Source: Bradyrhizobium sp. 164 (GTDB lineage Bacteria > Pseudomonadota > Alphaproteobacteria > Rhizobiales > Xanthobacteraceae). From it: DNA of 64,000 nucleotides. The stretch spans positions 186,001-250,000 of the forward strand of contig NZ_JADPKA010000095.1 of NCBI RefSeq assembly GCF_023073715.1, given 5' to 3'. Position 1 is the first letter of the stretch. Every line of letters starts with the position of its first letter. Shown one piece after another: positions 1 through 64,000 of the stretch. The notes under the pieces were generated by a model. It was not told where the DNA came from. It worked only from the letters and a program-made list of their open reading frames with translations, and did no database searches. Both the position numbers and the translations under genes were made by a program.

Positions 1-230
1 AAATCGATGAACGCCACGAACCAGAATTTCGGGGCCACGATCAGGATCAGCGGCAATGCAACCGCAAGGTGAACGAGGCAGTGCACCAAAAGCGGTAGGG
101 CCCAGCCGTGCTTCTGGTCCTTGCCCTGCGCCATCCAGGCGGTCTGGAGGACGAAATCGGCGATGATGTGCTTGAAGGTGAGCAGCAGCATCCAGCCAAT
201 GAGCGCTTCAACCGGAACCGCCGATGACAT
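1..230 (-). CDS. DUF3307 family membrane protein (3' end outside window)
   Basis: The reverse strand reads from an ATG at 230 with no stop before the window edge, giving 76 residues. Near residue 22 is a His-x-x-x-Asp-Phe-x-Leu-Gln pattern followed by Thr-Ala-Trp-Met, which I associate with DUF3307 proteins. Hydrophobic stretches follow, and a second His-Cys-Leu-Val-His cluster lies near residue 50, so this looks like an integral membrane protein. The function of the family is unknown to me. The call rests on the N-terminal third only. Confidence 0.6.
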   Translation of the reverse strand, partial: MSSAVPVEALIGWMLLLTFKHIIADFVLQTAWMAQGKDQKHGWALPLLVHCLVHLAVALPLILIVAPKFWFVAFID

Positions 231-594
231 GGGTGGAAACGACAAGCTGACGCCCTTCATTGACGTGACAAGAAAAATTGGAGCGTTCAGCGCAACTTCT
301 TCTTGGACCGGTCAAACGGCCGGGACCTCTGATTTATGACATCTCCCGCGGCGGAATGCAGCCGGGGGGAACCGGAAAATCGTCAACTGTGGCTAACTGG
401 TGATAGATGACCAATCGCCGCGGTGGCGCCGGGTAAGGTTACCTACGGCTCGAAATTTGCATTCCGCGACCTTGGCGCTATCATTGGCGGTAGAGAAATA
501 CGTTCTTTTTTCAGGCGTTTACGAATTACAGGCGCCCGCTGCGCTTCCCGTCCACGCGCCGCCGCCAGCCAAAGAATAAGGCCGGAGTGCTGCC
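231..594. other. Intergenic region, no gene seen
   Basis: These 364 bases separate two divergent genes. Short frames on either strand show no family pattern and no good ribosome site. A GGAG-containing ribosome site immediately precedes the ATG at 595. Promoters for both neighbours must lie here, but I cannot place them. Confidence 0.5.
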
Positions 595-2040
595 ATGAGT
601 GCTGAAGGCCCCACCGCATCACCGATCGAGCCGCTGCCCCGGCGCCCCAAAGTGATCAAGACCAACCAGCAGCAGGTCTTCCTCTACGTCGTGCTGACTC
701 TGCTGCTGTCGCTTGCCACCGTCTGGGCCGGCCGCACGTTGGTGCACAATTCGGAAACGCTGACCTTTGCCGTCGGCGGCCCCAACAGCGACGAGGCGCT
801 GTTCGCGGCCAAGCTCGCCGCTCTCCTGAAGAACAACGCCTCGCGCTTTCGGATCAAGATTGTCAACAATGCGGACAACGGCAAGGCAATCGCGCAGTTC
901 GATCGCAAGCAGGCCGACCTCGCCGTGTTGCGCACGGACGCGAAAGTGCCGCTGCGGGCGCGCACGCTTGCGATCCTCGAGCACGATCTCGTGCTCCTGC
1001 TTGGTCCCGGCAACAAGAAGATCAAGTCGCTCGCCGAGTTGAAAAAGAAGAAGGTCGCGGTCCTCGCCGAGAACGAATCCTCGCTCGCCTTCGTCCGCAG
1101 TGTTCTCGACGTCCCCGACGGCCCCGATGCCACGAAAATCCAGATGGCGCCGCAGGGCGCAACGCTCGACAAGCTGTTTGCCCCGACAAATGGCTTTGGC
1201 GCGGTGATTGCCATCGTCCACGCCTCCAGAGCTGTCAGGGACAAGTCCTATGAGCAGGTCGCCAAGCGCGGCGGCTTCACGCTCAACGCGATCGACGAGG
1301 CCAAGGCGCTGGCGCGCAAATTCCCGGGCATTTCCGACGAGACGCTGACAGCGGGCACGTTGTCGGCGTCCCCGCAAATTCCCGAGGACGATCTCGATAC
1401 CATCGGGCTCGAATGGCTCCTGGTCGCACAATCCAGGATGTCGCCGACCACCGCAGGCGAGCTCGCGCGCATCGTCTACGAGAACAAATCCGCGCTCGGG
1501 CTCGAGAACGGCTTCGCCACCAGGATAGAGCCGGCCTCTGTCGAGAAGGACGCCTTCGTGATCGCGCATCGGGGCGCCGCCGATTACATCAACGACGACA
1601 CCAAGTCGTTCATGGATAAGTACAGCGACCTGATGTATCTGGGCGCCGGCGCGCTCAGCATCATCGGCTCGATCTTCGCTGCGATCTACGCCAAGATCAC
1701 GAGGATCGCGCCGGAGAAGGCCAGCGAGCTCTCCACCGCCATTCTCGACATCGGCGAGCGGATCGAGCACGCCCATTCGCTGGATCAGCTCGAGTGCCTC
1801 CAGGACGAGTTGGAGAGCATCTTGCGCGGGGCCGTCATTGGACTCAGAGATGGTACGATTAGCACCGACGGGCTCGATACCTTCAAGCTGGGCTATGAGC
1901 TCGTCCGCGACGAGATCGGGATGCGCCGCGACTATCTGAAACGTCATGCGAGCGAGAATGAACAGGCCGCCCGCGATGCCGGCTCGCCCCAGCACGACGA
2001 CAGCAATGTCGTGGTGGTCAAGACTGCCCAGAGCGCCTGA
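595..2040 (+). CDS. Membrane-anchored TAXI-family solute-binding protein
   Basis: A protein of 481 residues. The N-terminus is cytoplasmic and basic, followed by one hydrophobic helix (about 29-46). The central part resembles TAXI-type TRAP solute-binding domains: a Val-Gly-Gly-Pro segment that could contact ligand, then a lobe with KSLAELKKKKVAVL, equivalent to the 'DLKGKSLSVG' element of the TAXI protein at 43085-44032. A second hydrophobic helix lies near 350-370, followed by a charged tail of about 110 residues. Ordinary TAXI proteins are about 320 residues, periplasmic, and sit beside a TRAP permease. This one is anchored at both ends and has no permease nearby, so a sensory or scaffold role is possible. 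Confidence 0.7.
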   Translation: MSAEGPTASPIEPLPRRPKVIKTNQQQVFLYVVLTLLLSLATVWAGRTLVHNSETLTFAVGGPNSDEALFAAKLAALLKNNASRFRIKIVNNADNGKAIAQFDRKQADLAVLRTDAKVPLRARTLAILEHDLVLLLGPGNKKIKSLAELKKKKVAVLAENESSLAFVRSVLDVPDGPDATKIQMAPQGATLDKLFAPTNGFGAVIAIVHASRAVRDKSYEQVAKRGGFTLNAIDEAKALARKFPGISDETLTAGTLSASPQIPEDDLDTIGLEWLLVAQSRMSPTTAGELARIVYENKSALGLENGFATRIEPASVEKDAFVIAHRGAADYINDDTKSFMDKYSDLMYLGAGALSIIGSIFAAIYAKITRIAPEKASELSTAILDIGERIEHAHSLDQLECLQDELESILRGAVIGLRDGTISTDGLDTFKLGYELVRDEIGMRRDYLKRHASENEQAARDAGSPQHDDSNVVVVKTAQSA

Positions 2041-2163
2041 TCCGCGGGTTTGATGCCCTCAGCTCGGGCTGACGGACGTCTTGCCCGGGAGTCGACGGCC
2101 GGAACTCAGGAACCGTCACCAGCCACAACCGTTGGCTCCCGGATTGCAACCGGAGAACGCGCC

Positions 2164-2382
2164 ATGCGTACACTCCTCGTCATCTTCCTGCTGGGAATGC
2201 TGGCGGCGGTTGGCTATTTCGCCTATTCCGCCATGGCGGTCGAAGGCGAGCCGATCCCGACGGAAGGCTATTGGGCCCTCGCGCTGGGGGCTGGATTTTC
2301 CGTCGTCGTCGGCGTTGGCCTGATGGTGCTGCTGTTTTTCAGCAGCCGCCGCGGCTACGACGAGCCACCGCATTTCAGGTAG
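2164..2382 (+). CDS. Small two-helix membrane protein, unknown function
   Basis: Seventy-two residues made almost entirely of two hydrophobic helices (about 2-25 and 37-60), joined by a short polar loop with Glu-Gly-Glu-Pro, and ending in an Arg-Arg-Gly-Tyr tail. I chose the ATG at 2164 because a GGAG lies 9 bases upstream; an in-frame upstream start at 2050 would add an implausible polar leader. It follows the TAXI protein by 123 bases on the same strand and may share its transcript. I do not recognise the family. Confidence 0.65.
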   Translation: MRTLLVIFLLGMLAAVGYFAYSAMAVEGEPIPTEGYWALALGAGFSVVVGVGLMVLLFFSSRRGYDEPPHFR

Positions 2383-2542
2383 CGTCTCGGCCTGGCGCTC
2401 CGCCAGGCACCTTACCCGCCTTCACTGTCCGCCCCCGACGACGCTGCGGCCCGAGGCCGTCGTTGACGGCCTAGGCCCGGGCGGGCACTTTGGCCCTGAA
2501 GTCCCAGCCGGGACCACGAGCCAGAACCGAGCCGCCTTCCCC

Positions 2543-3652
2543 ATGTCCAAGCCGCTGATCTCCGCTCTGGCCCAGTTTGCGGCCGCCACGGCCGGCCGCA
2601 ACATGACCAAGGCGGCCTATGTGGCCGTCGGCGTTGGCGTGCTCAGCATGGTGCTGCTGACGGACAATCCGGCTTATGAGGCGTCGCGCCGCTGGGTCGA
2701 TATCCTGCTGTGGGCCTGCCTCCTCTATTTCGTATTCGAATGGCTGGTCCGGCTGCGCCATATGACGCGGCAGGGGCGGCTTTCGCTCTACATGTCGTCC
2801 TCGGCCGGCATCGTCGACGCGGTCGGAGCGCTGGCCGTGCCGACTGCGCTGGTTCTCGGCGTCGAGCCGAAGACCGCATGGCTGCTCAGCGTGCTCTGGG
2901 TGCTGAAGGTGGTGCCGGGCATTCCGGGCTTGCGACAGCTGCGCCGCGTGCTGGTGCTGGAATCGGGACCGCTGATCAGCGTGCTCGTGATCTTCTTGAT
3001 GGTGATCTTCCTCGCCTCGGTCGCCGAATATTTCCTGGAAAGGGACGTGCAGCCGCAGACGTTTGGCAGCGTCCCTGCCGCGCTATGGTGGGCCGTCGCC
3101 ACACTGACGACGACGGGCTATGGCGACGTCGTGCCGATCACTCCGCTCGGACGCATGGTGGCGGCGCTGGTGATGATCTCCGGCCTCGGCGTGTTCGGGC
3201 TGTGGACCGGTATTCTGGCGACCGGCTTTGCCGCGGAGACCAGGCGCGACAATTTCCTCAAGACCTGGGAAGCCGTCAGCAAGGTGCCGTTCTTCGCGGC
3301 GCTCGGGCCTGCGGCCATCGCCGACGTCACCCACATGCTGCGTACCATGGAGCTGCCAGCACGCACCATAGTCATCCGCAAGGACACGCAAGGCGACTGC
3401 ATATATTTCATCGCCGCCGGCGAGGTCGAGGTCGACCTGCCCGGCAAGAAGGTGCAGCTCGGCGAGGGCGCCTTCTTCGGTGAGATGGCGCTGCTCGGCA
3501 ACAACAGGCGCGGCGCCAATGTCTCGACCACGAAAGTGTCGCGGCTGTTGGTGCTCGACCTCGTCGATTTCCGCGTGCTGATGGCGCGACATCCCGAGCT
3601 CGCCGAAACCATCGACGCCGAGGCGAAGCGGCGCGCGCTCGAAAACACATGA
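2543..3652 (+). CDS. Cyclic-nucleotide-gated potassium channel (MloK1-like)
   Basis: A protein of 369 residues, close to the 355 of Mesorhizobium MloK1. About five or six hydrophobic segments come first, including an S4-like piece with RQLRR near 131-135. A pore loop carries the filter TTTGYGD at about 189-195. A C-terminal cyclic-nucleotide-binding domain (about 245-360) has the phosphate-binding cassette Phe-Phe-Gly-Glu-Met-Ala-Leu-Leu and Arg-Arg-Gly-Ala. The protein is expected to be a homotetrameric inner-membrane K+ channel opened by cAMP. The next gene starts 12 bases after its stop, suggesting co-transcription. A class III cyclase-like protein is encoded 10.6 kb away at 14248-17304, but no direct link is shown. 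Confidence 0.88.
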   Translation: MSKPLISALAQFAAATAGRNMTKAAYVAVGVGVLSMVLLTDNPAYEASRRWVDILLWACLLYFVFEWLVRLRHMTRQGRLSLYMSSSAGIVDAVGALAVPTALVLGVEPKTAWLLSVLWVLKVVPGIPGLRQLRRVLVLESGPLISVLVIFLMVIFLASVAEYFLERDVQPQTFGSVPAALWWAVATLTTTGYGDVVPITPLGRMVAALVMISGLGVFGLWTGILATGFAAETRRDNFLKTWEAVSKVPFFAALGPAAIADVTHMLRTMELPARTIVIRKDTQGDCIYFIAAGEVEVDLPGKKVQLGEGAFFGEMALLGNNRRGANVSTTKVSRLLVLDLVDFRVLMARHPELAETIDAEAKRRALENT

Positions 3653-3664
3653 ATGGAGACAAGA

Positions 3665-4447
3665 ATGTCGGACGCAGCCGACGCGACCAGCCCCGTGCTC
3701 GAAATCACTGGCGCACGCGCCACCATCCGCCTCAACAGACCAAAGCATCTCAACCGGCTCCAGGCGGAGGATCTTGGCGAACTGGTCAAATTGTTCGACC
3801 GGATCGAGAGCGATCCTGATATCCGCGTGCTGGTGCTCACCGGCACCGGGCGCGCCTTCTCCGCGGGCTACGATCTCAACTCGGTGGCGGAACGCGCTGT
3901 CAGCGCCCAGGAGCAGCAGAGCGCGGGCTCGGCGTTCGAGGCGGTCGTCAATCGGCTCGAGGATTTGGGCGTACCGACGATCTGCCGGCTCAACGGCGGC
4001 GTCTATGGCGGCTCGACCGACCTCGCGCTGGCCTGCGATTTCCGCATCGGCGTCGACACCGCCGAGATGTTCATGCCGGCGGCGCGGCTCGGGCTGCATT
4101 ATTACCCGAGCGGCATCAAGCGCTACGTGACCCGGCTCGGCGCCGATAATGCCAAGAAACTGTTTCTGACCGCGCAGAAGATCAGCGCTCCCGAAATGCT
4201 GCGCATCGGCTATCTCACTGCCGTGGAGCCGCTGGAATTCCTGGACGAGGAGGTCGACAGGCTCGCCACTATCCTCGCCGGCAACGCGCCGCAGGCGATG
4301 CGCGGCATGAAGCGCGCCATCAACGAATTCGCTCGCGGGGAGCTGGACGAAGCCGCCGCCGACCAGCGTCACCGCGACAGTATGCGCGGCGACGAGATCA
4401 AGGAAGGCATCAAGGCGTTCGCGGAGAAGCGGCCGCCGCGGTTTTGA
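3665..4447 (+). CDS. Enoyl-CoA hydratase/isomerase-like (crotonase superfamily) protein
   Basis: A crotonase-fold protein of 260 residues. I used the ATG at 3665, because GGAG lies 6 bases upstream; an ATG at 3653 touches the preceding stop and has no such site. The first oxyanion-hole segment FSAGYDL is at about 65-71 and the second, GGVYGGSTDL, at about 111-120. At the two positions that hold catalytic Glu in classical enoyl-CoA hydratase, this protein appears to have Asp119 and an Ala near 139. It is therefore unlikely to be a standard beta-oxidation hydratase. An isomerase, hydrolase or decarboxylase activity, or an unknown CoA substrate, is more likely. Confidence 0.8.
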   Translation: MSDAADATSPVLEITGARATIRLNRPKHLNRLQAEDLGELVKLFDRIESDPDIRVLVLTGTGRAFSAGYDLNSVAERAVSAQEQQSAGSAFEAVVNRLEDLGVPTICRLNGGVYGGSTDLALACDFRIGVDTAEMFMPAARLGLHYYPSGIKRYVTRLGADNAKKLFLTAQKISAPEMLRIGYLTAVEPLEFLDEEVDRLATILAGNAPQAMRGMKRAINEFARGELDEAAADQRHRDSMRGDEIKEGIKAFAEKRPPRF

Positions 4448-4520
4448 GAGCTTGTGGGGGACGATGCCGCCACATATTGCATTGTCGTCCCGACCAGCGC
4501 GCCTCGGGCGCGCGACCCTA

Positions 4521-5165
4521 TCATCCTCCAGCGGCCGCCGCATGCTGCGCGGCCATCTCCTCATCCGCCGCATTGATGCGCTGGAACGCAGGCCGCGATG
4601 TCATGCGCTCGGCATAGCGGACGAAAACGTCCTTCTTCGGCACGATACCGAACATCATGGTCCAGCTTAACGCGACGCCCCACAGCACGTCCGCCGCCGT
4701 CATGCGCTCGCCGAGCAGATACGGCCCCTTCGCCAGCTGCGCCTCGAGCGCGCCCAGCATGGTGTCGTAATCGGCATAGGGCGATTGCGTGATCGGCGCC
4801 GGCTCGCGCTGCATGAACTTGTCGATGAGGGCCGGCTCGAAGGATGAGCCGTAATAGGCAATCCAGCGCAGGTAAGGCCCGCGCAGCGGATCGTTCAACG
4901 CGGGCGTCAGCCCCGCCTGCGGGAAGAGATCGGCGAGATAGATGGTGATCGCGACCTGCTCGGTCACAAGCGCCTCGCCGTGGCGGACCGCGGGCACCTT
5001 GCCGAGCGGGTTGATGGCGAGATAGGCGGGCTTGCGCTGCTCGCCGGCTTTCATGTTGAGGACATGGAGATCATAGGGCGCGCCCAACTCCTCCAGCAAC
5101 ACCCGCGTGCCGGTGGCGCGGCTCTGGGGCGAATAGTACAGCGTGATGCGGTTCGCATCGGTCAT
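4521..5165 (-). CDS. Glutathione S-transferase family protein
   Basis: A protein of 214 residues with a thioredoxin-fold N-domain. It starts ITLYYSPQSRATGTRVLLEE, followed by the glutathione-site elements Asn-Pro-Leu-Gly-Lys-Val-Pro-Ala and Val-Thr-Glu-Gln-Val-Ala (the usual Glu-Ser pair becomes Glu-Gln). The all-helical C-domain carries a Thr-Ala-Ala-Asp-Val-Leu-Trp N-capping motif near 170. It should be a soluble cytoplasmic conjugation or isomerisation enzyme. It is transcribed divergently from the WYL regulator at 5255, across a strong palindrome, and is probably that regulator's target. The substrate is unknown. Confidence 0.88.
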   Translation of the reverse strand: MTDANRITLYYSPQSRATGTRVLLEELGAPYDLHVLNMKAGEQRKPAYLAINPLGKVPAVRHGEALVTEQVAITIYLADLFPQAGLTPALNDPLRGPYLRWIAYYGSSFEPALIDKFMQREPAPITQSPYADYDTMLGALEAQLAKGPYLLGERMTAADVLWGVALSWTMMFGIVPKKDVFVRYAERMTSRPAFQRINAADEEMAAQHAAAAGG

Positions 5166-5211
5166 GGCGGGTCTCCCATCTGGCCTTTTGGCTATAGCGC
5201 AGCTTGTAGCG

Positions 5212-5244
5212 GATCATACCTGACATCTTGTGTCAGGTATGATC
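5212..5244. promoter_or_regulatory. Operator palindrome between GST and WYL regulator genes
   Basis: This is a perfect inverted repeat: left arm GATCATACCTGACA at 5212-5225, spacer TCTTG, right arm TGTCAGGTATGATC at 5231-5244. It lies 47 bases upstream of the GST start and 10 bases before the regulator's ATG, ending next to the AAGGA ribosome site. It is therefore placed to control both genes and to autoregulate. YafY-type HTH-WYL regulators usually bind such sites next to their own gene. Confidence 0.8.
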
Positions 5245-5254
5245 TAAGGAGATC

Positions 5255-6235
5255 ATGCGCGCGAGCCGGATGTTGTCGATCCTCACCACCCTCCAGGCCA
5301 AGGGGCAGGTCACCGCGCCCGAGCTCGCGGAAGCCTGCGAGGTGTCGGTGCGCACGATCTATCGCGACATCGATGCGCTCGCCGCGTCCGGCGTGCCTGT
5401 CTACGCCGACCGCGGCGCGGAGGGCGGCTATCGCCTGCTTGACGGCTATCGCGTGCGGCTGAACGGACTGTCGCAAAGCGAGGCAGGCGCGCTGTTCCTG
5501 GCGGGATTGCCGGGCCCGGCCGCGGCGCTGGGGTTCGACGCCGCGATGATCGCCGCGCAGAACAAGTTGATGGCGGCGCTGCCCGCGAATCTGCGCGACG
5601 ACGCCGGGCGGATGCAGGAGCGATTTCACCTGGACGCGCCGGGCTGGTTCGGCGAGGCCGAAGACCCAAAGCATCTGCGCGCCATCGCTGGCGCAGCGTT
5701 GCGGGGGACGCTGATCAAGATCCGCTACCAAAGCTGGCGCGCAGAGAAGCAACGCCGCGTCGCTCCGCTCGGCCTCGTGCTGAAGGGCGGCAGCTGGTAT
5801 CTCGCAGGGCAAGTCGACGGCAATGTGCGCACCTATCGCATCGCGCGGGTGCTCGACTGCACGGCGCTCGACGATCGCTTCGATCGTCCCGCCGGGTTCG
5901 ATCTCGCTTCCTACTGGCAGGCCGCGACACTTCGTCTCGAGGCCGAGATGCACCCCAATGTGGCGATTGTCCGGCTGTCGCCATTCGGCGTCAAGCTGCT
6001 GGACGCGTTGAGCCAGCCTTACGTCAAGGCACGCACGCAGCTTGAAGAGACCGCCGACGCAGACGGCTGGCGCATCGCCAAGGTCCCGATCGGCAAGACG
6101 TCATGGCATGCCGCGGCCGAACTGCTGCGGTTGGGCCCCGAGGCCGAAGTGCTGGAGCCCGCCGATCTCCGCGACAAGATGATGGAGCTGACGCAGGCGA
6201 TGGCCGCACGCTATCGCCTGGCGCGGAAAGCCTGA
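5255..6235 (+). CDS. YafY-type transcriptional regulator with HTH and WYL domains
   Basis: A protein of 326 residues. The N-terminal winged helix (about 1-60) contains the recognition segment VSVRTIYRDIDAL and a wing with GAEGGYRL. The WYL domain starts near 145 and has the signature Ser-Trp-Tyr-Leu-Ala-Gly, followed by a Tyr-Arg-Ile-Ala-Arg-Val strand. A C-terminal extension domain ends near 320. Such proteins are DNA-binding regulators whose WYL domain senses a ligand, either a nucleic acid or a small molecule. The ribosome site AAGGA is directly downstream of the palindrome at 5212-5244, so the protein probably controls itself and the divergent GST gene. Confidence 0.9.
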   Translation: MRASRMLSILTTLQAKGQVTAPELAEACEVSVRTIYRDIDALAASGVPVYADRGAEGGYRLLDGYRVRLNGLSQSEAGALFLAGLPGPAAALGFDAAMIAAQNKLMAALPANLRDDAGRMQERFHLDAPGWFGEAEDPKHLRAIAGAALRGTLIKIRYQSWRAEKQRRVAPLGLVLKGGSWYLAGQVDGNVRTYRIARVLDCTALDDRFDRPAGFDLASYWQAATLRLEAEMHPNVAIVRLSPFGVKLLDALSQPYVKARTQLEETADADGWRIAKVPIGKTSWHAAAELLRLGPEAEVLEPADLRDKMMELTQAMAARYRLARKA

Positions 6236-6370
6236 CGGCGGCACATTTGCCGCGGCCCACGAAACAATCCTGAAACACGATTCTGAGCCAACGCCATGAA
6301 CGCAATCGCGTCTCGGTCCGACCGAGATGCAGGGACACAACAATGGCACTGCGCCAAATGGAGAATGAAG

Positions 6371-6619
6371 ATGTTTCGTAAGCTTGCACTTGGTCTGATC
6401 GCTGCCGGCTCGCTCGGCGTTGCCGCGCTCGCTCCCACCGCCGCCTCGGCCGGCGGCTTCCATCACCACTGGGGTCATCACCATTGGGGTCCCGGCTGGG
6501 GCTTTGGCGGCGTCTACGTCAACACCGGCGTCAGCAACTGCTACCAAGAGCGCCTCGTCCAGACCCGTCACGGCCTGCGCGTGCGCGTCGTGAATGTCTG
6601 CGCCTACGGGATCTACTGA
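6371..6619 (+). CDS. Small secreted His/Gly/Trp-rich protein
   Basis: About 82 residues from the ATG at 6371, which has GGAG 8 bases upstream; an ATG at 6365 is a close alternative. A clean Sec signal peptide (MFRKLALGLIAAGSLGVAAL...) ends at an Ala-Ser-Ala site. A short segment follows with repeated His-His-Trp-Gly, then a core with two Cys residues (NCYQE, NVCAYG) that could form a disulfide. Metal binding through the His cluster is plausible but unproven. The protein at 51928-52248 has a similar design. A strong terminator follows at 6640. Confidence 0.7.
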   Translation: MFRKLALGLIAAGSLGVAALAPTAASAGGFHHHWGHHHWGPGWGFGGVYVNTGVSNCYQERLVQTRHGLRVRVVNVCAYGIY

Positions 6620-6639
6620 TACCTCGCATCGTCGACAGA

Positions 6640-6670
6640 GCCCCGATCGCTCCGCGATCGGGGCCTTTGC
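6640..6670 (+). terminator. Rho-independent terminator
   Basis: An 11-bp perfect stem, GCCCCGATCGC and GCGATCGGGGC, with a TCC loop, is followed by TTT. It lies 20 bases after the stop of the small secreted protein and just before the convergent desaturase gene. Confidence 0.8.
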
Positions 6671-6680
6671 GTTGAGCTAG

Positions 6681-7628
6681 CTAGCCAACCTGCCGCTGCC
6701 GGCGAAACCAGGCCCAGGTCTCGCGCGTCGTTCTGATGTAGCCGCGGCCGCGATGGACAATCTCGCCATCGACGATCTCGTTCAGCTTCGGCAGCGCATG
6801 AAAGGGGATCGAGGGATAGGCGTGATGCTCGACATGATAGGGCATGTTCCACGCGAACCATTTGACGATCGCGCCGGTATAGGTCGTGCGGGTATTCTGG
6901 AAGGCGCTGCGGGTGCGGTCGCAGCCAGTATGCTCGGCGTAGAGATAGGGCCGCAGGAAGAACTGCCCGATTACGAGTGGGACGATCCAGACCCAGAGCA
7001 GCATGGCCGACGAGAGCCACAGCGACAGCGCAAACAACATCGCGTAGAGCGCGACATAGGCGCGCGCCTCGGCCATGATGATGGAGCGCTTGCTCTCGGG
7101 GATCCACGGCACGACGACCTTGCCGGTGATGGCATGGCCGAGCATCAGCCATAGCCGGCCGGCGACCTGAAGCAGGCCGCTATAGGCGATCGCGAGCTGG
7201 GTGTCGGATTTCGGCTTCACGCCGACAATCAGCTCGGGGTCCTTGTCCGGATCCTGGGTGTAGCGGTGGTGATCCCAGTGGAACAGGCAATAATATTCGT
7301 AAGGCAATCCAATGATGAAAGCCGAGAGATAGCCAATTGCGAGATTGAGGCCGCGGCTTTTGAAAGCGGTCTTGTGCGCTGTCTCGTGCACCGCCATGAA
7401 CAGGAAGGCAACGACATAGCCCTGCACAGCCATCAACGGCAGCGCCCAAAGCACGCCATGGCGCGAGGCGACCATCCAGATCAGCATGCCCACCAGCACG
7501 ATCGCGCCATAATGGCCGAGGCTCTGCGCCGCGCCCCTGAGGTCGGAGCGGACCGACAATTGGCGCAGCATCGCCGATGTCAGCGGCTTCAAGCGATGGC
7601 CGGGTTCTGAAACAATTGTGTCAGCCAT
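6681..7628 (-). CDS. Membrane fatty acid desaturase family protein
   Basis: A protein of 315 residues with four or more hydrophobic helices and the three His boxes of membrane di-iron desaturases and hydroxylases: HETAH near 95, HWDHH near 120, and HVEHH near 265. It should be an inner-membrane enzyme that inserts a double bond or hydroxyl group into a lipid or carotenoid using O2. The substrate cannot be told from sequence. It starts 14 bases downstream of the MetX-like hydrolase gene on the same strand, so the two are almost certainly an operon controlled from the palindrome at 8752-8778. Confidence 0.88.
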   Translation of the reverse strand: MADTIVSEPGHRLKPLTSAMLRQLSVRSDLRGAAQSLGHYGAIVLVGMLIWMVASRHGVLWALPLMAVQGYVVAFLFMAVHETAHKTAFKSRGLNLAIGYLSAFIIGLPYEYYCLFHWDHHRYTQDPDKDPELIVGVKPKSDTQLAIAYSGLLQVAGRLWLMLGHAITGKVVVPWIPESKRSIIMAEARAYVALYAMLFALSLWLSSAMLLWVWIVPLVIGQFFLRPYLYAEHTGCDRTRSAFQNTRTTYTGAIVKWFAWNMPYHVEHHAYPSIPFHALPKLNEIVDGEIVHRGRGYIRTTRETWAWFRRQRQVG

Positions 7629-7642
7629 GTCAGGATGCCTGC

Positions 7643-8659
7643 CTACCTGCTGAGAAGCGCTGCGATCTCGGCCTTGATGAAAGCCTGATCGCGCGGATTG
7701 TTGACGGGGTTGCCGGCGCGATGGCCGTGCAGCGACGGGATCGGATGCAACACCGCAGATTTCGCGCTGGTCAACCGGCCGAGCTCATCTTCGTTGTCGC
7801 GGACGTCGAAATAGCGATCGGTCGCACCCGGCATCAGCAACATATGGGCCTTGATCGCGCCGAGCGCGCGGCCGAAATCGCCACCGAATGCGGCGCAGCG
7901 GCTGACGTCGCCATTCTGCCAGATCTCGATCTGCGCCAGGAGATCGTTGGCGTCGCGTCGCGCAAAGGCGGCATCCCAGCCACGCACGAGATAATCTTCG
8001 AGCGAGGTGAAACCGGTGTCGCGCCAAATCTCGTCGCGATAGAAGCCGTGCGACATCGCCCAGCCGGCATAGACACGTCCCATCGCGCGGTAGCCGGCGA
8101 CGGGCTTCTCGACGAAGCGGCCATCGCGGAAGGCGGGATCGGCGGTCAGGGCGGCCTTCACGCTTTCGAGAAAGACATGATTATAGGGCGCGCAGCGCGC
8201 GCTGCCGCAGACGATCGCTGCGCGCTCCACCATATCAGGGTGTAGCGCCGCCCAATGATAGGCCTGCATACCGCCCATCGACCAGCCATAGACCAGCGTG
8301 AGCTTCGAGATGCCGAAACATTCGGTGAGCAGCCGGTGCTGGACCGAGATCGCGTCGTGATAGGTGACCTTCGGGAACGGCGCGGCGGTATTCGACGGCG
8401 ATGAGGACAGGCCGTTGCCGAACAGGTTCGGTATGATGATGAAGTAGCGCGTCGGATCGAGCACGCCGTCGGGCCCGATCAGCCATTCGGTGTCGACGTG
8501 CTGCGCGCTGAAAGAGGTCGGATAGAGGATGACGTTGTCCCTGGCCGGGCTCAGCGTTCCATAAGTCTTGTAGGCGAGCTTCAGCCCGGGAAAGACGGTG
8601 CCGGACTGGAGCGTGACGTCGCCGGCCTCGAATATCCCGTAGTCGCTCTCTGCCGTCAT
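7643..8659 (-). CDS. MetX-like alpha/beta hydrolase (homoserine O-acetyltransferase family)
   Basis: A protein of 338 residues with the MetX-type fold. The nucleophile elbow Gly-Trp-Ser-Met-Gly-Gly-Met-Gln lies near 130, a later Asp sits in Gly-Ala-Thr-Asp-Arg near 287, and a His is in SLHGHRAGNP near 315. The N-terminus (TLQSGTVFPGLKLAYKTYG) also matches the family. True MetX acetylates homoserine for methionine synthesis, but many members have other acyl-transfer or hydrolase roles. No methionine gene is nearby and the partner is a lipid desaturase, so an acyl-lipid role is a reasonable inference. I do not assign metX. Confidence 0.8.
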   Translation of the reverse strand: MTAESDYGIFEAGDVTLQSGTVFPGLKLAYKTYGTLSPARDNVILYPTSFSAQHVDTEWLIGPDGVLDPTRYFIIIPNLFGNGLSSSPSNTAAPFPKVTYHDAISVQHRLLTECFGISKLTLVYGWSMGGMQAYHWAALHPDMVERAAIVCGSARCAPYNHVFLESVKAALTADPAFRDGRFVEKPVAGYRAMGRVYAGWAMSHGFYRDEIWRDTGFTSLEDYLVRGWDAAFARRDANDLLAQIEIWQNGDVSRCAAFGGDFGRALGAIKAHMLLMPGATDRYFDVRDNEDELGRLTSAKSAVLHPIPSLHGHRAGNPVNNPRDQAFIKAEIAALLSR

Positions 8660-8751
8660 GGGCCAAACTCCCGCTCACGCATCGCAAGGCGCGCGGCGTT
8701 TTGCAATGCACCGATCATGCCGAATCCGCCAGCGCGCCATCGCCCGCGCTC

Positions 8752-8778
8752 AATAATTGTACTTATAGTACAGTTATT
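8752..8778. promoter_or_regulatory. Near-perfect 27-bp palindrome upstream of the hydrolase-desaturase operon
   Basis: The arms AATAATTGTACT (8752-8763) and AGTACAGTTATT (8767-8778) flank TAT and have one mismatch. The core TGTACT-TAT-AGTACA is perfect. It lies 93 bases upstream of the MetX-like gene's start in a local AT-rich patch, a typical position for a repressor operator over a promoter. No regulator gene is adjacent, so the cognate protein is encoded elsewhere. Confidence 0.65.
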
Positions 8779-8813
8779 CTGGCGCGGCAAGCGCTCCCAA
8801 AACGGCATGTGGC

Positions 8814-9617
8814 TCAGGCGATGGCCGCCAGATAGCGTGCGACCGAGGTAGCAAAAGCGGCCTTGGCGCCTGCGGCGACGTTGCGGCCCCACCAGGCGCC
8901 ATAGATGCGGTCGAAGGCGAGCGGCTCAACGGCAGATGCGATCCGCCGCACCGCGGCGGCGTTGAGCGGCATGTAGTTGGGGTAGGAATACATGAAGCTG
9001 ACGAACCGGCGATCCATCGTCACCTGCGCGATATCGCCGGTGAGCAGCGCGCCCCTGCCGTCCGCACCGTGCCGCCAGTGCAGCACGGTGGCACCGGCGA
9101 AATGACCGCCGGTGCGCAGCAGCAGCACGTCGTCGGAGATGCGGTGGTAATCGCCGGTCCAGTGCACGATCGATGCATGCGGCCGCGTCACCCATTGGCG
9201 ATCATCTGAGTGTAGATAGATCGGCACGCCGCCGAACGCCTCGCTCCAGTCGGCGAGCGCGCCATAATAATGCGGATGCGAGATCGCGATCGCCTTCAGT
9301 TCGCCGAGCGAACGCACATGCGCAATCGCCTCTGGTGTTGCCAGCGGTATGCAGTCCCACATCATGCAGCCGCCGCTGAGCGGGACCAGCAGCGCGCGCT
9401 GGCCGATGGCGAAGCTCGGCTCGAGCGAGAGGCCGGTCAGGCCGTGATCGTCGCGCCAGACGACGCGGTGGCGTTCTGCCAGCGCCTCGCGAGTCAGGAA
9501 ACTTTGCCCTTTCCAGCCCACAAACTGCCGTTCGTCCTCGCAGATCGGGCAGGATGCGGGCGGATGTCCGCTGTCCGGAAATTGCGCGCCGCAGGTTTCG
9601 CAGGTCCAGAGTGGCAT
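8814..9617 (-). CDS. Metallo-beta-lactamase-fold hydrolase with rubredoxin-like N-terminus
   Basis: A protein of 267 residues. The first 30 hold a zinc-ribbon or rubredoxin-like knuckle: Cys-Glu-Thr-Cys-Gly, then Cys-Pro-Ile-Cys. The remainder is MBL-like, with SHPHYYGAL near 110, GGHFAG near 167 and TGD near 190. The usual HxHxDH motif has only its first two His; Tyr and Gly occupy the Asp and His positions, so the second metal site looks lost. It may be a mononuclear hydrolase or a redox or binding protein. It diverges from the MFS gene at 9803. Confidence 0.75.
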   Translation of the reverse strand: MPLWTCETCGAQFPDSGHPPASCPICEDERQFVGWKGQSFLTREALAERHRVVWRDDHGLTGLSLEPSFAIGQRALLVPLSGGCMMWDCIPLATPEAIAHVRSLGELKAIAISHPHYYGALADWSEAFGGVPIYLHSDDRQWVTRPHASIVHWTGDYHRISDDVLLLRTGGHFAGATVLHWRHGADGRGALLTGDIAQVTMDRRFVSFMYSYPNYMPLNAAAVRRIASAVEPLAFDRIYGAWWGRNVAAGAKAAFATSVARYLAAIA

Positions 9618-9802
9618 GGCCGAGATCCTGATCGAGACAGTCGCAAGTATGACATGACGTCGCGGTCATGCGATCGCAAGGGCGATCGGAACCAACGCGA
9701 CGAGCGCAGGTTAGGTTCTGGTCCGCCCGGGCGCCCATGGGCCCGAACTCTCCGCCTCATGCGAGATCCTATTCGATCGGCAGCATTGCGTTCAGCGTCT
9801 CG

Positions 9803-11002
9803 ATGACATCGCGCCCTTCACCGTCTCGTATCTGGCCCCTGTTCGCGCTCAACTTCTTCATGGCCGACATGCAGTCGGGCATCGGGCCGTTCGTCGGCGT
9901 CTTCCTCCAGGAGCGCGGCTGGGCGAGTGGATTGATCGGCACAGCACTGACGATCGGCAACGTCGCGGGCATGTTGATCACCACCCCGATCGGCGGCCTA
10001 ATCGATTCCAGCCGCAACAAGCGCATGTGGGTCGTCATCCCCGGCATCTGCGTGGTGCTGGCATCTGCAATCATCCTGATCTCGCAAAATTTCTGGGCCG
10101 TCACCTTTTCCCAGGTCGCCCAATCGCTGGCGAGCGCCGCGATCGTGCCGGCGGTGACAGGCATCACGCTCGGCATCGCCAAGCAGAAGGGCTTCAACGC
10201 GCTCAACGGCCGCAACCAGGCATTCAACCACGCCGGCAACATGGTCGGCGCCGCGCTGTCGGGCTATCTCGGCTACAAGTTCGGCTATATCGCCGTGTTC
10301 GTGCTGGCGGCCATATTCGGCGCCATCGCGATCGCCTGCGTGCTGATGATTCCCGCCAAGGCGATCGATGATCGCGCCGCGCGCGGCAGCAAGGAGGACG
10401 ACTCCAAAGCTCCGCCGGATGCGATGACGATGCTGCTCAAGCACAAGCCGCTGCTCGTGCTGGCACTCGCGCTCGCCCTTTTCCATCTCGGCAATGCCGC
10501 GATCGTGCCACTCTATGGACTTGCGGCAGTGGCCGACGGGCAGGCCAATGGCCCGAGCTTCGTCGCGACCACTGTCGTGATTGCGCAGGGCGTGATGATC
10601 GTGACCTCGCTGATCGCGATGAAGGCCGCGAGCAAGCGCAATTACTGGCCGGTGATCCTCATCTCCTTCATGTTCCTGCCCATCCGCGGCGTGCTTGCTT
10701 TCTTCGTCACGGGATGGTGGGGCGTCGTGCCAATGCAGGTGCTCGACGGCATCGGCACCGGACTCCAGACCGTTGCCGTCCCCGGCATGGTCGCGCGGTC
10801 CCTTAACGGAACCGGTCGCATCAATCTAGGCCAAGGCGCGGTAATCACGGTGCAGGGCGTCGGCGCGAGCTTCAGTCCCGCGCTCGGTGGCTGGATCGCG
10901 CAATGGATCGGCTACGGCCCGACGTTCCTCCTGCTCGGCGGCTTTGGGCTAGCCTCGATGGCGCTGTGGCTGGCGTTCGCCGCGACGGTGAAGAAGTATT
11001 GA
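9803..11002 (+). CDS. Major facilitator superfamily transporter
   Basis: About 399 residues and roughly twelve hydrophobic helices, with the loop motif Gly-Leu-Ile-Asp-Ser-Ser-Arg-Asn-Lys-Arg between helices 2 and 3, typical of MFS carriers. I chose the ATG at 9803 because translation upstream of it is polar and arginine-rich. The ribosome site is weak, so the start is uncertain. The family includes drug and metabolite exporters, and the substrate is not predictable here. The gene stands alone, diverging from the MBL gene. Confidence 0.8.
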   Translation: MTSRPSPSRIWPLFALNFFMADMQSGIGPFVGVFLQERGWASGLIGTALTIGNVAGMLITTPIGGLIDSSRNKRMWVVIPGICVVLASAIILISQNFWAVTFSQVAQSLASAAIVPAVTGITLGIAKQKGFNALNGRNQAFNHAGNMVGAALSGYLGYKFGYIAVFVLAAIFGAIAIACVLMIPAKAIDDRAARGSKEDDSKAPPDAMTMLLKHKPLLVLALALALFHLGNAAIVPLYGLAAVADGQANGPSFVATTVVIAQGVMIVTSLIAMKAASKRNYWPVILISFMFLPIRGVLAFFVTGWWGVVPMQVLDGIGTGLQTVAVPGMVARSLNGTGRINLGQGAVITVQGVGASFSPALGGWIAQWIGYGPTFLLLGGFGLASMALWLAFAATVKKY

Positions 11003-11137
11003 GGGCGCATCTCCGCAATGACGATGTGGAAACGCTGTTGTTCCAAGGCTGACTGCGGAGTCGCGGGGCCCCCTCACCCGGGATTCTCTCTCTCAAATTT
11101 CCAGCTCTCCCCGCACATGGAGAGGCGAAAAGCGCGT

Positions 11138-12751
11138 TCATGTTGCAAAATTCTTCTGGATCGCCTTGTCGAGCGTGTCGCCGCCGACGAAACGCTGGCG
11201 CAGCTCCCGCTTGAGCAGCTTGCCGCTCGGATTCTTCGGCAAGCTATCCACGAAGATGACGCGCTTGGGGACCTTGAAATGCGCCATCTGGCCGGCGCAA
11301 TGCTTGATGACGGACTCTTCGTCCAGCGTTTCGCCGTTCTTGACCACGATGATCGCGGTCACCGCCTCGATCCAGCGCGGATCGGGCAGGCCGACGACGG
11401 CGACCTCGGAGACAGCGGGGATGCGGTAGACCATTTCCTCGACCTCGCGGCTTGCGACGTTCTCGCCGCCGGTCTTGATCATGTCCTTGACGCGATCGAC
11501 CACGGTGATGTGGCCCTCGTCGTCGACGGTAGCGAGATCGCCCGAGTGAAACCAGCCGCCTGAAAACGCCGCCGCGGTCTTCACCGGATCGTTGTAATAG
11601 CCGGAGAGCAGATGCGGCGAGCGGTGCACGATCTCCCCGACCTCACCCACCTTGACGTCCTCCATCGCAGTGTTGACCACCCGCGTCTCGACGTTGAGCA
11701 CCGGCTTGCCGGCCGAGCCGGCCTTGCGCAGCTGATCCTCCGGTCGCAGCACGGTCGCGAGTGGCGCAATCTCGGTCTGGCCGTAGAAATTCCAGAATCT
11801 GACGTTGGGCAGGCGGCGCTGCAGTTCGAGCAGCACCTCCACCGGCATGATCGAGGCGCCGTAATAGCCCTTCTGCAAGCTCGACAGGTCGGTCTTGTCG
11901 AAATTCGGCGAGCGCAGCATCGCGATCCAGATCGTCGGCGGCGCGAAGAACGAGGTGATCTTGTGCGCCTGGATGTGCGCCAGGATGTTGTCGGCGGTCG
12001 GCTTGCCCGTGATCACGCCGGAAGCGCCGAGATAGATTTGCGGCCCCAGAAACACGTCGAGCTGGGCGCAATGATAGAGCGGCAATGCGTGCAGGAACTT
12101 GTCGTCCACGCTCATGCCGCCGTCGATGATGCAGCTGACATACTGCCACATCACGGCTTCATGGGTCAGCATCGCGCCCTTGGGCAGCGATTCCGTGCCG
12201 CTGGTGTAGACGATCTGCGCGAGATCGCGGCTGTCGACCGACGCGTCCAGGAACGAGCCGTCGGCATGCAAGAGATCATCGAAGGTGGTGAGGCCCGAAG
12301 GTGCCGTGGCCGGATCCTCGCCCGGCAAGCAGATCATCTTCTCGACGGCGCAATCCTTGGCGCTGGCCGCGCTCGCTTGCTCGACGAAATCAGGACCGGT
12401 TGCGAGCAGCCTTGCCCCAGAACTCTTCAGGATGAAGTTGATCTCGTCCGGATTGAGCATGAAGTTAACCGGCACCAGCACGGCGCCGATCCGTGCCACG
12501 GCAAAGCGCAGCGCCGCGAAGGCGTGCGAATTGCGCGAGAGCACGGCGAGACGGTCGCCTTTTTTGACGCCGAGACCGAGCAGGCCGCGGCCGAGCCGGT
12601 TGCAGATCGTGTCCATCTCGGCAAAGCTCCAGCTCACATTGCCGCAGCTCACCGCGAGCTTGTTCGGCTCGCGGCCTGCCGACCGGCGTAGGAGATCGCC
12701 GATGGAATGCTCGCGGGCTTTCGCGATGGTGGCTGCGGTATCGCTGGTCAT
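11138..12751 (-). CDS. Long- or medium-chain acyl-CoA synthetase (AMP-binding)
   Basis: A 537-residue member of the ANL adenylating superfamily. The P-loop motif YTSGTESLPKGAM lies near 175, NFYGQTE near 325, SGDLA with the hinge region near 405, and C-terminal Pro-Ser-Gly-Lys-Leu-Leu holds the adenylation lysine near 517. It should activate a fatty or related carboxylic acid to its CoA thioester in the cytoplasm. It diverges from a periplasmic binding protein gene at 12950, an arrangement suggesting coordinated uptake and activation of an acid. There is no obvious aromatic-acid signature. Confidence 0.88.
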   Translation of the reverse strand: MTSDTAATIAKAREHSIGDLLRRSAGREPNKLAVSCGNVSWSFAEMDTICNRLGRGLLGLGVKKGDRLAVLSRNSHAFAALRFAVARIGAVLVPVNFMLNPDEINFILKSSGARLLATGPDFVEQASAASAKDCAVEKMICLPGEDPATAPSGLTTFDDLLHADGSFLDASVDSRDLAQIVYTSGTESLPKGAMLTHEAVMWQYVSCIIDGGMSVDDKFLHALPLYHCAQLDVFLGPQIYLGASGVITGKPTADNILAHIQAHKITSFFAPPTIWIAMLRSPNFDKTDLSSLQKGYYGASIMPVEVLLELQRRLPNVRFWNFYGQTEIAPLATVLRPEDQLRKAGSAGKPVLNVETRVVNTAMEDVKVGEVGEIVHRSPHLLSGYYNDPVKTAAAFSGGWFHSGDLATVDDEGHITVVDRVKDMIKTGGENVASREVEEMVYRIPAVSEVAVVGLPDPRWIEAVTAIIVVKNGETLDEESVIKHCAGQMAHFKVPKRVIFVDSLPKNPSGKLLKRELRQRFVGGDTLDKAIQKNFAT

Positions 12752-12815
12752 TTCCGTCCCCTAATTTGCGATGGCGCAGAGGCCGGCCCGAACAGTGCAT
12801 GCGCACGCTTCCCAT

Positions 12816-12827
12816 GTTTGCGCAAAC
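12816..12827. promoter_or_regulatory. Candidate operator in divergent promoter region
   Basis: A perfect 12-bp palindrome, GTTTGCGCAAAC, lies 65 bases upstream of the acyl-CoA synthetase start and 123 bases upstream of the binding-protein start. It resembles sites of TetR-type fatty-acid regulators only in general form. A 12-bp palindrome can occur by chance, so this is a weak call. Confidence 0.35.
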
Positions 12828-12949
12828 CGTAGTTGGCGCAATCGCCCGCGTCAATTCAGCCGACGAGCGCGGCGCCGTTACGCAAGAATTGGCACTTCAG
12901 AGAGGCAATCTGGGCTGGTGCACCAATTATAAATATCAGAGGAAATGCC

Positions 12950-14152
12950 ATGTGCCGGATTATGCGTGCCGCTTTCGCGGCCGGACTCGCCGTGCTCGCG
13001 ACCAGCTCGTCTTCTGCCCAGCAGGCACCGCTCAAGATCGGCGTGCTCTCCGACTTCTCCTCCGTCTATTCCGACATCGGCGGCATGGGGAACGTCGAGG
13101 CCACCAAAATGGCGATCGAGGATTTTGGCGGACAGATGTTCGGCAAGTCGATCGACCTGGTCTCGGCCGACGTGCTCAACAAGCCCGACGTTGCCTCCAG
13201 CATCGCCCGCAAATGGTGGGAGACCGAGGGCGTCGACATGATTATCGACCTGCCGACTTCGGCCACTGCGCTCGCGGTGATGGAGCTGTCGAAGCAGTAC
13301 GAAAAGATCATGATCGTAACCGATGCGGCCAGCTCCGATATCACCGGGAAATCCTGCTCGCCTTACACCGCGCACTGGACTTACGACACCTATTCCAACG
13401 CCCATACCGTCGGCAGCGCCATCGTCAAGAACGGCGGCGACAGCTGGTTCTTTCTTACCGCGGACTACGTGTTCGGCCATTCCATCGAGCGCGACACCGG
13501 CGACGTGGTGAGGGCGGCTGGCGGCAAGGTGCTCGGCAGCGTCAAGCATCCGCTCAACACCGCGGACTTTTCGTCATTCCTGCTCCAGGCCCAGGGCTCC
13601 AAGGCCAAGATCATCGGCCTCGCCAATGGCGGCGGCGACACCATCAACGCGATCAAGCAGGCCGGCGAGTTCGGCATCGTCGCTGGCGGCCAGAACCTGG
13701 CTGCGATCGTGATGTTCATCTCCGACGTGCACAGCCTTGGCCTCAAACTCGCGCAGGGGCTGATCGTCACCGAGGCCTATTACTGGGATCTCAACGAGAG
13801 GACCCGCGCCTTCGGCAAGCGCTTCCTGGAGCGCGTCAAGCGCATGCCGACGATGAACCAGGCCGCGACCTACAGCGCCACGCTGCATTACCTCAAGGCC
13901 GTGCAGGCCGCGGGCACGAAGGACACCAAGACGGTCATGGCCAAGATGCGCGAGCTGCCGGTGCGCGACGCCTTCACCGACAACGGCGTGCTGCGAGAGG
14001 ACGGCCGCATGGTGCACAGCATGTACCTGTTCCAGGTGAAGAAGCCGGAGGAATCGAAGGGGCCGTGGGACTACTACAAATTGCTCGCCGAGGTGCCCGC
14101 CGACCAGGCGTTTCGGCCGTTGAAGGACGGTGGCTGTCCGCTGGTGAAGTGA
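12950..14152 (+). CDS. ABC transporter substrate-binding protein (branched-chain amino acid type)
   Basis: A protein of 400 residues from the ATG at 12950, preceded by GAGGAA at good spacing. The signal peptide runs to about residue 24 (Ser-Ser-Ala-Gln). The mature protein opens LKIGVLSDFSSVYSDIGG, a typical type I periplasmic-binding-protein (LivK-like) start, and two lobes follow. It binds a small solute in the periplasm, often an amino acid, amide or aromatic acid in rhizobia. No permease or ATPase gene is adjacent, so it must use a transporter encoded elsewhere or act as an orphan receptor. It diverges from the acyl-CoA synthetase. Confidence 0.87.
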   Translation: MCRIMRAAFAAGLAVLATSSSSAQQAPLKIGVLSDFSSVYSDIGGMGNVEATKMAIEDFGGQMFGKSIDLVSADVLNKPDVASSIARKWWETEGVDMIIDLPTSATALAVMELSKQYEKIMIVTDAASSDITGKSCSPYTAHWTYDTYSNAHTVGSAIVKNGGDSWFFLTADYVFGHSIERDTGDVVRAAGGKVLGSVKHPLNTADFSSFLLQAQGSKAKIIGLANGGGDTINAIKQAGEFGIVAGGQNLAAIVMFISDVHSLGLKLAQGLIVTEAYYWDLNERTRAFGKRFLERVKRMPTMNQAATYSATLHYLKAVQAAGTKDTKTVMAKMRELPVRDAFTDNGVLREDGRMVHSMYLFQVKKPEESKGPWDYYKLLAEVPADQAFRPLKDGGCPLVK

Positions 14153-14247
14153 GGCTCGCGCGAGCATAGAACCCGTCGGTCGGCCTCAGTTGGTTCGCAG
14201 TGACGCTAAGGTCGGCCGCAGCGGTGCCGTCGCGGACCCCGCCGGGG

Positions 14248-17200
14248 TCAGGTCAGCTCGTCGCCTCGCGCGAGCATGTCGTTCAGTATCGCCTCGGCCT
14301 TCTGCTGGAGCGGCCGCGCGCCGCTCTCGGAGGCGATCGCGATGCTGGCGCGCAGCGCGGCGAGGATGGCCGCCTTGCCTTCGGCGCTGGACGCCGGCGT
14401 CACCACGGCTTCGCCAAGCAGGGCCTCGGCCTCGAGGCCCGAAAACCCCTGCTGGCGCGCCGTGTTGCGCGCCTCGCGCAGCATGTTCTGCGCAGTCCCG
14501 GCGTCGCCGAGGCGCCAGGTCGCCAGCGCCAGGTAGATCGAGCTGCGCAGCACCGCCGAAGTATAGCCGACCGCCTTCGCCTCCTCGCGCGCCTCGGTCA
14601 ACATGCCCCGCGCCCGGTCGAACAGGCCCTGGTCCAGATAGGCCATGCCGAGATGGCAGGCGAGCACCGGCACGAACAGCCGGATGCCGTGCTTCTGCGC
14701 GAGGACAAAGCCGTCCTCGAGGATGGAAGCGGCGGCTGCCGGATCATTCTGCCCCAGCTTCAGCCAGCCGCCGCTATAGGCGGCCGCGACGCGGTCGTAG
14801 GGCCGACCGGTCTCCCCCGCTATCGCAGCGGCCTCGCGCTGGAGCTGCTCGGCGGCATCGAGCTCGCCCATCACGGTGTGGGTGATGCTGTTCATCATGC
14901 AGCAAAGGAGGAGCAAAGATCGTGGGGTCGTGCCGATCGGAGCACTCGCTGTTGGACCCGCGAGATGGACGCGGGCCGTGGCCAGCATCTTCTCGGCCTG
15001 ATGGTAGCGGCCGGAAAGAAAATAGGCCTGCCCAAGACCATATTGGGCGAGATTGCGCCAGCCGGGATTGCCCGAGCTCTCCGCCAGATCCACCACGTCT
15101 TCCCCGATCGCGACAGCTTCGACCGGCGCTCCATAGAAGTTCTGTGCGCCCGCCCTCATGGTCATGGCCGCGACCTTGCGCTCAATATCGTTGATTGCAT
15201 CGGCTCGCCGTTCGGCCTCCCTTCCCAGATCCAGGGCTTCCGCGACGCGCCCAGATCCGGCAAAGGCCAGACGTGCTTCCATTCGGATGTCAATGGCGTT
15301 CACCTCGCGCGCGTGCGTCACTGGTGTCTTGTCGAGAGATCCCATCGCAATCTCGAAATAGTCGACCGCGCCGGCATAGGCCGAGCGAACCAAACATTTT
15401 CGAGCAGCGCTCCTGCCGTGGTCGAACGCCTTCTGCCAGTCCTTTGCTCGCGTCGCGTGATAGCAGAGCGTATCCGGATCGTCGGCCCATGCCTCGTCGC
15501 CTTCGAGGGCGGCAAGTATGCTGGCATGGATGCTTTCGCGCACCTTCTCGACCATGGAATCGTAGGTCACCTGCCTGACCATCTCGTGCCGAAATTCGAG
15601 CGAGTCCTCCAACTCACTGTCGATCTTGACCAGCAGTTCGGCCCGGTCGAGTGCGGCGAGGCAATCCTGCAGAACCTTTTCCGGCAGGGCCGCTACTTTC
15701 CGCAACATGGCTTGGTTGGCCCGGCGTCCGAGCGCCGCGGCGATCTGAAGAAGTGACCTTTCCTGCCGCGACACGCGATCGAGCCGTGCCGCGATCACAC
15801 CTTGAATGCTGCTGGGGATGCCGAGCTCGTCCACAGGACGCGCAACGGAAAGATCACCCCACTGGCCAAGAAGCAGGCCGCTGTCCTTCAGACTTCGGCA
15901 GACCTCCTCGATGAACAGCGGAACGTTGGCCGTGTGAGAGATGATCCGATTCTTCAGGTCCGTATTCGAGGTAGCGGGGCCAAGCATCTCCGCGAGCATG
16001 GCCAGACCCGAATCGTCGTCGAGAGGCCGCATCGCCACGATCTCCGCCTGACAATTTGCGATCCACACCGGCATTCCGTTGGGCCGCGTCGTCAGCAGCA
16101 CAAGCAAATCGGGGCTTTGCAGCCCGGAGAGGGTGGCCACAATCGCGTCGCTGGCCCGATCGATCCAATGCAGGTCTTCGATCAGAAGGACAGTGCGTTG
16201 GCGACGGGCGACGCTCGCGACGATCGCGCAGCTCGCGTCTGAAATCGCGCGGCCGCGGGCGTGAGGCTCCAATTCGTCCCATTGCGGATCGGAAATCGGC
16301 AAGTCCAGGACGGCGTCGATGGCGCGCTGCTGCACCACCGGCAACGCGTCTCTGGGATCGTCCGTCCTGGTCTGATCCCTCGCAGCTGCATCAAAGACCG
16401 AGAGCAACAGGCGCTTGAGGGCGCTGTACGGAGCGCCCTGGAGATTCGGGCTGCACTCGGCATCGATCAGCCGCCAGCCGCTGGCTCGAAGGTCCTGGGC
16501 GAACTCATGTGCGAGCCGCGACTTACCAATGCCGGCATCCCCCATCAGCAGAACCGTTTGCCGGCCGGCCGCAATCCTTTCCGTCGCGCGCCATAGCAAT
16601 GCCCGCTCCGTCGTGCGATCGACGAAACGGGAAACGCTGCGCGCACGTCGGACCCGCCAGCTCGACAGATCGCTTGCGCCCATGATCCGGTACACGGGCA
16701 TGGGCTCGCCAAAACCACGGAGCGCTTTTCGGCCGAGGAATTCAAAGCGCACATGTCCGTCCGCGAGCTCCTGGCAGGCTTGCGAGACATAGATCTGGTT
16801 CGCCTCGGCCGCTGCTTCCAGCCGGGCTGCCAGATGCTGGGCGGCTCCGCCGATCTCATAGACTTTGGAAAATTCGCTGGCGACCATGTAGGCCACCACA
16901 TGGCCTGAGTGGAGGCCAACCCGGACCTGAAGCCCGGGATCTCCCAGGCTGCCGACACGCCGGACAAGTTCGATGGCTGCGTGGCAGGCCAGCGGGGCAT
17001 GGTTGTCGTCGGCGATCGGAGCGCCGAATACCGCGGCCAACCCATCGCCCAACTCTTTACTGACGATGCCGCCAAACTGGCGCACCGCGCCTCTCATCGC
17101 CGCAAGAGCCGGTTCGAGACGCGACACCGCCGCCTCCGGCTCGAGCTCCGCAACAAGTCCCGTGGAATCGACGACGTCAGCGCGCAGAATGGTCACAAAG

Positions 17201-17304
17201 CGTCGCTCGCTGTCGGGATCAACGCGCTCGCGCACCGCCGCTCCGCATTTGGAGCACCAGCTATCGCCGGGATCAATCGTCGACTGACACGCGAAGCAAT
17301 GCAT
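14248..17304 (-). CDS. Class III cyclase / AAA ATPase / TPR signalling protein
   Basis: A protein of 1018 residues. A zinc-ribbon start (Cys3, Cys6, Cys17, Cys20) supports the ATG at 17304, although the frame stays open upstream. A cyclase domain (about 34-205) keeps both metal Asp residues (Asp43, Asp87) and the Arg161 of the catalytic face. The transition-state Asn seems replaced by His157. Next comes an AAA/NACHT-like ATPase with Walker A GDAGIGKS (255-262) and Walker B LLIEDLHW near 383, then a long helical TPR-like region to the C-terminus. Such fusions are thought to be signal-responsive cyclases or LuxR-less MalT-like regulators. Cyclase activity is uncertain. Confidence 0.82.
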   Translation of the reverse strand: MHCFACQSTIDPGDSWCSKCGAAVRERVDPDSERRFVTILRADVVDSTGLVAELEPEAAVSRLEPALAAMRGAVRQFGGIVSKELGDGLAAVFGAPIADDNHAPLACHAAIELVRRVGSLGDPGLQVRVGLHSGHVVAYMVASEFSKVYEIGGAAQHLAARLEAAAEANQIYVSQACQELADGHVRFEFLGRKALRGFGEPMPVYRIMGASDLSSWRVRRARSVSRFVDRTTERALLWRATERIAAGRQTVLLMGDAGIGKSRLAHEFAQDLRASGWRLIDAECSPNLQGAPYSALKRLLLSVFDAAARDQTRTDDPRDALPVVQQRAIDAVLDLPISDPQWDELEPHARGRAISDASCAIVASVARRQRTVLLIEDLHWIDRASDAIVATLSGLQSPDLLVLLTTRPNGMPVWIANCQAEIVAMRPLDDDSGLAMLAEMLGPATSNTDLKNRIISHTANVPLFIEEVCRSLKDSGLLLGQWGDLSVARPVDELGIPSSIQGVIAARLDRVSRQERSLLQIAAALGRRANQAMLRKVAALPEKVLQDCLAALDRAELLVKIDSELEDSLEFRHEMVRQVTYDSMVEKVRESIHASILAALEGDEAWADDPDTLCYHATRAKDWQKAFDHGRSAARKCLVRSAYAGAVDYFEIAMGSLDKTPVTHAREVNAIDIRMEARLAFAGSGRVAEALDLGREAERRADAINDIERKVAAMTMRAGAQNFYGAPVEAVAIGEDVVDLAESSGNPGWRNLAQYGLGQAYFLSGRYHQAEKMLATARVHLAGPTASAPIGTTPRSLLLLCCMMNSITHTVMGELDAAEQLQREAAAIAGETGRPYDRVAAAYSGGWLKLGQNDPAAAASILEDGFVLAQKHGIRLFVPVLACHLGMAYLDQGLFDRARGMLTEAREEAKAVGYTSAVLRSSIYLALATWRLGDAGTAQNMLREARNTARQQGFSGLEAEALLGEAVVTPASSAEGKAAILAALRASIAIASESGARPLQQKAEAILNDMLARGDELT

Positions 17305-17562
17305 TTCAGCGCCTTCAACGAACTGCCTCGGCAGTCCCGCTCCAACGCCTGCGAGGCGTTTGGCGTACATTACCCATAGAGGAATGCATGGCAATCGGGC
17401 TTGCGGGATACGCGATGTTACCGGATCGCGGCTCTCTGGACGAAGTACAGTCGTGGGTGGTAGCGTGCCTGCACACAACGAATGTGTGATCGGCGGCAGC
17501 GTGACGCGTATTTCGGCCGCCAGCACCAAGTTTTGACAACAGACATATCGGGGAAAGAGGCG

Positions 17563-18057
17563 ATGGCCGGACTGGTATATAGCGGCAAGGCATTTCGAGA
17601 CTTGATGAACAGAAATTACTATCCCCTGGCGAACATGAAAAAGAGCGTCGCGAAGCTCAAGGAATCGGACGACATCGATCTGCCGACGCTGGAATATGGC
17701 CAGTATCACCTGATCCTGAACCCGCCATCCAAGTGGCCGCAGGGAAGCGCCAAGTACTGGCACAAGGAGAAGGGCCGGGCCCGCGTCGACCTCAGCACCC
17801 AGCCGAACACGGCTCCGCTGTCCAAGGACGAGCCCGGTGTCATCCCTCTGACGCGATGCGATCTGCTCGATGCCTGCGTCCGGAAGTGCTTCAATTCCGA
17901 ACCGCCGATCCCGATGAAGACGAACATCATCACGCACAAGGCGAGCGATGCCTATGCGCACCGCCACGAGATCCGGCTGGAGTGGGAGTACAGGAACGGC
18001 GAGGACAAGGCGCCGACGCTGCTCTATCTGACGATGGTCTGTCCGCATCGATCGTGA
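17563..18057 (+). CDS. Conserved-looking hypothetical protein
   Basis: A protein of 164 residues that I do not recognise. I used the ATG at 17563, preceded by GGGGAAAGAGG. It has no signal peptide or membrane helix. It is basic and rich in Lys, Tyr and Trp, with three Cys in LLDACVRKCF and MVCPH near the end. The sequence is regular beta-like (YGQYHLILNPPSKWP; HEIRLEWEYRNG). It diverges from the cyclase/AAA/TPR gene across a 258-bp gap, so a functional link is possible. A terminator follows at 18096. Confidence 0.65.
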   Translation: MAGLVYSGKAFRDLMNRNYYPLANMKKSVAKLKESDDIDLPTLEYGQYHLILNPPSKWPQGSAKYWHKEKGRARVDLSTQPNTAPLSKDEPGVIPLTRCDLLDACVRKCFNSEPPIPMKTNIITHKASDAYAHRHEIRLEWEYRNGEDKAPTLLYLTMVCPHRS

Positions 18058-18095
18058 TCTTCAGAAGCATTCTTCTTGGTTCAAGAACCCATTGC

Positions 18096-18126
18096 CGCCC
18101 GCGACAGGCGCGCGGGCGTCTTGTTG
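18096..18126 (+). terminator. Probable Rho-independent terminator
   Basis: The stem CGCCCGCG (18096-18103) and CGCGGGCG (18111-18118) has a 7-base loop and is followed by TCTTGTTG. It lies 38 bases after the stop of the hypothetical gene ending at 18057. Confidence 0.6.
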
Positions 18127-18359
18127 CGACTGATGCCACCCGCCAAGGCGTGCCGTCCGTCGCTCTACCCCTTCGAGCGCACCCCATGACAACCTCGTTG
18201 TCAGCATCGTGTAGCCGAGAGCTGAGGCCACGGCCGCAACGCGTCGCGCCTGTCCTAGCCGCCGTCATGGGCCTGTCGCACGAAGATGCTCGGTTACGCC
18301 TCACTGTTCGCGCGAATCGCTTCCTCAGAAGTCGTCGTGCGCCGTGACAGGAGCGGCCG
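18127..18359. other. Intergenic region, no gene seen
   Basis: With the terminator, this completes a 302-base gap between the gene ending at 18057 and the nuclease gene. A short inverted repeat, GACAACCTCGTTGTC, occurs at about 18187-18201. I see no RNA gene or conserved frame. Confidence 0.45.
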
Positions 18360-19397
18360 ATGCCCGTTGGACTGTTGGAGGTTGAAGGTACGATTGATGT
18401 CGGCCAGTTCTGGCCGGAGGGGCGGTCGGACGCCGACACCACCAAGGTCGTGGTGGCCATCGCGCCGGACGCGATCCGCTTCCGCAAGAACGACTCGTCG
18501 CCATTCCAGCCGACCCACGCCTTCGAGGGCGCCAAGGTCAAGGGCCGGACCGCAACGGCACCGATCAAGAACGGCAAGCTCACCGTCCGCCTCCAGGGCA
18601 TCGACGCACCGGAGCTGCACTACCAGCCCTCGCCACTCTCGACGGCCGAGAAGAAGGGTCTGACGCAGGCCAAGCGGCAGGCCTATCACGAGGTCACGCA
18701 TTCCTACCGACAATTCCTCGGCGCCACCGCGAGCAAGGTGCTGCACGATTTCCTCAGCCGTCCCGGCGAAGTCACCCTTCCCTGCCGCGTGTTCACCCAT
18801 GTCGATGCGCCGAACGAGGTGTTCGACACCTATGGGCGGCTGGTCGGCGACATCGAGGTGACGGTTGGTGGCGAGACAATCGACATCAATCACTGGCTGG
18901 TCGAGCAGGGCTTTGCCTATCCGACGTTCTACTCCTCGATGAACGAGGATGAGATCAAGGCCTTCCTCGCGCTCGCCAAGACGGCGCGCGCAAAGAAGCT
19001 GCCGGTCTGGAAACATCTCGCCAAGACGATTGGCCCCTTCGACTTCGGCCTGCGCGAGCCCAGGGCCGGCGAGACCGCCGTGCTCGCGACCGACAAGGGC
19101 CCGGTGATCCTGCCAAAGCTCTACCGCCGCTACACCAACTGGTCGGCGCGCAAGAAGGCCAAGATCACGAGCCAGACCTTCCAGAAGTTTTTGGGCGAAG
19201 GCTCCGGCGGCAAGCCCGACACCTGTTACGAAATCGATGACTTCCTGGCGAACGGCGTGCACTCGGCGACGCCGCGCAATTTTGCGGAGTTCGTCGAGGG
19301 CGGGAAGACGATCAAGTTTCAGCCAGAGGGGCTGGTGTTTGGGGAGGCACCGTCGACGCTGGTGGGCGCGGATGGGAAGGTGGTTAGGGAGTTTTGA
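18360..19397 (+). CDS. Staphylococcal-nuclease-like (SNase/thermonuclease) protein
   Basis: A protein of 345 residues. The SNase signature Val-Arg-Leu-Gln-Gly-Ile-Asp-Ala-Pro-Glu lies near 76-85, holding the Arg and Glu equivalents of the catalytic pair. A later Asp-Thr-Tyr-Gly-Arg-Leu near 157 supplies the second Arg. The domain is interrupted by a long insert and followed by about 120 extra residues, making the protein over twice the length of a minimal SNase. There is no obvious signal peptide, so it may be cytoplasmic. It should cleave phosphodiester bonds with Ca2+ if active. The ATG at 18360 is preceded by AGGAG. Confidence 0.8.
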   Translation: MPVGLLEVEGTIDVGQFWPEGRSDADTTKVVVAIAPDAIRFRKNDSSPFQPTHAFEGAKVKGRTATAPIKNGKLTVRLQGIDAPELHYQPSPLSTAEKKGLTQAKRQAYHEVTHSYRQFLGATASKVLHDFLSRPGEVTLPCRVFTHVDAPNEVFDTYGRLVGDIEVTVGGETIDINHWLVEQGFAYPTFYSSMNEDEIKAFLALAKTARAKKLPVWKHLAKTIGPFDFGLREPRAGETAVLATDKGPVILPKLYRRYTNWSARKKAKITSQTFQKFLGEGSGGKPDTCYEIDDFLANGVHSATPRNFAEFVEGGKTIKFQPEGLVFGEAPSTLVGADGKVVREF

Positions 19398-19434
19398 GGC
19401 GCAGGATTTAGCAAACAAACATTTACCAAACAAA

Positions 19435-19462
19435 AATGGCCCGCTTCATGCGGGCCATTTTC
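19435..19462. terminator. Bidirectional terminator between nuclease gene and tRNA-fMet
   Basis: The 10-bp stem AATGGCCCGC (19435-19444) and GCGGGCCATT (19450-19459) has a TTCAT loop. On the plus strand it is followed by TTC; on the minus strand it runs into a five-T tract. It should end both the nuclease transcript and the tRNA transcript. Confidence 0.82.
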
Positions 19463-19487
19463 ATATCAGATCCGGTCAATCCGAATT

Positions 19488-19564
<77 letters not shown>

Positions 19565-20057
19565 TTAAACACTTGCTTTGCCTTCGCCAAAGGCCGGGGA
19601 CGGTCAGTTAGGGCCGGCGCTGTTCGCGTGGCTTGCTTCGTCCGTCCCAAAGGCTTCCTTGGAAGGCGACCCGGGGCAAAGCCCGTCGGGTGCGGGGCGT
19701 ATGTAACAAGGCGGGCTGCCTTTGGAAAGGGCTGCGGGAACGTTTTTTTCGACTTTGTGACAGGCGGATGGACCGGTTTTGGGGCCGTTTCGGCATGCAC
19801 TTGCCAGGAGTTCCGCAAAGAGCCAGCTTGGCCGTAACAAAATCAGGGCGCAACGTCATTTAGGGGATGCTGCCATGGACCGTGCCTTGGACAATCCCTG
19901 ACAAACACCCCGCTGCAGGCGCTGGAGGATGCCTTTCGGTGCCATGGTCGCGCGGTCGCGGCCGAGCCGGCTCGCGGCGGCCGCGGGACGCAATCGGACG
20001 CCTTTGTCCGGGACGAGACCGGAGTAAAGCTCTCGCGCGCCAATAGCGCAGCGTAGC
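19565..20057. other. Intergenic region upstream of tRNA-fMet, no gene seen
   Basis: These 493 bases contain several short open frames on both strands, but none with a family pattern or ribosome site. The part nearest 19565 must hold the tRNA promoter. A T-run (CGTTTTTTTCG, 19742 onward) is present without a clear stem. Confidence 0.5.
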
Positions 20058-20819
20058 TCAATTCAATAAGAACCCGCCGTCCACCGTCACCACACTGCCC
20101 GTCATGTAGCGCGAGGCGTTCGACGCCAGCAACAGGATCGCGCCGTCGAGATCGGACTCGGCGCCGACGCGGCGCTGCGGGATGCGCTTGGCCAGGCGCT
20201 CGCCTGCGGGCGTCGACCAGAAGGCGTGGTTCATCTCGGTATCGATATAGCCGGGCGCGAGCGCGTTGATCCGGATGTTCTGGCCCGCGAGCTCCAGCGC
20301 CATCGCCTTGGTCGCCTGGAGGATGCCGGCCTTAGAGATCGCGTAAGGAGAGACCGCCTTCAGCACGCCGGTGCCGAGCACGGAGGCGATGTTGACGATG
20401 TTGCCCGGCTGCTTGCGCGCGATCATGCGCCGCGCCACTTCCGTCGCGAGGAAATAGGCGCCCTTCAGGTTGGCACCGATCACGGCATCCCAGTCAGCCT
20501 CGGTCTGCTCGGTCGCGAGCTTCTCGATGGCAATGCCGGCATTGTTGATCAGCACGGTGACCGGCCCGAGCGCAGCTTCCGCCGCATCGACCGCCCTGGC
20601 GATCGACGCGGTGTCGGTGACGTCGAGCGCGACGGCAGCGGCGCGGCCGCCATTGCCGCGGATCTCTTCTTCCAGGCTCTTCAGCTTGTCGGTCTGCCGC
20701 GCCGCGAGCGCGACGGATGCACCATGGGCCGCCAGCACTCGGGCAAATTGCCGTCCCAGCCCCTGGCTCGCGCCGGTCACGAGGATGGTTTCTTCACTGA
20801 CGTCGAATAGGTCTGCCAT
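20058..20819 (-). CDS. Short-chain dehydrogenase/reductase (3-oxoacyl-ACP-reductase-like)
   Basis: A 253-residue classical SDR. It has the cofactor motif TGASQGLGR near 17, Asn-Asn-Ala-Gly near 91, the catalytic Tyr-Ala-Ile-Ser-Lys near 160 and a Pro-Gly segment after it. The C-terminus ends VVTVDGGFLLN. It uses NAD(P)H to reduce or oxidise a carbonyl or alcohol, and the substrate is unknown. It diverges from the CvpA-like gene. The start at 20819 is the first residue that fits the family's short N-terminus. Confidence 0.87.
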   Translation of the reverse strand: MADLFDVSEETILVTGASQGLGRQFARVLAAHGASVALAARQTDKLKSLEEEIRGNGGRAAAVALDVTDTASIARAVDAAEAALGPVTVLINNAGIAIEKLATEQTEADWDAVIGANLKGAYFLATEVARRMIARKQPGNIVNIASVLGTGVLKAVSPYAISKAGILQATKAMALELAGQNIRINALAPGYIDTEMNHAFWSTPAGERLAKRIPQRRVGAESDLDGAILLLASNASRYMTGSVVTVDGGFLLN

Positions 20820-20955
20820 GACGATTTCCTTGGGCGTAATCCCTGAGCTTTTGAAGCCATCAATACAGACGATTTTAGCGATCTGAAACCGGAATGATCG
20901 GCTCGGCGTTCATTCGTTCCAGCGCAGCAACGTTTCCTGAGGTGAGCTCGCAGGC

Positions 20956-21468
20956 ATGAACAGTTTCGATCTCGCGGTCTATTCGGCACTCGCCATCGCG
21001 GTCGGCCTCGGTTTCAGGACCGGGCTGCTGCGCAGCGCTGTGACCATCCTCGCCTATCTGCTCGCCGCGCCGATGGCGGTGGCGCTGATGCCGCTGATCG
21101 CGCCGCAGATCGCAGCCAACGCGAATTCACCGCTGCTCCAGAACTGGATCTGGTTCTTCGCCATCTTTGTGGTGATCGGCATGCTGCTCGGGCATATCGG
21201 CCGCACCGCCCTGAACGACACCATCGGCGAGGCCGGCATCGGCGACCGGCTCGGCGGCGCCGCGCTCGGCACCATCAGGGTCGGCCTCGTCGCCACCACG
21301 CTGGTAGCGGTGTTCGACCAGATCGTGCCGGCCAACCGCCAGCCGCCTTTTCTCGCCGGCTCGCATCTGCGCCCGCTGTTCTCGACGGTAGGACAGATGG
21401 GATTCAAGTCGCTGCCGCCGGAGGCGGCTGCCGCGATCGACCGCCTCAAGCAGGAGCGGCGCATCTGA
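20956..21468 (+). CDS. CvpA family membrane protein
   Basis: A protein of 170 residues with about four hydrophobic helices in the CvpA pattern: NSFDLAVYSALAIAVGLGFRTG, a long central helix, then ALNDTIGEAGIGDRLGGAALG followed by GTIRVGLVATTLVAV. The family is needed for colicin V production in E. coli and for envelope stress tolerance. The protein lies in the inner membrane. Here the gene stands alone; in many genomes cvpA precedes purF, which is not seen here. A terminator follows at 21470. Confidence 0.8.
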   Translation: MNSFDLAVYSALAIAVGLGFRTGLLRSAVTILAYLLAAPMAVALMPLIAPQIAANANSPLLQNWIWFFAIFVVIGMLLGHIGRTALNDTIGEAGIGDRLGGAALGTIRVGLVATTLVAVFDQIVPANRQPPFLAGSHLRPLFSTVGQMGFKSLPPEAAAAIDRLKQERRI

Positions 21469-21469
21469 G

Positions 21470-21496
21470 GCGCGATCAGATCGCGCTTTGTTGTTT
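21470..21496 (+). terminator. Probable terminator after CvpA-like gene
   Basis: The arms GCGCGAT and ATCGCGC (21470-21476 and 21480-21486) form a short hairpin followed by TTTGTTGTTT. It lies directly after the stop at 21468. Confidence 0.6.
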
Positions 21497-21669
21497 GGGC
21501 ATGATCTCTTTAGAAAACCGCGATACATTCTTCCGGACCATGCCTCCGCATTTGCATCGCCGCAGCGCGCGCCATGCATTTTGAAGCGGGCCCGTCCCTT
21601 ATCAGCAGCGTCGAGGTTGGATAGAGTAGCCGCCGTCCAAAACCTACCTGACATTACGGGAGTGAAACA

Positions 21670-22452
21670 GTGGATCTTGGGATCAAAGGTCGCCGCGCCA
21701 TCGTCTGCGCATCCAGCAAGGGCCTCGGGCGCGCCTGCGCCATCTCGCTGGCCGAGGCCGGGGTTCATGTCACCCTGACCGCGCGCGGCGCCGAGGCCTT
21801 GAAGAAGACGGCCGACGACATCCGCAAAGCCTATTCCGGCGTGACCGTCACCGAGATCGTCGGCGACATCACGACGCCGGCAGGCCGCGAGGCCGTGCTG
21901 AAGGCCTGCCCCGAGCCTGATATCCTGATCAACAATGCCGGCGGCCCGCCGCCCGGCGATTTCCGCAACTGGACCCGCGACGATTGGATCAAGGCAATCG
22001 ACGCCAACATGCTCACCCCGATCGAGCTGATCAAGGCGACGGTGGACGGCATGATGGCGCGCAAGTTCGGCCGCATCGTCAACATCACCTCGGCCGCCGT
22101 CAAGGCGCCGATCGACATCCTCGGCCTTTCCAACGGCGCGCGCGCCGGCCTCACCGGCTTCATCGCCGGCCTGTCGCGCAAGACCGTGATCAACAACGTC
22201 ACCATCAATGGCCTGTTGCCTGGCCCGTTCGAGACTGACCGCCTGACCGGCACCGCCAAGGCCGAGGCCGACAAGCGCGGCGTCACGCCGGAGCAGATCC
22301 TCGCCGAGCGCGCCAAGCAGAACCCCGCCGGCCGCTTCGGCCAGCCCGACGAGTTCGGTTATGCCTGCGCCTTCCTTTGCGGCGCCAAGGCCGGCTTCAT
22401 CACCGGGCAGAACATTTTGCTGGATGGCGGCGCGTTCCCGGGGACCCTGTAG
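21670..22452 (+). CDS. SDR-family protein lacking the catalytic Tyr-Lys pair
   Basis: A 260-residue SDR fold. The nucleotide motif is CASSKGLGR (13-21), with Asn-Asn-Ala-Gly near 88 and a C-terminal LLDGGAFPG. Ser141 of the catalytic site is present, but where classical SDRs have YxxxK this protein reads Ser154-Asn-Gly-Ala-Arg158, so both Tyr and Lys are gone. This points to a divergent subfamily, perhaps with altered chemistry or a binding role. GGAG lies just upstream of the ATG. It is first in a run of same-strand catabolic-type genes up to 27933, though a convergent gene intervenes. Confidence 0.85.
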   Translation: MDLGIKGRRAIVCASSKGLGRACAISLAEAGVHVTLTARGAEALKKTADDIRKAYSGVTVTEIVGDITTPAGREAVLKACPEPDILINNAGGPPPGDFRNWTRDDWIKAIDANMLTPIELIKATVDGMMARKFGRIVNITSAAVKAPIDILGLSNGARAGLTGFIAGLSRKTVINNVTINGLLPGPFETDRLTGTAKAEADKRGVTPEQILAERAKQNPAGRFGQPDEFGYACAFLCGAKAGFITGQNILLDGGAFPGTL

Positions 22453-22463
22453 TCGCGCATCTC

Positions 22464-22489
22464 GCTCTCCCCGTTCTTACGGGGAGAGC
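22464..22489. terminator. Hairpin between convergent genes
   Basis: The 10-bp arms GCTCTCCCCG (22464-22473) and CGGGGAGAGC (22480-22489) have a TTCTTA loop. It sits in the 47-base gap between convergent stops, so it can end both transcripts. There is no strong T-run. The CTCTCCCCG motif also resembles a repeated intergenic sequence; a related one occurs near 11102-11126. Confidence 0.6.
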
Positions 22490-22499
22490 ATTCTCCGTC

Positions 22500-22976
22500 T
22501 CACCGCTGCTTGGTCGGTTCGTCCTCGTCCTGCTGACTTGGAGCGGAGGAATCAGCGGTGGTGCGCTCATCGGTCCAGTCGATGCCGAATGCGTCGAGAC
22601 CGTCGGCGAGCAGATCGCCCAGCATGGGCTCGCCGAGCAGATAGTGCACCGTTTCGCGGCGCGGACTGCGATATTCATTCCGCGCCTCCACTGCGCGGGT
22701 GCGCAAATCGTCCCAATCATCGATCGTGCCGTCGCCGCGGCCGAGCCACGTCAGCGCGACGAGATCGAGCTGCTCGTCCTCGTTCAGGGCAATCATGAAG
22801 CTCCCGAGCTCTTGGACGACAGGATCGGAGCCGTCGTCCTCGAGAACGTCGAGCGCATCGTCATCGCTCGGGTTCGAGCCGGAATCCGGATCGGAATCGC
22901 CCTCCTTGACGTCCAATTCGCGCGCCTTCTCGATGATAAAAGCGACTTTTTCAGCGGATATTGCAAGCTCTGGCAT
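22500..22976 (-). CDS. DUF3775-like acidic protein
   Basis: A protein of 158 residues from the ATG at 22976, which has GGAGGAG directly upstream. It starts MPELAISAEKVAFIIEKARELDVKEG, then has a highly acidic Asp/Ser/Glu stretch (about 27-50). A conserved-looking region follows, FMIALNEDEQLDLVALTWLGRGD, which matches my memory of DUF3775. The tail is acidic and probably disordered. It is soluble with no signal peptide, and its function is unknown. Confidence 0.7.
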   Translation of the reverse strand: MPELAISAEKVAFIIEKARELDVKEGDSDPDSGSNPSDDDALDVLEDDGSDPVVQELGSFMIALNEDEQLDLVALTWLGRGDGTIDDWDDLRTRAVEARNEYRSPRRETVHYLLGEPMLGDLLADGLDAFGIDWTDERTTADSSAPSQQDEDEPTKQR

Positions 22977-23088
22977 GGCTCCTCCTCCGGTTCCCGCGAT
23001 AACGCCGCATCGCGTCAGATGATCCATTGCGCTCCATGGCGGAAGGCCGCATGTTTCGGCACCAAAACAAGAACATGGGAAGGCGCCG

Positions 23089-23937
23089 ATGCAGTGGAAG
23101 GTGGGCAGGGTCAAAATCACGAAGGTGGTGGAATTGGAGACGGTCGGCTCGACCCGCTTCATCCTGCCGCTCGCAGGGAACGCAGAGATCCAGAAGTTGC
23201 CCTGGTTGATCCCGCATTTCGCCACCGAAGAAGGCCGGCTGAAGATGTCGATCCATTCGCTGGTGGTGGAGACGCCGACGCGCCGGATCGTGGTCGACAC
23301 CGGGCTCGGCAACGACAAGCAGGGCCGCAACGTCCCAACCTGGAATCATCGCAGCACACCATTTCTGGAGACGATGACGGCGGCAGGCTTCGCGCCTGAC
23401 AGCATCGACACGGTGCTGTGCACGCATCTTCACGTCGATCATGTCGGCTGGAATACGAAGCTGGTCGACGGCAAATGGCTGCCCACCTTTGCGAATGCGC
23501 GCTACGTGTTCGGCAAGACCGAATACGAGCACTGGCGCGACCACTCCGCCGAACCGGACAAGGCAGCGGTGTTCAATGATTCCGTGCAGCCGATCGTCGA
23601 TGCCGGCAGGGCCGATCTGATCGCGAGCGACCGCCAGCTCTACGACGAGATCAGCATGATCCCGACGCCAGGCCACAGCCCCGGCCATATGAGCATCCTG
23701 ATCCAGTCCGACGGCGAGCAGGGCCTGCTCACCGGCGACGTCGCCCACCACCCCTGCCAGATGGCGCATCTCGACTGGTCCTCGACCGCGGATTCCAACC
23801 AGGCGCAATCGGCCGAAACGCGGCGCGACTTGTTCGGCCGCTTTGCCGACACGCCGACGCTGGTGATCGGCGGGCATTTCTCGGCCGGGCATATCAAGCG
23901 GGATGGCGACGCGTTCAGGTTTGTGGCGCTGGGGTGA
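23089..23937 (+). CDS. Metallo-beta-lactamase-fold hydrolase (lactonase-like)
   Basis: A protein of 282 residues with the di-zinc motif His-Leu-His-Val-Asp-His at 113-118, followed by VGWN. Further ligands are likely in TPGHSPGH near 191-198, Thr-Gly-Asp near 217 and GGHFSAGH near 264. This architecture is shared by AHL lactonases and by aryl or lactone hydrolases. It is a clear paralogue of the gene at 25799: HLH-x-DHVGWNT, the following Lys-x-Arg-Tyr-Val-Phe and the spacing all agree. Acyl-homoserine lactone or pathway lactones are both possible substrates. Confidence 0.87.
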   Translation: MQWKVGRVKITKVVELETVGSTRFILPLAGNAEIQKLPWLIPHFATEEGRLKMSIHSLVVETPTRRIVVDTGLGNDKQGRNVPTWNHRSTPFLETMTAAGFAPDSIDTVLCTHLHVDHVGWNTKLVDGKWLPTFANARYVFGKTEYEHWRDHSAEPDKAAVFNDSVQPIVDAGRADLIASDRQLYDEISMIPTPGHSPGHMSILIQSDGEQGLLTGDVAHHPCQMAHLDWSSTADSNQAQSAETRRDLFGRFADTPTLVIGGHFSAGHIKRDGDAFRFVALG

Positions 23938-23943
23938 CGGTAC

Positions 23944-24047
23944 TCCTCATGGTGAGGAGCGCGTCTTCGCGCGTCTCGAACCATGAAGGCCCCGCCCGCG
24001 GCCATCCTTCGAGATGCCCGCCTTCGGCGGGCCCTCAGGATGAGGGG
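23944..24047. repeat. Palindromic intergenic repeat, family A copy 1
   Basis: About 104 bases, starting TCCTCATGGTGAGGAGCG, passing through CGTCTCGAACCATGAAGG and CCTTCGAGATGCCCG, and ending CCCTCAGGATGAGGG. The same ordered blocks recur at 25001-25144 and 63252-63364. It can fold into nested hairpins (CGCGTC-TTCG type). It lies between the MBL and FAH genes and is a probable non-autonomous repeat of the REP or BIME kind. Confidence 0.75.
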
Positions 24048-24147
24048 GTGTAATGCGGAAACGCCCGGCAGTGAGCGGTTGAATTTCCCGCCGCCCTGTT
24101 CCATGAAGCTGTTCAACCGATCGGTCTATTCCCAGGGAGAAACGAGA

Positions 24148-24990
24148 ATGAAGCTTGTTCGTTATGGCGAGAAGGGTGCGGAAAAGCCCGGCCTGATCGA
24201 CAAATCCGGCCAGTTGCGCGACCTGTCGGCGCATGTGAAGGACCTGACCGGTGAGGCCTATTCGCCGGAATCTCTGAAAAAGCTGGCGAGCCTCGACCCC
24301 GCCTCGCTGCCCGCGGTGTCCGGCAAGCCCCGCTTCGGCGCACCGGTCACCGGCATCTCGAAATTCGTCGCCATCGGCCTCAATTACAGCGACCACGCCA
24401 AGGAGACGGGCGCTGCGATCCCGACCGAGCCGATCATCTTCATGAAGGCCAACACCTCGCTCTCCGGCCCGAACGATCCGGTCGAGAAGCCGCGCGGCTC
24501 GACCAAGCTCGACTGGGAAGTCGAGATCGCCGCGATCATCGGCACCCGCGCCAAATATGTCTCGGAAGCCGATGCGCTGAACTACGTCGCCGGCTATTGC
24601 GTCTGCAACGACGTCTCCGAACGCAACTTCCAGACCGAGCGCCTGGGCCAATGGACCAAGGGCAAGTCGCACGACACGTTCGGCCCGCTCGGCCCATGGC
24701 TCGCCACCAAGGACGAGATCAAGGACGTGCAGGACCTCTCGATGTGGCTCGACGTCAACGGCCAGCGCCGCCAGACCGGCTCGACCAAGACCATGATCTT
24801 CTCCATGGCCAAGTGCGTCTCCTATGTGTCGCAGTTCATGACGCTGTTGCCCGGCGACATCATCACCACGGGCACCCCGCCCGGCGTCGGCCTCGGCATG
24901 AAGCCGCCGACCTTCCTCAATGTCGGCGACGTCGTCACGCTCGGCATCGAAGGTCTCGGCGAGCAGCGCCAGGAGATCATCGCGGCGTAG
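24148..24990 (+). CDS. Fumarylacetoacetate hydrolase family protein
   Basis: A protein of 280 residues from the ATG at 24148, preceded by AGGGAGA. The FAH fold is seen in FVAIGLNYSDHAKE near 76-89, the metal-binding Asp-Trp-Glu-Val-Glu-Ile near 120-126, and a Thr-Gly-Thr-Pro-Pro-Gly-Val-Gly segment near 246. Members hydrolyse C-C bonds of 3-oxo acids such as fumarylpyruvate, or act as oxaloacetate decarboxylases, using Mg2+ or Mn2+. A GST-family gene follows 181 bases downstream. That pairing is typical of ring-cleavage pathways (isomerase plus hydrolase). No ring-cleavage dioxygenase is present. Confidence 0.9.
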   Translation: MKLVRYGEKGAEKPGLIDKSGQLRDLSAHVKDLTGEAYSPESLKKLASLDPASLPAVSGKPRFGAPVTGISKFVAIGLNYSDHAKETGAAIPTEPIIFMKANTSLSGPNDPVEKPRGSTKLDWEVEIAAIIGTRAKYVSEADALNYVAGYCVCNDVSERNFQTERLGQWTKGKSHDTFGPLGPWLATKDEIKDVQDLSMWLDVNGQRRQTGSTKTMIFSMAKCVSYVSQFMTLLPGDIITTGTPPGVGLGMKPPTFLNVGDVVTLGIEGLGEQRQEIIAA

Positions 24991-25000
24991 GCTCTCCGCC

Positions 25001-25144
25001 CTCATCCTTAGGAACGCGCAATGCGCGTCTCGAAGGATGCGCCAATAACACGGTCACTCGACGCATTGGCCGGGTGACGAGAGAACGCCTCCCATTCCGT
25101 CCTTCGAGACGCGCGCCGAAGAGGCGCACTCCTCAGGATGAGGC
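25001..25144. repeat. Palindromic intergenic repeat, family A copy 2
   Basis: About 144 bases starting CTCATCCTTAGGAACGCG. It contains GCGCGTCTCGAAGGATGCG, then the inverted CCTTCGAGACGCGCGCC, and ends CTCCTCAGGATGAGG. It shares block order with the copies at 23944 and 63252 but has a longer middle. It separates the FAH and GST genes. Confidence 0.72.
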
Positions 25145-25171
25145 GTGTGTGTTTGGATAGAGGTTATTCAG

Positions 25172-25783
25172 ATGAAACTCACCTTCTCCCCCGCCTCGCC
25201 CTTCGCCCGCAAGGTGCGCATCGCTGCGGTCGAACTCGGGCTGATCGACAAGATCGAGCTCGTGCCCGCAACCGTCGCGCCGGGCACCGCCAACGAGGAT
25301 TATTCGCGCATCACGCCGCTGAAGAAGCTGCCGGTGCTGATCACCAATGACGGCGACGTGATTTTGGACTCCTACGTCATCGTCGAATATCTCAACGAGA
25401 TCGCCGGCGGCAGCCTGATCCCGGACTACGGGCCGCGGCGCTGGAAGACCAAGACCAACCACTCGCTGCTCAACGGCATGTTCGATTCCATGCTGCTGTG
25501 CCGCTACGAGAAGATGGTGCGGCCGCAGGGCCTGCAATGGCAGGCATGGTCGGACGACCACTGGAACAGGGCCTGGACGGGCATGGCACGCTTCGAGAAT
25601 ATGCCAGAGGTGCTGAACGGCCCGTTCGACATCTCGCAGATCGGCCTCGTTTGCGTGCTCGGCTATGCCGACTTCCGCTTCGCCGATTGCGGCTGGCGCC
25701 AAGCCTATCCCAAGCTCGACGCCTTCCATCAGAGAATGCTGGAGCGGCCTTCCGTGAAAATCTCGGTGCCGCCTCCGGCATAA
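25172..25783 (+). CDS. Glutathione S-transferase family protein
   Basis: A protein of 203 residues from the ATG at 25172, just after an AGAGG ribosome site. The N-domain opens KLTFSPASPFARKVRIAAVELG and carries the glutathione-site features LKKLPVLIT and LDSYVIVEYL (Asp-Ser replaces the usual Glu-Ser). The helical C-domain has a late Tyr-Ala-Asp-Phe-Arg-Phe-Ala-Asp segment. It lies between an FAH enzyme and an MBL hydrolase on the same strand. A maleylpyruvate-isomerase-like or dehalogenating role is possible. There is only 15 bp to the next gene, so translation is probably linked. Confidence 0.87.
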   Translation: MKLTFSPASPFARKVRIAAVELGLIDKIELVPATVAPGTANEDYSRITPLKKLPVLITNDGDVILDSYVIVEYLNEIAGGSLIPDYGPRRWKTKTNHSLLNGMFDSMLLCRYEKMVRPQGLQWQAWSDDHWNRAWTGMARFENMPEVLNGPFDISQIGLVCVLGYADFRFADCGWRQAYPKLDAFHQRMLERPSVKISVPPPA

Positions 25784-25798
25784 TTCGCAGGAGCTCTC

Positions 25799-26668
25799 AT
25801 GAGCCTCAAATACTCCGTCGGCGATCTCACCATCCATCGCGTCATCGAGCAGGAAGTCCCGTTCTTCCCGGCGCTGGAGTTCATTCCCGGGCTGACGGCG
25901 GAGGTGCTGGCCGAGAACCGCGCATGGATGCGGCAGGCCAAGGCACTGGACGAGCAGGACACGCTGATCCTGTGCTTCCAGTCCTACGTGGTGAAGACGC
26001 CGCATCACACCATCCTGATCGACAGTTGCATCGGCAACGACAAGCCGCGGCCGCAGCGGCCGAAATGGCACATGAAGACCGACGACACGTATCTGCGCGG
26101 GCTCAATGCTGCCGGCGTGTCGGTGGACGACATCGACTTCGTGATGTGCACGCATCTGCATGCGGATCATGTCGGCTGGAACACCCGGCTCGAGAACGGC
26201 CGCTGGGTACCGACCTTCCCCAAGGCGCGCTACGTCTTCGCCAAGCGTGAGTTCGACTACTGGACCGAGCAGAATGCGAAGGCGGAGGTCCCGCCCTTTG
26301 CCGACAGCGTGCTGCCGGTGGTGGAGGCGGGGCGCCACGAACTCGTCGGCAGTGACCATCAGATCGGCGATCACATCCGCATCCTGCCGACGCCGGGCCA
26401 CACGCCGGGCCATGTCGCCTTCACTGTCGGACGCGGCAAGGACGATGCGGTGTTCTCCGGCGATCTCATCCACTCGCCATTGCAGGCGCTCTATCCCGAG
26501 TTGTCGATGAAGTTCGACGTCGATCAGGCGACAGCGGCGAAAACGCGCCGCGGCTTCCTGGAGCGCTATTGCGACACCGACACGCTGTGCTGCACGGCGC
26601 ATTTCCCCTCGCCGTCGGTGGGCAAGATCAAGCGCAAGGGCAGCGGCTTCGTCTGCGCGGCGGCCTAG
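25799..26668 (+). CDS. Metallo-beta-lactamase-fold hydrolase (lactonase-like), paralogue of 23089
   Basis: A protein of 289 residues with His119-Leu-His121-Ala-Asp123-His124 and further ligands in TPGHTPGH near 200, SGD near 222 and CTAHFPSPSVG near 263. It shares the VGWNT block and several neighbouring segments with the 23089 gene product, so the two arose by duplication. Two different lactonase-like enzymes in one locus suggest successive or alternative substrates. The start has GGAG 6-8 bases upstream. It is linked to the GST gene by 15 bases. Confidence 0.87.
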   Translation: MSLKYSVGDLTIHRVIEQEVPFFPALEFIPGLTAEVLAENRAWMRQAKALDEQDTLILCFQSYVVKTPHHTILIDSCIGNDKPRPQRPKWHMKTDDTYLRGLNAAGVSVDDIDFVMCTHLHADHVGWNTRLENGRWVPTFPKARYVFAKREFDYWTEQNAKAEVPPFADSVLPVVEAGRHELVGSDHQIGDHIRILPTPGHTPGHVAFTVGRGKDDAVFSGDLIHSPLQALYPELSMKFDVDQATAAKTRRGFLERYCDTDTLCCTAHFPSPSVGKIKRKGSGFVCAAA

Positions 26669-26687
26669 CGGAACGACCTCTCTTCAC

Positions 26688-26770
26688 ATGCCCGGGCTTG
26701 TGCCTGGCATCTAGGTTCTTACAATCAACGGCAACGAAGAACGTAGATGGCCGGGACAAGCCGGGCCATC
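26688..26770. repeat. Palindromic intergenic repeat, family B variant
   Basis: It begins CATGCCCGGGCTTGTGCC and ends with GGCCGGGACAAGCCGGGCC; the two ends are roughly complementary, with a partly complementary middle. It matches in form the copies at 33257-33344 and 42998-43077, but is degenerate. It fills most of the gap before the epoxide-hydrolase-like gene. Confidence 0.6.
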
Positions 26771-26784
26771 ACGAGGAAGCGCCT

Positions 26785-27933
26785 ATGGCCGATCTCCCCG
26801 ACGTCCCGCTCCCCGCCGGCATCCGCGCACGCTATGTCGATGGCATCAACGGCTTGCGCATGCATGTGCTGGAAGCCGGGTTCGAAACCGGGGGCCGGCC
26901 GTGCATTCTCTTGCTGCACGGCTTTCCCGAGCTGGCCTTCTCCTGGCGCAAGGTGATGCCGGTGCTAGCTGCGGCGGGCTATCACGTGATCGCGCCGGAC
27001 CAGCGCGGCTATGGGCGCACGATGGGATGGCGCGCCGAGTACGACGGCGATCTCGCGCCCTTCTCGCTCTTCAACCTGATACGTGATGCGCTCGCCCTGG
27101 TGGCGGCTTTCGGCTACCGACAGGTCGATGTGGTCGGGCACGATTTCGGCAGCGCGGTCGCGGCCTGGTGCGCCCTGAGCCGGCCCGACGTGTTTCGCTC
27201 GGTGACGATGATGAGCGCGCCGTTCGGTGGACCGCCGCCGCTGCCTTTCAACACAGTCGACACGCCGGCAAAGCCTGCGGCCGAAGACGCCGTGCATCGC
27301 GAACTCGCCGCGCTGCCGCGTCCGCGAAAACACTATCAATGGTACTATTCGACACGCGCGGCCAACGCCGACATGCACTGCGCGCCGCAGGGCGTGCACG
27401 ATTTCCTGCGCGCCTACTATCATCACAAGAGCGCGGACTGGTCCGACAACAAGCCGTATCCGCTGGCATCATGGTCGGCGAATGAACTGGCGAAGCTGCC
27501 GACCTATTACGTGATGGACCTGAACGAGACGATGGCTGAGACGGTGGCCAAGGAGATGCCGTCGCCGAGCGCGATCGCCGCCAATCAATGGCTACCGGAC
27601 CGCGAGCTCGCCTACTACAGCGCCGAATATGGCCGCACCGGATTCCAGGGCGGGCTGCAATGGTATCGCTGCGGCACCTCGGGCGCTTTCAATCGCGAAC
27701 TGCAATTGTTCTCTGGCCGCGGCATCGACGTGCCCTCCTGTTTCATCTCGGGCAAGCAGGATTGGGGCACCTATCAACGCCCCGGCGCGTTCGAGGCGAT
27801 GCAGGCGCGCGCGTGCACGAAGATGCTCGGCTGCCATCTCGTCGATGGCGCCGGCCATTGGGTGCAGCAGGAGCAGCCCGCCGAAGTCGGCCGGCTGTTG
27901 CTGGACTTCCTCGCCAAGGCCCGCTCCGGCTGA
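26785..27933 (+). CDS. Alpha/beta hydrolase, epoxide-hydrolase-like
   Basis: A protein of 382 residues from the ATG at 26785, preceded by GAGGAAG. It has the oxyanion motif LLHGFPELAFSW near 38-49, a Gly-His-Asp-Phe-Gly-Ser nucleophile (Asp-based) near 115-120, a large cap domain, a later Ser-Gly-Lys-Gln-Asp-Trp near 317 and Gly-Ala-Gly-His-Trp-Val near 356 that can supply the catalytic His. The Asp nucleophile and Tyr-rich cap fit soluble epoxide hydrolases or haloalkane dehalogenases. The protein is cytoplasmic. The promoter of mbfA begins directly after its stop codon. Confidence 0.85.
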   Translation: MADLPDVPLPAGIRARYVDGINGLRMHVLEAGFETGGRPCILLLHGFPELAFSWRKVMPVLAAAGYHVIAPDQRGYGRTMGWRAEYDGDLAPFSLFNLIRDALALVAAFGYRQVDVVGHDFGSAVAAWCALSRPDVFRSVTMMSAPFGGPPPLPFNTVDTPAKPAAEDAVHRELAALPRPRKHYQWYYSTRAANADMHCAPQGVHDFLRAYYHHKSADWSDNKPYPLASWSANELAKLPTYYVMDLNETMAETVAKEMPSPSAIAANQWLPDRELAYYSAEYGRTGFQGGLQWYRCGTSGAFNRELQLFSGRGIDVPSCFISGKQDWGTYQRPGAFEAMQARACTKMLGCHLVDGAGHWVQQEQPAEVGRLLLDFLAKARSG

Positions 27934-27934
27934 T

Positions 27935-27982
27935 TTGACCGGGGAACCGCGGCGACCTATAGTTTAGAATAATTCTAAACTA
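27935..27982 (+). promoter_or_regulatory. mbfA promoter with Irr-type iron control element
   Basis: A sigma-70-like promoter reads TTGACC at 27935-27940, 17 bases, then TATAGT at 27958-27963. Overlapping the -10 box and the start site is a perfect inverted repeat, TAGTTTAGAAT and ATTCTAAACTA around a single A, at 27960-27982. Its centre TTTAGAA-TAA-TTCTAAA matches the iron control element bound by Irr in Bradyrhizobium. A repressor there would block RNA polymerase. Known Irr biology makes mbfA iron-induced. Confidence 0.93.
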
Positions 27983-27996
27983 ATGGCAGGACCGTC

Positions 27997-28968
27997 GTGA
28001 AGAACTTTGCCGACCTGACCGAGCGCGAGGTGCTTGCGGTCGCGATTTCCTCCGAGGAGGAGGACAGCCGCATCTACATGACCTTCGCCGAGGACTTGCG
28101 CGAGCGCTACCCGGACACGGCCAAGATCTTCGAGGAGATGGCCGAGGAGGAACGCGGCCACCGGCATCGCCTGCTCCAGCTCTACGAGGAGCGTTTTGGT
28201 TCGCATCTGCCGCCGATCCGCCGCGAGGACGTGAAGGGCTTCCTGCGCCGCCGCCCGATATGGCTGACCAAGAACCTGCCGCTCGACACGATCCGGAAGG
28301 AAGTCGAGACCATGGAGCTCGAAGCCGAGCGCTTCTACGCGCGGGCTGCCGAGCAGGCGGAGGATGTCGGTGTGCGCCGCCTGCTCGGCGATCTCGCCGA
28401 GGAAGAGAGGCATCACGAGAATCGGGCCGTCGCGCTCACCGACGAGATCCTCAAGCCCGACGTGCGCGCCGAGGAGGACCGGACACGGCGGCGGATGTTT
28501 GTGCTGCAATATGTGCAGCCGGGCCTCGCGGGCCTGATGGACGGATCGGTCTCAACGCTGGCGCCGCTGTTTGCGGCCGCCTTCGCCACGCATCAGAACT
28601 GGCAGACATTTCTGGTCGGCCTTGCCGCGTCGATTGGCGCCGGCATCAGCATGGGCTTTGCGGAAGCTCTCTCCGACGACGGCTCGCTAACGGGGCGCGG
28701 CTCGCCCTGGCTGCGCGGCCTCACGTGCGGCGCGATGACGACGCTCGGCGGGCTCGGCCACACCGCGCCCTATCTCGTGCCCGACAGCTGGGCCAACGCA
28801 TTCTGGGTCGCGACCGCCATCGCCTGCGTCGTCGTGTTCTTCGAATTGTGGGCGATCGCCTTCATCCGCTCGCGCTACATGGACACGCCGTTTCTCCAGG
28901 CCGTGTTCCAGATCGTGCTCGGCGGCGCCATCGTGCTGGCGGTGGGGATCGTGATCGGGGCGGCGTAG
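27997..28968 (+). CDS. mbfA: Membrane-bound ferritin/iron exporter MbfA (erythrin-VIT1 fusion)
   Basis: A protein of 323 residues from a GTG at 27997, with AGG 6 bases upstream. The N-terminal half is a ferritin-like di-iron domain with Glu clusters [10 protein letters not shown] near 19-28, AEEERGHRH near 50-58, [11 protein letters not shown] near 104-114 and AEEERHHEN near 131-139. The C-terminal half is a VIT1-like membrane domain starting [13 protein letters not shown] near 181, with about five helices. In Bradyrhizobium this protein exports or detoxifies iron and is repressed by Irr. The palindrome directly upstream supports the assignment. Confidence 0.95.
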
Positions 28969-29040
28969 TAGCCTCACCCCCGGTGTCATCGCCCGCCTTG
29001 GCCGGCTGGAGAGAGCTTGGCGACGCCCGAGACGGCGCTA

Positions 29041-29505
29041 CTACTCCCGCACTCTCTGCTGCAACCGCGCCATCGCGATGCCGTCCCGCGCGAGCTGATC
29101 GGCGCGCTCGTTCTCCGGATGCCCGGCATGGCCCTTGACCCAATGCCAGCGGACCTCGTGCTGCTTCAGCGCGGCATCGAGACGCTGCCATAGCTCGACA
29201 TTCTTCACCGGTTTCTTGTCGGCGGTGCGCCAGCCGTTGCGCTTCCACCCGAAGATCCACCCCGTGATGCCCTGACGGACATATTGGCTGTCGGTGTAGA
29301 GATCGACCGTGCACGGCCTCTTCAGTGCTTCGAGCGCTGAGATCGCCGCCATCAACTCCATCTGGTTGTTGGTGGTGTGACGCTCGCCGCCGTTCAGCTC
29401 CTTCTCCTTGTCGCCGAACTTCAGGATTGCGCCCCAGCCGCCCGGACCGGGATTTCCCGAGCAGGCGCCGTCGGTATAGATCGTGACGTTAGGAAGCTCG
29501 CTCAC
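29041..29505 (-). CDS. rnhA: Ribonuclease HI
   Basis: A protein of 154 residues from a GTG at 29505 that overlaps the thrB stop by four bases (GTGA). The catalytic carboxylates are visible: Asp in [17 protein letters not shown] near 11, Glu in Gln-Met-Glu-Leu near 49, Asp in LYTDSQYV near 71 and Asp in NERADQLA near 135, plus the His loop KGHAGH. It degrades RNA of RNA:DNA hybrids in the cytoplasm. The length equals that of E. coli RNase HI. The overlap indicates translational coupling with thrB. Confidence 0.95.
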
Positions 29506-30497
29506 GCCACCAGTCCTGACGGCATCAGCCCATAGTCGTGCACGCTCGTCACGCTCTGGTGGAAGCGCAGCTTGCGGACATATTCCAGCGGATCCTTTGG
29601 CCGCACCAGCGCGCCCGGCGGCACGTTGAGCCAGTCGACCAGCCGCGTCAGCAGGAAACGGATCGCAGCGCCGCGCGCGAGCAGCGGCAGCGCCGCCTCT
29701 TCGGCTTCGGAGAGCTTTCGCACCCGGCCATAGGCATTGAGGAAGGCGCGCGCCTTGGTGACGTTGAAGGAATGATCCGGCTCGAAACACCAGGCGTTGA
29801 GGCAGATCGCGACGTCATAGGCCAGCATGTCGTTGCAGGCGAAGGTGAAGTCGATCATCCCCGAGAGCCGGTCGCCGAGAAAGAAGACGTTATCGTTGAA
29901 GAGGTCGGCATGGATCACGCCCTCCGGTAGATTGGTGGGCCAGACCCCGCTCGAGAGATGATCGAGCTCCGCGGCGAGAAAGACGCGCAGCCCCGGCTGC
30001 ACCTCGTCGGCGCGGCTTGCGGCCGCATCGAACAGCGGCCGCCAGCCCGCGACCGAGAGCGCATTGGCGCGCTTGATCGCAAAGTTGGCGCCAGCCAGGT
30101 GCATTTTCGCCAGCGCCTCGCCGACGCCGGCGCAATGGGCCACATTCGGCTTGCGCGGCCACATGCCCTCGAGAAAGGTGATGATCGCGGCCGGCCGGCC
30201 CGCCAGCTCGCGCAGCGCCTCGCCGTCCCTCGCCTTCACCGGCAACGGGCAGTTGATGCCATGCTCGGCGAGATGCGTCATCAGCGCGAGGAAGAACGGC
30301 AGGTCGTTCTTCGCCACGCGCTTCTCATAGAGCGTGAGGATGAACGAGGCCTGCTTGTTTCCCTGGCTCGTGTGCAGCAGGAAGTTGGAGTTTTCGACGC
30401 CCTCGGCGATGCCCTTGTAGGAGAGCAGTTCGCCGAGATCGTATTGCTTCAGGAAATCCGCAAGCTCATCGGCGGCAACGTCGGTGTAGACCGCCAT
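29502..30497 (-). CDS. thrB: Homoserine kinase (ThrB, aminoglycoside-phosphotransferase fold)
   Basis: A protein of 331 residues of the protein-kinase-like ThrB type found in alphaproteobacteria. Its start [22 protein letters not shown] matches that family. The catalytic loop [13 protein letters not shown] near 190 and the metal Asp in Gly-Met-Ile-Asp-Phe near 210 are present. It phosphorylates homoserine in threonine synthesis. The ispH stop lies only 6 bases upstream and the rnhA start overlaps, giving an ispH-thrB-rnhA operon. Confidence 0.93.
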
Positions 30498-30503
30498 GCA
30501 GAT

Positions 30504-31472
30504 TTACTCTGCGGCGGCTGCGGGGCGCACCGAGCGCGGCAGCGGGAAGAACTCGTTCTCTTCCGCGGCCGAGACCGTCTCCACATGCAGCGTGTAGCGC
30601 TCTGCGAACGCGTCCATGATCTCCTCGACGATCACTTCCGGCGCGGATGCTCCCGCGGTTATGCCGAGGCTGGCGATGTTGTCGAACTTGCCCCAGTCGA
30701 TGTCGGCGGCGCGCTGCGCCAGCACCGCGATCTTGCAGCCCTCGCGCTCGGCGACCTCGCGCAGGCGCTGCGAGTTCGACGAGTTCGGCGCGCCGACCAC
30801 GATCAGGGCGTCCACCACCGGCGCCACCTTCTTCACCGCGAGCTGGCGGTTGGTGGTGGCGTAGCAGATGTCTTCCTTGTGCGGCCCGTTGATGTTCGGG
30901 AAGCGCTCCTTGAGCAGCGCCACGATCTCCGCGGTGTCGTCGATCGACAGCGTGGTCTGGGTCACGAAGGCGAGGTTGTTGGGGTCCTTCGGAGTGATGG
31001 TCTTGGCGTCCTCGGCGGTCTCGATCAGGGTCACGGCGCCGACCGGAAGCTGGCCGAGGGTGCCGACCACTTCAGGATGATGGGAGTGGCCGATCAGGAA
31101 GATCTCGCGGCCGCGCTTGAAGTGGATCGCGGCCTCGCGGTGCACCTTGGTCACCAGCGGGCAGGTCGCATCCAGCGAGAACAAATTGCGGGACTGGGCA
31201 TCGGCCGGAACCGACTTCGGCACGCCATGGGCCGAGAACACCACTGGCGCGGTGGTATTCTCAGGGATTTCCGCGAGCTCCTCGACGAAGATCGCGCCCT
31301 TCTTCTTCAACCCGTCGACGACGTACTTGTTGTGCACAATCTCATGGCGAACATAGACGGGAGCGCCGTATTTATCGAGCGCCCGTTCCACGGTGTCGAT
31401 CGCCCGGACCACCCCGGCGCAGAAGCCACGGGGAGAACAAAGCACGATCTTGAGGTCTGGTTTGGCTGACAT
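30504..31472 (-). CDS. ispH: 4-hydroxy-3-methylbut-2-enyl diphosphate reductase (IspH)
   Basis: A protein of 322 residues from the ATG at 31472. The three [4Fe-4S] Cys ligands are visible in Arg-Gly-Phe-Cys-Ala-Gly near 18, Asp-Ala-Thr-Cys-Pro near 103 and Asp-Ile-Cys-Tyr near 205. Substrate motifs Gly-His-Ser-His-His-Pro-Glu, TQTTLS and Asn-Ser-Ser-Asn-Ser are also present. It performs the last step of the MEP isoprenoid pathway. An alternative start 24 bases upstream is less likely. It is first in the operon with thrB and rnhA and diverges from trcR across 264 bases. Confidence 0.96.
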
Positions 31473-31736
31473 TGAGCGATCTCGGGACCGAATCACCCGT
31501 TTCGCCTTCTGGCGGGGGCGGTCGATGGATGGATTGGGCTTAAAACAGTCTGCCTGGACTTTACAGGGACTTCAAAGGGAATTGGGCCCCCTTTCGGGCG
31601 CTGTCAAGGCACTATCTATAGCAGAACCATTGCGTGGCTACCCCCTCCGGGCTTATATAGCGCCAATTCCCTGTCATCGCTGATGACCACCGGTTTCGCC
31701 TCCAGAGGGGTGGGCGAAGCACAAAGGAGATTTGCC

Positions 31737-32432
31737 ATGAGCAACGCACCTCTGATGCCCAAGGCGACCGCCGTCTGGCTGCTCGACAACACCGCGCTGA
31801 CCTTCGACCAGGTCGCCGATTTTACCAAGATGCATCCCCTCGAGGTGCGCGCGATCGCCGACGGCGACGCGGCCCAGGGCATCAAGGGCATGGACCCCCT
31901 CTCCAACGGCCAGTTGACCCGCGAAGAGATCGAGAAGGGCGAGAAGAACCCGGACTACCGGCTCCGCCTCCAGGAGAGCAAGGTGGTGCTGCCGCCCCAG
32001 CCCAAGCGCAAGGGCCCGCGCTACACGCCGGTCTCGCGGCGCCACGAGCGCCCGAGCGCCATCCTCTGGCTGCTGCGCAACCATCCTGAGCTGAAGGACG
32101 CCCAGATCATGCGTCTGGTCGGCACCACCAAGAGCACGATCGCGAGCGTGCGCGACCGCACCCATTGGAACACGTCCGCGCTGACCCCGATCGACCCTGT
32201 CACCCTCGGCCTGTGCTCCCAGATCGAGCTCGATTTCGAGGTGCAGCGCGCAGCCAAGGAGAAGCCGATCGACGCAGCCTATGGAGGCGCCACGCTGCTG
32301 CCGGCCTCCGAGACCACCCGTAAGGACGAGTACGAGCCCGCGCAGAAATCCAGCGACGACCTCAATGTCGACGCCGTATTCGCCAAGCTCAAGACGCTCG
32401 GCGGCAAGAAGCAGGAGGACGAGCAGGAGTAG
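31737..32432 (+). CDS. trcR: TrcR / DUF1013 cell-cycle transcriptional regulator
   Basis: A protein of 231 residues from the ATG at 31737, with a strong AAAGGAG ribosome site. It matches the alphaproteobacterial DUF1013 family: the N-terminal ATAVWLLDNTALTFDQVADF, a helix-turn-helix-like stretch with MRLVGTTKSTIASVRDRTHW near 116-135, and an acidic, lysine-rich tail. It is thought to be a transcription factor tied to cell-cycle control and RNA polymerase in Caulobacter relatives. A strong terminator follows at 32464. Confidence 0.88.
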   Translation: MSNAPLMPKATAVWLLDNTALTFDQVADFTKMHPLEVRAIADGDAAQGIKGMDPLSNGQLTREEIEKGEKNPDYRLRLQESKVVLPPQPKRKGPRYTPVSRRHERPSAILWLLRNHPELKDAQIMRLVGTTKSTIASVRDRTHWNTSALTPIDPVTLGLCSQIELDFEVQRAAKEKPIDAAYGGATLLPASETTRKDEYEPAQKSSDDLNVDAVFAKLKTLGGKKQEDEQE

Positions 32433-32463
32433 GGGCTTACTTCCCTGCACCGCATCCGGTTCG

Positions 32464-32496
32464 AACGCGGCGGAGCGATCCGCCGCGTTTTTGTTT
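32464..32496 (+). terminator. Rho-independent terminator after trcR
   Basis: The 11-bp perfect stem AACGCGGCGGA (32464-32474) and TCCGCCGCGTT (32479-32489) has a GCGA tetraloop and is followed by TTTTGTTTG. Confidence 0.9.
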
Positions 32497-32574
32497 GCGA
32501 GCGGAACTTTCGCGACGCCTCTGCCGGGAACGATGCGGCCGACCTCGCATTGTTTCCAGCGCGGAGGATCAGCG

Positions 32575-32760
32575 ATGCGGGACGACGAAAACCATTTTGC
32601 GTTGATGCTGGGACGCGCTGTCCTGGCAGCCTGGGGCGACATGCCCCGGGATATCCAGGAAGCCTTGTTCGAGATTGCCATCAGGGACCGCCCTGGCGAT
32701 CGCGACGACCTGGCGAAGTTGCTGCATGATCGGCATCCGCGGACGGTGCACGCCGGATAG
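32575..32760 (+). CDS. Small conserved-looking protein, unknown function
   Basis: A protein of 61 residues from the ATG at 32575, with GGAGGA about 8 bases upstream. It reads MRDDENHFALMLGRAVLAAW, then MPRDIQEALFEIAI and a charged tail DRDDLAKLLHDRHP. It is probably two or three helices, soluble and acidic-basic alternating. I recall similar short genes in Bradyrhizobium, but I know of no function. Confidence 0.6.
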   Translation: MRDDENHFALMLGRAVLAAWGDMPRDIQEALFEIAIRDRPGDRDDLAKLLHDRHPRTVHAG

Positions 32761-32969
32761 CCGCGTCCCCCCGTGTATCACATTCGCCGGTGTGACGGCG
32801 CCAACCGCACCGTCAATGTCAGCTCCTCTTCAGCTATTTCTAGCGCGTTGTTGCGCGAGTCAGCGTCAGAGCAGAGAGCGGACAAGGATTTCGACTGCTG
32901 CGTTGCAGGCGGATCACGGGAGACGTGAATGCGAGCAAGCGCCGCGGCACCATAATTTCGGATCGGCAC

Positions 32970-33236
32970 TCACGGCCGTTCGGGATGGTTCAGCATGTAT
33001 TCGCCGAGATCACGCTGACGGCGATCGGCACGCGCGGTGGCTGCATTGCGCTGGACATCACGGTCCTTGCGGCAGGCCACGTATTCCGGCGAGCCCTGCG
33101 CATAACCGCGGCTCTGGCAAACCGCGTCGTCATCGTCGCCGCCGACCGCTACGGGCGTCTGGTAACGCGCGGAGCAGGCGGAGAGTGCGATGGCGAGCAG
33201 GGAGATGGCGCCATACTGCGCGAGCTTGGCTGACAT
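32970..33236 (-). CDS. Small lipoprotein, unknown function
   Basis: A protein of 88 residues from the ATG at 33236. It has a signal peptide with a lipobox, Ala-Leu-Ser-Ala-Cys, near 18-22, so the mature protein begins at a lipidated Cys. It is followed by a four-Asp run and a Cys-containing segment (VCQSRGYAQGSPEYVACRKD). Those two cysteines are spaced for a disulfide. The C-terminal part is Arg/Asp-rich and helical. I recognise no named family. It lies alone between repeats and the 32575 gene. Confidence 0.65.
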   Translation of the reverse strand: MSAKLAQYGAISLLAIALSACSARYQTPVAVGGDDDDAVCQSRGYAQGSPEYVACRKDRDVQRNAATARADRRQRDLGEYMLNHPERP

Positions 33237-33256
33237 TGATCGGTCCTGTCTCATTC

Positions 33257-33344
33257 GTCATTGCCGGGCTTGACCCGGCAATCCATCGAAATCAAGGCAA
33301 TTGCCTGATCATTGATGGATGCCTGGGTCAAGCCCGGGCATGAC
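33257..33344. repeat. Palindromic intergenic repeat, family B
   Basis: The outer arms are GTCATTGCCGGGCTTGACCC and GGGTCAAGCCCGGGCATGAC. The middle has GGCAATCCATCGA and TGATGGATGCC-type complementary parts, so the 88 bases fold into one long hairpin. Another copy lies at 42998-43077. Confidence 0.8.
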
Positions 33345-33360
33345 GACCGGAGAGCACAAT

Positions 33361-35271
33361 TCACATCCGCCCCTTCAGCGCCGCGCCGATCTCGTCGAGC
33401 ACCTTGGGGTCCTCGATCGTCGCCGGCATGGTCCAGGCTTCGCCGTCGGCGATCTTCTTGATGGTGCCGCGCAGGATCTTTCCGGAGCGCGTCTTGGGCA
33501 GGCGGCCGACGGTGATCGCAAGCTTGAAGGCGGCGACCGGGCCGAGCTTGTCGCGCACCAGCGCGACGATCTCCTTCTCGATCTCGGCGGGCGCACGCGT
33601 CACGCCGGCTTTCAGCACTAGGAAGCCGCAGGGCACCTCGCCCTTGATCGCATCCTTGACGCCGAGCACGGCGCATTCGGCCACGTCCGGATGCGAGGCC
33701 AGGATCTCCTCCATGCCGCCGGTGGAGAGGCGGTGGCCGGCGACGTTGATGATGTCGTCGGTACGGCCCATGACGAAGACATAGCAGTCCTCGTCCTTGT
33801 AGCCGGCGTCCGAGGTTTTGTAATAGCCGGGGAATTCGCTGAGGTAGGCTTCCTTGAAGCGCGCGTCCTGATTCCACAGCGTCGGCAGGCACCCCGGCGG
33901 CATCGGCAGCTTGATGACGATCGAGCCCATGGTGTTGGGCCCGACCGGCTTTGCGGCTTCATCGACGATCTCGACCTGATACCCCGGCATCGGCACCGTC
34001 GGCGAGCCGTGCTTCACCGGCAGCATGCCGAGGCCGACCGGATTGCCGGCGATGCACCAGCCGGTCTCGGTCTGCCACCAATGATCGATCACCGGCACCT
34101 TCAACTGCTGCTCCGCCCATTCCACCGTCGGCGGATCGGCGCGCTCGCCGGCAAGGAACAGCGTGCGGAATTTCGAGAGATCATATTGCCGGATGAATTT
34201 GCCTTCCGGATCCTCCTTGCGGATGGCGCGGAAAGCGGTCGGCGCCGTGAAGAAGGCGACCGCCTTGTGCTCGCTGATGACGCGCCAGAACGCGCCGGCA
34301 TCGGGCGTGCCGACCGGCTTGCCCTCATACATGATCGAGGTCGCGCCATGCAGCAGCGGGCCGTAGACGATATAGCTGTGACCAACCACCCAGCCGATGT
34401 CCGAGCCGCACCACCAGACCTCGCCCGGCTTGACGCCATAGAGGTTGAACATCGACCATTTCACCGCGACGAGGTGGCCGCCATTGTCGCGCACCACACC
34501 CTTGGGGATGCCCGTCGTGCCCGAGGTGTAGAGGATGTAGAGCGGATCGGTCGCGGCAACAGGCATGCAGGGCGCCTTCTTGCCGTCGTTCAGCGCCTTG
34601 CGCCGCAGGCTCGCCCAATCATAGTCGCGTCCCGGGGTCAGGTCGCAGGTGTGCGGCGGACGTTGCAGCACGATGCAGGCCTTCAGCTTCGCGCTCGCGA
34701 GCTTGATCGCCTCGTCGAGCAGCGGTTTGTACTGCACAATACGGCCAGGCTCGATACCGCAGCTCGCGGAGAGAATGAGCTTTGGCTGCGCATCGTCGAT
34801 GCGCGTGGCGAGCTCCTTGGCAGCAAAGCCGCCGAACACCACGGAATGCACCGCGCCGATGCGCGCGCACGCGAGCATCGCGGTCACCGCCTCCGGCACC
34901 ATCGGCATATAGAGGATGACGCGATCGCCTTTGGCGACACCAAAATCCTGCATGATTGCGGCGAGTGCCTGCACCTCGCTCAAGAGCTCGGCGTAGGTGA
35001 ATTTGGTGATGCTGGCCGTCAGCGGCGAATCATGGATCAGCGCGACCTGGTCGGCGCGGCCGCGTTCGACATGGCGGTCGAGCGCATTGTAGCAGGTGTT
35101 GACCACGCCGCCGGTGAACCAGCGGCCGTAGGTTCCTTGCGTCGCATCGAAGATCCTTTTCGGCGGCTCGATCCAGTCGATCTCCTTGGCCGCCTCGGCC
35201 CAGAATCCTTCCGGATCGGCCAGCGAGCGCGCATGGACCTCGTGATAGAGACTCTTGCCCTGGACGTTCAT
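33361..35271 (-). CDS. prpE: Propionyl-CoA synthetase (PrpE-like acyl-CoA ligase)
   Basis: A protein of 636 residues, the size of PrpE and Acs. Motifs are YTSGTTGIPKG near 248-258, WWQTETGW near 398, Tyr-Lys-Thr-Ser-Asp near 481, and the adenylation Lys in TRSGKILRG near 599, which is often the site of acetylation control. The N-terminal DPEGFWAEAAKEIDWIEPP and TCYNALDRHVERGR are typical. It activates propionate (or acetate) to the CoA thioester. No methylcitrate-cycle genes are adjacent. PrpE rather than Acs is favoured by the overall resemblance, with some uncertainty. Confidence 0.88.
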   Translation of the reverse strand: MNVQGKSLYHEVHARSLADPEGFWAEAAKEIDWIEPPKRIFDATQGTYGRWFTGGVVNTCYNALDRHVERGRADQVALIHDSPLTASITKFTYAELLSEVQALAAIMQDFGVAKGDRVILYMPMVPEAVTAMLACARIGAVHSVVFGGFAAKELATRIDDAQPKLILSASCGIEPGRIVQYKPLLDEAIKLASAKLKACIVLQRPPHTCDLTPGRDYDWASLRRKALNDGKKAPCMPVAATDPLYILYTSGTTGIPKGVVRDNGGHLVAVKWSMFNLYGVKPGEVWWCGSDIGWVVGHSYIVYGPLLHGATSIMYEGKPVGTPDAGAFWRVISEHKAVAFFTAPTAFRAIRKEDPEGKFIRQYDLSKFRTLFLAGERADPPTVEWAEQQLKVPVIDHWWQTETGWCIAGNPVGLGMLPVKHGSPTVPMPGYQVEIVDEAAKPVGPNTMGSIVIKLPMPPGCLPTLWNQDARFKEAYLSEFPGYYKTSDAGYKDEDCYVFVMGRTDDIINVAGHRLSTGGMEEILASHPDVAECAVLGVKDAIKGEVPCGFLVLKAGVTRAPAEIEKEIVALVRDKLGPVAAFKLAITVGRLPKTRSGKILRGTIKKIADGEAWTMPATIEDPKVLDEIGAALKGRM

Positions 35272-35646
35272 TCCCGCGCTCCCGTTCCCTTTGGCCTGGT
35301 CTTGACCTGACGGCAGGAGAAGCGTCCCGCCAGGACCAGGATCAAGTGCCGGCCTTGCTTGACGGGTATTTTCCCGGGAACGGGCCGCGGTTCAAGCCGA
35401 AAAGGATGGGCCTTTTGGAGGAGAGGCGTAGAGCTTGCGCGCATCGGCGCTGCGCTCCCTCTTCCGCCTGCGAGGAGGCTGGGGTGCCTCCGCGTCGGGA
35501 GGCCTATGGAGGAAGTCTCCAAGAGGGGAAGGCCCTCACCCGCCGCGCTCTGGACGATGCTTCGCACCGCCGGGGACGCGTCGACCTCTTCCGCAAGCGG
35601 GAGAGCTAACCGAGCCAGCCGTGCGACTTCGGTTCTTCAGCGCTTC
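35272..35646. other. Intergenic region with repeat-like sequence
   Basis: This 375-base stretch has no credible gene. The part from about 35430 to 35610 reads in one frame as Arg/Gly/Pro-rich peptide (GEGPHPPRS, LPQAGE), a pattern I recognise as common repeated intergenic DNA in rhizobia and other proteobacteria rather than a protein. A GAAAATACCCGTC block with inverted partners lies near 35360. Confidence 0.5.
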
Positions 35647-36130
35647 TCAGCTTGCCATCGCATCGAGCCGCTGCAGGCGGTCCTTCATGACCTTCTTCAG
35701 ATCATAGCCGGGGCGGCCGAAGCTCGCGTTGCGCGTCGTGAGGAAATCGCGCTGGTTTTTGCGCAGGTCGGCCGCGAGACGCGCTGTCGCAGCCCGCAGC
35801 ACACGCTCGTAGGTCTCAGCGATCTGGCGGTCCAGCACGCCGAGTTGCGGATCGGCACAGATCACCTTCTCGACCTCGCGCGTCGCCGTGGCGCAATCGA
35901 ACGACGCAGCGTTGCCGGAAGCCGCATTCATCGCACGCAGCGGCTCGGATCCGAATTTCGCGATCTCGGCGATCATGGCGCGGCGGCCGCTCGCGGCATT
36001 CTCGTTACTCGGGTCGAGCCGCAGGGCCGTTTCGTAATCGGCCAGCGCCTTCTTGCGTTCACCCATCAACAAGGCTGATTGCCGCGCCGAGGAAGAAGGC
36101 GCGCAGCGAAATTTTGGCAAACCAGGGCAT
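35647..36130 (-). pseudogene. Broken tandem copy of the TPR/LprI-domain gene
   Basis: The frame ending at 35647 encodes a TPR piece (GERKKALADYETALRLDP) and a C-terminal LprI-like domain ending NASFGRPGYDLKKVMKDRLQ. It is closely related to the intact neighbour at 36283-37044. It has no signal peptide and only one TPR. In another frame, an ATG at 36130 encodes a signal-peptide-like start, MPWFAKISLRAFFLGAAIS, that stops at 36059, just where the TPR frame begins. This looks like a former complete gene with an internal deletion and frameshift. Expression of the 3' part cannot be excluded. Confidence 0.7.
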
Positions 36131-36282
36131 TTGCGCGGAAGAATGTGTGCCGCACATGACATAGGGCTCCGTGACGTCGGGTTCTCACCGTTGTCGCGGC
36201 TGGCAAAGGATGGGTTCAAATCGGGCGTGCGGAGAGCTGCCCGCACTCCTCGCCCCGCTTGCGGAGAGAGGCGGAGGTCCCG

Positions 36283-37044
36283 TCAATATCCATCCACACC
36301 GTTCAGCCGCTGCAGGCGCTCCTGCATCGCCTTCTTCAGGTCGTACCCTGGCCGGCCGAATCCGGCATTGCGACGCGCGACGTATTCATCCTGCGCGCGC
36401 TGGAGCGTCTTGGCTTCACCCGCATTGCGCGCCTCGCGGATCACGCGCTCATTGGCGGCAAAGATCTCCCGGTCGAGATCGGCGAGCTCGCGATTGCCGC
36501 AGATCGCCCTTTCCACGGCGCGTCGCGCACGGGCGCAATTGAAGCTTGGCTTGCCGGCGACCGCTATCTGCGCCCCGATCCGCTCGAGCTCGCGCGCCAT
36601 TGCCTTGTGATTGGCCTTGGCCTTCTCGTGGTTGGGATCAATCTTCAATGCCGCGCCGAAATCCTGCACTGCCTTGGGCCTGTCCCCCTTCTTCAGCCAG
36701 AGCTCACCGCGCGCGTTGAAGATGTCGGCGAGACCGGGATCGAGCTGCAAAGCCCGGCTGTCGTCCGCGATCGCACGGTCGATCTGCTCGTGCCGCGCAT
36801 AAAGCGCGCCCCGCGCGACCAGCGCCTTAATCAGGGCTTCCTTCGCGGTCTTCTCATGCTCGATCACGGCCGCGCAGGCCGTAACCGCCTTGTCCATATC
36901 GTCGGCCGCCGCCGCCGCAAGGCATGGCGCGACATCGACCTGCGCCACCGCGACCGGCTCGCCGCCCGTCGCCGCATGGGCCGCGGCGACCGAGAGCGCG
37001 CAGAGCAACCCGGCGCCCGACAGTTGAATGAGAAAGGAACGCAT
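36283..37044 (-). CDS. Secreted TPR protein with LprI-like C-terminal domain
   Basis: A protein of 253 residues from the ATG at 37044; a GTG at 37053 is an alternative. It has a signal peptide (MRSFLIQLSG... to Ala-His-Ala near 24). Two or three TPR units follow, including ARGALYARHEQIDRAIADDS and ARGELWLKKGDRPKAVQDF. The C-terminal DUF1311/LprI-like domain (about 165-253) has Cys in FNCARARRAVERAICGNREL and ends FGRPGYDLKKAMQERLQRL. LprI-type domains inhibit lysozyme in some bacteria. The protein is presumably periplasmic. Confidence 0.8.
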   Translation of the reverse strand: MRSFLIQLSGAGLLCALSVAAAHAATGGEPVAVAQVDVAPCLAAAAADDMDKAVTACAAVIEHEKTAKEALIKALVARGALYARHEQIDRAIADDSRALQLDPGLADIFNARGELWLKKGDRPKAVQDFGAALKIDPNHEKAKANHKAMARELERIGAQIAVAGKPSFNCARARRAVERAICGNRELADLDREIFAANERVIREARNAGEAKTLQRAQDEYVARRNAGFGRPGYDLKKAMQERLQRLNGVDGY

Positions 37045-37160
37045 GTTCGTCACGATCGGAACGCCTTGCCTTCAATCTTGCCTGGTCGCCCCACTATCCA
37101 TCATTACGGCCGGATTGGTGCTAGCTTGTGGCGCCGCTCAAATCGGTTTCGGGAATCACC

Positions 37161-38705
37161 GTGTCGACATTCGAATGGATCATCGTGCTTCTGCTCGGCG
37201 CCGTCGGCTTATCGGCGCTGGCGCGGCGGATCAAGGTCCCCTACCCGACCTTCCTCGCCATTGGTGGCGCGCTGATCGCTTTCGTGCCGTCGAGCCCGTC
37301 CTGGACGCTGGAGCCGGACCTGGCTTTGGCGCTTTTTGTCGCACCGGTCCTGCTCGATGCCGCGTTCGACACCTCGCTGCGCGATCTGCGCAGCAATTGG
37401 GTTCCGGTCTCGACCCTGGTCGTCGCCGCGGTCGGCTTGACCACGGCCGCCGTGGCCTATGTCGCGCACCGGCTGATGCCCGATATGCCCTGGGCTGCCG
37501 CGGTCGCGCTCGGCGCCATCGTGGCGCCGCCGGATGCCGCGGCTGCGGTCGCGATCCTCAGCCAGGTGAAGCTGCCCCACCGCATGGTGAAGGTCCTGGA
37601 GGGCGAGAGCCTGCTCAACGACGCGACTGCGCTCTTGATCTATCGCATCGCGGTGGGCGCGGTTGCCACCGAGCACCTGACGTGGAGCCAGGTCGCACCG
37701 ACCATGGCGCTAGCGCTGGTTGGCAGCGTCATCGCTGGCCTGCTCGCGGGCCGCATTGTTCCGCTGTTCATTGAACGGGTGAAAGAGGCACCGAGCGCGA
37801 TCATCTTGCAGTTCGCCACCACCTTCCTGGTCTGGATCGCCGCCGAGCATCTCGGCCTTTCCGGCATTCTCACCATCGTCGTCTATGCCATGACGATGGC
37901 ACGCAGGGCGGGGCTGCGCATGCCGGCGCGGCTACGGGTGCCCTCCTATGCGGTGTGGGAGACGATGGTGTTCGTGCTCAACGTGCTCGCCTTCATGCTG
38001 ATCGGCATGCAGATGCGACCGATCTGGACGCGGCTCGATGCCGACGTACGCTGGGAATATTGCGTCGCCGCCGCCTGGATCCTGCTCACAGTGGTGCTGG
38101 TCCGGCTGCTCTGGGTGACGTTCTACCGGACGACGCTCCGCGCGCTGATCGCGCAGCGGATCTATCGCCCGAAGGATCCGAAGCAGGTCGCCTCTGCCAA
38201 GGGCGGCCTCATCATCTCCTGGTGCGGCATGCGCGGCCTCGTCACGCTCGCCACCGCTTTTGCCCTGCCGGAACACTTTCCACATCGGGATTTCATCGTC
38301 TTCATCGCCTTTGCGGTGGTGCTGGGTTCGCTGGTGATCCAGGGCCTGACGCTGCGGCCGCTGATCCTGGCGTTCGGCCTCAAGGACGACGATCCTGTCG
38401 GCATCGAGGTCGCGCGCGGACGCGCGGTCGCCTATCGCGCCGCGCTCGACGCCATCGAGAGCGATCCGTCGGAGGAAGCGGAAATCCTGCGGCTCGAATA
38501 TCGCGCGATCCTGATGCAGGCGGAAAACGATCCGAACGGCGGCATCGCCAATGGCGAGCTGCCCGCCGATCCCCTGCGCCGCCGCGCCATCGAAGCCGCG
38601 CGCAAATCGATCTTCGACCTGCGCGCGACCGAGGTGATCGGCGACGACGCGTTCCACAAGCTTGAGGAAGAGCTCGATCGCGCCGAATTGAGCGCGGGGG
38701 GATAG
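37161..38705 (+). CDS. CPA1-type Na+/H+ antiporter
   Basis: About 514 residues from a GTG at 37161; an upstream start at 37128 cannot be excluded. There are twelve or so hydrophobic helices. The CPA1 core is seen in Val-Ala-Pro-Pro-Asp-Ala-Ala-Ala near 122, GESLLNDATALL near 150 and the late GGLIISWCGMRGLVTLATA near 348. A cytoplasmic tail of about 100 residues, rich in Glu, follows. It should exchange Na+ or K+ for H+ in the inner membrane. It diverges from the TPR/LprI gene. Confidence 0.88.
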   Translation: MSTFEWIIVLLLGAVGLSALARRIKVPYPTFLAIGGALIAFVPSSPSWTLEPDLALALFVAPVLLDAAFDTSLRDLRSNWVPVSTLVVAAVGLTTAAVAYVAHRLMPDMPWAAAVALGAIVAPPDAAAAVAILSQVKLPHRMVKVLEGESLLNDATALLIYRIAVGAVATEHLTWSQVAPTMALALVGSVIAGLLAGRIVPLFIERVKEAPSAIILQFATTFLVWIAAEHLGLSGILTIVVYAMTMARRAGLRMPARLRVPSYAVWETMVFVLNVLAFMLIGMQMRPIWTRLDADVRWEYCVAAAWILLTVVLVRLLWVTFYRTTLRALIAQRIYRPKDPKQVASAKGGLIISWCGMRGLVTLATAFALPEHFPHRDFIVFIAFAVVLGSLVIQGLTLRPLILAFGLKDDDPVGIEVARGRAVAYRAALDAIESDPSEEAEILRLEYRAILMQAENDPNGGIANGELPADPLRRRAIEAARKSIFDLRATEVIGDDAFHKLEEELDRAELSAGG

Positions 38706-38711
38706 TTTCAT

Positions 38712-38791
38712 CGTCCGGGACAAGCGCGCCCAGAGCGCGCGCGATCCGGGATCTCCGCGCGAGCGCTTGCGCTTGTGCGGGACGACAGTGG
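38712..38791. repeat. Palindromic intergenic repeat of the GTCCGGGA type
   Basis: It contains CGTCCGGGACAAGCGCG, CGCGCGATCCGGGATCTCC and GTGCGGGACGAC, with arms that pair across the element. Related fragments are GTCGTCCCGGATGAGCG near 39619 and CGTCCCGACCAGCGCGC near 4488. Confidence 0.55.
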
Positions 38792-38828
38792 GATTGAACC
38801 AAACCCCGCCTTGCCAGACTCATTCCAG

Positions 38829-39599
38829 ATGACGACCCTGATCGACGACCGTCGTGTCCGCGCGCGTGATGCGTCGCCAGCACGATATTTCTATCTCCAC
38901 ATGTCGCTCGCTTGCGCGGCCACCGCGTTTTTGGGCTTTGCACCGACCTATTGGGTGCCGCTTGCCAACCGGACATTCTCCGCAAGTCCCGTGATTCATT
39001 TTCACGGTCTCTTGTTCTTCACCTGGTCGCTCTATTTCGTGCTTCAGACCTGGCTCGCAGCCTCGGGCCGCGTGGTCAATCACCGCGCACTCGGCATGGC
39101 CGGCGTCTCGCTCGCGACCGCGATGACGATCTTCGGCTTCCTGGCCTCCGTGCATGTGATGCAGCATTCCGCCACGCTCGGGCAGGAGGAGGCCGGCATC
39201 GCGTTCTCGATCGTCCCGATGAGCGGGATCGCGTTTTTCGCGATGGCATTCGTGCTCGCGATTGTGAACGCTCGGAGGCCCGAGGTCCACAAGCGCCTGA
39301 TGCTGCTCGCGGCGGTGTCAATTCTGGATGCCGCGATCGCGCGCTGGTTCCTCACCTTCCTCGCGCCTCCAGGACCACCGGGCCCGCCGCCGGTGCCCGT
39401 CACCATCGCGCCGGCCGCCGTCGCCTCGCTCCTGCTCGTCGTCGCCATGGTGCGCGACTGGCGCACCATGGCGCGCGTGCATCCCGTCTACATCTACGGC
39501 ACGCTCGCACTGCTGGCGGTGAAGGTGCTGAACTGGCCGGTCAGCGAGACGGCGGCCTGGCACGCGTTTGCCGCCGGGATTCTGGCGCTGGCACAGTAG
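38829..39599 (+). CDS. Multi-helix membrane protein, unknown function
   Basis: A protein of 256 residues with about seven hydrophobic helices. It starts at the ATG at 38829; the ORF is open upstream but the leader lies in repeat DNA. His residues sit near predicted membrane ends: Val-Ile-His-Phe-His-Gly-Leu-Leu near 57-60, Val-Asn-His-Arg near 85, Val-His-Val-Met-Gln-His near 106 and Val-His-Lys-Arg near 157. That pattern could bind heme, but no family is certain. A Pro/Gly loop (APPGPPGPPPVP) lies between two helices. Confidence 0.75.
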   Translation: MTTLIDDRRVRARDASPARYFYLHMSLACAATAFLGFAPTYWVPLANRTFSASPVIHFHGLLFFTWSLYFVLQTWLAASGRVVNHRALGMAGVSLATAMTIFGFLASVHVMQHSATLGQEEAGIAFSIVPMSGIAFFAMAFVLAIVNARRPEVHKRLMLLAAVSILDAAIARWFLTFLAPPGPPGPPPVPVTIAPAAVASLLLVVAMVRDWRTMARVHPVYIYGTLALLAVKVLNWPVSETAAWHAFAAGILALAQ

Positions 39600-39662
39600 G
39601 TCGCTCTAACCTCCGCTGTCGTCCCGGATGAGCGAAGCGCAGATCCGGCACGACGGCGGCGC

Positions 39663-40469
39663 CTAGGCCCCCGCCTTGCAGGTGATCCCGCCGTCAACCA
39701 CGAGCTCGATCCCCGTCACGTATTTCGACTCGTCTGACGCCAGGAACAGCGCTGCGTTGGCGACGTCGAAGGCGTCGCCCATGTGGCCCATCGGCACCTG
39801 CGCATCGCGCGCGCGCCACATCGCCTCGACGTCGCCCTTGGCATAGCTCGCGGCAAGCCCGGCAGAGTGCTCGACCATCGGCGTCTTCATCAGGCCCGGC
39901 AGGATCGCATTGACCCGCACATGATGGCGCGCGAACTCGATCGCGGTGGTGCGCGTCATCTGGTTCATCGCCGCCTTCGAGGCGCCGTAGGTGACGTAGG
40001 AGATGCCCATGTGGCGGATCGAGGCGATCGAGGAGATGTTGATGATCGAGCCGCCACCCTGCTTCACCATCACGGGAATGACGTGCTTCATGGCGAAATA
40101 GGCGCTCTTGAGGTTGACGCTGAAGACACGATCCCAGCTCTCCTCGCTCACCTCGACCACGCTGCCCATCTCGGCGATGCCGACATTGTTGTCGAGCACG
40201 TCGATGCGGCCATGGGCCTTCAGACACGCCGCCACCATCGCCTCGATCTCGGCAGGCCGCGAGACGTCGGCCGTGAATGCCATCGCCTTGCCGCCTTCGT
40301 CATTGATGATCTTCGCGGTCTCCTCGGCCGCCGCACCGTTGCGATCGACGCAAAACACCTGCGCGCCCTCGCGCGCAAAGGTCACCGCGGTCGCCTTGCC
40401 GTTGCCCCAGCCGGGTCCAATCGAGCCGGCGCCCACCACCATGGCAACCTTGCCGTTGAGCCGATCCAT
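39663..40469 (-). CDS. Short-chain dehydrogenase/reductase in the TAXI-TRAP operon
   Basis: A 268-residue SDR. Its cofactor motif is unusual, GAGSIGPGWGNGKATA near 13-28, longer than the ordinary TGxxxGxG. It has Asn-Asn-Val-Gly near 93, Ser in NISSIAS near 146 and catalytic Tyr-Gly-Ala-Ser-Lys near 161. The ribosome site AAGGGAG is good. It follows DUF1850 by 11 bases on the same strand, so it is part of the transporter operon and may act on the imported solute. Confidence 0.88.
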   Translation of the reverse strand: MDRLNGKVAMVVGAGSIGPGWGNGKATAVTFAREGAQVFCVDRNGAAAEETAKIINDEGGKAMAFTADVSRPAEIEAMVAACLKAHGRIDVLDNNVGIAEMGSVVEVSEESWDRVFSVNLKSAYFAMKHVIPVMVKQGGGSIINISSIASIRHMGISYVTYGASKAAMNQMTRTTAIEFARHHVRVNAILPGLMKTPMVEHSAGLAASYAKGDVEAMWRARDAQVPMGHMGDAFDVANAALFLASDESKYVTGIELVVDGGITCKAGA

Positions 40470-40480
40470 TGTGATCTCCC

Positions 40481-40864
40481 TTATTTCTCTTGTTGTTCGC
40501 AGATGCTCATTTTGGTGACGTTAGCACCGATCGGATGGCCGACAATCTCCGACAATGTCCGGCACTTTCCAGCATGGCACAGCCGCCACTCCCCCGCCGT
40601 GCCCGAATTACCCAGCACGACCTCCGGCACCGGCGCGCGGTTCGGTTGCCACTGAAACCAGCCGTCGATCAGCCGCGCCTCGGGCGGCGGCTCCATACCG
40701 GGGCCAGTGCCCTTGACGCGGGCCTGCACCAATTCGAGGCCGGCGGGCGTGGCCCGCCAGTCTTCCTGCCATTCGACCTTCGCGATCGAATGCGTCCAGG
40801 CCAACGTGAAGGCGGACAGCGCCAGCGCCTTGACGCCGCCTGCCGTTGCCAAGCAGAGGCTCAC
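40481..40864 (-). CDS. DUF1850 protein of TAXI-TRAP operon
   Basis: A protein of 127 residues from a GTG at 40864, overlapping the permease stop by four bases (GTGA), so translation is coupled. It has a short hydrophobic N-terminus (LCLATAGGVKALALSAFTLAWTHSI), then a mixed domain with Trp-Gln-Glu-Asp-Trp, GWFQWQPN and Cys-His-Ala-Gly-Lys-Cys. DUF1850 genes commonly accompany TAXI-type TRAP transporters, and their role is unknown. It is probably anchored in the membrane and acts in the periplasm. Confidence 0.82.
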   Translation of the reverse strand: MSLCLATAGGVKALALSAFTLAWTHSIAKVEWQEDWRATPAGLELVQARVKGTGPGMEPPPEARLIDGWFQWQPNRAPVPEVVLGNSGTAGEWRLCHAGKCRTLSEIVGHPIGANVTKMSICEQQEK

Positions 40865-42972
40865 ACCGCCTCGACCGCCGCCGGCGGACGCCGGCGCCAT
40901 TGCCACAGCACGAGCGCCGCGGAGAGCACGAAGCCGGCCGTGTCGCTGAACGGGAATTCACCGAGCAGGCAGAACGCGGCGCCGAGCGCGACCAGCCGCT
41001 CGACCAGCGTCAGCCGCGTGAACAGGAAGCCGATCGCGACCATGCCGAACAGCGCGATCGCCACCAGCGCCTTGAAGCTCGCGAGTGCCACCGCGCCGTA
41101 GAAGCCGAGCTTGGCCGCCATGGGATCGCCGGCCTGCAGCATCAGCGCAGGCGAATAGACGAAGATGAAGGGGATGACGTAACCGGCGAGCGCGATGCGC
41201 ATCGCCTCCCAGCCGATCTTGTCCGGGTTCTCCTTCGCGATCGGCGCCGCCGCGAGTGCGGCGAGCGCCACCGGCGGCGAGAGGTCGGCCATGATGCCGT
41301 AATAGAACGCGAACATGTGGCTCGCGATCAGGGGAACGCCGAGCTTGGCGAGCGCCGGCGCGGCGAGCGCGGCGGTGATGATGTAGGTCGGGATGGTCGG
41401 GATGCCGGTGCCGAGCAGAATCGACAGCAGCATGGTCATGATCAACGCCAAGAACAGGCTCTTCTCGCCGAGGCCAATCACCCAGCCGCCGAAGATGGTG
41501 CCGACACCGGTCTGCGACATCATGCCGATGATGACGCCGACGATAGCGCAGGCCATGCCGACGGTGATGGCGGATTTGGCGCTCTCGGCCAAGGAATCGC
41601 GGCAGGCGCGCAACGCCGCAAAGCCGCCGCGCACGAACGCCGCGATCACGATGAGCCCGACCACGACGCAAGCAACCGGCACGATCTGGAGGCCGTCGCG
41701 CGACAGCGCGGCGACGACCAGCGCGAGGCCGATCCAGAAGATGTAGCGAATGACCGTCGCGGACACGCCGGCCGTGATGCTGGTCCCCAGGATCAGCGCC
41801 ACCGTCAGCGCAAGGCCCATGCTGCCGGCATAGAGCGGCGTAAAGCCTTCGAACAGCATGTAGACGAGGGCGGCGAGCGGCAACACGAGATACCAGCGCG
41901 TCACCAGCGCCTTCCAGGCGCTCGGGATCTCCGAGCGCTTCATGCCGACGAGCCCGTGCTTGCCGGCTTCCAGATGCACCATCCAGAACGCTGAGGCGAA
42001 ATAGAGGATCGCAGGGATTGCCGCCGCCTTCACGATCTCCGAATATTGCACGCCGAGCGTCTCGGCCATGATGAAGGCAACCGCACCCATCACTGGCGGC
42101 ATGATCTGTCCGCCCATCGAGGCCGTCGCCTCGACGCCCGCCGCGAACGCGCGGCGGTAGCCGAACCTGATCATCAAGGGGATCGTGAACTGGCCAACCG
42201 TAACGACGTTGGCAACGCCGGAGCCGGAGATCGTGCCCATCATGCCCGAGGCGAACACAGCGACCTTGGCAGGTCCGCCGCGGGTGCGGCCGAACAGGCC
42301 GAGCGAGACGTCGGTGAAGAGCTGGATCATGCCGGCGCGCTCCAGGAAGGAGCCGAACAGGATGAACAGAAAGATGTAGGTCGCCGAGACGTAGATCGGC
42401 ACGCCGTAAAAGCCTTCCGTGCCGAACGACAGATGCGTGACGATCTGGTCGAAATCATAGCCGCGATGGTTGAGCGGCGACGGCAGATATTGGCCGAAGA
42501 ACCAGTAGACGAGACAGGCGCCGCACATCAGCGGCAGCGCCGCGCCCATCAGCCGCCGCGTGCCCTCGAAGATCAGCACGGCCAGCAGCGTGCCAACGAC
42601 GAGATCAAGCCGCGTCGGATCGCCGTCACGGGCGATCAGGTCAGCATAGAAGATCCATTGATAGAGCCCGCAGAAGAAGCCGGCGCCGCCGATCACCCAA
42701 CCGAGCGCACGGCCGAAATTGCTCTTCGCGGTGAAATTGCCGATCAGGCCGAAGGTAAGCAGCACGAGGAAGCCGACATGGACGCCGCGCACCACCTGGC
42801 TCGGCAGATAGTTGAAGGCGGCGACATAGAGCTGGAAGGTGGCAAACGCGATCCCGATCCAGTAGGCGAGATGGCCCCACCAGCCCGGACCAAAGCCTTC
42901 CGGAAAGCCGTGCTCGAAATTGTCGAACTCGACCTTGATGGGCGCAGCTTCGGTGCCCTCTGCCTGCAACAT
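40861..42972 (-). CDS. TRAP transporter fused permease (4TM/12TM, TAXI type)
   Basis: A protein of 703 residues from the ATG at 42972, with GGGGA upstream. The small (DctQ-like, four-helix) and large (DctM-like, twelve-helix) TRAP subunits are fused. Large-subunit elements include GMMGTISGSGVANVVTVGQFT near 240, ASMGGQIMPPVMGAVAF near 285 and LGTGIPTIPTYII near 530. It uses an ion gradient to import a solute handed over by the TAXI protein encoded at 43085-44032. The solute is unknown; TAXI ligands described elsewhere include glutamate and other small acids. Confidence 0.92.
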   Translation of the reverse strand: MLQAEGTEAAPIKVEFDNFEHGFPEGFGPGWWGHLAYWIGIAFATFQLYVAAFNYLPSQVVRGVHVGFLVLLTFGLIGNFTAKSNFGRALGWVIGGAGFFCGLYQWIFYADLIARDGDPTRLDLVVGTLLAVLIFEGTRRLMGAALPLMCGACLVYWFFGQYLPSPLNHRGYDFDQIVTHLSFGTEGFYGVPIYVSATYIFLFILFGSFLERAGMIQLFTDVSLGLFGRTRGGPAKVAVFASGMMGTISGSGVANVVTVGQFTIPLMIRFGYRRAFAAGVEATASMGGQIMPPVMGAVAFIMAETLGVQYSEIVKAAAIPAILYFASAFWMVHLEAGKHGLVGMKRSEIPSAWKALVTRWYLVLPLAALVYMLFEGFTPLYAGSMGLALTVALILGTSITAGVSATVIRYIFWIGLALVVAALSRDGLQIVPVACVVVGLIVIAAFVRGGFAALRACRDSLAESAKSAITVGMACAIVGVIIGMMSQTGVGTIFGGWVIGLGEKSLFLALIMTMLLSILLGTGIPTIPTYIITAALAAPALAKLGVPLIASHMFAFYYGIMADLSPPVALAALAAAPIAKENPDKIGWEAMRIALAGYVIPFIFVYSPALMLQAGDPMAAKLGFYGAVALASFKALVAIALFGMVAIGFLFTRLTLVERLVALGAAFCLLGEFPFSDTAGFVLSAALVLWQWRRRPPAAVEAV

Positions 42973-42997
42973 CGATATGTCCCCGCGCCCTGAAATC

Positions 42998-43077
42998 GTC
43001 ATGCCCGGGCTTGCCCCGGGCATCCATCGAAAGATGAGTCCTGGTGGATGGATGGCCGGGTCAAGCCCGGCCATGAC
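42998..43077. repeat. Palindromic intergenic repeat, family B
   Basis: The ends GTCATGCCCGGGCTTGCCCC and GGGTCAAGCCCGGCCATGAC are nearly complementary and CATCCATC / GGATGGATG pair inside. It forms a hairpin in the gap between the TAXI gene and the permease gene. It may act as an attenuator or an mRNA stabiliser that makes the binding protein more abundant than the permease. Confidence 0.8.
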
Positions 43078-43084
43078 ACCTGTA

Positions 43085-44032
43085 TTACTTGATCAGCCCC
43101 TTTTCCTTGTAGTAGCGGATCGCGCCGGGATGCAGCGGAACCGGGCTGCCGCTGGCGGCCGTCTCGAGCTTGATCTCCTTGCCGGCTGCATGCGCGTTGG
43201 CGAGCTCGGGCAGCGACTCGTAGACCAGTTTGGTCATCTGATAGGCGAGATCGTCCGACACCGCCGAACTGGTCACGAGGTAGTTCACGACGGCAGCCGT
43301 CGGCACGTCCTTGTCCTGCCCGGTATAGGTGTTGGCCGGAATGATCGCGGAGATGAAGGGCGGGCCGATCTTGTCGACGGTCTCCTTCGGCACCGACACC
43401 ACCGTGATCGGGCTTGAGGTCGACAGGTCCTTCAGCGAGGCGACGCCGAGGCCGGCCGATTGCAGCGTCGCAGCGAGCTGGCGGTTCTTCATGAGATCGA
43501 CGGATTCGGCGAAGGGCAGATATTCGACCTTGCCGAGATCCTTGTAGCTCATGCCGGCGGCGGCGAGGATCGCGCGGGAATTGAGCTCGGTGCCGGACTT
43601 GGGCGCGCCGACCGAGAGGCTCTTGCCCTTGAGGTCGGCGAGTGTCTTGATGCCGGACTCAGTGGTCGCAACGATCTGGATGTAGTTCGGATAGATCGCG
43701 CCAATGGTCCTGAGCTTGTCGAGCTTAGTCTTGAAGCCCGCCTCCTCCTCGCCGTTCCAGGCGGCTTTGAGCGAGTCACCCAGCGTGAAGGCGAGCTCGC
43801 CGCGGCCCTGCTGCAGCAGGATGAGGTTCTCGACCGACGCTTTGGTGGCCTGCACCTGCGTCTTCACATTCGGAATCTTGTCGCCGTAGATCTTTCCGAT
43901 CGCGACCCCGAGCGGATAGTAGACGCCGGAGGTGCCGCCGGTCAGCACATTGATGAAGGATTGCGCCTGAGCGCAAGGTGCCGACGCCGCCAGAGCAAGA
44001 GCCGCGGCCACGCCGAAGAACGTCCGTTTCAT
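43085..44032 (-). CDS. TAXI family TRAP solute-binding protein
   Basis: A protein of 315 residues from the ATG at 44032. The signal peptide ends near 23 (Ala-Gln-Ala). The mature start SFINVLTGGTSGVYYPLG carries the Gly-Gly-Thr-Ser-Gly ligand loop of TAXI proteins; DLKGKSLSVGAPKSGTE is the second ligand-side segment. It is secreted to the periplasm to deliver solute to the fused permease. It is first in the operon TAXI, permease, DUF1850, SDR. Confidence 0.92.
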   Translation of the reverse strand: MKRTFFGVAAALALAASAPCAQAQSFINVLTGGTSGVYYPLGVAIGKIYGDKIPNVKTQVQATKASVENLILLQQGRGELAFTLGDSLKAAWNGEEEAGFKTKLDKLRTIGAIYPNYIQIVATTESGIKTLADLKGKSLSVGAPKSGTELNSRAILAAAGMSYKDLGKVEYLPFAESVDLMKNRQLAATLQSAGLGVASLKDLSTSSPITVVSVPKETVDKIGPPFISAIIPANTYTGQDKDVPTAAVVNYLVTSSAVSDDLAYQMTKLVYESLPELANAHAAGKEIKLETAASGSPVPLHPGAIRYYKEKGLIK

Positions 44033-44293
44033 GGTTGTTGTACTCCCCAAACCGGCGGCGAAATTGGCCGGATGAAGGGGGCGGGTCAACCCATCCAAAA
44101 GGCAAAACAGGACTGCGGTAAACGGCCGTTCCGGCTCGATTTTTTGGGGGAACCCGGCGGGTGCGGCGAGGTGGCGCAGCGCTCACCTCTCCGCTCGCGG
44201 AGAAGTCGCGAGGCTCGCTCCTCTAGCGGGATTGCCCCCACCGCGAATGCCCCTCTCCCCAATACTCCCCCGCAAGCAGGAGGGAGCGCACCC

Positions 44294-44773
44294 TCACTGG
44301 AACGTCATGTCCAGGCACTTGGAGATATCGGAGCCGAGGCCGGAGGAGATGATGATGCAGCCGCGCACCTTTTGCGCGCTGGCATCGGCGGCCCAGACCG
44401 AATAGCCGCCGGGGCCGAAGAACGAGTTGGTGTTCGGCGGCTCGGTCTCGGTGGCGTCGAAATCGTATTTGCCGTCGGTCTCGAAGATGCGCGGCTTCCT
44501 GGTGCAGCCGCCGTCGGTCTGGACGTTGATGACTTCCTTGTTGTCGCGGGTCAGCGCCAGCGAGACCTGGCAGCGGAAATATTCCGAGGTCTTGGTGTTG
44601 AACAGATAGGTGTAAGACTTGCAGGTCGCGGTGTTCAGCTTGCCGGGGGCAAGGCCGCGGCTGCACGAAATGCGCTGGTTGTGGCTGAGCTGGTAATCAT
44701 CGGCCCGGGCGGCCGGTGCCAGCGCCGTCAGTGACAATGCAGCAGCCCAGCAGAGTTTAATCACATGGCGCAT
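44294..44773 (-). CDS. Secreted hypothetical protein
   Basis: About 159 residues from the ATG at 44773; the ATG at 44782 is an alternative. It has a signal peptide ending Ala-Arg-Ala near 22. The mature part has six Cys (ISCSRG, ATCKSY, FRCQVS, GGCTRK, GCIII, SKCLDM), enough for three disulfides, and is rich in polar residues. I do not recognise the family. It is a periplasmic or secreted compact domain and lies alone. Confidence 0.68.
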   Translation of the reverse strand: MRHVIKLCWAAALSLTALAPAARADDYQLSHNQRISCSRGLAPGKLNTATCKSYTYLFNTKTSEYFRCQVSLALTRDNKEVINVQTDGGCTRKPRIFETDGKYDFDATETEPPNTNSFFGPGGYSVWAADASAQKVRGCIIISSGLGSDISKCLDMTFQ

Positions 44774-44966
44774 CCGAATCATCCCCACCCATAATTTGTC
44801 GAGTTGCGTTCTAGACGGAAAGCGGAACATAGTCGCGAGGGGACGAAGGGAAAATCACAAACCGCTGGGCGAGACGTGATGCGCTGCGGCGCTTTCGCGA
44901 ATTGACCCGGAAATACCGTTCGTGATTTGTTCAAACCCGGAATGTCCCGACGGTGGGAGGATGGGA

Positions 44967-45272
44967 ATGACGGGATTTTCAACCAAGTCATTTGCAATCG
45001 CAGTCGCGCTCGGCGCCGTTGCCGCGCCCGCACTGGCGCAGACCGCGGCAACGCCGTGGGAGCTCAAGCCCGACACGGGCTACGCCTACGACAAGGAGGG
45101 CAAGACCTATTCCTACAAGATGGGCACCAGCAATGCCGGCGAGCTGCTGAAGGGCGCCAAGAAAGTGCCGAAGGGGACGCTGTTCTTCATCGGCCACAAC
45201 GGCCAGCTCTACATGCGCACCGGCCCATATCTCGAAGGCGACGGCAAGTTCAAGTTCGGGCCGGATCAGTAG
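44967..45272 (+). CDS. Small secreted protein, unknown function
   Basis: A protein of 101 residues from the ATG at 44967, six bases after GGGAGG; another ATG at 44961 touches that site. A signal peptide ends near 24 (Ala-Leu-Ala-Gln). The mature domain is Lys/Gly/Tyr-rich: GYAYDKEGKTYSYKMG and KGTLFFIGHNGQLYM. It has no Cys. It is probably a small beta domain in the periplasm. It diverges from the six-Cys gene upstream. Confidence 0.65.
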   Translation: MTGFSTKSFAIAVALGAVAAPALAQTAATPWELKPDTGYAYDKEGKTYSYKMGTSNAGELLKGAKKVPKGTLFFIGHNGQLYMRTGPYLEGDGKFKFGPDQ

Positions 45273-45385
45273 GGTTTGACCTCGCGGCGATAGCGGCGCC
45301 ACACGCTCGGCGTCATCGTCCGCGAAGGCGGACGATCGAGTATTCCAGAGGCCGTTGTAATTGAATCGAGGGGGGCCGCGGCATT

Positions 45386-45530
45386 CTGGATGCCCCGGTC
45401 AAGCCGGGGCATGACAGCGGAGGATGTAGCTGCCGTAGGTGGGCAAAGGCGCCTTAGCGCCGTGCCCACCATTGGTCAGCGCATTCCGGTCGAGAATGGT
45501 GGGTACGCTTCGCTTGCCTAACCTACGACA
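45386..45530. repeat. Two intergenic repeats side by side
   Basis: At 45386-45415 a hairpin has TGCCCCGG-TC-AAGCCGGGGCA form and belongs to family B. From 45435 to about 45530 there is a second type, beginning GTAGGTGGGCAAAGGCGC, with GCGCCGTGCCCACC and later GAATGGTGGGTACGCTTCG, ending CCTAACCTACG. This last type is a frequent intergenic repeat in Bradyrhizobium as I recall it. Confidence 0.6.
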
Positions 45531-45537
45531 GCGCTAA

Positions 45538-46749
45538 CTAAAACGCCCCCGCCAGCTCCGTTGCGCCGGCTTTGCTGCTGTTCGAGTCCATGCGCTCATC
45601 CGTCACCGCCAGCAACTTCGCCACCGTGTTGTGGCGGATCGCGACCGGGTTGCGCTCGTAGCCGCCGCGCTGGAAGAAGTTCGAGGTCGGCACCTGTTCG
45701 CGCAGCGCCTGCGGCATCGTCACCATGTCGAGGCCGGTGCCGTCGCCGGTGAGGTTCATCATCTCGAGCTCGGCCGCGGTGAGCGGCCGGGTGTAGCCCT
45801 TGGCCCGCGCGAACAGCACCGAGGTCAGGAGCTTGTGGGTCTGGAGCATCGGGCCGACATCGACGTCGAGCACCATGGCATGCATGGCCCAGCCCTGGGC
45901 GGTGTTGCCGATCTTCTCGTGCTCGGACCAGGTGTCGGGCACCGACTTCGCATGCGCCACCATTTTCTTCAGTACCGCGAGCTTGTGCTCGAGCGCCTGG
46001 CGCGCCGGCCCCGAGCTGCGCGCCACCTTCTCCGAAAGCGCACGGATGAATTCATGGCCCTGCTCGGCCAAGAGCTCGACGCTGTTGGTGGTGAGCAATT
46101 GGTTGTAGCCCATCGCGGTCGAGATCGCGCGCTTGCCACCATGCTCGATTCCCGCCTGCACGTCGTAACTGCCGGTGCCGCCGGTCTCGAACGAATAGAC
46201 CCGCACGGCCTGCTCCCGCGTCAGCCCCGAGGCGAGCGCGTAGCGCGCATAGGCTCGCTTGAACTCGACCTCGTTGGTCGGGCGCTGCGGCGTGAACTGG
46301 TAGAGCTCCTGCGCTGCGCGCAGGAAATCAGCGACCACCGGAATGGGCTTTCGTGGCGGGCGCTCCGGCGTTTCCTCCGGCTCCGGGTTCACCGGCCGCT
46401 TCGGCCCGTTGTAGAGCGGCGGATGCTCCAGCACGTAATCGTCGAGCGTGATCTGTTGTCCGCTGCGCCGCTTGGCGTTGCGGGTGCGGCGCTTCTCCGA
46501 AATCTGGCTCCAATAGGCGCCCGCTTGGGCGTCGAAGGCGGCCCGCGCCGCCTGATATTCCGCGAGCTTGCGGCGATATTCGAGCACAGCCGGCGAGGCC
46601 CCACCCTGCGCAAAAAACTGCGACAGGAGCTGAGCGTTGGCATTGCTGACGGCGGGCGGAAGCGCGTCGCCGCCGCGCGCGGCGGGCGCGAGCAGCACGA
46701 GCGCGAATGGAACCAGCGTCAGGGCGCGTCGAATCGGTGGGTGATGCAT
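45538..46749 (-). CDS. Secreted protein with possible transglycosylase-like domain
   Basis: A protein of 403 residues from the ATG at 46749, with AGAGGGG five bases upstream. A signal peptide runs to about 25. An Ala/Gln-rich coil and a Pro-rich linker (ETPERPPRKPIP) follow. The main domain has RVYSFETGGTGSYDVQAG, then STAMGYNQLLTTNSVELL. The Glu-Thr-Gly-Gly followed by Gly-Tyr-Asn-Gln-Leu resembles the catalytic Glu and Gly-Leu-Met-Gln parts of lytic transglycosylases, but weakly. The role in peptidoglycan is only an inference. Confidence 0.65.
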   Translation of the reverse strand: MHHPPIRRALTLVPFALVLLAPAARGGDALPPAVSNANAQLLSQFFAQGGASPAVLEYRRKLAEYQAARAAFDAQAGAYWSQISEKRRTRNAKRRSGQQITLDDYVLEHPPLYNGPKRPVNPEPEETPERPPRKPIPVVADFLRAAQELYQFTPQRPTNEVEFKRAYARYALASGLTREQAVRVYSFETGGTGSYDVQAGIEHGGKRAISTAMGYNQLLTTNSVELLAEQGHEFIRALSEKVARSSGPARQALEHKLAVLKKMVAHAKSVPDTWSEHEKIGNTAQGWAMHAMVLDVDVGPMLQTHKLLTSVLFARAKGYTRPLTAAELEMMNLTGDGTGLDMVTMPQALREQVPTSNFFQRGGYERNPVAIRHNTVAKLLAVTDERMDSNSSKAGATELAGAF

Positions 46750-46806
46750 GCTGCCCCTCTTAGCAGGCATCCGGTAACCGTCACGTTAACGTGCCGTTTA
46801 CCATCG

Positions 46807-47433
46807 TCATTTCCAGGCGAACACTGGCTGTTCCAGCTCAGTCACGCGTGTGTGCCGACCCGCCAGCACCTCGCGGAACTGGTAGATCAGCGCCGCCGTC
46901 GGTGCGTGGATCAGGCTCGCCTGATGATGGAAGCGAATCACGCGTCGCCCGCTTTCGGGGATCGCGACGAAGTCGAAAGCGTTCTCGCGCTCGATCGTGG
47001 CGAGCGCGACGCGATGGACGGACGCGACCTCGTCCGGGTTCGGCCTGATCACGGCGCTATCCGACGCCCAGACCACGACCGGCGTGATCAGATAGCCGGA
47101 GCGTGTCGGATAATCGTCGAGCGTGCCGAGCACGTCCGTGCTGTTGAGGCGGAGGCCAAGCTCCTCGTCGAGCTCGCGCAGCGCCGCCTCGACCGACGTT
47201 TCGCCGGGATCGCAACGTCCGCCCGGCAAGGCCCATTGGCCGCGATGGGCACGCAGATGCGATGCGCGCAGCGTCAGCAGCAACGCAGTGTCATCGCCCT
47301 CGCCTGCCGCAATCAGCGCAACTGCCACCGCGGCACGCTTCAATGCCGCCGGCGCTTCTTCCTCAGGCAGGCGCGCGAAGGCCGCGCAGGCGGCGGCGAT
47401 ATTCCGTCGTGTGGCATCGTCGAACGGTCTCAT
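46807..47433 (-). CDS. NUDIX hydrolase, CoA-pyrophosphatase type
   Basis: A protein of 208 residues. The Nudix box is complete: GGRCDPGETSVEAALRELDE followed by Glu-Leu-Gly-Leu. The helper segment LRASHLRAHRGQWALPGG precedes it, as in CoA diphosphatases (NudL/CoAse). It would hydrolyse CoA or a related nucleoside diphosphate derivative with Mg2+. It is cytoplasmic. It lies divergent from the thioesterase gene across 59 bases. Confidence 0.85.
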   Translation of the reverse strand: MRPFDDATRRNIAAACAAFARLPEEEAPAALKRAAVAVALIAAGEGDDTALLLTLRASHLRAHRGQWALPGGRCDPGETSVEAALRELDEELGLRLNSTDVLGTLDDYPTRSGYLITPVVVWASDSAVIRPNPDEVASVHRVALATIERENAFDFVAIPESGRRVIRFHHQASLIHAPTAALIYQFREVLAGRHTRVTELEQPVFAWK

Positions 47434-47492
47434 GATGCTTGACTACACCACGTCCGGCCTCGATGAAATGAGATCGCAAGGTCCGCACAGGA

Positions 47493-47930
47493 ATGGACGA
47501 CGACATGACCAACAAGGCCGCCGCAAGGCTGAAATCAGAGGGCTGGACCATTCTCGAGACCACCGGCTTCATGCACCTGATCGGCCCCTTGTGGGAGCGC
47601 AAGGTCGAGGGCCATTACGAGTTCGCACTCGCCACCGAAGACAAGCACCACAACCGCCGCGGCATGGTCCAGGGCGGCGTGATGATGACCTTCGCCGACC
47701 GCACCTGTGGTATGACCGCCCGCTACGTCTCCGGTAAGGAGTTCATGGCGACGGTGCAGCTCGACACCCATTTCGTCGAGGCCGGCCAGATCGGCGACAT
47801 CCTGATCTCCCGCCCGCGCGTCGTGCGCGCGACGCGCAGCCTGATCTTCATGAGCACCGAGGTCTCGGTGGATGACCGCTGCATCGTGATGGCCAATGGC
47901 GTGTTCAAGTTCTTGACGGGACCGGGGTAA
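47493..47930 (+). CDS. PaaI-type hotdog thioesterase
   Basis: A protein of 145 residues. The hotdog-fold signature GMVQGGVMMTFADRTCG (about 57-73) holds the Gly-Gly-x-x-Met/Leu-x-x-x-Ala-Asp pattern of PaaI-like acyl-CoA thioesterases, with Asp69 as the likely catalytic carboxylate. Later ATVQLDTHFVEAGQIGD is typical. It is probably an acyl-CoA thioesterase tetramer in the cytoplasm. The start at 47493 is the first ATG with a CAGGA nearby; 47505 is possible. Confidence 0.82.
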   Translation: MDDDMTNKAAARLKSEGWTILETTGFMHLIGPLWERKVEGHYEFALATEDKHHNRRGMVQGGVMMTFADRTCGMTARYVSGKEFMATVQLDTHFVEAGQIGDILISRPRVVRATRSLIFMSTEVSVDDRCIVMANGVFKFLTGPG

Positions 47931-47947
47931 ATTCCACACCCACAACT

Positions 47948-48048
47948 GTCATTCCCCGCGAAGGCGGGAATCCAGCACGCCGCGGCCTCTCAATCAATCA
48001 CAACTGTCTCGGCGTACTGGATCGCCCGCCTTCGCGGGCGATGACACT
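47948..48048. repeat. Palindromic intergenic repeat (CCGCGAAGGCGGG type)
   Basis: The left part is GTCATTCCCCGCGAAGGCGG and the right part is GCCCGCCTTCGCGGGCGATG followed by ACAC. They pair over most of their length, and the intervening bases carry CTGTC and CTGGAT blocks. It forms a long hairpin between the thioesterase and aldo-keto reductase genes. Confidence 0.75.
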
Positions 48049-48074
48049 GAATATAAGGCACAAGCGTACCCACC

Positions 48075-48153
48075 GTCATTGCGAGCGCAGCGAAGCAATC
48101 CAGAATCCCTCCGCAGACACATCTCTGGATTGCTTCGCTGCACTCGCAATGAC
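48075..48153. repeat. Near-perfect 79-bp inverted repeat (GCAGCGAAGCAATCC type)
   Basis: The 30-base arms match with one mismatch: the left begins GTCATTGCGAGCGCAGCGAA and the right ends CTTCGCTGCACTCGCAATGAC. The loop is about 19 bases. This repeat type is very common across rhizobial genomes as I recall it. It immediately follows the preceding repeat. Confidence 0.88.
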
Positions 48154-48199
48154 CGGCGTTGCTGGCTATGCTGCCCTCCACCAATATCGAGGACAGCTC

Positions 48200-49222
48200 A
48201 TGCAATACCGCCAGCTCGGCCGCAGCGGCCTGAAAGTGTCGCCGATTTGTCTGGGCACCATGATGTTCGGCGGGCCGACGGATGAAGCCGCGTCCAAGCA
48301 GATCATCGCGAAGGCATTCGATGCCGGGATCAATTTCATCGACACCGCAGATGCCTATGCGAAGGGCGCATCCGAACAGGTCGTCGGACGCGCGATTGCC
48401 CACAATCGTCACGCCTGGGTGCTCGCCACAAAACTCGCCAATCGCATGAACCATGATATGGGAGACGATCCCAATCGCGGCGGGCTGTCGCGGCGCTGGG
48501 TGTTGCAGGCAGCGGACGAGAGCTTGGCGCGGCTCGGCACCGACCACATCGACATCTACTATTTGCACAAGGAAGACCATGCGACGCCGCTGGAGGAGAC
48601 GGTGCGCGCGATGGGCGACCTGATCCGCGCGGGCAAGGTGCGCTATTTCGGCGTGTCGAACTACCGCGCCTGGCGCGTCGCCGAGATCTGCAACATCTGC
48701 GACCGGCTCGGCATCGACCGGCCCGCGGTGAGTCAGCCCTATTACAACGCGATGAACCGCATGCCGGAGGTCGAGCATTTTCCGGCCTGCGCCTATTACG
48801 GTCTCGGCATCGTGCCCTACAGTCCCTTGGCGCGCGGCGTACTCACCGGCAAATACAAGCCCGATGCGCCCCCGGACAAGGAGACGCGCGCGGGCCGCAG
48901 CGACACCCGCATGATGCAGACCGAGTGGCGGCCGGAATCGCTCCAGCTCGCCCAAGAGATCAAGCATCACGCGGAGAACAAGGGCATCACCGCCGGCCAG
49001 TTCGCGGTCGCCTGGGTGCTGAACTCCGCTTTCGTGACCTCCATCATCGCCGGCCCCCGCACGGAAGAACAGTGGAACGACTACATCCGCGCGCTCGACT
49101 ATCGCTTCACCGCAGAGGACGAGGCACTGATCGACCGGCTGGTCGTGCCGGGCCATCCCTCGACGCCAGGCTACAACGATCCCGCCTATCCGATCGAAGG
49201 ACGCCGGGCGCGGACGGCTTGA
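48200..49222 (+). CDS. Aldo/keto reductase
   Basis: A protein of 340 residues from the ATG at 48200, with GAGGA ten bases upstream. It starts MQYRQLGRSGLKVSPICLGT and carries the AKR tetrad: Asp in FIDTADAY near 49, Tyr54, Lys in LATKLANR near 80, and His in IDIYYLHKEDH near 122. It has the NADPH-binding loop Ile-Ala-Gly-Pro-Arg-Thr near 290. It reduces a carbonyl, and the substrate is not predictable. The TPR gene starts 15 bases after its stop, so the two probably share a transcript. Confidence 0.9.
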   Translation: MQYRQLGRSGLKVSPICLGTMMFGGPTDEAASKQIIAKAFDAGINFIDTADAYAKGASEQVVGRAIAHNRHAWVLATKLANRMNHDMGDDPNRGGLSRRWVLQAADESLARLGTDHIDIYYLHKEDHATPLEETVRAMGDLIRAGKVRYFGVSNYRAWRVAEICNICDRLGIDRPAVSQPYYNAMNRMPEVEHFPACAYYGLGIVPYSPLARGVLTGKYKPDAPPDKETRAGRSDTRMMQTEWRPESLQLAQEIKHHAENKGITAGQFAVAWVLNSAFVTSIIAGPRTEEQWNDYIRALDYRFTAEDEALIDRLVVPGHPSTPGYNDPAYPIEGRRARTA

Positions 49223-49237
49223 ACTGTGGAGACGACC

Positions 49238-50551
49238 ATGGCTCACGAAGACCGCTACGGCCTGCCGCTCTCCACCACATCCGATGCGGCAGCCTCCGCC
49301 TATCGCGAGGGCGTCGACCTCATGCTCTCGGGGTGGACCGGCACGGCAGAGGCGCTGGACCGCGCGATTGCGACTGACCCGGATTTCGCGCTGGCCCATA
49401 TCGCCCGCGCCCGCGTGCACGCGTTCTACCAGCAGGGCGATCTCGCGCGCGGCAAGGCGGCGATCGCGCGCGAGCTCGTCGCCAAACGCGGCACCGAACG
49501 CGAGCGCTCCCATGTCGAGACACTGGCGTTGGCGATCGCGGGACGGCTGCCCGAGGCGATCGCCGCGATGCGCAAGCACGTCGAGACATGGCCGCGCGAT
49601 GCATTGGTGCTGTCGCTGCCGCTCGGCGCCTTCGGTCTGTTCGCCTTCTCCGGCATGGCCGATCATGACCGCGCCCGGCATGAGCTCTGCGAGCGCGTCG
49701 CGCAGCACTATGGCGAGGATTGGTGGTTTCTCACCATGTATGGCTGGGCGATGACGGAGAACGGCGACGTCCCCCGCGGCCGCGACGTTACCGAGCGCGG
49801 CTTCGAACTGCGCCGGGCGAACGCCCATGCCGCGCATGCCGTGCTGCATGCGATGTTCGAGGACGGCTCGATCGAGGCGGCCGATCGTCTCGTTGACGAT
49901 TGGATCCCGTGTTACGACCGCGCCGGAATTTTGCACGGTCACATCCGCTGGCACCAGGCCCTCGGCGCGCTGGAGCACGGCGATGCAGCCCGGGCGCTGT
50001 CGATCTATGCCGACGTGCTTCAGCCGTCGGTCACGCAGGCGCCGCCGCTCAACGTCATCACGGACGCCGCATCGCTGTTGTGGCGCCTCTCGACCTACGG
50101 CCACACCGTACCGAAGGCGCTCTGGCTCGATGCCGATGCCACCGCGCAAGAGCTGTTTCCGAAGTCGAGCCTGCCTTTCGCCGACGTCCACATGGCACTG
50201 TTCGCCGCCGCAACGCAGAATCACGAGGCGCTTGCCGCGCGCCTTGCGGCGATCGAACAGCGGCTCGCGGACGGCAAGCTGCCGGCCGGCCCGGTGGTGC
50301 CCGCGATCTGCCGCGCGCTTCTGGCCTTTGCGGATGAGGATTACACGGCGTGCGCGCAAACGCTCGGGCCGGTGCTGGCTGACGTCGTGCGCATCGGCGG
50401 CAGCCACGCCCAGCGCGAATTGATCGAGGACACCTACCTCGTCGCGCTGATGCGCAGCGGTGAACTCTCCCGCGCCCGCGCCCTGCTCGACGCCCGCCTG
50501 CACCGCCGGCCATCCTTGCGCGACAGGCGTTGGCAGGCGGCGATGGGCTAG
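49238..50551 (+). CDS. TPR protein of the TTC38 type
   Basis: A protein of 437 residues from the ATG at 49238, six bases after GGAG. Its opening DRYGLPLSTTSDAAASAYREGVD and the long run of helices with short TPR-like units (PDFALAHIARARVHAFYQQG; FGLFAFSGMADHDRARHEL; DWWFLTMYGWAMTENGD; AHAVLHAMFEDGSIEAADR) match the bacterial relatives of human TTC38. The function is unknown; it is cytoplasmic. It is coupled to the aldo-keto reductase gene. Confidence 0.82.
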   Translation: MAHEDRYGLPLSTTSDAAASAYREGVDLMLSGWTGTAEALDRAIATDPDFALAHIARARVHAFYQQGDLARGKAAIARELVAKRGTERERSHVETLALAIAGRLPEAIAAMRKHVETWPRDALVLSLPLGAFGLFAFSGMADHDRARHELCERVAQHYGEDWWFLTMYGWAMTENGDVPRGRDVTERGFELRRANAHAAHAVLHAMFEDGSIEAADRLVDDWIPCYDRAGILHGHIRWHQALGALEHGDAARALSIYADVLQPSVTQAPPLNVITDAASLLWRLSTYGHTVPKALWLDADATAQELFPKSSLPFADVHMALFAAATQNHEALAARLAAIEQRLADGKLPAGPVVPAICRALLAFADEDYTACAQTLGPVLADVVRIGGSHAQRELIEDTYLVALMRSGELSRARALLDARLHRRPSLRDRRWQAAMG

Positions 50552-50747
50552 CTCTGCCACCAAAAAAACACTAGCCTGACGGCAAGTGCCGGCTGGGACA
50601 GGCTGGGCGATTTCGACGAATCGCCGTCGGGGTGACGCGGTGGTATTCCAGATGGGTCGGGCAAGGCACACGGGATCGCAGCCAATTTGCGGTTCGATGG
50701 TTATCGGACGGAGCTTTTCCCTGGTTCTCTGGCATATGAGCCTTCCG

Positions 50748-51326
50748 ATGCGCCTCCGCCGGCCGGTCCTCGGTGCCGCCCTCATTGCCCTAGCAAGCCC
50801 TTGCTTTGCCGAGTCTTCTGCTCCCATTCCTGTCAAAAATCCGCTTGAGCAGCAGAACGCCTTCATTGACCTGCTGGCGCTGATGTCGGGCAAGTGCAAG
50901 ACGCTCAAAGTCGCCGGGCGCACCTATGCCTGCAAGACGATCGCCTACGCCCATGGCGACAAGGGCCGGGTCAATTTCGCGGTCGCGGTCGACGATCCCA
51001 CCGACGCAAATCACGTGGTGTCGTTCTCGGGCGAGAACGGCAAACGCGCCGACGACAATTCCTACGAGCTGCCGATCGACCGCATGCTGCTCAACTCCAA
51101 GGACCGTCCCAAGGTCGACGGCCTGCCGGTGCCGTCCGAGCAGACCTCCACCGGAATCTGCCGCCAGACCGGCAATTTCGCCGCCAGGAAGGTGAACGAC
51201 GTCACCTGCTCCGCCACCGACAGCGAAGGCCGGCGCTACGAGCTCTTGTTCGTCTCCGACGGCACGCCGGTCAGCGTGCGCCGCATCCGGCAATCGGCGC
51301 CGTCGATCCAGGATCCGTTCAAGTAG
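50748..51326 (+). CDS. Secreted hypothetical protein
   Basis: About 192 residues from the ATG at 50748; 50736 is another possible start and neither has a clear ribosome site. A signal peptide ends near 22 (Cys-Phe-Ala). The mature protein has four Cys (SGKCKTLK, TYACKTIAY, GICRQTG, VTCSATD) that may form two disulfides, and a regular polar pattern. I do not recognise it. It is probably periplasmic and specific to rhizobia. Confidence 0.65.
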   Translation: MRLRRPVLGAALIALASPCFAESSAPIPVKNPLEQQNAFIDLLALMSGKCKTLKVAGRTYACKTIAYAHGDKGRVNFAVAVDDPTDANHVVSFSGENGKRADDNSYELPIDRMLLNSKDRPKVDGLPVPSEQTSTGICRQTGNFAARKVNDVTCSATDSEGRRYELLFVSDGTPVSVRRIRQSAPSIQDPFK

Positions 51327-51379
51327 CATCCTCTGTTGGCGTCAGCGTGTATGATCGCGGCCATGCTCCGGAGCGACCC

Positions 51380-51727
51380 ATGATGCGCGATCGTCTGTTT
51401 CTGCTGCGCCCCGATTTCGAGGACCCGGCCTTTCCGGGCCGGCGCTTCTACTGTTGGCATTGCGCGCTGATCGAGGGCGTGCTGGCCTCCTTCCCGCTGG
51501 CGGCCGAACAGCTCGACGTCGCGCGCATTGCGTGGCCGCGCCCGCGACAGGCCGTGATCACGCTGGTCGGCGAAGAGAATCAATCGCTGCCGCTGCTTGT
51601 GCTCGCGATTGGGGCAACTTCGCCGCACCAGACCGGCAGCCATCATGGCCGCGCCTTCATCGCCGACAAGGACGCGATCCTCGCCGCGCTCTCCGAGCGC
51701 CACGGCTTTCCCGATCCGCATCCGTGA
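51380..51727 (+). CDS. DUF3088 family thioredoxin-like protein
   Basis: A protein of 115 residues from the ATG at 51380, preceded by GGAG. It starts MMRDRLFLLRPDFEDPAFPG and has a Cys-Trp-His-Cys motif near 25-28 (FYCWHCALIEG), which is a thioredoxin-like active site, then GEENQSLPLLVLA. This matches my memory of DUF3088. It has no signal peptide. It may be a thiol-redox or glutaredoxin-like protein in the cytoplasm. Confidence 0.8.
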   Translation: MMRDRLFLLRPDFEDPAFPGRRFYCWHCALIEGVLASFPLAAEQLDVARIAWPRPRQAVITLVGEENQSLPLLVLAIGATSPHQTGSHHGRAFIADKDAILAALSERHGFPDPHP

Positions 51728-51927
51728 GGGACGTCCGAGCTGGTGGCCTCATTCGGGCGGCATGATGGCAGCGGCACAACAACGCCTACCTTGCGACAAT
51801 AAATCCGACGACACGCGATCATTCGCGCGAACCGGACGTCACACGCTGCGTCGTTTCGACGCCCGCTCTGGCGGGAACGCGCTGCATGCTCATCTGTTGT
51901 CACACGACATTCAACCGGAGTGATGAC

Positions 51928-52248
51928 ATGAAGTATCTCTTTGTCGCGATCGCGATCGGTGCTGCGGCGCTTGCCGGCGGATCGGCGGCGAACGCGGCCG
52001 ATAATTCGAGCGCGAAGCAGAACGCGCAGGACAGCCGATCGACCGACATCAGCGCGCAGCATAGGCACTATTATCACGGCCACCGGCACCATCATCACTG
52101 GCGTCATCACCACCATGGCCATTATCGCCCCCATTACCGGAGCTACGGCTATTACCCGCGGCACCACGGCTATTATGGCGGCGGCCCGTACGGATATTAC
52201 GGCGGTGGTCCCGGCGTAACTTTTAGCTTCGGCGGCGGACGCTGGTGA
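51928..52248 (+). CDS. Small secreted His/Tyr/Gly-rich protein
   Basis: A protein of 106 residues from the ATG at 51928, with CGGAG eight bases upstream. The signal peptide ends near 22 (Ala-Asn-Ala). From about 44 it is nearly all His, Tyr, Gly, Arg and Pro (HRHYYHGHRHHHHWRHHHHG, then GYYGGGPYGYYGGG). The mature part has no Cys. Metal chelation is plausible. It resembles the design of the gene at 6371 but is not a close paralogue. A terminator follows at 52256. Confidence 0.68.
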   Translation: MKYLFVAIAIGAAALAGGSAANAADNSSAKQNAQDSRSTDISAQHRHYYHGHRHHHHWRHHHHGHYRPHYRSYGYYPRHHGYYGGGPYGYYGGGPGVTFSFGGGRW

Positions 52249-52255
52249 GACAAAT

Positions 52256-52283
52256 GGCCCGCAGAGATGCGGGCCTTCTTTCT
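52256..52283. terminator. Bidirectional terminator
   Basis: The stem GGCCCGC (52256-52262) and GCGGGCC (52269-52275) has an AGAGAT loop and is followed by TTCTTTCTT on the plus strand. It lies just after the His-rich gene and touches the stop of the convergent amine oxidase gene. Confidence 0.75.
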
Positions 52284-53554
52284 TAGCTCCGCAAGATCAC
52301 CCCTGCCGTCTCCAGGCCGCTCGTCAGTGCCGCTTCGACCGTGCCCATATCGCGGCCGCGATAGAGCGCTTCGCCGGACAACAGCACCAAGCCGTCGGCG
52401 CGGGCGAGTATCGCTTGCGCCTCGCGCGTCCGTGGCGTGGCCCAGGAATAGGCGCCGCGGGCAAAGGGATCGTGCGCCCAATTGCTCGCGGCCGCCGCCA
52501 CGAGATCGCGCGCGATGTCCTCGCGTGACCGCTTGAAGATGGCGGCGAGCGAATCGAGCCCGGCCTCGATCAGTCCTTTCGAATCGAGATGCGACAGCGC
52601 CGCCGTCCGTGGACCGCCGAACCAGCCGGTGAGCAGGGGATGCTGGTCAGGATATCGCGTCCACCACACCGGAATCGCTTCGTCGGACAGCAGGAAGGTC
52701 ATGTCGGCGAGGTCGTCTTGTCGGTCGCGCCACCATGGCCGCGCGAAGCGGAGCAGGATCTTGATGACGTTGCCGAAGGCGATGTCGTCGGCGGCAGCAA
52801 GCCTCGCGCTCACGCTCGCCGGCAGCGCGATCTCGCGCAGCAGCGGCAGCGGCACGGTGAGGATCGCCCGGTCGCAGGCAAGCCCATCACCGCCGGCGCA
52901 GCGAACCGCTACGGCGCCGCCCTCTTCCACGATCGCCAACACGGCGCAACCGAGCCGGATCGCAACGCCGCAGGCGCGGCACTCGGCCGCCAGAAAATCG
53001 ATCAGCGCGCCATAGCCACCATTGATGCGCGCCTGCGGCGAGTGACCGCCATCCATCCACTCCTCGCGCAACGCCAGTGTCGAAGCACGCTCGGGGTCTG
53101 CCGCGTCATAGCCCTCGACCATCCGCTCGATCGAATGGCGCAGCCGCGTATAGTCCTCCCCGGCAAAATGGCGGCGCAGGAAATCGGCCACAGTCAGATC
53201 GTCCTTCAAGTCCCGCAGCGCGGCTTGCAGCTCCGCCTCATGCGGATCGTGGCGGTCCTCACGCGAGAGGCTTGCGCCGTCAAAGCTCCATTGCGTGCCT
53301 TCGATCTCCTGAAGGGACAGCCCGGCTTCGCGCAGCAAAGCCCGCGTGACCGGCGCCTCGCCATGGACGAACTCGGCTCCGCCGTCGGCGGGATAGCCGA
53401 ATTGCAATGCCGGCAGCGGATTGATGCGCCCGCCGCAGCGCTCGCGCGCCTCCAGGATGGTCACGCGTCTGCCCGCACGCGCCAGCTCCCGCGCTGCCAT
53501 CAGGCCGGCGGCGCCGGCGCCGACGATGACGATGTGCTCCGATGATTCCGACAT
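52283..53554 (-). CDS. Flavin-containing monoamine oxidase family protein
   Basis: A protein of 423 residues. The FAD Rossmann motif is IVIVGAGAAGLMAARELARA near 9-28, with Glu in LEARERCGGRI near 35-45. A second conserved part lies near 375-410 (LLSGEALYRGRDMGTVEAAL), which contacts the FAD. It oxidises an amine or related substrate with O2, and the substrate is unknown. The stop is close to the start of the bidirectional hairpin at 52256. The reductase gene upstream ends 8 bases before its start, so they form an operon. Confidence 0.87.
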   Translation of the reverse strand: MSESSEHIVIVGAGAAGLMAARELARAGRRVTILEARERCGGRINPLPALQFGYPADGGAEFVHGEAPVTRALLREAGLSLQEIEGTQWSFDGASLSREDRHDPHEAELQAALRDLKDDLTVADFLRRHFAGEDYTRLRHSIERMVEGYDAADPERASTLALREEWMDGGHSPQARINGGYGALIDFLAAECRACGVAIRLGCAVLAIVEEGGAVAVRCAGGDGLACDRAILTVPLPLLREIALPASVSARLAAADDIAFGNVIKILLRFARPWWRDRQDDLADMTFLLSDEAIPVWWTRYPDQHPLLTGWFGGPRTAALSHLDSKGLIEAGLDSLAAIFKRSREDIARDLVAAAASNWAHDPFARGAYSWATPRTREAQAILARADGLVLLSGEALYRGRDMGTVEAALTSGLETAGVILRS

Positions 53555-53562
53555 GCCGGCGC

Positions 53563-54273
53563 TTACTTGGCCACGGCCTGCGGCTCGTTCTGGATCAGAT
53601 AGCGCAGCAGCAGGACACCGCCGCCGAGCTCCCGCGTGCTCTCCAGCGTCATCGCCATGATGGGCGCGCGCTTGTCGCTGTCCGCAGCCGTCGAGTCGAA
53701 CACGAAGGGCGCACCGCTCGCGCCATCCACTGCTGGGCTGAGGATCAGATTGAATTCGTCGATGAGACCCGCGCGCAGGAACGCGCCATTGGCGACACCG
53801 CCGCCCTCGACCAGCAGACGCTTCACGCCGAGCTCACGGCTGAGGATGTCCAGCGTCAGCGCCAGATCGATCTCGGACTTGCCGGCGAAGACGTAGGACA
53901 CCCCCTCGCCGCGCAGCCCTGCGAGATGCGAATCCGGCACGCTTTCGGCTAGCACGACGACAATTGGATCCCCGCCGATGTCGGCGCGGCCCCAGCCGAT
54001 CTTGCCCTGCGCATCGAGCACGACCCCAAAGCTTTTCGCATCGCGTCGTGCGAACCAGTTCTCGCGCGGAAATTTCTCGCTCGTCGCGGTCGGATACGGC
54101 TTGCCCTTGGCGAATTCCGAGCCAGTAACGCGGCCGATCACCCAGGCGTCGCCGCCGAGCTCGTCATGGATTTTCTCGAACCAGTCCGTGCCCGCACCCT
54201 TCGGACGCCAGCGGCTGGGATGCGTGCGGCCATCCAGGCTGGCGTGCATCAGGCAGATGACATAAGGCTTCAT
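53563..54273 (-). CDS. RibD C-terminal-domain (dihydrofolate reductase-like) reductase
   Basis: A protein of 236 residues from the ATG at 54273. It has the pattern of the RibD reductase domain: ICLMHASLDGRTHPSRW, then GRVTGSEFAKG, and LLVEGGGVANGAFLRAGLIDEFNL, where Glu-Gly-Gly-Gly binds NADPH. It is a free-standing reductase rather than the fused RibD, so its substrate may be a pterin, pyrimidine or flavin. It is cytoplasmic, in an operon with the amine oxidase. Confidence 0.87.
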   Translation of the reverse strand: MKPYVICLMHASLDGRTHPSRWRPKGAGTDWFEKIHDELGGDAWVIGRVTGSEFAKGKPYPTATSEKFPRENWFARRDAKSFGVVLDAQGKIGWGRADIGGDPIVVVLAESVPDSHLAGLRGEGVSYVFAGKSEIDLALTLDILSRELGVKRLLVEGGGVANGAFLRAGLIDEFNLILSPAVDGASGAPFVFDSTAADSDKRAPIMAMTLESTRELGGGVLLLRYLIQNEPQAVAK

Positions 54274-54287
54274 GTGATACTCCGGTC

Positions 54288-54467
54288 TCAGGCCGCCGAT
54301 CCGCCAGCCAAGGCGCGCTGCTCCGGCCCCTCCGCCTTCGGATTGACGTCGATGCCCTTGTCCGCCTGCCAGCTGCCGGCGAGACGGCGGAGCGGACCGA
54401 GATTGGCAAGGCCGTCGGGCGAAACGTCCTCGGGCTCGGTGAAGATGTCGGCGGCAAGAGGGAGCAC
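54288..54467 (-). pseudogene. 5' remnant of a FABP-like/nitrobindin-type gene
   Basis: From a GTG at 54467 to a stop at 54288 the minus strand encodes 59 residues. These include LGPLRRLAGSWQADKGIDV and NPKAEGPEQ, which resembles the N-terminal part of the heme-binding beta-barrel (DUF1794, nitrobindin-like) family, where an intact member is roughly 160-200 residues. Here the resemblance stops after Gly-Pro-Glu-Gln and the frame ends 9 codons later. I infer a deletion that removed the rest. The reductase gene begins 15 bases downstream. Confidence 0.45.
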
Positions 54468-54727
54468 GGGGGCCTCGCGGGATTGCGAGGAGCAGCAATA
54501 GCACGGAGGCGGGAACGCGGCTCGTGCTCAAGTCTCACAATTGCGAATGGACATAGGCGCCACGCGCAGACGGTTGTTGGAAGGACCTTGCCAAGTGAGC
54601 GAAGTGGAGCTGAGCCTCCTCAGCCTTAAGCTTTGGTTGGGGCAAAGCTCAATTCTTCAGCTGACGACATCCGTGTGACCACGGAGGTCGGCTGGAAGCG
54701 ATACCTTTGGTCATCTGTCCCGGCCTC

Positions 54728-55507
54728 TCACATCGCGCGTGCCAGAACGATCGTGCCGGACAGGATGAGGACCGCGCCCGCCGCATAACTCAATCGCCGG
54801 CCGAGCGGCAGCAGTTTCTCAGCGGCGACATAGAGCGCAATGCCGACGACCCAGGCTAGATTCATCGCGCCGCCGACGAACAGCAATGCCATCAGAAACC
54901 AGCAGCAGCCGACGCAATAGCTGCCGTGGCGAAGTCCCATCCGCAAAGCTCCGCGCGTGCCGGGCCGCCAATGCCGGCTGAGAAACAGCAGCGGGCTCTC
55001 GCAGTAGCGCAGGCACGCATGTTTGAGCGGCGTGAACTGGTAGAGGCCTGCGGCAAGCAGAATGCTGCCGCCGAAGATTGCGCTGGTGCTGGTCATCGCC
55101 ATCGACAGCAATCCCAAGCGTTCCAACACCGATTGCGCCAGGACCGCAACGACACTGAACCCCGCCCATGTCACGAGATAACCGGCGAGAAAGATCCAGG
55201 CATCGATTGCGGCCCGGGATGCAGTCTCCTGCTTGCGCTTGACGGTCGCATACAAGAGAACGGTGGGCGCCGCGCTCGGCGCCATCATCGCGATCATCAT
55301 CACCCACCACATCACGAACAGCAGCGCAGCGTAGAGTGGCGTCCACGGCATTGGCGCCATGTCCGGCATGGCGGTCATCATCTCGGTGTCCATGCCGGCG
55401 CCCCCCGCGAGATAGGCCCAGGCGAGCGCCGCCACTGTGGCGGTCCCGATTGCGACGATCAGCCGGTCGCGCTGAAGTAGGCGTTCCAGCATCAAGCGCC
55501 CCCGCAT
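54728..55507 (-). CDS. DUF2182 predicted metal-binding integral membrane protein
   Basis: A protein of 259 residues with about seven hydrophobic helices. It has MWWVMMIAMMAPSAAPTVLL near 66-85, LKHACLRYCESP near 161-172 and LRHGSYCVGCCWFLMALLF near 192-210, the Cys/His/Met-rich motifs of DUF2182. A loop near 39-54 has six Met among 16 residues (MDTEMMTAMPDMAPMP), which could bind Cu or another soft metal. It follows DUF1326 by 63 bases; the two families are often neighbours. Confidence 0.87.
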   Translation of the reverse strand: MRGRLMLERLLQRDRLIVAIGTATVAALAWAYLAGGAGMDTEMMTAMPDMAPMPWTPLYAALLFVMWWVMMIAMMAPSAAPTVLLYATVKRKQETASRAAIDAWIFLAGYLVTWAGFSVVAVLAQSVLERLGLLSMAMTSTSAIFGGSILLAAGLYQFTPLKHACLRYCESPLLFLSRHWRPGTRGALRMGLRHGSYCVGCCWFLMALLFVGGAMNLAWVVGIALYVAAEKLLPLGRRLSYAAGAVLILSGTIVLARAM

Positions 55508-55570
55508 GGACTTTTCCAGGATCGCGATGAGGAGCCGACACCGAGGCCTCGTCTCGATGTCAGCGCCGCA

Positions 55571-56203
55571 TCATGCCGCAATGCCCTCGGGCGTTTGCAC
55601 GACATTGGCGAGCGAGCTGTGCGTGCCCTGGGTCTCGAACGGGATCGCACCGGTCGAGCGGATGTTGGCGGACGCGATCTCGGCAGCCCTGTGCTCGAAT
55701 CCCTCGGGCATCACCACCTGGATGCGGTGCGGATCACCCGTCACCGGATTCCTGATCGGCTCGACGTCGGTCTCGAGCACGCCCGTGGCGACGAGTTTTG
55801 CGACGCGGCCGTCCTTGTCGAAGGAAAATTCGAAGGGGGCGAAAATCGGATCGTGGATCTTGGTGACGATGAGGCTGACAATCTGAAAAAGCGTACCCTC
55901 GGCCGAATGTTTGCCTGAAAAGATATTGAACAACGCCTGGCGCTGTTCCGGCGCGGCGCGTTCGTCGATGATGGGCTGGATTGTCCCGTTGCCTTCATGC
56001 AGCGGGCCGGGGAAATCGACCGTGATCGCGAAGCACAGACCGTCGAGCCTGGTTCCTTCGAAATGTCCTTTGGCGATCCGCATGCCGAACATTCCCTTGC
56101 AATAGCCCTTGGTCGGCGGCGCATTGAAATCGCAGGGGCAGCCAAACGCGCAGGTGCAATTCTTCATCCATTCGCCTTCGAGACGCCAGTCCGATGCAGC
56201 CAT
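55571..56203 (-). CDS. DUF1326 family protein
   Basis: A protein of 210 residues. The N-terminus has WMKNCTCAFGCPCDFNAPPT (about 12-31), with a Cys-x-Cys-x-x-x-Cys-x-Cys cluster, then YCKGMFGMRI. This Cys pattern is the hallmark of DUF1326 and suggests a metal or redox site. No signal peptide is seen. It is upstream of the DUF2182 membrane protein on the same strand, forming a two-gene operon. Its function is unknown. Confidence 0.87.
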   Translation of the reverse strand: MAASDWRLEGEWMKNCTCAFGCPCDFNAPPTKGYCKGMFGMRIAKGHFEGTRLDGLCFAITVDFPGPLHEGNGTIQPIIDERAAPEQRQALFNIFSGKHSAEGTLFQIVSLIVTKIHDPIFAPFEFSFDKDGRVAKLVATGVLETDVEPIRNPVTGDPHRIQVVMPEGFEHRAAEIASANIRSTGAIPFETQGTHSSLANVVQTPEGIAA

Positions 56204-56848
56204 GGCACATCTCCCAATGTGAGCGAGGGACGCGGCAGCCGTAGACGAATTTTTTCAGCGTTATGTCGAAGCCTTGCGAGAAAGTGCGAGCGGGATCGAA
56301 TCCGATCAGAAGGCCGGCATCGCGGGAAAGTCTGTGGCTAGCTGCCATTTACCGTCCTATGGCCAAGAGCATATCAGCTGCAGCCGGGCGCGTACAGCGA
56401 ACGGATGCGGCAGAGCAGCCGGCTCTTGAGACGTCGAACTGCCACCTTTCAGGCCATCTGCAGCGATGCTGGCTCAGTGCCGCATTGAAGTGGCCCGGCG
56501 GAGGTGGCGCTCATTTGCGCAACGCTGGCTTGCTAGACGGTTCGGGCGTCGATGCCGATGCCGACGTTACCCGGCGCCGTGATGAGCGAGAAGGCGGCCT
56601 GGCCGCCCAGGACCGAAAAGGGAGAGGTGTAGGTGATGCCAAGAGCAAGGGCGTCCCATGCGCGTTGAGTCCGGTCACAACCGAGCCGCGCGCGCCATTG
56701 CTGGTGACGAAATTCTGCGCCGCTCCGGCGTTCGCCTGGAGATGCAGGTAGACCGTCGCATATGCCCAGCCAGGAACGCCCCGCGAGCGCGTAACGCGTG
56801 CCGATCTTGGCTTAGTCAGCTTCTTGCTTCAGCGCGGGAAAGCGTAGT
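56204..56848. other. Long intergenic region, no intact gene
   Basis: This 645-base gap lies between the DUF1326 gene and tRNA-Phe. The largest frame on the plus strand (56263-56751) has no family pattern and no ribosome site, and its composition is Ala/Arg-rich. A short minus-strand stretch at 56533-56640 looks like a decayed coding piece and is listed separately. Confidence 0.5.
56533..56640 (-). pseudogene. Possible decayed outer-membrane-protein fragment
   Basis: The minus strand reads GITYTSPFSVLGGQAAFSLI and TAPGNVGIGIDARTV, then a stop at 56533. The glycine/aromatic alternation resembles a beta strand of an outer-membrane transporter of the aromatic-degradation (SphA-like) type. Upstream frames contain similar beta-like text but are shifted, as if frameshifted. 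The similarity is from memory and weak. It could be chance. Confidence 0.25.
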
Positions 56849-56924
56849 TGGTGCCCAGGGGCGGAATCGAACCACCGACACTGCGATTTTCAGTCGCATG
56901 CTCTACCAACTGAGCTACCTGGGC
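56849..56924 (-). tRNA. tRNA-Phe (GAA anticodon)
   Basis: A 76-nucleotide cloverleaf with encoded CCA. The acceptor arms are GCCCAGG and CCTGGGC, the anticodon loop is CTGAAAA in the stem TGCGA/TCGCA, and the T-loop is TTCGATT. It lies 184 bases downstream of yacG on the same strand, which is the conserved place for tRNA-Phe in related genomes as I recall it. Confidence 0.97.
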
Positions 56925-57107
56925 GTGCTCCAAGAGAGGGGCCAAAGCCCATCGAGCGGGCGGTTTATAGTGGGCCGAGAGCGGCCTGTCCACCCGGCTT
57001 CGCGTGAAGGCTGCGCCGGGCGCGGCCCGGCTGTGTACAAGGTGGGGCAGTGTCGCTGCGGCTGGCGCCTGGCGCTTCCTGAACTTAACAAATCATTGAT
57101 ATTGCTT

Positions 57108-57290
57108 CTATTCTACGTCATCCACCTCGTCGTCGCGGCCGGGGATGACGTAGGAGCCCTTCAACCAGCGGTTCAGGTCGACGTCGCGGCAGCGCGAGGA
57201 GCAGAACGGGCGGGTGGCCTGCGACTGCGGCTTGCCGCAGATCGGGCAGGTCTTGAGGGGTTTGGCGGGCGTTTTGAGGTGATCGTTCAT
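57108..57290 (-). CDS. yacG: DNA gyrase inhibitor YacG (zinc-binding)
   Basis: A protein of 60 residues. The zinc site is Cys-Pro-Ile-Cys-Gly near 15-19 and Cys-Ser-Ser-Arg-Cys-Arg-Asp near 30-36, with an intervening Arg-Pro-Phe. It then has Val-Asp-Leu-Asn-Arg-Trp-Leu and an acidic tail. YacG binds GyrB and limits its activity. The length and order of motifs match the family. It is downstream of maf, in the conserved block. Confidence 0.93.
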
Positions 57291-57444
57291 GGTGTCGGCG
57301 CTTACACGAGGTGAAGGAGTTCAACAGCCTGTCAGGAAAACGGGTTCCTCGCGCGGCGGCGCAGGCGTTCGCGCGGCGGGCCGGTGGGGCCATTCTACTG
57401 CGCATGGGGTTGTTTCGCGATTTTTCTCGAGGGCGCTGTCGTGC

Positions 57445-58074
57445 TCACAGCGCGGTGGCGTTGAGCCAGCCGAAGCGGATCGGAAAGCCCTCGCCGCCGA
57501 GCAGGGTCGTCGTCTCGTACAGCGGCAGGCCGACTACGTTGGTGTACGAGCCGACCATCTTGACCACGAACGAGCCGGCGATGCCCTGCACCGCATAGCC
57601 GCCGGCTTTGCCGCGCCATTCGCCCGAGCCGATATAGGCCTGGATGTCGTCTTCCGACAGGCGCTTGAAGCGGACGCGGGTCTCGATCAGGCGCTGGCGA
57701 AAGGCCTCGCGCGGCGTGACGACGCAGATCGCGGTGTAGACACGGTGGTTGCGGCCCGAGAGCAGCCGCAGGCACTGCGCGGCTTCGTCGACCAGATTGG
57801 CCTTGGGCAGGATGCGGCGGCCGACCGCCACCACGGTGTCGGCAGAGAGGATGAAGGCGCCGCGCAGCTCATCATCCAGCTGCACCGATTTGAGCGCCGC
57901 ATCGGCCTTGGCCCTCGCGAGGCGGTTGGCGCAGGCGCGCGGCAGCTCGCCCCGCTTCGGCGTCTCGTCGACGTCGGCCGGCCGGAGCGCGTCCGGCTCG
58001 ATGCCGGCCTGATTGAGCAGCGCCAGGCGCCGCGGCGAACCGGAGGCAAGTACGAATTTGGGGCGGCCGAGCAT
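57445..58074 (-). CDS. maf: Maf-family nucleoside triphosphate pyrophosphatase
   Basis: A protein of 209 residues. It has [12 protein letters not shown] near 9-20, the active-site loop Asp-Glu in [10 protein letters not shown] near 38-47, and Leu-Ser-Ala-Asp-Thr-Val-Val near 82-88, as in Maf/YhdE enzymes that hydrolyse dTTP, UTP or modified nucleotides, usually to prevent misincorporation. It is cytoplasmic. It is preceded by the phosphatase gene with 154 bases between. Confidence 0.93.
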
Positions 58075-58228
58075 CAGGTGATTTGGGGGATGAAGCGGGG
58101 TGAATTGCGCGCGGAACCTATCGGAAGGGGGCCGGTTTCACAACCCGGGAACCGGAGGTTTGGTGATTCGAGGTTGCCAACACGCGTGTGCCTGCGCTCT
58201 GTGACGCGGGTGTTACGCACGCCGCATG

Positions 58229-58696
58229 CTATCCGCTCGCCGCACCCACCTTCGCGAACCGCCTGCGGATGCGCATCAAGAGCTGATCGCAAACCTCGCG
58301 ATAGGCGGCGAGCTTCTGGTCACGGCTGCCTTCGATGGTGGTGGGATCCTGCGTCGGCCAGTATTCGACCTCGGCAGCGAGCGTGCGGGTCAGCTCAAGC
58401 GCCTTGTGGTGGGCCTCCGGCGACAATGTGATGATGAGGTCGAAGTTCAGGCCCTCCCAATCCTCCAGCTCCTCGAAGGTCTGCGGCTTGTGGGCGGAGA
58501 TGTCCTGGCCGAGTTCGGCCATCACCGACACCGCAAATGGATCGAGGTCGCCCTTCCTGGCACCGGCCGACTTCACGTAGAGGCCCTGCGGAAACATGTG
58601 CTGCAACAGGCTCTCGGCCATCGGCGAGCGCACGCTGTTCATCGCGCAGGCGAACAGCACCGATTGCGGATCGCGTGCGCGTGGCGGCGCCGCCAT
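58229..58696 (-). CDS. Low-molecular-weight phosphatase (ArsC-like/LMW-PTP fold)
   Basis: A protein of 155 residues. The P-loop is VLFACAMNSVRSPMAE, with Cys17 and Arg23 in Cys-x5-Arg-Ser form, and the general acid is in Trp-Pro-Thr-Gln-Asp-Pro near 114. It may dephosphorylate a protein or small substrate or reduce arsenate; the usual arsenate-reductase extra cysteines are not evident. It starts 5 bases after the UPF0262 gene's stop, so it is in the operon. Confidence 0.88.
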   Translation of the reverse strand: MAAPPRARDPQSVLFACAMNSVRSPMAESLLQHMFPQGLYVKSAGARKGDLDPFAVSVMAELGQDISAHKPQTFEELEDWEGLNFDLIITLSPEAHHKALELTRTLAAEVEYWPTQDPTTIEGSRDQKLAAYREVCDQLLMRIRRRFAKVGAASG

Positions 58697-58701
58697 CGCG
58701 C

Positions 58702-59199
58702 TTAGCCTTTCCAGTGCAGGACAGTAATGAGCGTGAACAGCCGGCGCGAGGTCTCGAAATCGACCCGCACCTTGCCCTTCAGCCGCTCCTGGAGCGTGCG
58801 CGATCCCTCGTCATGGATGCCGCGGCGGCCCATGTCGATGGCCTCGATCTTGTCCGGCGTCGCGGTCCGGATCGCCTGATAATAGCTGTCGCAAATCATG
58901 AAATAGTCCTTCACGATCCGTCGGAACGGCGTCAGCGACAACAGATGCGCGACCACGGGCGTGCCGTCCTCGCGGCGAATGTCGAACATCAGGCGGTTGC
59001 CGGTGATGCCGATATGCAGCGTGAACGGGCCCTGCCCTTCGGCACCGTCGGGCGCGAACAAATTCTGCTCGATCAGGTCGTAGATCGCGATCGCGCGTTC
59101 ATGCTCGATGTCCGGCCCGGAACGGCCGATCGAGTCCTCGTCCAGCGTGACGCCGACGATGCGATTGGTCGAGTCGTCCTGTTCGGGCGGCCTTGTCAT
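58702..59199 (-). CDS. UPF0262 family protein
   Basis: A protein of 165 residues from the ATG at 59199, overlapping the hisD stop by four bases (ATGA). It has [18 protein letters not shown], then [17 protein letters not shown] and [17 protein letters not shown], the conserved text of UPF0262. The function is unknown. It is almost always next to hisD in alphaproteobacteria, as I recall, and here it is coupled in translation. Confidence 0.92.
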
Positions 59200-60491
59200 G
59201 ACTGATTGAGGCGCAATCCAATCGAGCGCGAATGCGCGTCCAGCCCTTCCGCCTGTCCAAGCGTCATCGCGGCCGGACCTAGCGCACGCAGCTGATCCGG
59301 ACCGCATTTCAGGATCGAGGTGCGCTTGATGAAGTCGTGCACCGACAGGCCCGAGGAGAACCGCGCCGAGCGCGCTGTCGGCAGCACGTGGTTGGAGCCG
59401 CCGACATAATCGCCGATCGCCTCCGGCGTATGCGCACCGAGGAACACCGCACCTGCATTGCGGATCTTCGCGGCGAGCGCATCGGGATCGCTCGTCATGA
59501 TCTCGAGATGCTCGGCGGCGATCGCGTCCGCGAGCGGGATGGCGCCAGCAATATCCTTCACCATGATGATGGCGCCGAAATCGGCCCACGAGGCGCCAGC
59601 GATCGCAGCCCGCGGCAGCGTCTTCAGCTGCGCCGCGACCGCCTTTTCGACCTCGGCGGCAAGCCGCGCGGAATCGGTGATCAGGATCGATTGCGCGCTG
59701 GCATCGTGCTCGGCCTGTGCCAACAGATCCGCGGCGATCCAGTCGGCATTGCCGGTGTCATCGGCGATCACCAGCACCTCGGAGGGACCCGCGATCATGT
59801 CGATGCCGACCTTGCCGAACACCAGCCGCTTTGCGGCGGCGACATAGGCGTTGCCGGGCCCGACGATCTTGGCAACCGGCGCGATCGTCGCGGTGCCGTG
59901 CGCGAGCGCGGCCACGGCCTGTGCGCCGCCAACCCGGTAGATCTCCGTGACGCCGCCGAGATGGGCTGCCGCCAGCACCAGCGGGTTGAGCTTGCCGTCG
60001 GGCGAGGGCACCACCATGACGAGGCGCGCAACGCCGGCGACCTTCGCGGGCACGGCGTTCATCAGCACCGAGGAGGGATAGGCCGCGGTGCCGCCGGGCA
60101 CATAGAGGCCGGCGGATTCGATTGCGGTGTAGCGCCAGCCGAGCTCGACGCCGAGCGGGTCGGTGAAACGTTCGTCCGTCGGAAGCTGGCGGCGGTGATA
60201 GATCTCGATGCGGTCGCGCGCGAGCTTCAGCGCGTCCAGCGTCGCGGCATCACAGGCCTTTGTCGCGGCTTCGATCTCGGCGGCGGTGACGCGCAAGGAG
60301 GCGGCATCCAGCGAAAGCCGGTCGAATTTTTTCGTGGCCTCGAGCAGGGCCGCATCGCCCCGCTTAGCGACGTCGTCGACGATTGCGCGCGCGGCGGCCT
60401 CGACGTCCGCCGAGACCTCGCGCTTGGCGGCGAGGAAGGCCGCGAATCGCTGGTCAAAATCGGCGCTGCTGCGGTCGAGACGAACGGGCAT
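59196..60491 (-). CDS. hisD: Histidinol dehydrogenase
   Basis: A protein of 431 residues. The Zn and catalytic residues lie in [11 protein letters not shown] near 258-268 (Gln, His), Ala-Ala-Glu-His-Leu-Glu near 326-331, [13 protein letters not shown] near 358-370 (Asp) and SVHDFIKR near 386. It oxidises histidinol to histidine in two NAD+-dependent steps. It is separated from DUF2948 upstream by 166 bases that hold a short repeat, and overlaps UPF0262. Confidence 0.95.
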
Positions 60492-60603
60492 TTGGCTGGG
60501 CTTCTGGCTGGTCTTTTGGGGCGGATTGGCTCACCCGACCCTGCTCAATGGCGCGGCGGGGAAGCGGCGTCAACCCTTGGGCCGGGTCGTTTCCCTCCGC
60601 TGC

Positions 60604-60625
60604 CGTCCTGGCTTTCGCCAGGACG
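60604..60625. repeat. Short hairpin repeat between hisD and DUF2948
   Basis: Nine-base arms CGTCCTGGC and GCCAGGACG around TTTC. The outer GCTGC and GACAGC extend the pairing. It is like other short intergenic hairpins in the window and could act as a processing or attenuation signal in this operon. Confidence 0.65.
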
Positions 60626-60657
60626 ACAGCGGAATGCGTTGGCTTGGCATGCCATTC

Positions 60658-61101
60658 TCACCCCTCGATCCCCGGGCCCGCCCCCAGCGCGTCCGCCCCG
60701 AGGTCGGTCAGCTCGCATTCCAGGCATTCGACGTCGAGGCGGATGGCGCCGCCCTGGGCGAACAGAAGCAGGGCACTGCCGCCGGGCTCCTCGTTGCGGC
60801 CACCCTGGGGGTGAAACTCGATGCCGACGAGGTCCAGCACCTTGTCCGGTGCGGCGAGGTCGATGTTGCGCGACTTGCAGGCAAGCACGCGGTCGAAGCG
60901 GAGCGCGGCGACCAGCCGGCGCGGCTCGGTCTCGCCTTCCAGCGTCTGCTCCCAGTCGAGCCGGCTCATGCCGACGACAAGCCGCTTCTCGCTCTGCCGC
61001 CAGATGATGTCGGAGGCCTGGACACGGGCGTCCTGGACATGGGTCGAGATGACAGCGAGATCGTCGGCGTCAAGTGCGATCAGTTTGAGCTGGGGAGACA
61101 T
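60658..61101 (-). CDS. DUF2948 family protein
   Basis: A protein of 147 residues. It has LKLIALDADDLAVISTHVQD, then VLACKSRNIDLA and LDLVGIEFHPQG, matching DUF2948, a family of unknown function placed upstream of hisD in alphaproteobacteria (often after murA). The start ATG at 61101 has GGAGAAG 8-10 bases upstream. It is cytoplasmic, and the tail Gly-Ala-Gly-Pro-Gly is flexible. Confidence 0.87.
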   Translation of the reverse strand: MSPQLKLIALDADDLAVISTHVQDARVQASDIIWRQSEKRLVVGMSRLDWEQTLEGETEPRRLVAALRFDRVLACKSRNIDLAAPDKVLDLVGIEFHPQGGRNEEPGGSALLLFAQGGAIRLDVECLECELTDLGADALGAGPGIEG

Positions 61102-61319
61102 CGCCGACGCTTCTCCTTCAAGGGCGGACGGGACTCAACGCGCGCGAGCGCCGAACTTTCCGCACCAAACTAACTGCGCGGCGGACTAGAGGCTATTGAT
61201 ATCCTCCGTTTTCAGCATCTTCGCGGATACCTCTGCCGCGCGACGCGGGTCATGGCGCGGTCGATCTGCTCGGCTCGAGGTGACGAGCGATGGTGAGATC
61301 CGGCGGAGCACGCGAAGCT

Positions 61320-62144
61320 TCACTCCCTGAAGAACGCCAGGAGGTCCGCGTTGATGGTCTCGGCGTGCGTGGTCGGCATGCCGTGGGGGAAGCCTTTGTA
61401 GGTCTTGAGGATGCCTTTTTTTAACAGCTTGGCCGACAGCGGCGCGGAATCGGCGTAAGGCACGATCTGGTCGTCGTCGCCGTGCATGACCAGCACCGGC
61501 ACGTTGATCTTCTTCAGGTCCTCGGTGAAGTCGGTCTGCGAGAACGCGACGATGCCGTCGTAATGCGCTTTTGCGCCGCCCATCATGCCCTGGCGCCACC
61601 AGTTCTGGATCACCGCTTCCGACGGCTTTGCGCCGGGACGATTGTAGCCATAGAACGGGCCGGCGGGCAGGTCGCGATAGAATTGCGTGCGGCTGGCCGC
61701 GAGTTGCGCCTGGAGGTCGTCGAACACGCTCTTCGGCAGGCCGCCGGGATTGGCCGCGGTCTGCACCATCAGCGGCGGCACTGCGGCCAGGATCGCCGCT
61801 TTCGCGACGCGGCTCTCGCCGTGGCGCGCGATGTAGTGCACGACCTCGCCGCCACCGGTGGAGTGGCCGACATGGAAGGCGTTCTTGAGGTCGAGATGGG
61901 CGGTCAGCGCGGCAAGGTCGTCGGCGTAATGATCCATGTCGTGGCCGTCGGCGACCTGCGCCGAGCGGCCGTGGCCGCGGCGGTCATGCGCGATGACGCG
62001 GTAGCCATGCGAGACGAAGAACAACATCTGCGCGTCCCAGTCGTCGGCCGAGAGCGGCCAGCCATGACTGAACACGATCGGCTGGCCCGAGCCCCAATCC
62101 TTGTAGAAGATCGCGACGCCGTCTTTGGTGGTGATGGTGGGCAT
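61320..62144 (-). CDS. Alpha/beta hydrolase (haloperoxidase/arylesterase-like)
   Basis: A protein of 274 residues from the ATG at 62144, with AGGAG upstream. It has the oxyanion segment [12 protein letters not shown] near 28-39, the nucleophile Gly-His-Ser-Thr-Gly-Gly near 94-99, the acid Asp in GDDDQIV near 225 and His in MPTTHAE near 254. It is the non-heme chloroperoxidase type, usually an esterase in practice. It is transcribed with a membrane protein gene 19 bases upstream. Confidence 0.9.
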
Positions 62145-62163
62145 TGCTAGGCTCCTTGAACGA

Positions 62164-62673
62164 TCAGGCAAACGCCATCGGCCTGAAGCGGCGCCAGGCG
62201 CCGATGGTGAGCAGCACGAAGAACACCAGCACGATGCCCTGCACCACCGCGAACACCGGACCCGACGGTGGCGCCGGCGGCACGGCGGGCGCGAGCGCGG
62301 CGAGCGCCGGCACCTTCAGGAACGACTGGATGACCAGCACGAAGACGTTGAAATAGAGCGAGACCATCGCGGTCACGATATAGACCGGGCGCCAGGCACC
62401 TGCGAGCTTCATCCCGTAGAGCGCGATGCAGGCGATCGCGAGCAGCAACAGCGAGATGATGCCGATGACGTGCGACGGCAGCAGCTTCTCGAACGGAAAC
62501 AGGAAGCCGGTCGCGCTGGTCAGGATCGTGAACAGCAGGAAGATCGCGGTGAGGCCCGGCATCGACTTCGAGCCGAGCAGGCCGAACATCACGACGAGGC
62601 CCGCGACGATGGCAATCAGGCTGATGACGACATGGATCATCGTAAAGGCGGACAGGCTCAACCCAAGCACCAT
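62164..62673 (-). CDS. Integral membrane protein, unknown function
   Basis: A protein of 169 residues with about five hydrophobic helices (7-29, 37-58, 66-86, 95-115 and 137-158). It is followed by a polar end Trp-Arg-Arg-Phe-Arg-Pro. It has no obvious catalytic motif. It is upstream of the esterase gene, so the two are probably an operon; a role in stress or lipid handling is speculation. Confidence 0.75.
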
Positions 62674-62873
62674 GACGTCTCTCCTACGTGTCCAGCATTG
62701 AGATCAGGCGATTGATATTACGGTCCTCATCGGATTGCCACATGCGATGGCGCCGCACATGCCCCCCGAGCCATGCGCCATCGTGCGAAGTGACAAACGC
62801 GTGCTCGGATTTTTTGCAGCGCTGTCACAAACGACAGCAGGTTTTCGACGAACTTGAATCATCTTCGGCAAGA

Positions 62874-62896
62874 GCGGCCCGCGATATGTGGGCCGC
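62874..62896 (-). terminator. Terminator after the EthD gene
   Basis: The stem GCGGCCCGC (62874-62882) and GTGGGCCGC (62888-62896) has a GATAT loop, with one G:T pair. On the minus strand it is followed by TCTT. It lies 14 bases after the stop of the EthD gene. Confidence 0.65.
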
Positions 62897-62909
62897 CCTT
62901 GCGCGTGGT

Positions 62910-63218
62910 TCACACTTCCTTGGTGTCGAAGATCAGCAGGTCGGCGCCGCCGCTGGCGAATTTCGGCACGTCGCCCGCTGCCGCCTTGCCTTCTGCGCTG
63001 CCGAATGCCGCCTGGATGGCGGCCACGCTGTCGAAAGTGAGAATTGCGACGAGGTGGACTCCGGAAGGACCAGCGGGAGAGCCGACCGGGCCGGTGCTGA
63101 CCGCGTACTTCTTCAAGCCGGGCAGTTTCTTGGCAAGCGGAATGTGGGTCTCGGCATAATGCTTGTCGAAGGCCGCAGCATCCTTGGGCGTCTTGTAGAG
63201 GACGACGAGTTCAGCCAT
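62910..63218 (-). CDS. EthD family protein
   Basis: A protein of 102 residues with an EthD/dimeric alpha-beta-barrel pattern: LVVLYKTPKDAAAFDKHYAE, then HIPLAKKLPGLKKY, and a late DVPKFASGGADLLIF. Such proteins often work next to oxygenases or as small enzymes. It is soluble, and GGAGG lies upstream of its start. The next gene upstream is separated by a family A repeat. Confidence 0.87.
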   Translation of the reverse strand: MAELVVLYKTPKDAAAFDKHYAETHIPLAKKLPGLKKYAVSTGPVGSPAGPSGVHLVAILTFDSVAAIQAAFGSAEGKAAAGDVPKFASGGADLLIFDTKEV

Positions 63219-63251
63219 TTAGTCCTCCCTGTGAAACTTGTTGTGTTTAGA

Positions 63252-63364
63252 TCCTCATGGTGAGGAGCGTGCGAAGCACGCGTCTCGAACCATGAAGGCC
63301 CGGCTGTGACAGCTGGGCCTCGATCCTTCGAGACGCCGCTGTCGCGGCTCCTCAGGATGAGGGG
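63252..63364. repeat. Palindromic intergenic repeat, family A copy 3
   Basis: About 113 bases, beginning TCCTCATGGTGAGGAGCG, through CGCGTCTCGAACCATGAAGG, then ATCCTTCGAGACGCCG, and ending CTCCTCAGGATGAGGGG. It matches the 23944-24047 copy in block order and much of the sequence, and so shows a repeat family in this genome. Confidence 0.82.
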
Positions 63365-63420
63365 ATAGTCCGCGGGATGTCGCACGATGACAACCCATAT
63401 TCCGCTTGTCTTCTGCTTGC

Positions 63421-64000
63421 CTAAAGCGCCGGTTTTGCGGCGTCGCCGAGATAGCCGTGCAGGGAGGCCACGACCTGCGCGCCTTCGCCGATAGCGCCGC
63501 CGACGCGCTTGACCGAGCCGGAGCGGACGTCGCCGACGGCATAGACGCCGGGCACGGAGGTCTCGAGCGGCGCCACCAGCCGGCCCTGGTTCTGCTCGGA
63601 CTGCGCGCCGGTCACGATGAAGCCGCCGCGGTCGAGCGTGACGCCGCAGCCGTCGAGCCAATTGGTGGCGGGATCGGCGCCGACGAACAGAAAGAGATTG
63701 CGGATCTCGGCAGAATCCTCGTCATCGGAAAGCCGGCTCTTCCAGCGGATGCGGCGCAGCAGCGAGGCCTCGTCGCCTTCGAGCGCGGTGATCTCGGTGT
63801 TGAACATCAATTCGATGTTCGGCGTCGCTTCGATGCGTTCGATCAGATAGCGCGACATGCTGGCGCCCAGGCCGCCGCCGCGGATGATCATCAAGACCTT
63901 CTTTGCATGCCCTGACAGGAACACGGCGGCCTGGCCGGCCGAATTGCCGGCACCGACCAGCGCCACCTCCTCGCCGGCGCAGAGCCGCGCCTCGACAGGA
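63421..64000 (-). CDS. FAD-dependent oxidoreductase, thioredoxin-reductase-like (5' end outside window)
   Basis: The frame is open to the window's edge, giving 193 residues. It has the NADPH-binding Gly-Ala-Gly-Asn-Ser-Ala-Gly-Gln motif, a Arg-Gly-Gly-Gly-Leu segment, Leu-Phe-Val-Gly-Ala-Asp-Pro, and the C-terminal FAD motif GVYAVGDVRSGSVKRVGGA. This is the pattern of thioredoxin-reductase-like flavoproteins, including the long kind with a regulatory N-domain. Since the first half is missing, the redox Cys pair cannot be checked. Confidence 0.87.
   Translation of the reverse strand, partial: PVEARLCAGEEVALVGAGNSAGQAAVFLSGHAKKVLMIIRGGGLGASMSRYLIERIEATPNIELMFNTEITALEGDEASLLRRIRWKSRLSDDEDSAEIRNLFLFVGADPATNWLDGCGVTLDRGGFIVTGAQSEQNQGRLVAPLETSVPGVYAVGDVRSGSVKRVGGAIGEGAQVVASLHGYLGDAAKPAL

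Follow-up and report, generated by a model that had tools for sequence, protein, structure and literature searches.

Bacterial copper import is poorly understood. Eukaryotic CTR1 copper importers have methionines on the outside, a helix with an MxxxM-like motif and cysteines on the inside. Bacterial MerT/MerP systems combine a membrane protein with a soluble thiol carrier. A further described case is the PpoB2 protein (COG5486) of Marinomonas mediterranea, which is involved in copper transfer to tyrosinase and whose gene is found in an operon with the tyrosinase gene ppoB1. The Pfam family PF09948, formerly DUF2182, is now named "PpoB2, copper chaperone" after this Marinomonas protein, and ppoB2 is also called a copper chaperone in PMC8523701.

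These data correct the premise of a sequence-only reading of the locus described here, which had stated that neither DUF1326 nor DUF2182 has a firm role. This is wrong for DUF2182, a family with a characterised member. The names DUF1326, DUF2182 and COG5588 appear in none of the open-licence papers searched, a literature which most subscription papers lie outside. The membrane half of the pair belongs to an already described copper family, here in a two-protein form with DUF1326.

The gene pair and its surroundings

The window is the whole stretch of 64,000 nucleotides from Bradyrhizobium sp. 164 which we have analyzed. Its (-) strand contains a DUF1326 gene (55571..56203, 210 aa, Pfam PF07040) as the upstream gene and a PpoB2 (DUF2182) membrane-protein gene (54728..55507, 259 aa, Pfam PF09948) as the downstream gene. 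The pair which had been read from the sequence at 54728-56203 is found there, with both families over their curated cut-offs in the Pfam scan: E 4.7e-51 and 173.9 bits for PF07040 (cut-off 25), E 7.2e-68 and 228.7 bits for PF09948 (cut-off 28.7). NCBIfam models do not match either protein at E up to 1. The two genes are separated by 63 bp (55508..55570). This gap and the shared strand are consistent with a single operon, and the same order with short gaps is found in most of 80 loci from named records, the best 80 of at least 509 PpoB2 matches. The 7.4 Mb genome contains one copy of each gene.

The closest of these 80 loci (L070 and L102) are both from Bradyrhizobium, with membrane proteins 84-85% identical to that of the window and flanks largely syntenic with it. 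The region might also be read as a recent island, which this synteny does not support. As a measure of selection in the lineage of the window, dN/dS compared with the two Bradyrhizobium orthologues is 0.10 and 0.14 for DUF1326, 0.28 and 0.22 for PpoB2.

The flanking genes with a Pfam match code for an amine oxidase, a RibD_C protein, Maf, a low-molecular-weight phosphatase, histidinol dehydrogenase and a TPR protein; no metal gene is found among them. A tRNA-Phe sits between DUF1326 and Maf. We have detected no promoter-like site, and no CueR-like operator of the form searched for is present in the window. The window also contains, at 51886-52248, a short protein rich in His and in Gly/Tyr, which starts with a signal-like stretch; it matches no Pfam family and might bind metal. 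Tyrosinase (PF00264) has no match in the genome, which speaks against it as a client there. For this reason we do not class this PpoB2 as a tyrosinase chaperone.

Linkage and distribution

The two families had been described as repeatedly adjacent, and our counts agree. A DUF1326 gene adjoins PpoB2 in 75 of the 80 loci, which lean to the subfamily of the window because they are the best-scoring of at least 509 confirmed matches to the PpoB2 alignment. Five loci have no DUF1326 gene call. One of them (L139), which is archaeal, has a copy cut by the contig end (E 1.4e-14), two (L133 and L140) have less than 60 bp upstream of PpoB2, and the last two (L079 and L089) show no DUF1326 match in the 973 and 372 bp upstream, respectively.

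A class sample, with 289 genomes, gives a similar picture: 37 of them contain DUF1326, 39 contain PpoB2 over cut-off and 35 contain both (Fisher p 3.5e-38, ignoring kinship). Among the 44 over-cut-off PpoB2 places in this sample, 32 have DUF1326 within 3 kb. DUF1326 comes first in 20 of these, PpoB2 in 9, the genes are convergent in 2, and DUF1326 is found on both sides in 1. Adjacency in three arrangements suggests that the linkage has been retained or regained through rearrangement. Two of the 12 PpoB2 places which have no DUF1326 match within 3 kb (L158 and L161) adjoin a piece of DUF1326. Conversely, PpoB2 is found within 3 kb of 35 of the 70 DUF1326 places and is absent at the other 35, of which 30 are longer than 100 codons. 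DUF1326 is therefore also used outside the pair.

According to the record titles, the sources of the pair-bearing loci among the best 80 of at least 509 include Pseudomonadota, Acidobacteriota, a Zixiibacteriota, Gemmatimonadaceae, Opitutus, Sinomicrobium and Nitrospina. With the plasmids, the range extends to actinomycetes, a cyanobacterium and Haloferax. Within Bradyrhizobium, DUF1326 is found in 74 of the 126 genomes sampled, with up to four copies per genome. Some loci (L186, L185, L229) have two DUF1326 genes beside one PpoB2. We should also note that in two genomes (L151:3568-5046 and L154:4679-6223) a DUF899 gene, instead of DUF1326, is found beside a divergent PpoB2 homologue.

A co-occurrence search for further partners had been proposed, and it gave no recurrent third gene among the neighbor families listed. 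We scanned up to two ORFs per side, spurious ORFs included, leaving out likely near-duplicates by organism name (L086, L090, L098, L104, L118, L144). Among the families listed, 25 of 200 downstream and 25 of 136 upstream, the commonest Pfam families reach at most 5 of the 132 neighbor ORFs downstream and 3 of the 129 upstream, and no metal family recurs. SCO1/SenC appears among 2 of the 129 upstream neighbors. The largest neighbor cluster covers 10 of the 80 loci (again the best 80 of at least 509). A constant third gene, of which the families listed give no sign, was rejected. Since no flanking gene recurs widely, DUF1326 and PpoB2 look like a tight two-gene unit of their own.

Conserved residues and predicted structures

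The Cys-x-Cys-x3-Cys-x-Cys site which had been noticed in DUF1326 corresponds to C16-x-C18-x3-C22-x-C24. The conserved cysteines are five and not four, as C35, absent from the sequence-only reading, belongs with them; in translation, the codons of the cluster and of C35 cover 56099..56158 (-). In an alignment of 106 proteins, no columns are invariant other than C16, C18, C22, C24, C35 and G46. All five cysteines are present in 169 of 170 DUF1326 sequences, the window protein included, which speaks against chance. This count leaves out one gapped row and may include the same gene twice, where two overlapping loci cut it in different ways. The sole exception, L061, has Ala in place of C24. No signal peptide is visible by eye in an alignment of 31 DUF1326 proteins.

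The predicted model of DUF1326 (pLDDT 96.1, pTM 0.91) resembles proteins of the acetoacetate decarboxylase superfamily, which also includes MppR. The eleven best VIA rows all belong to this superfamily (Z 8.9-9.7, rmsd 3.5-4.3 over 151-160 residues), the best being 4zbo, with Z 9.7 and rmsd 3.7 over 159 residues. The top three Foldseek matches belong to it as well, with E from 3.2e-4 (3bh2) to 8e-4 and TM-scores of 0.33-0.43. As models with no clear match usually reach a best VIA Z of 7-8, we consider this likeness a resemblance and not a proof. Acetoacetate decarboxylases use a Schiff-base mechanism, which requires a lysine. The DUF1326 alignment has no conserved Lys, the commonest Lys column being filled in 43 of 106 proteins, and decarboxylase chemistry is therefore unlikely.

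The membrane protein is rich in soft ligands. Its maximum of methionines, the six in 16 residues which had been reported, is at residues 39-54, inside a Met-rich loop 1 (residues about 35-56, 55340..55405 (-)) with a mean K+R of 0.9, which is predicted to be periplasmic. Met makes up 17.5% of the residues aligned to loop 37-60 versus 4.1% after residue 82, counting 100 of the 102 PpoB2 rows, since two are too short. Helix 2 carries the motif M66-W-W-V-M70-M71-I-A-M74-M75-x-P77 (55277..55312 (-)), in which M66, M70, M71, M74, M75 and P77 are invariant (n=102). A third region (54890..55015 (-)) contains C165-x3-C169, in a predicted cytosolic loop, together with H194, C198-x2-C201-C202 and M206, all invariant or nearly so. 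The invariant columns include C165, C169, C198, C201, C202, M206 and M215, besides the five methionines of helix 2. In a larger set, M70, M74, M75, C169, C198 and C202 are found in all 168 PpoB2 sequences and all 11 key positions in 151 of them. These 168 are the sequences ungapped at the key positions, of 172 rows; they include copies with no DUF1326, but not every one of the most distant homologues (L150, L153).

Hydropathy, the AlphaFold model (pLDDT 92.3) and loop charges lead us to predict seven membrane helices with the N-terminus inside. The orientation is based on the positive-inside rule: mean summed K+R is 12.3 for the predicted inside loops versus 1.6 for the outside loops, with loop limits set by us, and 5.1 for the loop 157-192. 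From helices and charges, the Met loop is thus predicted to be in the periplasm and C165-x3-C169 in the cytosol. Foldseek and VIA give no useful match of PpoB2 with solved structures. The CTR copper transporter fold is absent from the rows listed, where the best Z, 5.8, corresponds to an unrelated chain.

Possible roles and comparison with known systems

The reading which we prefer, with about the same chance of being right as of being wrong, is that the pair forms a two-protein copper-handling module, in which PpoB2 takes up Cu(I) and DUF1326 is a cytosolic carrier or buffer. PpoB2 would be placed in the inner membrane, with its Met-rich loop collecting Cu(I) in the periplasm. The metal would then move by way of the Met motif in helix 2 and the Cys/Met motif in helix 5, and would arrive at C165-x3-C169 on the cytosolic face. 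There it would be received by DUF1326, presumably a soluble barrel of the cytosol whose first 35 residues contain the five Cys. DUF1326 would act as carrier or buffer, either to supply some cuproenzyme or to store the metal safely. The genes, their tight linkage and the conserved Met/Cys ligands are observed, topology and folds are predicted, and a PpoB2 relative is known to transfer copper; that the metal is Cu(I), that it flows inward and that DUF1326 accepts it are our inferences.

Several kinds of evidence are in favor of this copper module: a characterised family member, tight linkage, no recurrent third partner among the neighbor families listed, conserved soft ligands, the predicted placement of Met outside and Cys inside, and the metal-gene contexts of homologues, with which we also count the SCO1/SenC neighbors. 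For the plasmid contexts we have used 23 regions picked by hand from match lists, of which 20 are annotated and three are not, so that they serve as examples and not as rates. In plasmids of Mycobacterium lentiflavum and M. intracellulare, a PpoB2 with no DUF1326 has csoR, a gene for DUF1490 and one for a copper-translocating ATPase in its vicinity, and the M. intracellulare locus also has a multicopper oxidase. In one genome, a PpoB2 homologue with no DUF1326 has a multicopper oxidase and a tyrosinase nearby. The pair itself has a heavy-metal-associated (HMA) protein and a P-type heavy-metal ATPase about 1-2 kb away in Rhodococcus sp. WAY2. In Microvirga an RND metal exporter is at 3-4 kb from the pair, and in Caballeronia grimmiae a tyrosinase is at about 2 kb. 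Against the copper module we have counted that a metal-related gene is found in only 5 of the 20 annotated plasmid regions, that no metal family recurs among the neighbor families listed, that MerT is enriched in pair genomes, that the orientation depends on the positive-inside rule, that PpoB2 has no useful structure match, that there are DUF1326 places with no PpoB2 within 3 kb, and that the window has no CueR-like operator of the form searched for.

Some of the same neighbors could correspond to copper detoxification, with DUF1326 binding excess cytosolic Cu(I) and PpoB2 exporting it or storing it in the membrane. The csoR gene, the copper and heavy-metal ATPases and the RND exporter are contexts of a resistance type. 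Nevertheless, the characterised PpoB2 relative supplies copper to an enzyme, the predicted order of ligands, Met outside and Cys inside, fits inward flow better, and no metal-resistance family is among the recurrent ones in the 25 neighbor families listed per side. We regard detoxification as possible but rather improbable.

Another setting has genes of DMSP demethylase (DmdA) nearby. In eight of the nine places of the class sample where PpoB2 comes first, the pair adjoins a DmdA gene and/or one for an acyl-CoA synthetase on the same strand, as is also the case in plasmids of Marinovum algicola and Antarctobacter heliothermus. The DmdA proteins of G022 and G193 are over the equivalog cut-off (682.6 and 504.6 bits, cut-off 410), and the G154 and G252 proteins share 83% and 81% identity with that of G022. 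The synthetase is found at G165, G263, G037, G016 and G193. The ninth place, G200:C11, has neither gene. At L172, L194, L174, L175, L178 and L179, from several Alphaproteobacteria including Roseobacteraceae, DUF2182-DUF1326 is just before a DMSP demethylase gene, and in most of them a regulator of the GntR or another type precedes. In G016, where PpoB2 is a fragment, a gene of the SBP56 family follows; methanethiol oxidase, which belongs to this family, is Cu-dependent according to PMC5739008. SBP56 proteins over 300 bits are found in 7 of the 35 pair genomes, the window's included, versus 8 of the 254 others.

These neighborhoods could point to a role in the metabolism of DMSP or methanethiol, where the pair would handle either a thiol or thioether or else the copper for an enzyme which oxidises thiols. 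We consider this unlikely. The pair is missing from 19 of the 24 genomes with DmdA (>350 bits), and the association of DmdA with the pair has p 0.19. Where scanned, the synthetases reach 301-332 bits, while the cut-off of the DmdB model is 822, and the SBP56 protein of G016 reaches 154.9, while that of MtoX is 650. In the window's genome, DmdA gives no match at E up to 1e-40. The SBP56 gene of this genome (G000:C50:35853-37229) is on a different contig from the pair, and at E up to 1e-30 its protein does not match the MtoX model.

Mercury or another soft metal, with PpoB2 as a MerT-like protein and DUF1326 as its thiol carrier, seems to us quite improbable, in spite of several features which recall it. 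MerT is found in 11 of the 35 pair genomes versus 16 of the 254 others (Fisher p 6e-5, ignoring kinship and genome size). In Microvirga a MerR-family gene is about 0.8 kb upstream of the pair, and the vicinal C201-C202 in a PpoB2 helix recalls the Cys pair of MerT. On pHG1 of Cupriavidus necator, the pair is followed, on its own strand, by a gene for a GDCCVxC (seleno)protein (L064:6105-7804). Nevertheless, none of the MerT places in the 11 shared genomes is in the neighborhood of a pair: they are megabases away in two (G168 and G197) and on other contigs in nine, where fragmented assemblies make the separation less certain. The annotations of the 20 annotated plasmid regions include no merA, merP or merT, MerT (PF02411) does not match the window proteins at E up to 1, and it has no match in the window's genome.

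The enrichment of MerT is about equal to that of the copper-related families tested. Tyrosinase, for example, is found in 5 of the 35 pair genomes versus 14 of the 254 others (p 0.06). As the trend is the same for MerT, for SBP56 and for tyrosinase, with no correction for genome size, completeness or kinship, co-occurrence does not discriminate the metal, and we have discarded it as a metal test. The soft-metal handling, Cu or similar, which had been suggested from the sequence is supported by the characterised copper relative, the conserved soft ligands and the copper-gene contexts, while co-occurrence does not settle between Cu and Hg. Our preference for copper is based on the characterised relative and on the copper genes found as neighbors. 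In summary, soft-metal handling by the pair is very likely and copper is the likely metal, while inward flow with DUF1326 as acceptor has about even chances.

Finally, DUF1326 might belong to the acetoacetate decarboxylase superfamily as an enzyme whose Cys site binds a structural Zn, with PpoB2 as an unrelated neighbor, which in view of the missing lysine and of a linkage far above chance we consider highly improbable in spite of the structural rows.

If the pair is an importer with its carrier, as in the copper module which we prefer, this would give a function to DUF1326, a domain found from rhizobia to haloarchaea, and would extend the one characterised PpoB2 case beyond tyrosinase. It might also link copper supply with marine organosulfur turnover. 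A broader proposal, which we find doubtful, is that of a widespread two-component system for Cu(I) uptake and delivery, in which a soluble decarboxylase-like barrel has turned into a five-Cys copper carrier with a membrane importer of its own and which, within the DMSP-demethylation operons of some marine bacteria, supplies copper for methanethiol oxidation.

The window protein and Marinomonas PpoB2 belong to the same Pfam family, with the E value of 7.2e-68 given above, a likeness by family membership. The partner is different: tyrosinase PpoB1 in Marinomonas, DUF1326 in a genome with no tyrosinase match in our case. The predicted DUF1326 model shows some resemblance to the acetoacetate decarboxylase superfamily (4zbo, 4jmd, 3bgt and others) and not to a known copper chaperone. 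It differs from the decarboxylases in sequence (6-10% identity in the top 11 rows), in the conserved Lys, which it does not have, and in its five conserved Cys. With respect to CTR1 and MerT/MerP, the window proteins show no Pfam match and no useful fold match, and PpoB2 has seven predicted helices. The likeness is in the arrangement: as in CTR1, the predicted PpoB2 has Met outside, an MxxxM-like helix and Cys inside, and as in MerT/MerP, the pair consists of a membrane protein and a putative soluble thiol carrier.
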